Of a stretch of DNA of 32,883 nucleotides, positions 1 to 32,883 are shown piece by piece (the stretch's first letter is position 1; each line of letters begins with the position of its first letter). Source of the stretch: Chryseosolibacter indicum (lineage in GTDB: Bacteria > Bacteroidota > Bacteroidia > Cytophagales > Cyclobacteriaceae). Below the pieces are notes generated by a model. It saw only the letters and a program-made list of their open reading frames with translations. It ran no database searches and had not been told where the DNA came from. The position numbers and the translations under genes were made by a program. The DNA is taken from the NCBI RefSeq assembly GCF_018598585.1, contig NZ_JAHESD010000062.1, positions 1 through 32,883 of the forward strand, in the 5' to 3' direction.

Positions 1-2559
1 TGTGTAGATATATTCATTCAGACCTTTTCCTGCAGCATAGTTGAACCCTTTTTCATCTGTCAAAGAGGTGATAGCTCCGTTTTGAGGATCAACTGTTACT
101 GAAATGATTCCGTTTGAAATTGTGTTTTCTTTGAAGACAAACGTGCGCTGAGATGTGGCCCTCTTCGGTGTTATGATGCGATACACTTTAGAGGATAAAG
201 GCTGCACCTCCGATGCGATAAACGACCACGTATGCTCTCCCGTCTTCTGAATATTTACCTCATGATTGTTTTCATCCACAAGCATCTTTCCATTAAGACC
301 TTGCGAGGTTGAAAAGGTTACTACTTCTGTTCGGGGCCAGAGGTTTGTGTTAAAGACCTGAATGAATTGGCCCTGCTCATTTGCTTTGATGCTTTTATTA
401 AACGCTTGAGTAATCTGTTTTGTAATAGAATCAGCGCGAAGAGCGAAAGCTTGCTTCTGTTTCCATAAAGCACGGGTGAATTCCGAATCAGGATCAGGAC
501 CGCTGGCTGAAGCGCCCCAGGTATGCTCTGAGAATAACGCTACATTACGCCAGGCTTTGTAGAAACTTTCTGCTGCATATCCTTTCGGATTTACGATCGA
601 CCACAACACCTCAAGTTGGTTGAGACGCTCGGCATTGTACCGGTTCATTGATAACTCCTCTGCACTTGATGCAGCACCGTCTTCCCAGTATGGCGTGAAG
701 TCGCCTTTGAATGTGGGGAGTTTGTCTCCGTACGTTTGTTCAAAACGTGTGAACAATTCTTCTGTTGTACCTATGTAAAACTTCGGATATTCATATTCTT
801 GGTTCCACTTGCGGATCATGTCGGGCATATCTGTATCCGGAGGACCGTTGTCACCATTGACCGTGTAGCGTAAATAAGAGAAGTTGTAAGGAAATTCTTT
901 TACCTCCAGTGTATTCAGATATTCCCAGATCGGATCAAGACCACTTGATGAAAGTTTCCCCGCGAGCCAATCGTGAAAATATGAGTAGCCTCTTCCGGTT
1001 GACCAACACAATACTTTCTCTTCGCCTGATGGCGATGCCCAGTAGAACGGATAGTCGCCCCACTCCTTATTTGCCAAACCGACACGACTGCCGCCAGTCT
1101 CCAGATGCGGAACGTAGTTGGGCGCTAGAGACAAATACTTCATCCCATTTTCGGCCATCGCTGTTACCATTCCCCAGGATACACCGGGAACATCAGAAAG
1201 CATGACGGAACGAATGTCTACTCCTAATTCATTACCAACGCGGTGCGCATCATCAAACAAATGCGTGATCTCTTCCTGCTTGCAAAGTCCCGTAAGAATA
1301 TTTCCGATAGAAGCGTTTAACGAAATCCGGCCATCTTTCACTGCTGCCTTAAATGCTTCGACTTGTGCTGAGTTTTTGTAACGTTCAAGGTATTCATTCA
1401 CCGGCCACATGGTTTCCACGTTCCACTTAAACTTCGCTCCTTCCGGATAGTCTTTCGTACGCTCTGCCAGCATTAAAGCTCTATCGATGTTTCTCAATTG
1501 AAGATTCATTACATCTTCGTGGCGATGCGTGTAGCCAATGTCGAGATGTGAATGCGGAAGGAAGTACACTTCCCACTTTCGTGCACCTTCCATCACCAAA
1601 TTCTTATTCACCGTTCCCTGACGACTTTTGAATACTATGTCCACTTGCACTGCTTCTTCCACCAGGCCTGGCGGAAATAGTGCAGTGAATTCGTACAAGC
1701 CCATTTTGGAGGCTGGAATCTTTTCCGTTATTTTTTTGCCATTAAAACTCAGCTCAATGGTGCCTCCATCAAACAGCGGATTTCCAAATTTTAATTTATA
1801 CTCTCTTCGCGGTCCTTCCGATGTCTTACGATAACCTTGTGTTGGGATGAACGAAACATCATCAATCTTGGCTATGTTGCTCAATTTACGTTTCGTCTTT
1901 TCGTAAAACCGGATCTCACTCAATCCATAGTAATTGATGTTCTGATTTTTCCATTTGGCGTCTTCTACTACATGAGGCGAGCCATCGTGATAATAATTTC
2001 CTTCCTCTTTATCTGCGGTAATACAGAAATATTTGAAGCTTATTCCGGAAAGATCAAGATGAAAATCTGCGGGCTCTTCTTTTTTTCCTTTTGATTCCGG
2101 AAGGATAAAGTAATCCCGATCACCATCTTTTAAAGTCTGCCATGTCTGACCATCTCGGGAATACTGCAGATAAACTTTCCGCAGACCACGTTTCGTATGA
2201 TCATGCTGATTGTGATTCCAAATCTCAACAAAGTCGGGTTTTCTCTCTCTGTCGAAAGAACACAAGAGCCACACGACACCTTCACGGGTTTGCGGGCGAG
2301 CTTGGACTGACGTTTCTGACACCTGTGAAAGCCACATTGTTTTTCCGAGGTTGTGAGCAATGTGGCCATGACCTTTCATACCGCTTCCGTTGATGGTCTC
2401 CTCATCTGCAAAGCCAGGATACTCGCTACTTGATTCGACTTTAATTGTCTCTGCCGGAATAGGTGTATACACCTCAATCTGCTGCGCGGATGCTGTGACT
2501 AGCGGAACCAGCACAGATACGATGATGCATGCAACTGTCAAAATCCTCCTGATCACCAC
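1..2559 (-). CDS. GH38-type alpha-mannosidase, secreted, 3' end cut by the window edge
   Basis: An open frame of 853 codons runs from about 2559 off the left edge. No ATG lies between the upstream in-frame stop and the signal peptide, so the start is taken as GTG 2559 (GTG 2556 is equally possible), 7 nt after the stop of the GH92 gene, which implies one transcript. Residues 1-25 form a signal peptide. Residues about 30-190 look like a discoidin/F5-8C-type beta-sandwich. The GH38 catalytic part begins near residue 330 with the zinc-site motif HSHLDIGYTH (H336, H338, D340). The probable nucleophile is D456 in SDVPGVSWG. Family knowledge: GH38 enzymes are zinc-dependent retaining alpha-mannosidases. 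With the adjacent GH92 this points to periplasmic or outer-membrane trimming of alpha-mannosides. Family assignment is good; the exact linkage is not known. Confidence 0.88.
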   Translation of the reverse strand, partial: MVIRRILTVACIIVSVLVPLVTASAQQIEVYTPIPAETIKVESSSEYPGFADEETINGSGMKGHGHIAHNLGKTMWLSQVSETSVQARPQTREGVVWLLCSFDRERKPDFVEIWNHNQHDHTKRGLRKVYLQYSRDGQTWQTLKDGDRDYFILPESKGKKEEPADFHLDLSGISFKYFCITADKEEGNYYHDGSPHVVEDAKWKNQNINYYGLSEIRFYEKTKRKLSNIAKIDDVSFIPTQGYRKTSEGPRREYKLKFGNPLFDGGTIELSFNGKKITEKIPASKMGLYEFTALFPPGLVEEAVQVDIVFKSRQGTVNKNLVMEGARKWEVYFLPHSHLDIGYTHRHEDVMNLQLRNIDRALMLAERTKDYPEGAKFKWNVETMWPVNEYLERYKNSAQVEAFKAAVKDGRISLNASIGNILTGLCKQEEITHLFDDAHRVGNELGVDIRSVMLSDVPGVSWGMVTAMAENGMKYLSLAPNYVPHLETGGSRVGLANKEWGDYPFYWASPSGEEKVLCWSTGRGYSYFHDWLAGKLSSSGLDPIWEYLNTLEVKEFPYNFSYLRYTVNGDNGPPDTDMPDMIRKWNQEYEYPKFYIGTTEELFTRFEQTYGDKLPTFKGDFTPYWEDGAASSAEELSMNRYNAERLNQLEVLWSIVNPKGYAAESFYKAWRNVALFSEHTWGASASGPDPDSEFTRALWKQKQAFALRADSITKQITQAFNKSIKANEQGQFIQVFNTNLWPRTEVVTFSTSQGLNGKMLVDENNHEVNIQKTGEHTWSFIASEVQPLSSKVYRIITPKRATSQRTFVFKENTISNGIISVTVDPQNGAITSLTDEKGFNYAAGKGLNEYIYT

Positions 2560-2566
2560 GCTCTTT

Positions 2567-5500
2567 CTATTTCTTCTCTGTGTTACTTTTAATACCCCAC
2601 TGAATATTTGGCTTGTCGCCCATCACGAGCGTGAGTTTGCCACCTTTCAACAGTTCGCTAGCAGGAAATTTGAAAGAATTTAATGTCTTGCCATTGAGTG
2701 TTGCTGACTGTACATACTTATTATTGCGTGAGGCATTCTTTGCTTCAATCACGAATTGTTTGCCCCTGCCATAACGACCACCAAGATCAATAACTATCTC
2801 CTGATATAACGGACTCGCTATTTCATACACAGGATTAACACTGCATCCACCGTCAGTCTGAAAGAGACCAATGGATGCCATAACAAACCAAGAACTCATC
2901 TGGCCCTGATCTTCATCACCAAGATATGCGTTAGCTGACCCTCCGCCATAATATTCTTCAAGGATGGAACGGCTCCACTTCTGGGTGAGCCACGGATGAT
3001 CGACCCAGTTAAACAAGAACGCGAAATGCATGGACTGTTGATTGCCCTGTACAACAGGATAGTCCCAGTACTGATCGTTTGGAGCGTTGTAACGCCAAGG
3101 CTCGCTGGCAACAAAGCCCCAGTTAAGGCGATCAATAAAAGTCTTGCGGCCAATCATGTCGGCCATTGCCGGAACATCTTGCGGAACAAAGAAGCTAAGC
3201 TGCCATGAGTTACCTTCAACATACTCTTCATTGCGACCGGATTGGAATGGATCAAATGGTTCGGTAAATTCTCCTTTGCTATCGCGGAGTTGTGCATAAC
3301 CATTTTTTGGATTGAAGGCGTTGCGCCACCATTCACCACGTTCGGCAAACACCTTGTAGTCATCTTCCTTGCCAATTGCTTTCGCGAACTGCGAAAGCGT
3401 CCAGTCATCATAAGAATATTCAAGTGTGTTCGAGAATCGGCCAAGATCATGGGGCACATATTTGTACTTCATGTACGGTACCAAATCACGGTTACCAGCA
3501 AAGCCACCTGCTACAGGGCCTGCAGGTGTAGTTTGCATTTTCTTCATTGCCTGAAAGGCTTTCTCTTTGTCGAAATCACGGATACCCATTTGATATGCCG
3601 ATACGATGAGCGGTATTTCATGCTCGGCCACCATTACGGGAATGTACTCCATGCCAGCAGGACCTTTTGCCAACCATCCATTCACATCATACATGGCAAG
3701 CTGAGAGTTCACCCACTTCGATGACCACTCCGGTGTAACGAGATTCCAGAATTGATTCAGGTTCCAGAATGTATTCCAAAATGCATCACAACCTAATGCA
3801 AGATGATCGGGGTTAGTAAACTTGTGCTTTGTTTCATCAGCTGCGATCCATTCGCCATTCACATCACTCCATGTGTTGCGACAGAGTGAACGGAAAAAGT
3901 TTGTATAGAAACGCACCTTCTCAAGGCGGTTATCAGATGTGATATTGATGCGCGATAAGTAGTTGTTCCATACTTTCTTTTGATTAACCACCACTGCATC
4001 ATAACTCCATCCAAAAGGCTTCGAAATTTCTTTCTCGAGATTTTCTCCTGCATTCACTATGCTAATTAAAGAGATACCTGAGCGTGCCTGCACAACCGCA
4101 GACTTTTTTGTGTCAAACTCAACAAATGCGCCAGCCTCTTTCAAGTTTTTACCTTGAAGTTTACCGATGTCCACAATTTCACCATTCAGCCAGCCTCCGA
4201 TCTTCTTAATAGGTTGATCAAACTCGATCACAAAGTGTACAGTGTATTCCTGGTCCGCATCATTACTCCATACTGTAGGCCGTGGTGAGATTTGGTGACT
4301 TCTTCCTTCGATGCGATAGTCATTTACTTTTTTGATCTCAACATCCAACAACTTGTAGTCGTATTCCGCCTGCACATGCAAGTCGATCATCACACGACCA
4401 TCCTGATCTTTTGGAAATGTGTATCGTTGAAAGCCTGCTCGCTCTGTTGCCGTAACTTCTGCCCAGATACGCGTGTCTGTCATGTATACTTTGTAGTAAC
4501 CCAGCGGTGCTTCTTCTGTTGACTTATCGATCCGTGACCGATAACCTGAATGCGGATTAAACTCATCTCCTACTTTGGTTTGCAATTCGCCATTGGTTGG
4601 CATCATACCAAGACCGGCCATAGTCCATTCGTGAATGTGACTGAAAGTACCGATCGTCTCGAAGGTAGGCTGGTATCCTGCCTGCCAACCCATGTTCTGA
4701 TTGTCAGGACTGAGTTTCACCATACTGAACGGCATCCATGGGCCAGGCGCGATCATCCAACGAGAGTGCGCTGTACCGATTCGCGTATCTACATAGTCCG
4801 CGAGTAATTGCAATGGCGCGGGTGATCTTTTGATTGTTCCAGCTTGCAGCTCTTTGTCGTTTACAATGATGCGATAGTTACTGTTCTTAGCTTTTGCAAC
4901 CGCTGGCATTGGAACTTCCAGTTGATATCGGGCAGAGTCAAGTGTGGTTTGATAGATAGACTTACCGTCTAATTGGACTTCAATCTTCGGGTTTCCGCTC
5001 AGGTGCTCAGCATCTACGAGCAATGGTTGGACGTTTTTCTTTCCTGACTTAAGTTCATAAGCAGCAGGTTTAACACTGCGGATGAATACCTCATTATCCA
5101 GTGCCAATGTGGCTCCAGCAGGACCTTCGAGGCGTACGTGATCAAATACAACCCATGAACCTTCAAGCACAGTAATGTTAATGGCATTACCATCTTTCAG
5201 AATAACGCCATCACGTAATGGTATTTCCAGAATCTTTTCTCCTTTAGCAGAACCACCATTGGTCAATGATTCATCTGAAACTCCTTTTAGTAAGAATTTT
5301 TCATACTGCTGGTCATTGATACCAACTTTCATCACTGATCTTGTAGGGCGACTATCAATGAGATCAATAACAAGCTTCCATTTACCATTTGCAGGCAAAG
5401 ACTTTAACGCAAACAGGATGTTGATTTCATGCGTGCGCCAACCGGACGTGCCCCACGTTCCTCCCCAGGTATCATCAGGGCCTGGCAAAACATAAGGAAA

Positions 5501-5701
5501 ATCAGAGGCGGCATTAGATCGACCAACCAAGAAGAATCGATCTTCGAAGCCGAAATCTTTGCTTAGAAACTTTTTGTACTCTGCCGGTCCCAAAGCCAGG
5601 TCAGCAGATGAATTATCATTCTTACCTATACTCCAGATATCCTGGGCCGATATTCGGTCAATTGCTAAAACGGATAAAAATAAAAAAAGGAGTCTGTTCA
5701 T
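2567..5701 (-). CDS. GH92 exo-alpha-mannosidase with N-terminal carbohydrate-binding-like module
   Basis: The product has 1044 residues. The signal peptide is MNRLLFLFLSVLAIDRISAQ. Residues about 20-195 resemble the C-terminal CBM-like domain of PL4 rhamnogalacturonan lyases (FALKSLPANGKWKL and SWVVFDHVRLEGPAG), followed by an Ig-like linker. The GH92 core starts near residue 300 (DYVDTRIGTAHSRWMIAPGP) and ends with the family hallmark GDEDQGQMSSWF. Probable calcium-assisted catalytic residues are E829 in YVEGNSW (general acid) and D929/D931 in GDEDQG (base pair), by analogy with characterised Bacteroides GH92 enzymes. The usual GH92 length is about 720-780 residues, so about 290 residues are additional. 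GH92 enzymes are Ca-dependent inverting exo-alpha-mannosidases. It is first in a minus-strand operon with the GH38 gene and divergent from susC, so co-regulation is likely. Confidence 0.95.
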   Translation of the reverse strand: MNRLLFLFLSVLAIDRISAQDIWSIGKNDNSSADLALGPAEYKKFLSKDFGFEDRFFLVGRSNAASDFPYVLPGPDDTWGGTWGTSGWRTHEINILFALKSLPANGKWKLVIDLIDSRPTRSVMKVGINDQQYEKFLLKGVSDESLTNGGSAKGEKILEIPLRDGVILKDGNAINITVLEGSWVVFDHVRLEGPAGATLALDNEVFIRSVKPAAYELKSGKKNVQPLLVDAEHLSGNPKIEVQLDGKSIYQTTLDSARYQLEVPMPAVAKAKNSNYRIIVNDKELQAGTIKRSPAPLQLLADYVDTRIGTAHSRWMIAPGPWMPFSMVKLSPDNQNMGWQAGYQPTFETIGTFSHIHEWTMAGLGMMPTNGELQTKVGDEFNPHSGYRSRIDKSTEEAPLGYYKVYMTDTRIWAEVTATERAGFQRYTFPKDQDGRVMIDLHVQAEYDYKLLDVEIKKVNDYRIEGRSHQISPRPTVWSNDADQEYTVHFVIEFDQPIKKIGGWLNGEIVDIGKLQGKNLKEAGAFVEFDTKKSAVVQARSGISLISIVNAGENLEKEISKPFGWSYDAVVVNQKKVWNNYLSRINITSDNRLEKVRFYTNFFRSLCRNTWSDVNGEWIAADETKHKFTNPDHLALGCDAFWNTFWNLNQFWNLVTPEWSSKWVNSQLAMYDVNGWLAKGPAGMEYIPVMVAEHEIPLIVSAYQMGIRDFDKEKAFQAMKKMQTTPAGPVAGGFAGNRDLVPYMKYKYVPHDLGRFSNTLEYSYDDWTLSQFAKAIGKEDDYKVFAERGEWWRNAFNPKNGYAQLRDSKGEFTEPFDPFQSGRNEEYVEGNSWQLSFFVPQDVPAMADMIGRKTFIDRLNWGFVASEPWRYNAPNDQYWDYPVVQGNQQSMHFAFLFNWVDHPWLTQKWSRSILEEYYGGGSANAYLGDEDQGQMSSWFVMASIGLFQTDGGCSVNPVYEIASPLYQEIVIDLGGRYGRGKQFVIEAKNASRNNKYVQSATLNGKTLNSFKFPASELLKGGKLTLVMGDKPNIQWGIKSNTEKK

Positions 5702-5870
5702 AGGCTTAAATTATTTAACCTCTAGGCATTTCGCTGCTAAGAAGTATAGTTACGGTCAATCAATGAGTTTACTCTTAAGGACCTTGGCCGGTTTAACCAT
5801 CCCGGATTACACGTCGGACGATTAGTGGTTTTTATCCAATCTGCTGCCTCAATCCCATATTTTCGTCAAT

Positions 5871-5890
5871 TATATGAAAATGTTCATATA
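5871..5890. promoter_or_regulatory. Perfect palindrome, candidate GntR operator 1
   Basis: TATATGAA, 4 bp, TTCATATA: the two 8-bp arms are exact reverse complements. It shares ATGTTCATA with two further sites in the same gap. GntR-family dimers bind short inverted repeats, and a GntR/UTRA gene ends this locus. Binding is inferred, not shown. Confidence 0.5.
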
Positions 5891-5892
5891 AA

Positions 5893-5909
5893 ATGAAATA
5901 TGTTCATAC
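5893..5909. promoter_or_regulatory. Candidate GntR operator 2
   Basis: ATGAA, 5 bp, TTCAT forms an inverted repeat. Positions 5898-5909 read ATATGTTCATAC, which recurs exactly on the opposite strand at 6034-6045. It lies 2 bp after operator 1. Confidence 0.45.
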
Positions 5910-6033
5910 TTATTACGATATTTATACATACTTATTTTATAATTTCAAGATTAAGAAATTGTAGTAAGTAAAAAATCAATCGTTTGAATTATGTTTTATA
6001 AGACTAAATCGATTATTTTATATATTGCCACAT

Positions 6034-6045
6034 GTATGAACATAT
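6034..6045 (-). promoter_or_regulatory. Candidate GntR operator 3 (inverted copy)
   Basis: GTATGAACATAT is the exact reverse complement of the 12-mer at 5898-5909, about 136 bp away. A pair of distant operators in opposite orientation would allow looping across the divergent promoter region. That role is inference. Confidence 0.45.
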
Positions 6046-6117
6046 ATCAAGATATCACACATACTTAGTATATATTAAGGAGAGATACCAGACACAGATG
6101 TATGAAAAATGAAAGAG

Positions 6118-6146
6118 GGAGATGGTGCTTTAACACACCCATCTCC
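6118..6146. terminator. Hairpin in the susC leader, terminator-like
   Basis: GGAGATGG (6118-6125) pairs with CCATCTCC (6139-6146); two more pairs form if one C is bulged. It is followed by TGTTTT on the plus strand, and the minus strand also has a T-rich tail. It lies 222 bp before susC, so it could end a short leader or antisense transcript or act as an attenuator. The stem is clear; the function is not. Confidence 0.4.
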
Positions 6147-6252
6147 TGTTTTCAGATGTTGATAGGCTGTAAGCGATAGCAGAAATGCGGTGTCTTTAAC
6201 TGAATAGTCTAGTTGAATAATTGAATCGATACTTAAACAAAACCAAACGCCT

Positions 6253-6363
6253 ATGAGAAAAAACGATAATCAAAAAAACCATTCGCTGGTGCGCCAACAC
6301 GCCAAAGCATTAAAAACTACATGCTTAACGGAAACAAAGACACAAGCTTTCTCTAACCATTAA
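6253..6363 (+). CDS. Possible 36-residue leader ORF coupled to susC
   Basis: An ATG at 6253 opens a 36-codon frame that begins MRKNDNQKN and ends NH, with its TAA at 6361-6363. The susC ATG follows 4 nt later, a spacing suited to translational coupling. The product is basic and polar, has no signal peptide or membrane segment, and matches no family known to me. It may be a leader peptide or chance. Confidence 0.25.
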   Translation: MRKNDNQKNHSLVRQHAKALKTTCLTETKTQAFSNH

Positions 6364-6367
6364 TGAT

Positions 6368-9300
6368 ATGCCACACCAACACAACCCATTGTTAAAAGAA
6401 CTAATAAAGCATTCCATATGGGGAATGATTATTCAATGCTTTCTTGTCGCGCCAACCTTTGGAAGCGAGGTTAATAAGAAAATCGTTGCACATGAATTTC
6501 TTCCGATCGCAGACATAAACCCGCAGGAAATTACAATAACCGGAACAGTGACATCAGCTGATGATGGATCTGGATTACCGGGCGTGAGCGTAGTAATTAA
6601 GGGATCAAGCCGTGGAACCACTACTGACGCAGACGGCAGATATACATTACCACTCCCCCAACCTGATGCGGTGCTGGTTTTTTCCTTCATTGGTTATACA
6701 TCTCAGGAGGTTCAGGTGAATGCAAGATCGGTGATTGATATTGCTATGACTGCAGATATCCAACAACTCGGAGAGGTGGTTGTTGTAGCTTATGGTACGC
6801 AAGCGAGGGAAAATGTGACAGGAGCGGTAACCCAGGTACAGAGCAAGGAAATTGTAACCACGAAAAATGAAAACGTGCAGAACATGCTCACGGGCAAGGT
6901 CGCTGGTCTTCGCGTTCGTCAGAACAACGCCGAACCTGGTCAGTTTAATAGCAGCATTGATATTCGTGGGTTCGGGAATCCGCTTGTTGTGATAGATGGA
7001 ATACCACGCGATAATATGCAGCGTTTGGATCCGGAAGATATCGAGAGTATCTCGGTGGTAAAAGATGCTACAGCAGCCACTTTCGGGGCACGTGCTGCGA
7101 ACGGTGTGATCCTGATCACAACCAAAAAAGGAACAAGGACAGGCGAGCCTAGCATTACCTATTCTGGCAACATGGGTTGGCAACGACCTTCTAATTATCC
7201 CAATCTTGTAGATGCTGCGCAATGGATGACTCTCTATAATGAAAGGGACAGGCATAACGTCGACAACAGCAATCCATTGTTGAAGTATACTCCAGAGCAA
7301 ATTGAAGAATATCGGAACGGAACAAAAGTATCAACCGATTGGAGAGACGCTGTCCTTCGTGCAAGTGCTCCCCAGACGCAGCATAATTTAAGTGCTACTG
7401 GTGGTAATGATAAGATCACCTATTATACCAGTGTTGGTTACCAATATCAGGGCAGCTTCCTTCAGACGGACGCCATCAATTATAAAAAATATAATTTCCG
7501 TAGTAACATCTCCGCGAAAGTGAGAAAGGACTTGACGTTTGACCTGAACCTTGCAGGGCTTTCGGATGAACGGCAACAGGCACCTTATGGCTCAAACGAC
7601 ATCGTAAGGGCCATGTGGCTTCATCGCCCAATTGATCAGATCTATTACAACGAGAGTGAAAGTAAGTATGGCATGATGGACTGGAATGTAATCTTAAATC
7701 CTGTTGCCATGATGGATAAGCACCTGGTTGGTGAGAATAAGTACCAAAGCAGATGGTTGCAATCCAATATCAGTCTTAAGTACGACGCTCCGTTTTTGAA
7801 TGGCCTTTCCTTGAGCGGACTGTTTAGCTATGATTATACAATGAACGATAACAAAGAGTATACGAAAGCTTTCACGCTCTATAAACCGAATGGCGATCTT
7901 CAAATGGCGAATACACAGGCGGCAGGCAACAGCAGGATATCCCGCTTTTTCTATTCAAAAAATTCAAGCTTGTGGCGCTTGCAGATTGCATTTGAGCGTC
8001 AGTTCGGCGATCACTACATCAACGTGATGAACCTTTTGGAAAACGCACATTATCAGGGTGACAACTTTTATGGTCGTCGTTTTGCAGTACTTCCCTTGCC
8101 TCAAATATTTGCGGGGATCACCGACAGGCAGGAAATGCTCCAATCTACTGACAGAGGAGCACTATATGACTATGCGAATCGCGCGTCGGTAGGCCGCGCA
8201 ATGTATAACTTCAAGGGAAAATACTTGGCTGAATTCTCTTACCGTTATGAAGGGAATTCAAGATATCCGGAAGCCAATCGCTGGGGTTTTTTCCCAGCTG
8301 TGTCCACAGGTTGGAGAATTTCAGAAGAGAACTTCTGGACAAATTCTTCTCTCAGTTTCATCAATAACATGAAACTCCGCGCATCTTATGGTATCACCGG
8401 CGATGACAGCGGCCTGACATATCAGTTTGCTACAGGTTTCCAATATCCTGCTCCTGGGGGGAGCCGCACTGGCCTTCCTGCAGGTTACATCTTCGGAAGC
8501 TCATTCGTTCCTTCATCGAGCAGCACTGGCTTGCCTAATACCGCCATCACATGGCTTGAATCAAAAACTACAAATATTGGGATAGATGCAGATGCATGGA
8601 ATGGCCTCTTAGGCATTTCGTTCGAGTATTTCAATAGAGATAGAGAGGGCCTTTATGCAACACGTGCTGAAAGCTTACCCGGCATAGTCGGAGCAGTGCT
8701 ACCACAAGAAAATCTTGAAAGCGACCAAAACCGTGGTTTTGAAATAGAATTACGTCATGAAAATCGTGTCGGAGAAATTACTTACCAGGTCAGAGGTAAC
8801 ATTTCTTATACGCGTGTCAAAACAATATACGCTGAAATGGCCAGGCCAGGTAACTCCTACCAAAACTGGCGCAATGGCCGCAATCAGCGATTCAATAACA
8901 TCTGGTGGGGCTATGCGGGTAACGGTCGTATAACAAGCTGGGACGAGATCTATTATAATCCAATTTATATCGCTCGAAACTCAATACTCGGTGATTATGA
9001 ATATCAGGATTGGAACGGTGATGGCTACATCAGCGATCTTGACGTTCACCCCCTGGCGACCAATGGGCATCTTCCATTGATCAATTATGGTGTCACCCTC
9101 AGTGCACAATGGAAAGGTATCGATCTCAACATGCTTTGGCAGGGTGCCGGCAAAAGGTATATGATTGCGAGAGAATTTTTGTATCAACCGCTTTGGTCTA
9201 ACAGCAACGCACTTGCTGACTTCTACAACCGCTGGCATCCTACAGATGTGAATGCAGATCCCTATGATCCGGCGACACAATGGACATCCGGCGCATATGC

Positions 9301-9598
9301 ATTCACAGGAACATCGCCCGACCAAACTTCTGATTTTAATATCCAGAACGCAGCTTACCTCCGCCTCAAGAGCATAGAGATTGGTTACACGCTACCGAAT
9401 AAGATCCTTAGCAGCATTGGCCTGCAGAACGTGAGGATCTACGGAAATTCCTATAATCTGCTTACGTTCACGAAGCTGCGCTATTTAGACCCTGAGTTCT
9501 ACACGAACAACGATACCTCTAAATCAGGTCTTACCGATCTGGGATATAATTACCCCCTTAACAAATCGTATTCAATTGGTATAAACGCGAAATTTTAA
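6368..9598 (+). CDS. SusC/RagA-family TonB-linked outer membrane transporter
   Basis: The product has 1076 residues, a usual length for SusC. A signal-type hydrophobic segment covers residues 13-34 (IWGMIIQCFLVAPTFGSE). A carboxypeptidase-D-like regulatory domain follows (about 56-130, ITGTVTSADDGSGLPGVSVV), then the SusC signature LGEVVVVAYGTQ, the plug with LDPEDIESISVVKDATAA near residue 220 and ANGVILITTKKG, and a long beta-barrel ending in SIGINAKF. No STN domain is present, so it is not an anti-sigma-signalling transducer. With the SusD partner 12 nt downstream it should form the lidded importer for the oligosaccharide released by the locus, drawing energy from TonB-ExbBD. The substrate, probably mannose-containing, is inferred from the GH38/GH92 neighbours. 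Confidence 0.96.
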   Translation: MPHQHNPLLKELIKHSIWGMIIQCFLVAPTFGSEVNKKIVAHEFLPIADINPQEITITGTVTSADDGSGLPGVSVVIKGSSRGTTTDADGRYTLPLPQPDAVLVFSFIGYTSQEVQVNARSVIDIAMTADIQQLGEVVVVAYGTQARENVTGAVTQVQSKEIVTTKNENVQNMLTGKVAGLRVRQNNAEPGQFNSSIDIRGFGNPLVVIDGIPRDNMQRLDPEDIESISVVKDATAATFGARAANGVILITTKKGTRTGEPSITYSGNMGWQRPSNYPNLVDAAQWMTLYNERDRHNVDNSNPLLKYTPEQIEEYRNGTKVSTDWRDAVLRASAPQTQHNLSATGGNDKITYYTSVGYQYQGSFLQTDAINYKKYNFRSNISAKVRKDLTFDLNLAGLSDERQQAPYGSNDIVRAMWLHRPIDQIYYNESESKYGMMDWNVILNPVAMMDKHLVGENKYQSRWLQSNISLKYDAPFLNGLSLSGLFSYDYTMNDNKEYTKAFTLYKPNGDLQMANTQAAGNSRISRFFYSKNSSLWRLQIAFERQFGDHYINVMNLLENAHYQGDNFYGRRFAVLPLPQIFAGITDRQEMLQSTDRGALYDYANRASVGRAMYNFKGKYLAEFSYRYEGNSRYPEANRWGFFPAVSTGWRISEENFWTNSSLSFINNMKLRASYGITGDDSGLTYQFATGFQYPAPGGSRTGLPAGYIFGSSFVPSSSSTGLPNTAITWLESKTTNIGIDADAWNGLLGISFEYFNRDREGLYATRAESLPGIVGAVLPQENLESDQNRGFEIELRHENRVGEITYQVRGNISYTRVKTIYAEMARPGNSYQNWRNGRNQRFNNIWWGYAGNGRITSWDEIYYNPIYIARNSILGDYEYQDWNGDGYISDLDVHPLATNGHLPLINYGVTLSAQWKGIDLNMLWQGAGKRYMIAREFLYQPLWSNSNALADFYNRWHPTDVNADPYDPATQWTSGAYAFTGTSPDQTSDFNIQNAAYLRLKSIEIGYTLPNKILSSIGLQNVRIYGNSYNLLTFTKLRYLDPEFYTNNDTSKSGLTDLGYNYPLNKSYSIGINAKF

Positions 9599-9610
9599 AT
9601 CTCACGATTT

Positions 9611-11578
9611 ATGAAACTGAGAAAAATATTATTAGCTATAAGTTTGACCGCTACTTTTTCGGCTTGTACAGATCTCGACATTCCACCTGTAAACGTGGTG
9701 GGCGAAGCCGATATCTACGGCAGCAACGATGGCGTACTCAGTAATATGGCCAGAATCTATAGTAGGCTTCCCATAGAGGATTTTAAATATTACTATGCTC
9801 AACCGTCGGGATCCGTTTTTAATGTTGGAGGCGCTTTATACAAACAATTCTCTGCGCTTACCGGTGAAGCCGTGGGCCGTGATACACAAGGCGCCGACAA
9901 TGAGGGAGCTCCTTATTGGGATGAGGCCTATGCTCAAATCAGGGACATCAACATGATGCTTGAAAAACTTCCTGACTATGCCGTTCAACTGGGTGAACCA
10001 TCCATGAAGACATTCCTTGGTGAAGCGCGTTTTTGCAGGGCCTTTACTTATTATGCGCTGGTGAAACGATATGGAGGCGTGCCGCTGATAACAACCACCA
10101 TCGATTATCCCGCATCAGTTGACATGGCGGGAACGCGTCTTTTCCGTTCGTCAGAAGAATCAATATGGGATCAAATTGCATCGGATCTCGACTATGCGAT
10201 CGAGAACCTGCCCGAAAATTCTCCGCAAAGAGGACGTGTCAATAAATATGTTGCCGCAGCATTCAAATCGAGAGCTATGCTTCACGCCGGAAGTATTGCA
10301 AAATACAATACCATAACACTATCGCAGAATCAGAACGGAACAGATGTACAAGTTGTAGGCGTGCCTGCAGGTCGGGCGAATGATTATTTTAAAGCAGGCT
10401 TCGATGCAGCGAAAATGGTGGTCCAATCAGGCAAATATGCACTTTACAAAGCGCAGTGGGTAGCCGGCGATAAAGCAGCTCAAGCCAGAAACTTCAGGGC
10501 GCTGTTCCTCACAGAGTCAAATGAGAACATCTTCGTAAAGTACTACGACGGAATTAACAGCGCCCACAACTTTGACGAGTCGGCACAACCATACCAAACC
10601 AAAACAGGTGGCAATGACTCTGAGATTAGCCCTTCTATGGATTTTATCGAAATGTTTGACGGCATTGCCAAAGATGAGAACGGGCGCTTTGACAACATTG
10701 ATAACAACGGGCACTATTACTTGTTCAACTCTCCTCTTGACGCTTTTGCTAACGCAGAACCACGCTTACGTGGAACAGTGATCTTCCCAATGGACGTATA
10801 CCGAGGTCAGGTCATCGAGATTCGTCGTGGGATCTATACAGGAGATGCAAGTGGAGGCATTGCACAATTAAAAAGTGAAGGGAATGTTGGGAATGTGGCA
10901 GACCTTGGAGAGACTAGCCTTACCCTTGCAACATCGTTAAGCAACAATCCTACTGTAAACTTAAAGCCAGACGATCCTAATGGCGCAACAATGAAAGCAG
11001 CCGGCAAGAACGGGCCCGTAACCCAATGGGACTTTGGAAATACCGGCGGCACTTATCTTGCCAAATATTTAAGAGAGAGTGGTCCCACAGATGGAAGCAA
11101 CTCCACACAAGCATGGATTGAGATTCGTTATGCCGAAGTGCTGTTGAATCAGGCAGAAGCTGCGTTTGAATTATTTCTGGCAGGAGAATCGGGAGACAGC
11201 TATCTCAACATAGCGTACACAAACATCAATAGTATCCGCGAACGTGCCGGAGCTGACTTACTTATCGGCGAAGCAGATCTGAATAATATTGATATCGTTC
11301 GCCGGGAGCGACGCAAGGAGCTTGCCTTTGAAAACAAAACTTATTGGGACCTAAAACGCTGGAGAATACTTGACGACGAACAGAATAACAGGCGTTGGAG
11401 AATTCTCAATACGTTCTATTCATCTGAGGCAAAGAAATATTTCCTGTCGGTTAAATTCCAGGAACCACGCGGTGGATTCCAGTACCTGTTCACATTCGAT
11501 ACACGGTACTACTACCAACCAATCCCTCCTGCAGAACGAAATAAGAACCCAAACATGATACCAAACCCTGGCTTTTAA
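9611..11578 (+). CDS. SusD/RagB-family surface glycan-binding lipoprotein
   Basis: The product has 655 residues. A lipoprotein signal (MKLRKILLAISLTATFSAC) puts the lipidated cysteine at residue 19. It is followed by TDLD; acidic residues there suit export to the outer face in Bacteroidota. The N-terminal half has the SusD helical pattern (WDEAYAQIRDINMMLEKLPD, then GEARFCRAFTYYALVKRYGG). The C-terminal half has the usual ending, with IEIRYAEVLLNQAEAA, RRERRKELAFENKTYWDLKR and YYQPIPPAERNKNPNMIPNPGF. It starts 12 nt after susC and should cap that transporter and capture the glycan. It is somewhat longer than typical SusD proteins (500-600 residues). Confidence 0.96.
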   Translation: MKLRKILLAISLTATFSACTDLDIPPVNVVGEADIYGSNDGVLSNMARIYSRLPIEDFKYYYAQPSGSVFNVGGALYKQFSALTGEAVGRDTQGADNEGAPYWDEAYAQIRDINMMLEKLPDYAVQLGEPSMKTFLGEARFCRAFTYYALVKRYGGVPLITTTIDYPASVDMAGTRLFRSSEESIWDQIASDLDYAIENLPENSPQRGRVNKYVAAAFKSRAMLHAGSIAKYNTITLSQNQNGTDVQVVGVPAGRANDYFKAGFDAAKMVVQSGKYALYKAQWVAGDKAAQARNFRALFLTESNENIFVKYYDGINSAHNFDESAQPYQTKTGGNDSEISPSMDFIEMFDGIAKDENGRFDNIDNNGHYYLFNSPLDAFANAEPRLRGTVIFPMDVYRGQVIEIRRGIYTGDASGGIAQLKSEGNVGNVADLGETSLTLATSLSNNPTVNLKPDDPNGATMKAAGKNGPVTQWDFGNTGGTYLAKYLRESGPTDGSNSTQAWIEIRYAEVLLNQAEAAFELFLAGESGDSYLNIAYTNINSIRERAGADLLIGEADLNNIDIVRRERRKELAFENKTYWDLKRWRILDDEQNNRRWRILNTFYSSEAKKYFLSVKFQEPRGGFQYLFTFDTRYYYQPIPPAERNKNPNMIPNPGF

Positions 11579-11601
11579 TCAATTGCAAACATTCATTAAA
11601 T

Positions 11602-12351
11602 ATGAAAAGCATTAAACATATAGTAATTTCATTTTTGCTCATTGCAGGTTTCGCTGCATGCGAAGAAGATAATTATCCCGGTCCCGATGCAACCTTTAAA
11701 GGTGCTATCATAGATGCAGAAACCGGCGAGCCATTCCAAACGGCAATTGGTGGCACTGGTGTTCGTATCAGGATGATGGAATACAGTTGGAGTGAAACTC
11801 CAGCGCCATACGACTTGTATGTGATGATGGATGGCCGGTTTAATAACAATAAAGTTTTCAAAGGCAACTACGGTGTTACACCTTCAGGAGCTTTTGTAGC
11901 ATTGCCTGAGGAAGTTATTGAGATTTCAGGCACAGTTGAGAAAAACTATGAAGTTGATCCCTTTCTGCGTGTAGAATGGGTTGGCGAACCCGTGATTAAT
12001 AACGACGGCACAGCAACCATCCAGGTTCAAATCAGTCGCGGCACGAACCACCCTGACTATCAACAAGCACTGGCCGAAGTCTGGTTATTTGTCAGCGAAA
12101 CACAATACGTGGGCGATTTCAGCTATAGCCCCAATTACTCTACCAGGTTAACTGGTGCAACTTTACCGGCATTGGGTGGTACTGTTTCCATTACCACTGG
12201 GTGGCCTGGTGGAATTGGCACCGGCTCACAAAGAACCTTCCCTGATTACGCAAGAAAGTATTTTCTGAGAGTGGGCGCCAGAATTGATAAACAGGTAAAC
12301 AGTACTAATGTGTACAATTATTCCACCGTTAAGGAGATAACTACAAATTAA
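11602..12351 (+). CDS. DUF3823 surface lipoprotein (SusE/F-position glycan-binding candidate)
   Basis: The product has 249 residues. The lipoprotein signal ends in GFAAC (Cys 20) and is followed by EEDN, a surface-export-like acidic stretch. Residues about 30-125 (ATFKGAIIDAETGEPFQTAI) form a CarboxypepD-like beta-sandwich typical of the DUF3823 N-terminal domain. Residues about 128-247 fit its C-terminal beta-sandwich domain. DUF3823 proteins are commonly the third gene after susCD and are thought to help bind glycan at the surface; no activity is established. It begins 23 nt after susD and is the last gene before a strong terminator. Confidence 0.85.
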   Translation: MKSIKHIVISFLLIAGFAACEEDNYPGPDATFKGAIIDAETGEPFQTAIGGTGVRIRMMEYSWSETPAPYDLYVMMDGRFNNNKVFKGNYGVTPSGAFVALPEEVIEISGTVEKNYEVDPFLRVEWVGEPVINNDGTATIQVQISRGTNHPDYQQALAEVWLFVSETQYVGDFSYSPNYSTRLTGATLPALGGTVSITTGWPGGIGTGSQRTFPDYARKYFLRVGARIDKQVNSTNVYNYSTVKEITTN

Positions 12352-12367
12352 AGTAAATGCATTTAAT

Positions 12368-12402
12368 ATATTCCCGAAGTATCAGAAGATCTTCGGGAAT
12401 AT
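12368..12402 (+). terminator. Intrinsic terminator of the susCD-DUF3823 operon
   Basis: ATATTCCCGAAG (12368-12379) is the exact reverse complement of CTTCGGGAATAT (12391-12402), with an 11-nt loop. It lies 17 bp after the DUF3823 stop. The following bases (CCTTATTG) are only modestly T-rich. Confidence 0.75.
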
Positions 12403-12532
12403 CCTTATTGTTAAATAACGTAATCTTACAACTGACTCCTATTTAAACCTTGTATTCGGCAAACGCTTCAGTTTGCTTTACCCTTGTTCTTTCCGTGGAC
12501 ATTTGAATAAATATCTAACTGAAACATTTTTG

Positions 12533-12540
12533 TAACTTTG
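12533..12540 (+). promoter_or_regulatory. -7 promoter box of the GntR regulator gene
   Basis: TAACTTTG matches the Bacteroidota -7 consensus TAnnTTTG exactly, 52 bp before the GTG start at 12593. A TTTG at 12502-12505 is farther upstream than usual (27-nt spacer), so the -33 element is uncertain. It suggests that the regulator has its own promoter after the terminator at 12368-12402. Confidence 0.5.
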
Positions 12541-12592
12541 GCCATTCAAATCGTTAAAATTGGCTTAAATCTTTCAAATTCTTTGTTACATA

Positions 12593-13330
12593 GTGAAAAT
12601 ACAAATAGATCACAATAGCTCAACTCCACTGCACATACAAGCAGAAATGCTTTTAAGAGAGCTCATTAAGAAAAAAGAATATCAGGAAGGGAAACTGCTA
12701 CCAAACGAAGTTGAACTTTCAGCACAACTTCGCATCTCCAGAAATACACTTCGGCATGCCATTGCTAAACTAGTGAACGAAGGTATTTTGTCTCGAAAAA
12801 AGGGCTTTGGAACTACTGTTTCGACAAAGGGCGTATTTGGAAGAGCAAAGAACTGGTTGAGCTTTTCGCAGGAGATGAAGGCCCTGGGGATTTCTGTTCA
12901 TAATTTCGAATTGCACCTTAGTTGGGTCGTTCCCGAAAAAGCAGTGCTTTCTTTTTTTGATTTAAAACCGGAAAGTCGGGTTTTATGCCTTGAAAGGTTG
13001 CGAGGTAAAGAGAATTTTCCGTTTGTCTACTTTATTTCCTATTTCAACCCCTCAATTGGGATGAGTGGAAACGAGGATTTCAGTAAACCACTTTATGAAA
13101 TTCTTGACGAAAAGTACAGTGTTAAAGCATCGCTCTCATATGAGGAGTTGACTGCAATAAAAGCGCCATCACATATTTGCAAAAAATTGAACATTGCATC
13201 GGATGACCCTGTATTGTTTAGGAAGCGCTTGGTATACGATGAGAATAAACATCCTATAGAGTTCAATTATGGCTACTATCGCGGAGACAGTTTTGTGTAT
13301 ACCGTCGAAAGCGAAAGAAAGTCAACTTAG
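12593..13330 (+). CDS. GntR-family transcriptional regulator with UTRA effector domain
   Basis: The product has 245 residues and starts at GTG 12593; no earlier in-frame ATG fits. Residues 8-76 are a winged-helix GntR domain: TPLHIQAEMLLRELI, then GKLLPNEVELSAQLRISRNT, with recognition helix RNTLRHAIAKLVNEGILSRK and the wing GFGTTVS. Residues about 95-235 fit the UTRA small-molecule-binding domain (SRVLCLERLRG near the start, DPVLFRKRLVY and FNYGYYRGDSFVY near the end). UTRA regulators bind sugar phosphates or related metabolites and usually repress nearby catabolic genes. Here the likely ligand is a mannose-derived metabolite and the likely targets are the palindromes at 5871-6045. A GntR/UTRA protein instead of an HTCS, SusR or ECF-sigma system is less usual for a SusCD locus. 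Confidence 0.93.
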   Translation: MKIQIDHNSSTPLHIQAEMLLRELIKKKEYQEGKLLPNEVELSAQLRISRNTLRHAIAKLVNEGILSRKKGFGTTVSTKGVFGRAKNWLSFSQEMKALGISVHNFELHLSWVVPEKAVLSFFDLKPESRVLCLERLRGKENFPFVYFISYFNPSIGMSGNEDFSKPLYEILDEKYSVKASLSYEELTAIKAPSHICKKLNIASDDPVLFRKRLVYDENKHPIEFNYGYYRGDSFVYTVESERKST

Positions 13331-13476
13331 TTATTGAATCCGTTCTATCAATTCACTACTCATCCGAAGTTTCTTTATTTGGTGTTGTAATAGACAAGGG
13401 AATGAGCTATGAATCTACATCGATACTCGAATTCGCTTTCAGCGCTGAGTAAACCTAAGAGGTGGCGGTCTAAAAA

Positions 13477-14499
13477 TTACCGCCAGCCTAATCCAGGTGC
13501 TACATAGTTCAGGATTGAAGAAAGTACGTGGACATTGTAATCAACACCTAGGGTATTCGGTATGGTTAAAAGAAGTGTGTCTGCTTCCTGAATCGCTTCG
13601 TCTGCTGCCAATTCCTTAATGAGTTGATCTGGTTCCGCAGCATAGCTTCTTCCGAAAATAGCACGCTTGTCGCTCTCAATAAAACCGATTTGATCTCTCC
13701 TATTGGTTTCCTGTCCAAAGAGATACCTGTCTTGATCATTCACCAACGCAAAAATAGAACGACTAACTGAAACTCTCGGCTCACGCTGATGGCCTGCCTT
13801 TTTCCATGCTTCTTTGTACAACCTGATTTGCTCGGCCTGCTGCACGTGGAAAGGTTTACCACTTTCATCATACTTCAATGTTGAGCTTTGAAGATTCATT
13901 CCATTTTCTGCGGCCCAGACCGCTGTTGCATTTGAGGCTGCGCCCCACCAGATTCGTTCAAGCAATCCTTCTGAATGAGGTTCTAATCGTAATAAACCCG
14001 GAGGGTTGGGGAACATAGGAAATGGGTTGGGCTTTGCAAATCCAACGCCTTTTAACTTCTCCAAAAACTCCAATGCTTTACGACGTCCCATGTCTGCATC
14101 AGTTTCCCCTTTAGCAGGTTCATAACCGAAGTAACGCCATCCATCGATTACCTGTTCTGGCGAGCCTCTGCTAATCCCCAATTGCAGTCTACCTCCTGAT
14201 ATCAAATCAGCCGCTCCTGCTTCTTCTACCATATAAAGCGGATTTTCATAGCGCATATCGATCACCCCGGTGCCGATCTCTATTTTTTTTGTTTTTGCTC
14301 CGATGGCTGACAATAAAGGAAATGGGGATGCTAACTGTGCTGCAAAATGATGCACACGAAAATATGCCCCGTCTAACCCCATCTCTTCGCAGGCAACGGC
14401 CAGATCAATAGATTGAAGTAATGTATCACTTGCTGTACGGGCTTGATAGCCTGGGCGATTAGCCCAATGTCCAAAAGACAAAAATCCGATTTTCTTCAT
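13477..14499 (-). CDS. LLM-class flavin-dependent oxidoreductase (luciferase-like)
   Basis: The product has 340 residues and no signal peptide, so it is cytosolic. The luciferase-like TIM-barrel pattern is visible: MKKIGFLSFGHW, DLAVACEEMGLDGAYFRVHH (about 32-51), FPLLSAIGAKTKKIEIGTGV, ENPLYMVEEAGAADLISGGR and LQLGISRGSPEQV. Members use FMNH2 (or F420 in other groups) to oxygenate or reduce small molecules; the substrate cannot be read from sequence. The gene stands alone and is divergent from the conserved hypothetical gene at 14729. It has a clear -7 box 28 bp before its ATG. Confidence 0.9.
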   Translation of the reverse strand: MKKIGFLSFGHWANRPGYQARTASDTLLQSIDLAVACEEMGLDGAYFRVHHFAAQLASPFPLLSAIGAKTKKIEIGTGVIDMRYENPLYMVEEAGAADLISGGRLQLGISRGSPEQVIDGWRYFGYEPAKGETDADMGRRKALEFLEKLKGVGFAKPNPFPMFPNPPGLLRLEPHSEGLLERIWWGAASNATAVWAAENGMNLQSSTLKYDESGKPFHVQQAEQIRLYKEAWKKAGHQREPRVSVSRSIFALVNDQDRYLFGQETNRRDQIGFIESDKRAIFGRSYAAEPDQLIKELAADEAIQEADTLLLTIPNTLGVDYNVHVLSSILNYVAPGLGWR

Positions 14500-14526
14500 A
14501 ACTCCCCTCCCGGGTTAGTAGCCATG

Positions 14527-14534
14527 CAAAGATA
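14527..14534 (-). promoter_or_regulatory. -7 box for the flavin oxidoreductase gene
   Basis: On the minus strand this reads TATCTTTG, an exact TAnnTTTG match, with a TTG 15 nt upstream. It predicts a transcript start about 20 bp before the ATG at 14499. Confidence 0.5.
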
Positions 14535-14674
14535 AAACCTTCCGGCACACAATAAGTTCCCTCATGCGGCAGATGTTCGCATTTGTGCTTAAAAGGTGGT
14601 TGGTATTCTCCACTCCTGCTGCACTCGTTCTGCACTCGTGATACTTTTTTTGATGTTTGGGGCTGACCGGATGG

Positions 14675-14695
14675 TTTTGACACTATTTGTCAAAA
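14675..14695. promoter_or_regulatory. Perfect 8-bp inverted repeat, candidate operator
   Basis: TTTTGACA (14675-14682) and TGTCAAAA (14688-14695) are exact reverse complements with a 5-bp spacer. The site sits in the divergent gap, 33 bp before the ATG at 14729 and about 140 bp above the -7 box of the oxidoreductase. The size suits a TetR- or MarR-type dimer; no such regulator gene is in the window. Confidence 0.45.
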
Positions 14696-14728
14696 GTCGG
14701 GTTTACCTTTCCCAAAAAAACTATCACT

Positions 14729-15280
14729 ATGGCACATGTAAGGGAAAATGATCTTACTGAAGGTTTGAGTGGAAAGTTTGGTCGAAAATTCGTTTTTAAG
14801 CAATTAAGGGGAAAAACGATTGTAGCCCGAACGTCGAAGCCGACTACGAAAGAAAGTGCATTGCAACGCGAGAACCGGAACCGCTTTAAAAAGGCTTCCG
14901 CCTATGCAAAGGCTATGATGCTGATTCCTGAAAAGAAGACATATTACTGGGTGATGGCAAAGGAACTGAAGTTTCCCAATGCTTATACTGCAGCGCTTTC
15001 TGATTATATGCGGAAGCCGGTAATTGAAGAAACAAATGTTGTTACTGAAGATTCAACTTTAGTTGTAAAGGTGCGTGCTATAAAGAAAGATTATCGGATG
15101 AAAGCGATAAAGGTGGTTGCTCTAGGACAAGATAACGCAATTATAGAAGAAGCGGAAACTGTTAAGGATTGTGGATGGTGGCATTACAGGTTTAGAAAGG
15201 AGAAGGAAACGATTCACAGAATCAATGTGGTTGTACAGGATGAGGTGGGAAATGTTTTGAGCAGGGAAATAGTGGTGTAA
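14729..15280 (+). CDS. Conserved hypothetical protein, basic, Bacteroidota type
   Basis: The product has 183 residues from ATG 14729. An in-frame TTG at 14687 would add 14 residues but lies inside the inverted repeat at 14675-14695, so the ATG is preferred. It begins MAHVRENDLTEGLSGKFG and continues with FVFKQLRGKTIVARTSKP. The first 90 residues are rich in Lys/Arg (RENRNRFKKASAYAKAMM) and the C-terminal 90 look beta-rich. There is no signal peptide or membrane segment. I recall similar unnamed proteins with the FKQLRGKT start in Bacteroidota, but I know no function. Confidence 0.7.
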   Translation: MAHVRENDLTEGLSGKFGRKFVFKQLRGKTIVARTSKPTTKESALQRENRNRFKKASAYAKAMMLIPEKKTYYWVMAKELKFPNAYTAALSDYMRKPVIEETNVVTEDSTLVVKVRAIKKDYRMKAIKVVALGQDNAIIEEAETVKDCGWWHYRFRKEKETIHRINVVVQDEVGNVLSREIVV

Positions 15281-15400
15281 TTGATGCTTATGACTTAATC
15301 TGTATGAGCGTTCCGGGGAATAGCGACTCCTGATAGAGGGTGAGATAAATACTTCGTTATAATCATTGGTCGTTGTTGGATCTTACTTATAGTATAATAG

Positions 15401-15425
15401 TGGCACACGCCAAAGGCGTGCGCCA
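15401..15425. repeat. GC-rich palindrome between convergent genes (REP-like or bidirectional terminator)
   Basis: TGGCACACGCC (15401-15411) and GGCGTGCGCCA (15415-15425) pair at 10 of 11 positions around an AAA loop. The element is far more GC-rich than its surroundings and lies between a plus gene ending at 15280 and a minus gene ending at 15442. No T-run follows on either strand, which favours a dispersed palindromic repeat over a classic terminator. No second copy was seen in the window. Confidence 0.5.
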
Positions 15426-15441
15426 GCAGTGAGATTAAGTT

Positions 15442-15972
15442 TTATCCGATTCTATGGATTGCAATTTTAACGTAGCTGGACTTTCTATGTCGCATTGTTG
15501 ATGATGCAACCCCAAAATCTTGAGGGAGACTCAAAGCAGAAACTGCCTGCACCCCAATTCTCAGGATTGCCATATGATGTACAACGTGTTCCAGGTTATG
15601 AACTAGCTCACGCGTGTAATTTGTTGCTACATTATGCGGTTGTTCCATTTCATCATTGAAGTTTGCAACAAGCCATAACGGTTTGTCAGCTTTGTTTAAA
15701 CCTGTGGCGATATGAGTTAGTGAGGCAATTGCAAACATACGATCTGCCTCGATGCGTTTGTTCCGTTTTCGCAGGTCATAATTAACATATCCGCCTTCAT
15801 ACCCATGTTCGAGCGCTGTAAAGAATTCAATGATATGCCGAACATGCTGCCCAATGGATGCGTTGGAAAGTACAGAAACGGGACTTCGGTATGCAGCGTC
15901 GTCAAGACAAGATAAGAGTTGCTGTAACTGGTCAAGCAATCTCATTAGTGGATAGACAATACGATCATTCAT
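15442..15972 (-). CDS. DinB-like four-helix protein
   Basis: The product has 176 residues. The DinB/YfiT pattern of metal-ligand histidines on helices is visible: IGQHVRHIIEFF (H43, H46) and VHNLEHVVHHMAIL near residues 125-135, with the ending FGVASSTMRHRKSS. DinB-superfamily proteins bind a divalent metal; many are thiol-dependent transferases (bacillithiol or mycothiol type) and others have unknown roles. It is the last gene of the minus-strand operon and its start overlaps the DoxX-like gene by 8 nt, so translation is probably coupled. A role in stress defence is plausible. Confidence 0.75.
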   Translation of the reverse strand: MNDRIVYPLMRLLDQLQQLLSCLDDAAYRSPVSVLSNASIGQHVRHIIEFFTALEHGYEGGYVNYDLRKRNKRIEADRMFAIASLTHIATGLNKADKPLWLVANFNDEMEQPHNVATNYTRELVHNLEHVVHHMAILRIGVQAVSALSLPQDFGVASSTMRHRKSSYVKIAIHRIG

Positions 15973-16372
15973 TGTGGGATCGTTTGGATTTGATGAATGG
16001 AAGTTGCCACTTGTGCACGTAAAGCAGAATCAGGCAACTGGTGAAGACAAGGCATGCATAAAGGAACAACTGGCCATGATCATCCTGAACTACGATACCT
16101 AATATTGTAAGATGCGAAAATATTGCTCCGACCATCAGTCCGACTCCCAGCAAGGAACCGAAAGCTGTGGTGGCAGGTATGAGGATCAGAATAGAGGCAA
16201 CCAATTCCAATAAGCCTGTGACGATACGTCCCCAAGGTTCTACGCCCAGTGTTGAAAAAATGTAGATTGACTCTGGCGCTCCACTGAATTTGAAAAACAA
16301 AGTTTGAAGCATAATAGCAGAGGCTATCAGCCTTAAGCCCCAATATACGATGTTCTTTTGTTTGCGTATCAT
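15965..16372 (-). CDS. DoxX-like four-helix membrane protein
   Basis: The ATG at 16372 overlaps the TAA of the upstream YHS gene (TAATG), a classic coupling junction, so it is preferred over ATG 16399, which would add 9 residues. The product has 135 residues and four membrane segments: around WGLRLIASAIMLQTLFF, IVTGLLELVASILILIPA, LLGVGLMVGAIFSHLTILGI and LFLYACLVFTSCLILLYVH. This is the DoxX/DoxD-like layout, with the short FKFSGAPESIYIFSTLGVEP loop after helix 1. DoxX-like proteins are often linked to redox or thiol stress. The C-terminus overlaps the DinB-like gene by 8 nt. Confidence 0.8.
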   Translation of the reverse strand: MIRKQKNIVYWGLRLIASAIMLQTLFFKFSGAPESIYIFSTLGVEPWGRIVTGLLELVASILILIPATTAFGSLLGVGLMVGAIFSHLTILGIVVQDDHGQLFLYACLVFTSCLILLYVHKWQLPFIKSKRSHNE

Positions 16373-16815
16373 TAGTTCCGATCTTTTATAAGAGGCCATT
16401 GTTCATCTGCTTTTTGTATGAGTTGTGATTGCTCTTTCATCCATAGGCCCTTTACTTTTTGATTATAATTGAAATACAGCTTACCGTCGACAACCGTCCA
16501 GGTATCTGTTTCAGTGGGAGCTTTATGGCCATTAGCTGTACCGTAAGCACAGTATCCACCATATTGAGGTGTGTATTGTTCAGCATTGGCCTTGAATGCA
16601 TCCATATTTTTGCGCGATGAGAAGAGCCATCGGGTGCCCTTGTAGAAGTGAGCAAGCGAGTCAACCCCAGGGATCGCTTTTCCTTCAGTAAAAAAGGCAA
16701 CGGCATCATAACCTTTAATGGCTTTACCTTCGGTTGAGAATATCTCAGCACGTTGTGCCTGTGTATTATAAGCGGCTGCGATGCATAGCGCCGCGAGTAT
16801 GATAATATGTTTCAT
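16372..16815 (-). CDS. Secreted YHS-domain protein A
   Basis: The product has 147 residues. Signal peptide MKHIIILAALCIAAAYNTQA ends before QRAEIF. The mature protein is a YHS-type domain: IKGYDAVAFFTEGKAIPG (about 33-50), then WLFSSRKNMDAFKANAEQY, PQYGGYCAYGTANGHKAP and WTVVDGKLYFNYNQKV. This periplasmic YHS subgroup is widespread; metal or haem-related binding has been suggested for YHS domains, but the function of this subgroup is not settled. It overlaps the DoxX-like gene by one base and starts 20 bp after the second YHS gene, its probable paralogue. Confidence 0.87.
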   Translation of the reverse strand: MKHIIILAALCIAAAYNTQAQRAEIFSTEGKAIKGYDAVAFFTEGKAIPGVDSLAHFYKGTRWLFSSRKNMDAFKANAEQYTPQYGGYCAYGTANGHKAPTETDTWTVVDGKLYFNYNQKVKGLWMKEQSQLIQKADEQWPLIKDRN

Positions 16816-16835
16816 AATCAGTAAATGTTAAGAAA

Positions 16836-17300
16836 TCAGCGAATGAATTTTGCCCAGTTTTGATCTGCATTTGTTTTCAGGTGATTCTCATTCTTATTCC
16901 AACTGTCTAGCGTGTTGTTAAAGAATTTGTTGTAGAACAGGTAGAGCTTTCCATCGATTATCTTGAACGTTTCCGGATCTACATCTACCTTTTCGCCTTT
17001 AGCACCCATCGCATAAGCACACCAGCCACCATACTGAGGCTCATATTTCGCTGGATCGGCTTTGAATTTATCTCGGTTCTGCACAGACGCAAACCGATAT
17101 GATACACCGTTGTACATTTCTACTATGTCGCTCTTACCTTTTACAGCATCATTGGATGTAAAATAGGCGACCGGGTCATACCCCTGAATAGCAAGTCCTT
17201 TTTCGATATTGAATTGCTTTTGACGTACCCCAACAGATTGTGCGGCAAGGTTACCCGCTACCAATGTGATTGAGGCTACCAAGATCACTAGAGTTTTCAT
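16836..17300 (-). CDS. Secreted YHS-domain protein B
   Basis: The product has 154 residues with signal peptide MKTLVILVASITLVAGNLAA. The mature part follows the same layout as protein A: IQGYDPVAYFTSNDAVKG, RFASVQNRDKFKADPAKY, PQYGGWCAYAMGAKGEKV and FKIIDGKLYLFYNKFF, ending NADQNWAKFIR. The two neighbours look like a tandem duplication that has diverged. It lies 83 bp after the spondin_N lipoprotein gene on the same strand. Confidence 0.87.
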   Translation of the reverse strand: MKTLVILVASITLVAGNLAAQSVGVRQKQFNIEKGLAIQGYDPVAYFTSNDAVKGKSDIVEMYNGVSYRFASVQNRDKFKADPAKYEPQYGGWCAYAMGAKGEKVDVDPETFKIIDGKLYLFYNKFFNNTLDSWNKNENHLKTNADQNWAKFIR

Positions 17301-17383
17301 ATGTTCTGTTATCTTATTCGTAAATGGTTTGTATTTTGAAATCGACCAAGGAGAATTAATGGAAATTCCCCTTGCTCTTCTTA

Positions 17384-18679
17384 TTAATGCAGCGTCACTT
17401 TAATGATGTTACTCGCAGATGGCAGCGTTGTAAACTCATTTGCACTGGGCACTGCTTCAATGACCTTGCTTTCGTCCAACGGTGTACCGGCCAGATTGAA
17501 TTGCGTAATACCAGCGCCGGGATATTGGTTAACAGCAGTACCATTATCATACAGGCCTATCATCGCAGAAACGTCGCCCTTCTGCGTTGCGTCAAGATCC
17601 TGGCCGCTGGTGGCAAAGAACCAATCGTTGGAGAAACCATACATCGTGGCCAATGCGACGCGATCACCATGCGCCACAGTAAGTTGCTGAGACACCTTGC
17701 CTCCTGCAGCCCCATCGATCCTGGGCAATAACACGGTATTGCTCATATCTTTCAGAACGTATACAGCTTTCACGCCTGCTGCGGTTTTCAAGGCTGCAGC
17801 AAGCACATCGGCATTGCCCTGTTGCGCGAGTTCTTTAAGTCCCATACCGCGGTCTTTCTCTCCGGTTCTAAAGAAGGGATTTTCAGACCCTCTGTATACT
17901 ACTACGAGTACCGGTGAGAGCGGTGTAAATGTGCCAGTAATTCCTGTAAGGTATGCATTCAACGCCGCGTTATCGCCGGCTTCAGCGATATCAGTCAGGC
18001 CATTGGCAGATGGTTTGTCTTTTGAATATATAGGCTCTGGCAACAGCAAGTTGCCTCCCGCTACGTACGAGATGGCCCAAACTCCTGGGCTGAATGGTGT
18101 TTCATTATTGGTTCCGCCGGAGTTATTCATGATCGTGAGCGTGAACGTAGAGTTTCCATTATATACCAAAGACAGTTTCATGAGCTGAGATGCTGGTAAA
18201 TAGGTGTTTCCGTAGTCATCGGTGCCACTTACTTCTTTGATGTTCTTCGCCGGAGCCTCTGCAGCGCCTGGATGCATTACATCGGCGCTTGGAATTTGGT
18301 TGACACGCGTGCCGTTGTCCCACAGCTTTACCTGTGATGATACATCGCCAGTGATTGGAGTTCCATCGTCGTTGTACAACTTAATACCAGGATTCTCCGG
18401 GGCAAAGAAAAGATCGTTACTCCAACCATACATGGTGGCAAAGGTGAGGTATTGGTTCTTTGCTGCGGAGAACGAGAAGGACACGGATTGCCCGGGCAAG
18501 ATGACTGGTGGGGTGTTTGAACCTTTAAAAGTGCCAGATTCTACCAGTGGCTTGCTGTCCAAGACGTTTTCGATTGTGATGGTGGCAGACTGCGTCTTAA
18601 CGTCATCATCATCGTTACACGATACCATTGCAAGTGCTGTAAACAGCACTGCCATTGATTTCAACATGTTTTGTTTCAT
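17384..18679 (-). CDS. Lipoprotein with two spondin_N domains
   Basis: ATG 18679 is chosen because it starts directly at the lipoprotein signal (MKQNMLKSMAVLFTALAMVSC); ATG 18694 would add 5 residues. The lipidated Cys is 21, followed by NDDDD, which suits surface display. Two spondin_N-like repeats are clear from paired motifs: FATMYGWSNDLFFAP with KLWDNGTRVNQIP in the first half, and LATMYGFSNDWFFAT with GLYDNGTAVNQYP in the second. Spondin_N domains in eukaryotes belong to secreted matrix proteins; in bacteria the role is unknown, probably adhesion or ligand binding. It is the first gene of the operon and is divergent from the response regulator, which suggests that the two-component system controls it. 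Confidence 0.87.
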   Translation of the reverse strand: MKQNMLKSMAVLFTALAMVSCNDDDDVKTQSATITIENVLDSKPLVESGTFKGSNTPPVILPGQSVSFSFSAAKNQYLTFATMYGWSNDLFFAPENPGIKLYNDDGTPITGDVSSQVKLWDNGTRVNQIPSADVMHPGAAEAPAKNIKEVSGTDDYGNTYLPASQLMKLSLVYNGNSTFTLTIMNNSGGTNNETPFSPGVWAISYVAGGNLLLPEPIYSKDKPSANGLTDIAEAGDNAALNAYLTGITGTFTPLSPVLVVVYRGSENPFFRTGEKDRGMGLKELAQQGNADVLAAALKTAAGVKAVYVLKDMSNTVLLPRIDGAAGGKVSQQLTVAHGDRVALATMYGFSNDWFFATSGQDLDATQKGDVSAMIGLYDNGTAVNQYPGAGITQFNLAGTPLDESKVIEAVPSANEFTTLPSASNIIKVTLH

Positions 18680-18719
18680 GAGTATTTGTATCATTTAATG
18701 ACTCAAAACAACAGAAACA

Positions 18720-18763
18720 GTATCCCAACGTTATCGCGGATTTATAACAAAAGTATCACAGCC
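18720..18763. promoter_or_regulatory. Four-unit 11-bp direct-repeat array in a divergent promoter
   Basis: TAT occurs at 18721, 18732, 18743 and 18754, exactly 11 bp apart, each preceded by G or T: GTATCCCAACG, TTATCGCGGAT, TTATAACAAAA, GTATCACAGCC. OmpR/PhoB-family regulators bind head-to-tail repeats with this spacing. The array lies between the spondin operon and the response regulator gene and overlaps a -7 box at 18748-18755. The match is short enough that chance remains possible. Confidence 0.4.
18748..18755 (-). promoter_or_regulatory. -7 box for the spondin-YHS-DoxX-DinB operon
   Basis: On the minus strand this reads TACTTTTG, an exact TAnnTTTG match, 69 bp before the ATG at 18679. 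It overlaps the last unit of the 11-bp array, so a bound regulator would contact or block polymerase. The nearest TTG upstream is at 26 nt, so no good -33 box is seen. Confidence 0.45.
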
Positions 18764-18793
18764 CTTTATTTCTTTTTTGTTCAATTTTGTATC

Positions 18794-19501
18794 ATGGCCA
18801 GCAAGCAGATTTTAATTGTAGAGGATGACAGCACCATCGTAGAGCTGCTCATGATCCACCTTCATGACCTCGGATGCGAGGTGACTACAGCATCATCAGG
18901 ACACCAAGGACTTACAGCTGCGAAAAGTAAGCCCTTTGACCTTATCATTCTCGATCTCATGCTGCCGGGGCTCAGCGGAATGGAGGTTTGCCGGAAGATC
19001 AGACAGACAGACCGGCAAACGCCGGTGATGATGCTGACAGCCCGGTCGGAGGAAATTGATAAAGTGATGGGATTGGAAACCGGTGCTGACGACTACCTTA
19101 CAAAGCCTTTCAGTATCCGCGAATTCATTGCACGTGTAAAAGTCATCTTCCGAAGAAGCGAAGATCACCAAATAGTTGAGAGCGCTTCATCTGCATCGGT
19201 ATTAAGTTATGGCGATTTGAAGATTGACGTGGATAAAAGAAAGGTAACGTTGAATAATGTTCGTATCGAGCTTTCGCCAAAAGAATTCGATTTGATTACG
19301 CTTCTGGCATCTAACCCAGGCAAGAGCTATAGCCGCAAAAATTTGCTGAACCTGATCTGGGGTTATGATTTCGAAGGATATGAACATACGGTAAACAGTC
19401 ATATCAACCGCCTGCGAAGCAAGATCGAAGGCGATGTTGCCAATCCGAAGTACATTTTAACGACCTGGGGCGTGGGCTACAGGTTTAATGAAGACCTTTA
19501 A
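18794..19501 (+). CDS. OmpR/PhoB-family response regulator
   Basis: ATG 18794 gives a 235-residue protein that starts at the receiver domain (MASKQILIVEDD). The frame stays open to 18671, but the extra residues lie in the divergent promoter region and are unlikely. The receiver has the acidic pair D11/D12, phospho-acceptor D54 (LIILDLMLPG) and the conserved lysine in DYLTKPFS. Residues about 135-232 form the winged-helix domain (LSPKEFDLITLLASNPGKSY, SRKNLLNLIWGY, HINRLRSKIEGD, VGYRF). The kinase gene follows after 11 bp. It probably acts on the divergent spondin operon and on itself. Confidence 0.95.
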   Translation: MASKQILIVEDDSTIVELLMIHLHDLGCEVTTASSGHQGLTAAKSKPFDLIILDLMLPGLSGMEVCRKIRQTDRQTPVMMLTARSEEIDKVMGLETGADDYLTKPFSIREFIARVKVIFRRSEDHQIVESASSASVLSYGDLKIDVDKRKVTLNNVRIELSPKEFDLITLLASNPGKSYSRKNLLNLIWGYDFEGYEHTVNSHINRLRSKIEGDVANPKYILTTWGVGYRFNEDL

Positions 19502-19512
19502 CACCTCAAAAT

Positions 19513-21024
19513 ATGTCTGTTAAAACAATACGAGGCAATCTTCTGTTCTGGAAAATCGCAGGGGTATTCACAACCCTGCTCATTATACTGGGCATAGCGT
19601 TCGTGCTTATTGCCTCAAGGTTCTCCAAAACATATTACACCACTGCACACCAACAGCTTTATGGTGACCTGGCCCGGCATCTAGCCACATTTACACACCC
19701 TTTTAAAAATGGCAAGCCTGATACATCCGTTACGCACGACATCATTCACGCTACGATGGTTGCTAACCCCAGCGTGGAAGTATACTTGCTCGACACTGCA
19801 GGGTGCATAATCGACTATGTAGTACCTGATACAACCGTGCAGGCACATCATGTAAACATGCTTGCTGTCAAGAAATGGCTTGCCATACGAGATGGCGTAT
19901 ATCCTTTAGGTGATAATCCGAAACAACCTGGCGAGCCAAGTATTTTCTCCGTAGCCCCTGTATTAGAAAACAATCTTTTAGTGGGTTATGTGTATGCCGT
20001 CTTATCAAGCGAAAAGCAACGTGAAATATTGAGCACGCTTAACGACGACTTTTATTCCCGCTTGAGCACAACCATTTTCTTTGTGGCTTTGCTTGCTGCT
20101 TTTGTGGTGGGTATTGTTACCTTCTTCCTGATCACTGACAGCATATGTACTATCGCAGGTACCGTAAGGCGATTTAAAGAGGGAGACCATTCTGCAAGGA
20201 TTGAAGGATATGGCAAAGGGAATCTTGGCGTGCTGACTTCTACCTTTAATGAAATGGCAGATGTAATCGTGGATAATATCGAGAAGATCACAGCTACGGA
20301 CAAGTTTCGCCAGGAGCTTATCGCCAATGTGTCACATGACCTGCGCACACCGTTGTCGATTATGCGGGGTTATGTAGAAACACTGATGATGAAGAAAGAC
20401 GCACTTTCGCCGGTGGAGCGAGACAAGTATCTCGCGGTGGTGCACGATGGAACGAAGAAATTGTCGGGACTGGTAGATCAGCTTTTTCAATATGCGAAGC
20501 TTGAGGCAAATGTAATCACACCACAGAAGGAGCCGTTCCGCCTTGATGAGTTGGTCTCGGATATTCTAATCGCTTATCAGCTAAAAGCAAACGAGCGTTC
20601 TATTGATCTTCGCCTGGAAACGTCGAACAACCTGAAGCCCGTATTCGCGGACATTGCCCTTACGGAAAGGGTATTTCAGAACCTTCTGGATAACGCCTTC
20701 AAATTCACGCCAGACTATGGCAACATAACCATTAGGTTAATACAGTCAGCCACTACTGTAAGGATCGAGGTGGCTGATACAGGAATAGGTATTGCGCTCG
20801 AAGACCAATCTTATATTTTTGAGCGCTATAAGCAACTCGACAAGAATCAGACAATGAAGAAAGGAATGGGGATTGGACTTGCTATTGTGAAGAAGATTCT
20901 GGAGTTACATCAGTGTGTGATTGAAGTAAGCAGTGAACCAGGAAATGGTACGGTTTTCCTGTTTGTATTACCAATTGCTGAGAAAACAGGGTCTTCCGGC
21001 TCGCTGGCCCTTCGCTCCTACTAA
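19513..21024 (+). CDS. HAMP-containing sensor histidine kinase
   Basis: The product has 503 residues. Membrane segments lie near residues 13-35 and 187-211 and enclose an extracytoplasmic sensor of about 150 residues. A HAMP domain follows (TVRRFKEGDHSARIEGYG), then the H-box ANVSHDLRTPLSIMRG with phospho-acceptor H275, the N-box FQNLLDNAFKFTP, the G1 box VADTGIGIA and the G2 box GMGIGLAIVKKILE. It starts 11 bp after the response regulator gene and is surely its partner. The signal is unknown; the YHS, DoxX-like and DinB-like neighbours hint at metal or redox stress. Confidence 0.95.
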   Translation: MSVKTIRGNLLFWKIAGVFTTLLIILGIAFVLIASRFSKTYYTTAHQQLYGDLARHLATFTHPFKNGKPDTSVTHDIIHATMVANPSVEVYLLDTAGCIIDYVVPDTTVQAHHVNMLAVKKWLAIRDGVYPLGDNPKQPGEPSIFSVAPVLENNLLVGYVYAVLSSEKQREILSTLNDDFYSRLSTTIFFVALLAAFVVGIVTFFLITDSICTIAGTVRRFKEGDHSARIEGYGKGNLGVLTSTFNEMADVIVDNIEKITATDKFRQELIANVSHDLRTPLSIMRGYVETLMMKKDALSPVERDKYLAVVHDGTKKLSGLVDQLFQYAKLEANVITPQKEPFRLDELVSDILIAYQLKANERSIDLRLETSNNLKPVFADIALTERVFQNLLDNAFKFTPDYGNITIRLIQSATTVRIEVADTGIGIALEDQSYIFERYKQLDKNQTMKKGMGIGLAIVKKILELHQCVIEVSSEPGNGTVFLFVLPIAEKTGSSGSLALRSY

Positions 21025-21599
21025 CCTATTTAATATTCGATTTTTGGTGTTACTTCGGAAGCAGTATTTAGCGTTAAATTAATTTTCACCATTGGTTGCT
21101 GAATCATGCGATTGTTCGTTATTGTCCTTAAAGTCTGTTTTTTTCAATTCCCCACTTTCACGATACACCTTGGTGAAGAACATACAACATGGGCAAGGGC
21201 GGTGATGTCATGCTCCATTCCGTGTGACATGAATTGATGTAATCCTGGATTAGTAAAAAGAGGTCTTCCTATAAAAATTTTAGGAAACTGATTTTTCGAA
21301 CTGATTTTATCGCATGATGCAAAGGACGTATATTGATGACACTTTCCGGTCTTACTCCGCTTCCCTCGCATTTAAGGTAGCATGAAACCTAAGCTTTGAT
21401 TTAATTTTCTTTTTCTCACAACCCTCCTGTCCTGTGCCTACACATGCACGCGCATTGAAGAACACACTGTAGCAAGGGTACTGCATTAGGAAATAAACTC
21501 TGTGTTGGAGGTTGTCGGTCGGCAAAGACAAGCAATTAATAGGGAGGTGGTTGCTCATCTAGAATCTTGTCCTTAAATTCATCAACTAAATAAACACAT
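21025..21599. other. Intergenic stretch of 575 bp with no convincing gene
   Basis: Two minus-strand frames of 75 and 68 codons (21144-21371 and 21352-21558) overlap each other and have no recognised domain, signal peptide or promoter box. They carry scattered Cys residues (VCSSPRCIVKVGN; ACVGTGQEGCEKKK) but look like chance frames or decayed sequence. No terminator was found after the kinase gene and no -7 box before the EthD-like gene. Confidence 0.5.
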
Positions 21600-22028
21600 A
21601 TGAAATCAGGAATCATCCTATCTTTATTCTTAATAACCTCATGTCTTGCTGCATTTGGTCAAGAGGCCCAACCTCGTAAGGTTAAAAAGCAGGACGCAGC
21701 TGTGGCGGAAAAAGGACTAGTGAAAGTATCCATTATGTACCCTTTTGCAGAAGGCAAAACATTTGACATGGAATATTATGAGACGAAGCACATGCCAATG
21801 GTGGCAAAATATCTAGGCTCAAATTTGGTGAGATACACGATTGAAAAAGGCCTCGCCAGTGGTATTCCCAATCAACCATTACCTTATATGGCAATCGGTA
21901 CATTCTATGTAAAGAACCTCAATGAGTACCAATCGGCAATCGCTCCTAACAGGGATGCGATAAGAGCGGACTTCGTGAATTATACGAATATAACTCCCGT
22001 AATTCTAGTAAGCGAGGTCGTTAGGTAA
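21600..22028 (+). CDS. Secreted EthD-like dimeric alpha/beta-barrel protein
   Basis: The product has 142 residues. Signal peptide MKSGIILSLFLITSCLAAFG is followed by QEAQPRKVKKQ. Residues about 42-140 match the EthD fold: VKVSIMYPFAEGKTFDMEYY, then ETKHMPMVAKYLG, IGTFYVKNLNEYQSAI and a C-terminal ITPVILVSEVV strand. EthD-like proteins are small cytosolic proteins of about 100 residues, first linked to ether degradation, so an exported version is unusual. The gene stands alone and ends in a strong terminator 26 bp after its stop. The function is not known. Confidence 0.8.
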   Translation: MKSGIILSLFLITSCLAAFGQEAQPRKVKKQDAAVAEKGLVKVSIMYPFAEGKTFDMEYYETKHMPMVAKYLGSNLVRYTIEKGLASGIPNQPLPYMAIGTFYVKNLNEYQSAIAPNRDAIRADFVNYTNITPVILVSEVVR

Positions 22029-22054
22029 TTTGGATGCAGCGATCCCTATGATAT

Positions 22055-22087
22055 AATTAATCGCCCGGGTTTGCCGGGCGATTAATT
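22055..22087 (+). terminator. Strong intrinsic terminator after the EthD-like gene
   Basis: AATTAATCGCCCGG (22055-22068) is the exact reverse complement of CCGGGCGATTAATT (22074-22087) with a 5-nt loop; a T-rich tail (TTCTACTTGCTTTTTT) follows. Confidence 0.9.
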
Positions 22088-22388
22088 TTCTACTTGCTTT
22101 TTTAAATTTAGTGTTGTTCTTGGTCCGCTTTCTATTAATGGCTCACGCTTCTTTCTGTTACCGAAGATGAAAAAGTAACACAAGAAATTTTGAAATTGAT
22201 TCAAAGCTAACTTAAAAAACATTCGATAAACAAAAGAACTCAAAGAAAACTCTGCGGTTGTTAATTAAAATCAAATTTCATTTTATATACTTTTGCGTAT
22301 CAGTCAACAATAACAACTCCGGTTATTGTAATCTCCTCCTACCGATTGGGTTTATCTCTACTTCTCACCTTTATATTTAACGGTAACC
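22088..22388. other. Intergenic gap of 301 bp
   Basis: It lies between the EthD-like terminator and the stop of the permease gene. It holds an orphan exact -7 box TACTTTTG at 22288-22295 on the plus strand and a small stem (CAATAAC 22308-22314 with GTTATTG 22322-22328), which together could mark a very short RNA, but no gene follows on that strand. No ORF of note is present. Confidence 0.4.
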
Positions 22389-24833
22389 TTATTCACTTCT
22401 TAAGCTCTTGACAGGATTCGCCGTTGCAGCCTTCAACGATTGCCAGCTAACTGTTGCAATTGCAATAATCAAGGCAATTAGTCCTGAAAAAATAAAGAGA
22501 CCGACACCAAGGCTGGTGCGATACGCGAAGTTTGACAGCCATTGATTCATTGCATAAATGGTGATAGGCACAGCAAGCACAAAACCAATAGCTACTAACT
22601 TTAGAAAGTCCACGCTTAAAAGTTGGACGATGCTTCCTACACTAGCACCAAGGACTTTGCGCATCCCGATCTCTTTTGTTCGCTGCTGCGCAGTGAAAGC
22701 AACAAGTCCAAACAACCCAAGACAAGCAATAAAGATAGTCATACCTGCAAATATGCTGAACAGCTTTGCAAAGCGTTGATCGTTCCTGTATTGCAGATCG
22801 AATACATCGTCGACGAAGTTATAGGAAAAAACATTACCCGGAAACAGGGCTTCATAGCTCAATTGAATTTGGCCCAGCACAGAAGAAAAATCTTTTGTTG
22901 CAAGTTTGATGGACACATAGCGCCCGGAACTTGTTCTTCCAAAGACAATATTTTGCTGCGCCTCATGAGCTGATGACCATTTAAAATCCTTGTAGACACC
23001 AACCACGCTGGCTGCATTACCACCAATGTTAAGTGATTCGTCGATTGCTTCAGAAGGATTTTGGTATCCAAGATTTCTTGCAGCGGTCTCGTTGATCATC
23101 ACCATCCAAGGCTCATTTCCGGCCTCTGCCCCACTCATCTCACTGAATTCCTTTCCTGCTACGAGCTTTAGTTCATAGAGGTCTGCAAAGGCAGAATCAA
23201 TGTAAGTTACTACTCCCTGGAGGGCTTTTGCCGGGTCATCAGTAGACTTTCTGATGGCGGCACCATTCCAGTTAAAACCCTGTCCCGGTATAGTCGATGA
23301 AAGCGCGGCTCCTTTCACTCCTGCGATTTTTTTTATTTCGTTTATAAAGGCTTGCATAACCAAAGGGCGATTCACGCCTTCACCAATCATTCTAGGTCCT
23401 CCTACTGCGACTACTTGTTCTAAGTCAAGACCAAGGTCCAGTGTTCTCATATAATTCAATTGATTGTAAACAACACCGGTTCCGCCAACAAGTACAATGC
23501 ACGTCATGAACTGAACGACAACTAAACCTTTTCGAAGCCATAAATGAGAGGACATGTATGATGTTCTTCCTTTAAGAACAGATGCGGGACGAAATGAAGA
23601 CAATACAAATGCAGGGTATAACCCGGCAAGTAAAGTTCCCGATAATAGGGTGCCAGCCAAAGCAATGACAAAGCCAGGCTCTAGCCATTGACTGATCTCC
23701 AGCTGTGTTTCAGCAATGCTATTGACTGTAGGAAGCAGTGCTGCGGTTAACGCAAGAGCAATGACCACAGCGCTGATATTGGTGATTGCTGACTCATAAA
23801 GAAACTGAACCACAAGTTGCCCGCGTTTTGCACCTACCACTTTCCTTACTCCCACTTCTCTCGCGCGATTCAATGCCCGCGCTGTTGCCAGATTTATATA
23901 GTTTACCAGTGCGATTGTTAACGTGATTAAGCCAATTACCAGGAAGAAATACAACGTTTTGTAACTTCCTGAAAGGATACTTCCAGCACCTGATATTTCC
24001 GAATTAAGATGGATGTCTGATAGGGGTTGGGCATGCATGACAGCATTACCACCTTGCTGTTTTATGACTTCGCCGCGATGCTTTAAAAAAACGTCTGTCA
24101 TTTTCTTCTCTAGAGTTTTCAGATCAGCTCCAGGGTGAACTTCAATGTAAGTAGTGAAGTTATTCCAACTCCAGCCTCCCTCGGGCTCTGCTGAATAATC
24201 AGGACCGTTAAGTAAATCTGCCATTGGCAGCAACATGGTGAACTGCAAGTGAGAATTTTTAGGAACCTCGCGAAGAACTCCTGCTACAGTAAAAGTTTTC
24301 TCTATGTTGCCCACGATTTGTAAAGTTTGACCTATTGGGTCAGTCTCACCAAAGTATTTCTTTGCAGCCGACTCTGTAATCAGAATGTTTCCGCGCAACA
24401 GCTGAATTGGTGGATTGCCCTCAACGGCTGGAAAAGAAAACATTTCAAGAAAGTCCTCATCTGCATACAGGATTCGATTCTCTTCATATGTTTTGTCAGG
24501 ACTTAAAGGATTAGTAACAAGAGCATCTTCAGAATGCAACCTTGTTATACGGGTAATATCAGGCACACCTTCCTTCAATGCAGGAGTAAGCGATTGGGCG
24601 GTATAAGCGTGTCCCATACCAGGATCTTCGCTCCCTCTGGCCCATGCTTGTAAAACCCTATAGATTTGATTTCTCTTATCATGGAATCTGTCAAAACCTG
24701 CTTCGAAAGTAACATATTGGAAAATGATCAGGCAGCATGTCATCCCGATGGAAAGTCCTACCACGTTAATGGTAGAAAAGCTTTTGTTGCTGAAGAGATT
24801 GCGCCATGCAACTCGTATATAGTTTCTGAACAT
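22389..24833 (-). CDS. FtsX/MacB-type ABC transporter permease
   Basis: The product has 814 residues. It starts MFRNYIRVAWRNLFSNKSFS, followed by a membrane helix and a MacB-type periplasmic core domain (about 45-245). A first FtsX block with REVGVRKVVGAKRGQLV lies near residues 290-410. A second periplasmic domain follows, then a second FtsX block with QRTKEIGMRKVLGASVG near residue 720, ending NPVKSLRSE. This double-FtsX form is typical of Bacteroidota, which carry many copies. Such proteins work with a LolD/MacB-like ATPase in lipoprotein, peptide or drug export or envelope signalling. No ATPase gene is in the window, so it probably uses one coded elsewhere. Confidence 0.92.
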   Translation of the reverse strand: MFRNYIRVAWRNLFSNKSFSTINVVGLSIGMTCCLIIFQYVTFEAGFDRFHDKRNQIYRVLQAWARGSEDPGMGHAYTAQSLTPALKEGVPDITRITRLHSEDALVTNPLSPDKTYEENRILYADEDFLEMFSFPAVEGNPPIQLLRGNILITESAAKKYFGETDPIGQTLQIVGNIEKTFTVAGVLREVPKNSHLQFTMLLPMADLLNGPDYSAEPEGGWSWNNFTTYIEVHPGADLKTLEKKMTDVFLKHRGEVIKQQGGNAVMHAQPLSDIHLNSEISGAGSILSGSYKTLYFFLVIGLITLTIALVNYINLATARALNRAREVGVRKVVGAKRGQLVVQFLYESAITNISAVVIALALTAALLPTVNSIAETQLEISQWLEPGFVIALAGTLLSGTLLAGLYPAFVLSSFRPASVLKGRTSYMSSHLWLRKGLVVVQFMTCIVLVGGTGVVYNQLNYMRTLDLGLDLEQVVAVGGPRMIGEGVNRPLVMQAFINEIKKIAGVKGAALSSTIPGQGFNWNGAAIRKSTDDPAKALQGVVTYIDSAFADLYELKLVAGKEFSEMSGAEAGNEPWMVMINETAARNLGYQNPSEAIDESLNIGGNAASVVGVYKDFKWSSAHEAQQNIVFGRTSSGRYVSIKLATKDFSSVLGQIQLSYEALFPGNVFSYNFVDDVFDLQYRNDQRFAKLFSIFAGMTIFIACLGLFGLVAFTAQQRTKEIGMRKVLGASVGSIVQLLSVDFLKLVAIGFVLAVPITIYAMNQWLSNFAYRTSLGVGLFIFSGLIALIIAIATVSWQSLKAATANPVKSLRSE

Positions 24834-25345
24834 AACGATTTGGTTAGGTTTCGTTCATGGCACCTTCGCAAGAAGAGTGCCATACGGTACTTCAATCAGA
24901 AATTTGCTGATTCGGCATGGAGGATGAGTTGTTCTGTGCGTTTATGGGATTAATCAAACCGAAATCGAACAATGCTTCAGTTTAGTAAATGATACATACA
25001 AATTCGCCTGCTGTTGTTGATTATTCTTCCTCGACTTCTGTCAACTACTGCGGCATACGAAAGCTTCCCTTGTCACCGTGCTATCGTTAAATGAACAGGT
25101 AGATCTTTTAGGCAGGGAAAATCCGAATGAAACGTGAACGAAGCGCGACCGAAGCTACGACCCCACTAATTCCACACTTCTCAACTAGAAGAAGTTTGAA
25201 CTAAAACTGCGGTCAAGACTAAATCTCCATTCTTTTACATTTCCTGTCCCTTGATAAGAAGTCATCTTATACGTCAATTTCAAGGGAGTATTGATAAATT
25301 CTTTTGTAATCATTCAAGACCGTAAACATTCCTTTGTAGTAGTGT

Positions 25346-25353
25346 TACGTTTG
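25346..25353 (+). promoter_or_regulatory. -7 promoter box of a possible small transcript
   Basis: TACGTTTG matches TAnnTTTG exactly. The nearest upstream TTTG (25333-25336) is only 9 nt away, too close for a -33 box, so the promoter is uncertain. A start near 25360 would give a transcript of about 210 nt ending at the hairpin at 25547-25571. Confidence 0.3.
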
Positions 25354-25437
25354 AAACGGATTGCCGCGGCTAGTGCTGGAAAAAAATAACTAAACCAATA
25401 TTTATGGCTTCTGGAAGAACATAACTTCTTGTTAGCC

Positions 25438-25548
25438 ATGAAACTTCACAAGCAGTTTAATAGAAGCACAAATAGGTTACGTATGCCGAACAGAAGTTTT
25501 TGTGCCGGTTTATGCCATTGTGTGTCTGTTATTCATAAGAAAGCCTAA
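25438..25548 (+). CDS. Possible 36-residue Cys-containing small protein
   Basis: An ATG at 25438 opens a 36-codon frame that starts MKLHKQFNRS, carries SFCAGLCHCVSV near its end and stops at TAA 25546-25548. The product is strongly basic with three clustered cysteines. A terminator hairpin begins at its stop codon, and a -7 box lies 85 bp upstream. No family is recognised. It may instead be a non-coding RNA or chance. Confidence 0.25.
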   Translation: MKLHKQFNRSTNRLRMPNRSFCAGLCHCVSVIHKKA

Positions 25549-25571
25549 AAAATGCCGGATAGGCATTCTTT
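25547..25571. terminator. Terminator-like hairpin
   Basis: AATGCC (25551-25556) pairs with GGCATT (25562-25567) around a 5-nt loop. An A-run precedes it and CTTTT follows, so it can work in both directions. It could end the possible small transcript on the plus strand or read-through from the ROK gene on the minus strand. Confidence 0.5.
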
Positions 25572-25585
25572 TACACAATGGATAA

Positions 25586-25662
25586 GCATACTTGAAGTAT
25601 CCTAAGTGTATGCTATATGTATACCCGAAGTATTAGCAGTGTATAGGAAGAGTATTAAAATG
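25586..25662. repeat. Array of seven 11-bp units with invariant GTAT
   Basis: GTAT occurs at 25597, 25608, 25619, 25630, 25641 and 25652, each exactly 11 bp from the last, and GCAT at 25586 extends the register by one unit. The next GTAT (25672) is 2 bp out of phase. The seven bases between the GTATs differ from unit to unit, so this is not a simple tandem duplication but a set of similar sites on one DNA face. It is probably an extended binding array for a head-to-tail DNA-binding protein such as an OmpR/PhoB-type regulator. Confidence 0.7.
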
Positions 25663-25763
25663 CGCGGGAGTGTATTAGAAATACCTTTTTGACCTTCAGC
25701 TCTTTCATAATAAACGAAACGGCACTTTTAGATATGTTCAGCATTGCATTGTTTGTGAAGATC

Positions 25764-25783
25764 GGAAGCAATCAATTGCTTCC
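25764..25783. terminator. Perfect 8-bp stem after the ROK gene
   Basis: GGAAGCAA (25764-25771), TCAA loop, TTGCTTCC (25776-25783). It lies 44 bp beyond the ROK stop on the minus strand. No T-run follows, so termination is uncertain. Confidence 0.4.
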
Positions 25784-25826
25784 TGCCCAACTCAACCGAA
25801 ATAATTAACAATCGTCTTTATGTGTA

Positions 25827-26981
25827 TTAGAGGATTGAAGACTTAGTTAATTTGAGATCCTGTTCCGCTGTTGAAATATGCTGAGGAAGTCGATGAAGAG
25901 CAATCGTATAAGCACCAATGGAAATGGCTCGGTTTGTTCCAATTCGTGACTTGATTATACCAATACGCTTTTCACTTTCATATGGTACTTTTCGATTTGA
26001 AAAGGGAACCTCTACCTCTTGATCTTTATAACTCAGAAATTGCTCAAATGACTGCTTGTCTTCAAGGTCGTATACTTTACTGACTAATCGGGGAATGTGC
26101 CTGCCATCAAGCGTCTGAATTGTTCCATTCATGTGCTCAATAATTTTAGGAATAAGCAATGAGTAAGCACCTGAAATTCCACCTCCGATAACAATAATCC
26201 CATCTATTAGCGTAACGGCATGGCAAAGCGATTCCGCAATCACCAATGCCACCTCATTAAATACTTCAAGGGCTGCGGATCTATTACCAGGTTTGATACC
26301 CTGTGCTATTTCACTGATGTCCTTGGGCATTAACCTTGAATCGGTGTTACCCGATTTTTGGGCATAGGCCATTTGAATCGCCTTGGTGCTCATTTGTGCT
26401 TCAGCAAACATAGCTGGGTTAACGATACTTCGGGATAGCCAGATTTCACCACCGGCAAAGTTATCTCCCTCACACAGTGTATTGTTAACGACAAGCCCTG
26501 CACCAAACCCTGTTCCTAGTGTTATTCCAAGAAGATTGGAATAGCGTTTGGATACATTTCTCTCAAATAAACAACCGTTGATGTATGGCAAGGCACCTGC
26601 CATTGCTTCCGCGTAAGCAAAAAGGTTTCCGTCATTGCCAATAAAAGTGGGCAACTTAAAATAGTCCTCTAACATTGGGCCCAACGCTATTCCGCCATCT
26701 TTAAAAGCAGGAAGATTGGGAAGCTTGCCGATAATGCCCGCCCTGTAGTCAGCAGGTCCTGGAAACGCAAAACTTATTGCTATAGGAGCCTCCGGAAGTC
26801 GCGACTTTACTTGCTCAAAACCCGTAATAATAGTGCGGAGGCACTGATCAAGGTTATGGGCATTGGACTCCATTATAATGGGATCAACGATTTCCTCTCC
26901 CCCTTGAATTGCAGAGAACACAAAATTTGTCCCCCCTGCATCTAGCGTCATGACGATACGCTTATCGGTATAAATACTCAT
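25827..26981 (-). CDS. ROK-family sugar kinase-like protein
   Basis: The product has 384 residues. The phosphate-binding motif LDAGGTNFVFSAI lies at residues 14-26, and the likely catalytic base is D117 in FIGNDGNLFAYAEA. An adenosine-side glycine motif (IIVIGGGISGAY) is present. There is no N-terminal helix-turn-helix, so it is a kinase-type rather than regulator-type ROK protein. The usual ROK zinc motif (CxCGxxGC) is missing: the place after LGTGFGAGLVV is occupied by GGEIWLSRSIVNPAMF. Members phosphorylate glucose, fructose, mannose, N-acetylmannosamine or similar sugars; the substrate cannot be fixed here. A palindromic operator sits inside its promoter. Confidence 0.88.
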   Translation of the reverse strand: MSIYTDKRIVMTLDAGGTNFVFSAIQGGEEIVDPIIMESNAHNLDQCLRTIITGFEQVKSRLPEAPIAISFAFPGPADYRAGIIGKLPNLPAFKDGGIALGPMLEDYFKLPTFIGNDGNLFAYAEAMAGALPYINGCLFERNVSKRYSNLLGITLGTGFGAGLVVNNTLCEGDNFAGGEIWLSRSIVNPAMFAEAQMSTKAIQMAYAQKSGNTDSRLMPKDISEIAQGIKPGNRSAALEVFNEVALVIAESLCHAVTLIDGIIVIGGGISGAYSLLIPKIIEHMNGTIQTLDGRHIPRLVSKVYDLEDKQSFEQFLSYKDQEVEVPFSNRKVPYESEKRIGIIKSRIGTNRAISIGAYTIALHRLPQHISTAEQDLKLTKSSIL

Positions 26982-26992
26982 GGTTTAAAAAT

Positions 26993-27023
26993 CAAAATTA
27001 GCCAAACCGGTTTAGCTAAACAA
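26993..27023 (-). promoter_or_regulatory. Promoter of the ROK kinase gene
   Basis: On the minus strand TTG (27023-27021) and TAATTTTG (27000-26993) are separated by 20 nt, within the 17-23 nt usual for Bacteroidota promoters. A start near 26986 leaves only a few bases before the ATG at 26981, so the mRNA may be nearly leaderless. Confidence 0.65.
26998..27019. promoter_or_regulatory. LacI-type palindromic operator
   Basis: A 22-bp palindrome matches its own reverse complement at 20 positions. The core AAACCGGTTT has the central CG step typical of LacI/GalR-family operators, with TTAGC and GCTAA flanks. It fills the spacer between the -33 and -7 boxes, so binding would block transcription. 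No LacI-type gene is in the window. Confidence 0.65.
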
Positions 27024-27434
27024 TACATGCAGGAACTTAGGAATAGAATTACACCCCCTGCACGTATTCTATTACTGCATATGCAACAAGAGGTAAAAAT
27101 CGACTCTGCCTTTGAAACTACCCGCACATTTTAAAGTAGTTATGTCTTTTGTATACAATTTCGGATAAGAAATAAGGAACATTAGAAAACGATGAGAACG
27201 TATGAATAGCAAGCAAGTTTTCGGAACGTTCACAGCTATTAACCTATACAAAAGCGCTAGGGGGAAAAATTCAACGTTAAGCAATATCAGTAACAATTCG
27301 CTTACCAGACGTTTACCCAGGATCAATAAAAAAGAAAGCAACGCTTGTCACATTGGCAAGCATTGCTTCTTTGTTTAGCTTATTAAATAAATTCACACGT
27401 AACCTATAGGGATTACTCATAATCAAATTAGACA
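27024..27434. other. Intergenic gap of 411 bp
   Basis: It lies between the ROK promoter and the GreA-like gene stop. Its only clear element is the terminator at 27334-27372. A minus-strand 89-codon frame here (27072-27341) ends in no recognisable domain and overlaps the terminator, so it is not called. Confidence 0.5.
27334..27372 (-). terminator. Intrinsic terminator of the small-protein/GreA-like operon
   Basis: GCAACGCTTG (27338-27347) pairs with CAAGCATTGC (27357-27366) with one G-T wobble, and the A/T flanks extend the stem. On the minus strand a run of T (CTTTTTTATT) follows. It lies 63 bp after the stop at 27435. Confidence 0.75.
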
Positions 27435-27848
27435 TCACAAGTAGTAGTCACCTGCAGCTTCTGGCTGATACGTTACTTTCTGGACTTCAAACATTCCAAT
27501 TCCATTTGGAATTCGCCATGACACTACATCGTTTTCTTTTCTTCCTAGCAGAGCCAGTCCGATTTCCGAAAAAACCGAAACTCTTCTTTCCCGGGGCTCA
27601 GCATCTTCAGGATAAGTTATCGTAATCTCTGCTTCTATTCTGTTCGTCAGGTCCTTCAACTTAACTCTTGAGTTCATCGTTACAACGTTGTCCATTATTT
27701 CATGTTGAGGCAATAATTTCGCTTCGCCCAAATTCTCCATCAATTGACTTGTTACTTTTGGCATTTTTGCTTTTAAGGAAGCGAACTCTATTAGTCCCAT
27801 TAACCTTTGATAATCATTTACTGTAATTGTTATTGGTTTTTGCATCAT
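27435..27848 (-). CDS. GreA/GreB-family (Rnk-like) transcription factor
   Basis: The product has 137 residues (136 if the second ATG is used). A short N-terminal helical part (DYQRLMGLIEFASLKAKMPK) is followed by a GreA/GreB C-terminal-type domain: IMDNVVTMNSRVKLKDL, AEITITYPEDAEPRERRVSV, FSEIGLALLGRKENDVVSWR and VQKVTYQPE. The coiled-coil arm is much shorter than in true GreA and resembles Rnk, which binds RNA polymerase but does not stimulate cleavage. It follows two small genes on the same strand, 32 bp after the second. Confidence 0.85.
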   Translation of the reverse strand: MMQKPITITVNDYQRLMGLIEFASLKAKMPKVTSQLMENLGEAKLLPQHEIMDNVVTMNSRVKLKDLTNRIEAEITITYPEDAEPRERRVSVFSEIGLALLGRKENDVVSWRIPNGIGMFEVQKVTYQPEAAGDYYL

Positions 27849-27880
27849 TTCTTATTTATAAGATTGACTTATTTAAAATT

Positions 27881-28096
27881 TTACTCAAGTTGTTCTTTCG
27901 TCTTTGCTCGCTCTTGGTCCTGATAGATACTTAATATATAAACGAAGACGATTACAGGAAGAGAAAGCAAAATTAAACCATGTGAAGTAAGACTCTCCGC
28001 ATAGCCATCTTTTAAAACAATTGCTAAAAGAAGAATCAGCATTGTTCGAATCATATCATTTATAGGGTCCTCTATTTTATTCTTAATGTTCGTCAT
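27881..28096 (-). CDS. Small two-helix membrane protein
   Basis: The product has 71 residues. Two hydrophobic segments, MIRTMLILLLAIVLKDGYA and GLILLSLPVIVFVYILSIY, are followed by a charged tail (QDQERAKTKEQLE). Its start overlaps the previous gene by 4 nt (ATGA), the mark of translational coupling. No family recognised. The linkage to a GreA/Rnk-like factor suggests a stationary-phase or stress-related operon. Confidence 0.65.
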   Translation of the reverse strand: MTNIKNKIEDPINDMIRTMLILLLAIVLKDGYAESLTSHGLILLSLPVIVFVYILSIYQDQERAKTKEQLE

Positions 28097-28305
28097 GATG
28101 ATAGTTTTTGATACTTTATCTCATTGAGAGTTAACATATCCGATTGCAATCGCACCCAGTTTTTAAGGGCTGCGCGTTCCCCGTTGTCCAGGTATTTAAA
28201 TGCCTTTCTATATTCTTTCCTGAATAGTTTTTTATCAAAACTTATCTTAGAGAGAATAACTTTAGAATATTCAAGCATACTAAGCTTAAATTTCCTTTCA
28301 TTCAT
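28093..28305 (-). CDS. Small basic conserved protein, operon leader
   Basis: The product has 70 residues, starts MNERKFKLSMLEYSKVILSK and continues with SFDKKLFRKEYRKAFKYLD and ALKNWVRLQSDML. It is helical and rich in Lys/Arg, with no signal peptide. I recall small unnamed Bacteroidota proteins with the SFDKKLFRKEYRK motif, but no function. It is the first gene of the operon 28093-27881-27435, with a 4-nt overlap to the membrane protein gene. Confidence 0.7.
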   Translation of the reverse strand: MNERKFKLSMLEYSKVILSKISFDKKLFRKEYRKAFKYLDNGERAALKNWVRLQSDMLTLNEIKYQKLSS

Positions 28306-28711
28306 AGTGATGATTTTAGTAGGTGAAAAAAAACAAGGGGACTGAGACTTGTGTCACAGACCCACGCTTACTAAATGCGAAATAAAATTGTCCGTCCGTA
28401 TAATGGACGGGTCAGGAATGAAAGATTAAAGGCGTTATGTATTCACAGCCAAGTGGATTTGACGTCATGAGCAATTGCCCACACGTAAATCCGTGCCAAA
28501 AAGTATGGGTATTTTTCATGATCAAAAAATTAAAACACAATTATATATTCTGTCTATTAGCAATATACTTTTTTAACGTCATTATATGCTTATTGGTTCA
28601 ACCTCTTATTGCTACAACAAAAGATCTAATCCATCTATAATATGTGCTGCAAAGGCGAATAATTCTAAAATCATCAATAGCGTGATAATAAACCAAAGCA
28701 ATACGCGACCT

Positions 28712-28719
28712 TAATTTTG
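28712..28719 (+). promoter_or_regulatory. -7 box, possible promoter of the MFS gene
   Basis: TAATTTTG is an exact TAnnTTTG match, 159 bp before the MFS ATG. No TTG at proper spacing is seen upstream. A closer near-match, TAATTTTC, lies about 10-20 bp before the ATG. Confidence 0.3.
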
Positions 28720-28810
28720 TATCTTCGACATTATGAAATTTGTTTATTGATACAAAGATTAGCCTTAAGCACTGGATCATTCAACCTATGGTCTAAACTT
28801 TTCCATACCT

Positions 28811-28834
28811 ATAGTAGATGACATAGTAGATGAC
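28811..28834. repeat. Exact 12-bp tandem duplication before the MFS gene
   Basis: ATAGTAGATGAC occurs twice with no gap (28811-28822 and 28823-28834), 44 bp before the MFS start. A second imperfect repeat (GTTGTAATT twice, 10 bp apart) follows at about 28847-28865. This could be a slippage product that changes promoter spacing. Confidence 0.6.
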
Positions 28835-28878
28835 AACCATAGCTGGTTGTAATTCGTTGTAATTTTCTTCAGCTGTTT

Positions 28879-30126
28879 ATGAAAAATCAAAAGTGGTTCC
28901 GGACTTATATCTTCATATGGACCGGACAGTTTATATCAACGCTCACAAGTTACGCCGTACAATTTGCGGTAGTTATCTGGCTTAGTTTAGAGTACGATTC
29001 TGCAGAAGTATTGGCTTTCGCAGGAATTGCCGGATTATTGCCGCAAGCCCTTATCGGTCCGTTCGTGGGTGTATTCATTGACCGTTGGGATCGCAAAAAG
29101 GTAATGATCTATGCCGACGCATTTATTGCATTCTGCGCATTTGCAATGACATTTGTATTGAAAGAGGGCGGAGACTTGTTGTTGGTTTACGTGTTGTTGG
29201 GTTGCCGCTCAATTGGAAATGCTTTTCATACTCCTGCTATGCAGGCCGTTGCCCCGCTCATCGTACCGGAAAGTGAATTGCTTCGGGTTTCCGGTATCAA
29301 TCAGATGTTGCAGTCTGTTAGCAGCATCGGCGGCCCGGCTTTAGGAACTCTGGCTATAACATTTTTCTCAATCTCTAATGTATTGTACCTGGACGTATTT
29401 GGTGCCGTCGCAGCGATTGGTTCATTGCTATTTGTAACCATACCTCGTTTAGACGCTACAGCACATTCGTCAATGTCTACGGTACTTACAGAACTTAAGG
29501 ATGGGTTTAGTGCCATCTATTCCAACAAAGGACTGGGCTTTTTATTTCTCTATGCGATGATCGCAACGTTCTTTATTATGCCCGTTGCTGTGCTGTTCCC
29601 GCTACTTACAACAGGACATTACGCTGGTGGAAAGTGGCAGATGAGTCTTATCGAGATCGTGTGGGGAATCGGTATGCTTGCTGGAGGTTCACTGTTGGGA
29701 ATGGCACGAGTCAAAATATCGAAAGTCATTCTGGTAAATACAATGCACATAATACTGGGATTCACGTTTGTACTATCCGGTTGGTTTCCCCCCTCCTGGT
29801 TCCCTGGTTTTGTTCTCGTTACAACCTTGGGAGGGATGTCAATGTCCATTTTCTCAGCCGCATTCATGACAACCATTCAGGAAGAAGTAGAACCACACAT
29901 GCTCGGCCGGGTATTTTCCCTGTATTTCAGCATGGCCCTCCTACCCAGCATGGTTGGACTATTGTTTACCGGTGTCATTGCTGAAATAATCGGTGTTACT
30001 AATGCCTTCCTGATATCGGGCACGGCCGTGTTACTGGTAGGAATAGTTTCTTTTCTCACGCCTGCACTTATGCGGCTCGGGAAGAAAGATGAGAAACAAG
30101 GCAACTTTCAACCCCAAAATTCCTAA
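28879..30126 (+). CDS. MFS efflux transporter, Mef/MFS_3 type
   Basis: The product has 415 residues with about 12 membrane helices. It starts KWFRTYIFIWTGQFISTLTS, then AVQFAVVIWL. The MFS signature loop between helices 2 and 3 is FVGVFIDRWDRKKVMI (about 63-78), and FHTPAMQAVAPLIVP lies near helix 4. The second half has the matching EEVEPHMLGRVFSLYFSMAL loop. This is the layout of the MFS_3 group with macrolide (Mef) and enterobactin exporters. Substrate is unknown; drug or siderophore export is the family expectation. It stands alone on the plus strand. Confidence 0.9.
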   Translation: MKNQKWFRTYIFIWTGQFISTLTSYAVQFAVVIWLSLEYDSAEVLAFAGIAGLLPQALIGPFVGVFIDRWDRKKVMIYADAFIAFCAFAMTFVLKEGGDLLLVYVLLGCRSIGNAFHTPAMQAVAPLIVPESELLRVSGINQMLQSVSSIGGPALGTLAITFFSISNVLYLDVFGAVAAIGSLLFVTIPRLDATAHSSMSTVLTELKDGFSAIYSNKGLGFLFLYAMIATFFIMPVAVLFPLLTTGHYAGGKWQMSLIEIVWGIGMLAGGSLLGMARVKISKVILVNTMHIILGFTFVLSGWFPPSWFPGFVLVTTLGGMSMSIFSAAFMTTIQEEVEPHMLGRVFSLYFSMALLPSMVGLLFTGVIAEIIGVTNAFLISGTAVLLVGIVSFLTPALMRLGKKDEKQGNFQPQNS

Positions 30127-30194
30127 CCCAACTTGTCGACAGTGCTTCTGGTGCACCGGTCGTAACTTAACAGCCATCATCGGAACTTGAATAA

Positions 30195-30220
30195 TTGTTT
30201 ACATTAAATGGTTATATTTG
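30195..30220 (+). promoter_or_regulatory. Promoter of the small coiled-coil protein gene
   Basis: TTG (30195-30197) and TATATTTG (30213-30220) are 15 nt apart; the -7 box matches TAnnTTTG exactly. A start near 30227 gives a leader of about 90 nt before the ATG at 30319. Confidence 0.5.
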
Positions 30221-30318
30221 AGCAACTTATTTAATCGAATCAGGCTCTCTGCTTTTCCAAGTGAGAATATATGATCTGTCTCCATGGATTCAATAAGGAG
30301 TTTAACTCCAAATGAATT

Positions 30319-30534
30319 ATGGAAACCACCAAAGAACCACAAATTACTTCTGCATCTCCCCTTCTCAATAGCATTCGAAACACAAGCAAATCGCTCGTAC
30401 TTTCTGAAAAGCAGCTCTCTCGCTGTTATGACTCTCTAAAAAGCGATCAACAAATACTTCTTGAAAGCAATAAACTACTACATGAATCAAGAGTTGTTCT
30501 GCAAAAGGCATTGCCAAAGCAATCATCATTATAG
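30319..30534 (+). CDS. Small helical (coiled-coil) protein, unknown function
   Basis: The product has 71 residues, METTKEPQITSASPLLNSIR at the start, then a long amphipathic helix (about 20-62: SLVLSEKQLSRCYDSLKSDQ, then LLESNKLLHESRVVLQKAL) with heptad-like leucines. There is no signal peptide or membrane segment. A good promoter upstream supports a real gene. No family recognised. Confidence 0.55.
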   Translation: METTKEPQITSASPLLNSIRNTSKSLVLSEKQLSRCYDSLKSDQQILLESNKLLHESRVVLQKALPKQSSL

Positions 30535-30666
30535 AACAACATCCCTTTCAAAAATAATATAAGCGATGATGGTTCGGAATGTTGACCGCCTACAAATTAC
30601 GAATGTCAGTGTTGAAGTTATTTCTACTACCTTTTCAATCATTCAGCTTTACTGCATGACCAATTT

Positions 30667-32244
30667 CTAATCTCGTTGCAAGTTTCCATTCACAAGACGC
30701 GATATTTTATTGGGATTGGAGTCTTGAAGCTCGGCTGGCAACAGCCACTGGGGAAAGCCTTGGTAACAAACAGGGCGTGCAAAACGTGTAATTGCTCGTG
30801 TTCCAACTGAGGTTGAACGACTGTCGGATGTTGCAGGGAAAGGTCCTCCGTGTACCATGCTATGGCATACTTCAACTCCCGTAGGATAACCGTTAATGAT
30901 GAGTCGTCCGGCTTTTTGTTCAAGCACCGATACCAGCGATGAAAATTCCTTCAGATCGTTTTCTGTAGCATGCAGTGTCACTGTCAAATGTCCGGAAAGT
31001 TTGTTTGCAACAGCCATCAAGTCTTCACGCTTGGCTGCTGTAATGATCAATGAAGAAGGACCGAAAACTTCTTCTTCCAGGGTATGTTCATTTAAAAAAG
31101 TATTTGCTGTTGTTTCAAGCAAGGAAGGTATTCCCTGATAACCATCTCCTGCATTCTTACCAGTTGCAAGGACTCTAACCCCTTCTACTTTCTGTAGCCT
31201 CTCAACCCCTCGAGAAAAATTTTCCTGCATTCCATGCGTAAGCATTACCCCTGAGGTAATATCTCCAAACACGTTTTTAATTCTCTTTTTAAACGCAGTA
31301 CTCCCTTCAGACTCCTCAACCAACACAAGTCCTGGATTAGTACAAAACTGGCCAACACCCTGCGTAATGGATGCAGCAAGCTCTGATGAAATTTGCTCAC
31401 CTCGTTGGCTCAACGCCTCAGGAAGTATAAAGACAGGATTGGTGCTTCCCATTTCTGCAAATACAGGAATAGGCTCCGCTCTCTTGTTCGCCTCATCGAA
31501 GATCGATTTCCCTCCAACATAGGACCCTGTAAACCCAATTGCTTTTATCAGCGGATGTCTTACAAGAAACTGTCCTGCCTCAATGGATTTACCGTATACC
31601 ATAGAGAAAGTACCATCGGGCATCCCACTTATCTTTACGGCTTCTACTATTGCATTGGCTACGAGCTCGCATGTTCCAGGATGAGCTGGATGGGCTTTAA
31701 AAACAACCGTACACCCTGCAGCAAGCGCAGAAACCGTATCGCCGCCGGCAACTGAAAATGCAAGGGGAAAATTGCTGGCTCCAAAAATCCCGACAGGTCC
31801 AAGGGGCCTGAGCATACTTCGCACATCGGGCTTTGGTAGTGGCAATCTTGCCGGATCAGCTGTGTCTATCCGGGCATCAACCCAGGAGCCCTCACGCAAG
31901 AGTTGAGCAAACAATTTTAGCTGCCCAACAGTACGACCACGTTCACCAATGATCCTTGCTTCCGGCAGGCCTGTTTCTTCTGTACATCTTTGGATGAGCT
32001 CAGCACCAAGCGCAACAATTTGCTCCCCTATTGCTTCAAGAAAGTCAGCTTTTTGAATCCCCGTCTTATCCCGATATTCTTGAAATGCTACACTTGCCTT
32101 TTCTACCGCAGCGTTAATCTCGGCGGGCGTTGCCTCAAAAAATTCCGGACTTAAAACAGCACATGTAGCAGGATTTTCTGCTTGAAAGGTTTTGCCGCTT
32201 CCTGATCTTTCACTTCCTATAAAATTTTTCCCTGTCAACTTCAT
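30667..32244 (-). CDS. Alpha-ketoglutarate-semialdehyde (2,5-dioxovalerate) dehydrogenase
   Basis: The product has 525 residues, the length of the KGSADH branch of the aldehyde dehydrogenase family. Visible motifs are the cofactor-binding GPVGIFGASNFPLAFSVAGG, the FKAHPAHPG segment typical of this branch, GFTGSYVGG, the catalytic glutamate E264 in FAEMGSTNP and the catalytic cysteine C301 in QFCTNPGLVL. It oxidises 2,5-dioxopentanoate to 2-oxoglutarate with NAD(P)+, the last step of Weimberg-type pentose and sugar-acid oxidation (also used for hydroxyproline). It follows the FAH-fold gene by 13 nt in one operon, which supports the pathway role. Confidence 0.88.
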   Translation of the reverse strand: MKLTGKNFIGSERSGSGKTFQAENPATCAVLSPEFFEATPAEINAAVEKASVAFQEYRDKTGIQKADFLEAIGEQIVALGAELIQRCTEETGLPEARIIGERGRTVGQLKLFAQLLREGSWVDARIDTADPARLPLPKPDVRSMLRPLGPVGIFGASNFPLAFSVAGGDTVSALAAGCTVVFKAHPAHPGTCELVANAIVEAVKISGMPDGTFSMVYGKSIEAGQFLVRHPLIKAIGFTGSYVGGKSIFDEANKRAEPIPVFAEMGSTNPVFILPEALSQRGEQISSELAASITQGVGQFCTNPGLVLVEESEGSTAFKKRIKNVFGDITSGVMLTHGMQENFSRGVERLQKVEGVRVLATGKNAGDGYQGIPSLLETTANTFLNEHTLEEEVFGPSSLIITAAKREDLMAVANKLSGHLTVTLHATENDLKEFSSLVSVLEQKAGRLIINGYPTGVEVCHSMVHGGPFPATSDSRSTSVGTRAITRFARPVCYQGFPQWLLPAELQDSNPNKISRLVNGNLQRD

Positions 32245-32257
32245 ATGTTAATTCTCC

Positions 32258-32883
32258 TCAAGCTACTGTATTAATCAATGTACCAATCGGTTCAATGGTA
32301 ATGTGTATGGTGTCGTTTTTTTGTAGTGTAAAATCGCTGGATGGTACAATGCCCGTGCCCGTCATTACAAAAGCACCTGCAGGGAAACTGCATTCACGAT
32401 ATAGAAAAGACACCAGGTCTTCGAACTTCCGTACTATCTGATTGATCGCGACATTCCCTTCGAAAACAATTTTATCTGAGCGAAGAATTTTCAAATAAAT
32501 GGTGGTATCAGGACTGAGCGGCTTCTCGGCAACGTAAATGCCCGGTCCTATTGCAGCTGCGCCATCGTAAGTTTTAGCCTGGGGAAGATAGAGAGGATTT
32601 TCCCCTTCAATGCTTCGTGAGCTCATATCATTACCAATGGTATATCCTATGATTTTACCCGAAGTTGTTACCACCAGCGTAAGTTCAGGTTCGGGAACAT
32701 CCCAGGCAGAGTCTTTTCGAATTCGCACTTTACCCCGATGACCAACAACACGATGCGGAGTTGCCTTGAAAAATATCTCCGGACGTTCAGCTTCATAAAC
32801 CCGGGCATAAAAATCACTTCCTCCCGCAGACTTCGATTCTTCCTGACGACCAACTTTACTTCTGTAATAAGTGACACCACATG
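32258..32883 (-). CDS. FAH-fold 2-keto-3-deoxy-sugar-acid dehydratase-like protein, 5' end cut by the window edge
   Basis: The frame is open from the right edge (first full codon at 32881) to the stop at 32258, 207 residues in all; a GTG at 32728 is internal to the domain and not the start. The segment CGVTYYRSKVGRQEE, then YARVYEAERPEIFFKATPHR, is FAH-family. The metal-ligand glutamates are in VPEPELTLVV, the aspartate in GNDMSSRSIEGENP, and the conserved lysine in QAKTYDG. Bacterial relatives include 2-keto-3-deoxy-D-arabinonate dehydratase, whose product is 2,5-dioxopentanoate, the substrate of the next enzyme. Other FAH hydrolases remain possible. Confidence 0.8.
   Translation of the reverse strand, partial: CGVTYYRSKVGRQEESKSAGGSDFYARVYEAERPEIFFKATPHRVVGHRGKVRIRKDSAWDVPEPELTLVVTTSGKIIGYTIGNDMSSRSIEGENPLYLPQAKTYDGAAAIGPGIYVAEKPLSPDTTIYLKILRSDKIVFEGNVAINQIVRKFEDLVSFLYRECSFPAGAFVMTGTGIVPSSDFTLQKNDTIHITIEPIGTLINTVA

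Follow-up and report, generated by a model that had tools for sequence, protein, structure and literature searches.

A GTAT array phased at 11 bp in Chryseosolibacter indicum belongs to a dispersed family of elements linked to the gene of a 250-residue protein

Introduction

Two described systems come closest to the locus studied here. The operators of PhoB/OmpR-class regulators, such as the pho box, consist of 11-bp direct repeats on one face of the DNA helix. RAYTs are REP-associated tyrosine transposases of the HUH (Y1) type. The REP element is itself described as a short palindrome of 20-40 bp (PMC3733652).

Here, we compare these systems with an array of GTAT tetramers, spaced at exactly 11 bp, in a 32,883-nucleotide stretch of the C. 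indicum genome (contig NZ_JAHESD010000062.1, positions 1 to 32,883, hereafter the window). The array is a real, non-random feature, and its first interpretation was off. Our observations point to it being part of an undescribed partnership between a DNA element and a protein of about 250 amino acids. Neither the arrays nor this protein is described in the literature that we searched, which covers few subscription papers.

A phased array in a tandem intergenic gap

The array and its surroundings comprise the following features:

25586..25662, plus strand: family A array, a GCAT unit followed by six GTAT units at exact 11-bp spacing (read from the sequence)
25669..25675, plus strand: AGTGTAT motif 3' of the array, offset by 17 bp relative to the first base of its last unit
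24834..25826, unstranded: tandem intergenic gap that holds the element (ORF map and gap classification)
22389..24833, minus strand: MacB/FtsX-type permease of 814 amino acids (Pfam MacB_PCD and FtsX)
25827..26981, minus strand: ROK family protein (Pfam ROK)

The GTAT tetramers start at 25597, 25608, 25619, 25630, 25641 and 25652, preceded by GCAT at 25586, in agreement with the positions given in the initial annotation, and the final unit reads GTATTAAAATG. The annotation's geometry, in which sites spaced by 11 bp share one face of the DNA, stands as well. Its distances were also right: the gap is bounded by the 5' end of the permease gene, whose start is 763 bp from the array (about 750 bp had been given), and by the 3' end of the ROK gene, which lies 171 bp from the last GTAT. 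A search of the genus found no close orthologue of the ROK protein, with matches at most 31% identical.

Chance does not account for this arrangement. A three-GTAT pattern has four overlapping matches in the window, where dinucleotide shuffles contain 0.01 on average. An order-2 Markov model trained on stretches of the same genome gave, in 5 Mb of sequence, one run of three GTATs and none of four or more. At the observed GTAT frequency of 0.0047, about 1.3e-7 runs of six units are expected in the genome. The annotation had argued against chance too, and the objection it raised against itself, that such arrays might be as frequent in shuffled sequence, falls away, since they are far rarer in shuffled and Markov sequence than observed.

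The suggestion that the array is the promoter of an unseen RNA found no such backing. A search of the whole window against Rfam returned nothing at gathering score, and the array folds no better than its shuffles (z = -1.04 and -0.87 on the two strands), and we rejected a structured RNA on these grounds. Tandem Repeats Finder leaves the array unreported because its units have little in common except GTAT. For the same reason, its letter-by-letter likeness score at lag 11 is 13, just below the threshold of 14 used for our genome samples.

Family A arrays are copies of one ordered element

Although it had been called an orphan, the window array has five sisters. The C. indicum genome (G000; 5.8 Mb in 183 contigs) contains six arrays with at least four GTATs at 11 bp (C55, C75, C128, C142, which is the window array, C153 and C155), and gives 17 overlapping matches to a four-GTAT pattern and none to the reversed control pattern. 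With these six arrays aligned on the last GTAT, spacers at the same unit position are 73.5% identical between arrays (75 comparisons), those at differing unit positions 26.5% (300 comparisons), and those inside one array 27.4% (60 comparisons). Since the spacers are alike by position between arrays and not within them, they indicate a single ordered element, about 90 bp long, that was copied whole and dispersed, not a tandem repeat. Two Sphingobacterium species, whose arrays we placed in register with the six, have altered versions of the last units (about GTATACGTGAA GTATGGATAGT GTATAGGAAGA GTATTAAA).

These values bear on the idea that the array is a degenerate minisatellite, the functionless remains of an old 11-bp tandem repeat. 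Other families in the genome are plain 11-bp tandem repeats (for example, GTAGATAACCC), as are many of the matches listed from the blind scan described below. In the window array, the units are not alike along their whole length, and a within-array spacer identity of 27%, about the level of chance, rules out a plain tandem repeat, as the annotation had held for simple tandem duplication. Decay of a tandem repeat would also not yield position-specific spacers conserved between loci, with last units conserved between genera. Some of the GTAT conservation arises by construction, because the arrays were found by that word. On balance, we consider a decayed repeat very improbable.

The motif AGTGTAT, at equal offset, was seen by eye in C75, C128 and C153 as well as in the window, and is absent from C55 and C155; it is probably the 3' edge of the element. 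Past about 110 bp, the only further match between flanks is that of C75 with C153 (246 bp at 87%). Short copies that carry no gene and lie in mostly unrelated flanks are reminiscent of MITEs, as is one insertion-like case, a family C array inside a conserved gene pair. The likeness ends at the absence of a recognised transposase and of visible terminal inverted repeats in family A, and no target-site duplication was noticed.

Three of the six family A arrays, those of the window, C75 and C153 (about 3.7 kb off), have a MacB/FtsX-like permease paralogue in their vicinity (22389-24833, L051:4513-6924 and L053:5099-7507). The distances differ, and this proximity may be due to chance. Neighbour comparison revealed no additional common neighbour of this kind for the other family A arrays.

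Several array families share the 11-bp period

A scan for repetition at varying lags, over 20 stretches of the C. indicum genome and the window, found 11 to be the commonest period, with 11 arrays; lags 22 and 33 gave 6 and 8 arrays, and Markov sequence gave none at lag 11. Five of the 20 stretches (L216, L217, L220, L221 and L222) had been picked for arrays already known, so 11 arrays in 426 kb overstates the density; without these five, there are 5 arrays in 0.33 Mb. The units fall into families A (GTAT), B (GTAGATAACCC), C (GAGTGCAGAGA), D (TATGCTTCGAC), F, G and others. After merging, all arrays examined lie between ORFs, except one within a doubtful ORF of 92 amino acids.

Families B, F and G are palindromic, and B has a conserved centre: a long arm is followed by a short central sequence (CCTTAAAGAG) and a shorter inverted arm. 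The palindromic elements of the three families (L224-L229, L231-L236, L216:14196) are scattered and have mostly unrelated flanks. Family C is represented in the window by a second, short 11-bp array of CTGCACTCGTT units (14607-14639), which occupies a divergent gap flanked by a luciferase-like monooxygenase gene and an ORF of 197 amino acids; further family C arrays occur at L211, L216:1044 and L218.

The same-genus genomes G001 and G002 yielded no lag-11 array in 400 kb of evenly spaced stretches and one in 200 kb of previously encountered contigs, respectively. At the same threshold, 7-bp arrays are abundant in both (39 in the 400 kb of G001 and 26 in the 200 kb of G002). These are degenerate, some are palindromic, and many lie a few bases from ORF ends (for example, L259:7084-7156, L252:11738-11884 and L251:5888-5991). 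An E. coli control of 50 kb contained no lag-11 array. Conservation in close relatives, by which the initial annotation had proposed to be judged, gave a mixed answer: the two same-genus genomes have no five-GTAT array, while arrays are found in Sphingobacterium, Flavobacterium and other genera, and the order of the last units is common to family A of the window and the two Sphingobacterium arrays.

Arrays are linked to the gene of a 250-residue protein

A blind contig scan for five GTATs at 11 bp returned at least 120 stretches, 97 of them from Bacteroidota among the matches listed. A protein of about 250 amino acids is common to 5 of 32 chosen array loci (L134, L127, L144, L269 and C155 of C. 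indicum). When all 142 array loci were compared (the 120 scan matches listed and 22 views of sites in genomes of the class), no other cluster of neighbours had as many independent sites as its family. The gene is found 95-266 bp from the array in L127, L134, L144, L171, L193 (where the gene start is uncertain), L202, L203 and L362. Counting the scan matches listed, 7 of 120 loci have the gene, to which G188 is added, and 113 of 120 are without it within at most 8 kb of sequence.

The arrangement of the two parts is fixed. In all ten loci that have both, which come from several families, the gene lies opposite the GTAT strand with the array upstream, at 95-266 bp in nine and at 1044 bp in L269. 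The gene-linked family A array of C. indicum, on C155, is 143-184 bp from its partner, depending on the choice of start codon, and C155:5877-6626 is likely the cognate gene for family A in this genome.

Linkage extends to the paralogues. Of nine genomes chosen out of 59, a profile search detected the family in G000 (9 copies) and G051 (2 copies) alone, which are also the two of the nine with five-GTAT arrays. Every one of these 11 homologues has an upstream 11-bp array (lag score 14-45). With the search confined to 800 bp and a threshold of 12, an upstream array is scored for 9 of the 11; the two misses are L294 (score 11), whose over-extended gene start covers part of the array, and L289 (score 7), whose array lies 1041 bp upstream with another gene in between. 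The C. indicum paralogues have at least five types of unit: A at C155; G at C96 and C183:102158; D at C150; B at C99 and C33, with a B-like unit at C89; and another type at C119. The array at C183:38328 is weak.

Across lags of 6-30, lag 11 is the best upstream of the C. indicum and G051 genes (mean 21.1 versus 6.3 for other lags); downstream it scores 5.8 and is not the best. Lag 11 also ranks first upstream of the gene in a further 26 loci, drawn from 26 other genomes (10.7 versus 6.6); downstream of it, lag 11 scores 7.6 and lag 7 leads. A score of at least 12 at lag 11 is reached upstream in 7/26 of these loci versus 3/26 downstream. By eye, some of the other-genome loci have three to five degenerate units and about ten are without a clear array. 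L327 and L328 were outside this inspection, and L321, with its truncated flank, was left out both here and in the lag scoring; in L307-L319, several arrays were identified visually and not by score.

At the level of whole genomes, 31 of 247 genomes of the class encode the protein and 6 of 247 have four-GTAT arrays; the reversed control pattern matched once each in G099 and G252 (2/247). The protein is found in 4 of the 6 array genomes compared with 31/247 overall (p = 0.0026), in 3 of 5 without the discovery genome G000 (p = 0.014) and in 2 of 4 without G000 and G152 (p = 0.07), all values being uncorrected for kinship. Array and gene stand side by side in only G000 and G188 among the four genomes with both. 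G188 has a single array, 266 bp from a homologue; the G152 array is a plain tandem repeat on a different contig from the gene, and that of G277 is also on a different contig. Of the 31 protein-bearing genomes, 27 have no exact four-GTAT array. Co-occurrence between genomes is thus a weak test, and physical linkage is the stronger evidence. G084 and G098 have GTAT arrays and no homologue at E <= 0.001. In G084, GTATTACAATC arrays are numerous (L359-L379), with inverted ones among them, and may have a different partner.

The identity of the common neighbour bears on the annotation's comparison of the array with the direct repeats of OmpR/PhoB-class response regulators, for which the regulator encoded in the window at 18671-19501 was a candidate. 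This regulator does belong to the class, and the arrays resemble the operators of that class in their 11-bp spacing and in sites that face one side of the helix. Yet nothing links the regulator to the arrays; the neighbour that arrays of different species have in common is an unrelated protein family. Related regulators are numerous in all three genus genomes, two of which are without five-GTAT arrays. The best same-genus match of the window regulator is about 42% identical, no better than the paralogues in its own genome, leaving it with no clear orthologue, so this comparison within the genus is not decisive. Where a PhoB/OmpR operator has a few repeats, the arrays have six or seven ordered units with unit-specific conserved spacers, unlike a short operator. 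Their copies also occupy gaps without gene starts: the window array, distant from the start of the permease gene and on the 3' side of ROK, is not in a promoter position, and the arrays as a class are not enriched in divergent gaps. We therefore give a response-regulator site hardly any weight.

The protein, its 65-residue neighbour and the module

We next considered what the linked gene encodes. The protein of about 250 amino acids has no match above cut-off in Pfam, NCBIfam or the sequences of the PDB. SecB (0.045) and Colicin (0.073) appeared below threshold, each in one of ten members, and were set aside. AlphaFold2 models (pLDDT 84 and 90) predict conserved Arg/Glu-rich helices and a C-terminal beta-sandwich. 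Foldseek searches with both returned nothing at E <= 0.001. The best PDB matches of the first model are C2 domains (E = 0.0013, with a query TM below 0.3). In the search with the second, better model, C2 domains were no longer at the top (best E 0.025), and we read no function from them. No DNA-binding or transposase domain or fold was recognised in these searches.

Near the array or the gene in many loci, including C155, is a second gene, for a protein of 65 amino acids with the motif RITGKSERYARRLL and no match above cut-off in Pfam or NCBIfam. In some loci, it is oriented opposite to the 250-residue protein gene. A DUF5675 gene lies downstream of the latter in L269 and L202 (by Pfam) and in L127 and L144 (by similarity).

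A staphylococcal-nuclease-like gene, named from reading some of the translations, stands beside the 250-residue protein gene in L301-L305, L381 and L269; these contexts include loci without a clear GTAT array, a viral contig and one array locus. The viral contig, L381, encodes a relative of the protein. It was the only one found by a scan of viral sequences with one peptide pattern, which can do no more than hint that the gene is uncommon in viruses, and a viral origin of the protein was set aside.

The locus at L202:248-4982 is complete, with the order tRNA-Arg, integrase, RteC, 65-residue protein gene, array, 250-residue protein gene, DUF5675 and a small membrane-like protein, and resembles one end of a small integrated island. 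Because the module adjoins tRNA-Arg, a tyrosine integrase and RteC, it is there part of a tRNA-associated island. Such a context would be expected if the arrays were arm-type or recombination sites of tyrosine integrases at the ends of tRNA-integrated islands. L317 has an integrase nearby as well, and tRNA genes are found in 8 of the 44 gene loci scanned. Other counts point away from it: the L202 integrase or a relative of it is present in only 2 of the 57 loci searched, within the available sequence (L202 and L317), none of the 28 array stretches of C. indicum, window included, has a tRNA gene, and the ten two-part loci keep the array in position relative to the 250-residue protein gene. Integrase sites are accordingly an improbable explanation, if a little less so than a response-regulator operator or a decayed repeat.

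Solo arrays are scattered through intergenic space

Both neighbours are known for 27 arrays, 17 of which fall in tandem gaps, 6 in convergent and 4 in divergent ones (this count, over all families, includes the gene-linked L054 and L221 and the L051 gap twice, and excludes four arrays without two neighbours). These shares are near those of intergenic bases (57% tandem, 15% convergent and 28% divergent), so scatter through free space fits better than promoter control.

One family C array occupies a 332-bp gap in a convergent EamA-type/ispE pair, the two names having been read from sequence and not from a family search. The pair is found in 10 of 29 loci from relatives, with gaps between the ends of the protein matches of 11-53 bp in G001, G002, G005, G011 and G017, 44 bp in G006, 80 bp in G020 and 475-1136 bp in G003, G008 and G018. 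A search for remnants of the 250-residue protein gene found none beside the solo arrays covered, and matched only the gene-linked L221 and L222.

This placement also informs the most substantial of the alternatives, a regulon. The 250-residue or the 65-residue protein would be a regulator, the gene-linked array its autoregulatory operator, and the solo arrays target operators, for example of the MacB/FtsX permeases. The short distance from array to gene start in nine of ten loci, the opposite direction of the 65-residue protein gene in some, the permease genes near three of six family A arrays and helical phasing compatible with cooperative binding all agree with it. Against it, 6 of the 27 arrays are in convergent gaps, with no gene start to control, the overall spread follows intergenic space, the permease gene starts 763 bp away from the window array, and the remaining family A arrays have no further common neighbour of the permease kind. 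We judge a regulon to be unlikely, though well ahead of the alternatives above.

Discussion

The partnership of array and protein works most like REP/RAYT, though two of the three traits that define that class, a palindrome and an HUH transposase, are missing; the third, dispersed copies together with gene-adjacent ones, is present. In both systems, small multi-copy intergenic elements have a homologous copy beside a protein gene, and paralogous gene-element pairs differ in sequence; array families B, F and G are even palindromic. However, the family A element is about 90 bp long, phased at 11 bp and unremarkable in folding, where REPs are palindromes of 20-40 bp, and the 250-residue protein matches no transposase model or fold, where RAYTs are HUH enzymes.

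The reading we favour, and think probable, is that the window array is a solo, dispersed copy of the cis-element of the 250-residue protein, scattered in REP-like fashion and bound by protein. We place its odds at this level because it rests on the linkage and register evidence. The complete element of about 90 bp, directly upstream of the gene, would form a two-part module, or a three-part one with the 65-residue protein gene, present in several families of Bacteroidota. The 250-residue protein or its 65-residue partner may recognise GTAT once per helical turn and assemble side by side along a single face of the DNA. At the gene copy, such an assembly could control the module autogenously or mark it. 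Solo copies may spread with or by the module, as REP elements do by RAYT proteins, and would be retained as additional binding sites, not as promoters for the permease or ROK genes.

A broader reading is conceivable, and we put it forward tentatively, as less likely than the one above. The arrays and the protein may constitute a new protein-DNA system of Bacteroidota in which paralogues each have their own 11-bp array code, with the protein family, lacking a known fold and unrelated to known transposases or nucleoid proteins, either scattering the arrays or forming a phased nucleoprotein filament on them, in a RAYT-like or nucleoid-organising role.

The finding connects a sequence pattern that had lacked an explanation with a protein family for which the libraries searched gave no family-model or fold match. 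Several gene-array pairs with differing units coexist in one genome. If the protein reads one block of bases per turn, these paralogue-unit pairs would be a natural specificity series for a recognition code. If this holds true, the arrays would represent a novel class of dispersed elements in bacteria, beyond the frames of REP/RAYT and transposons.
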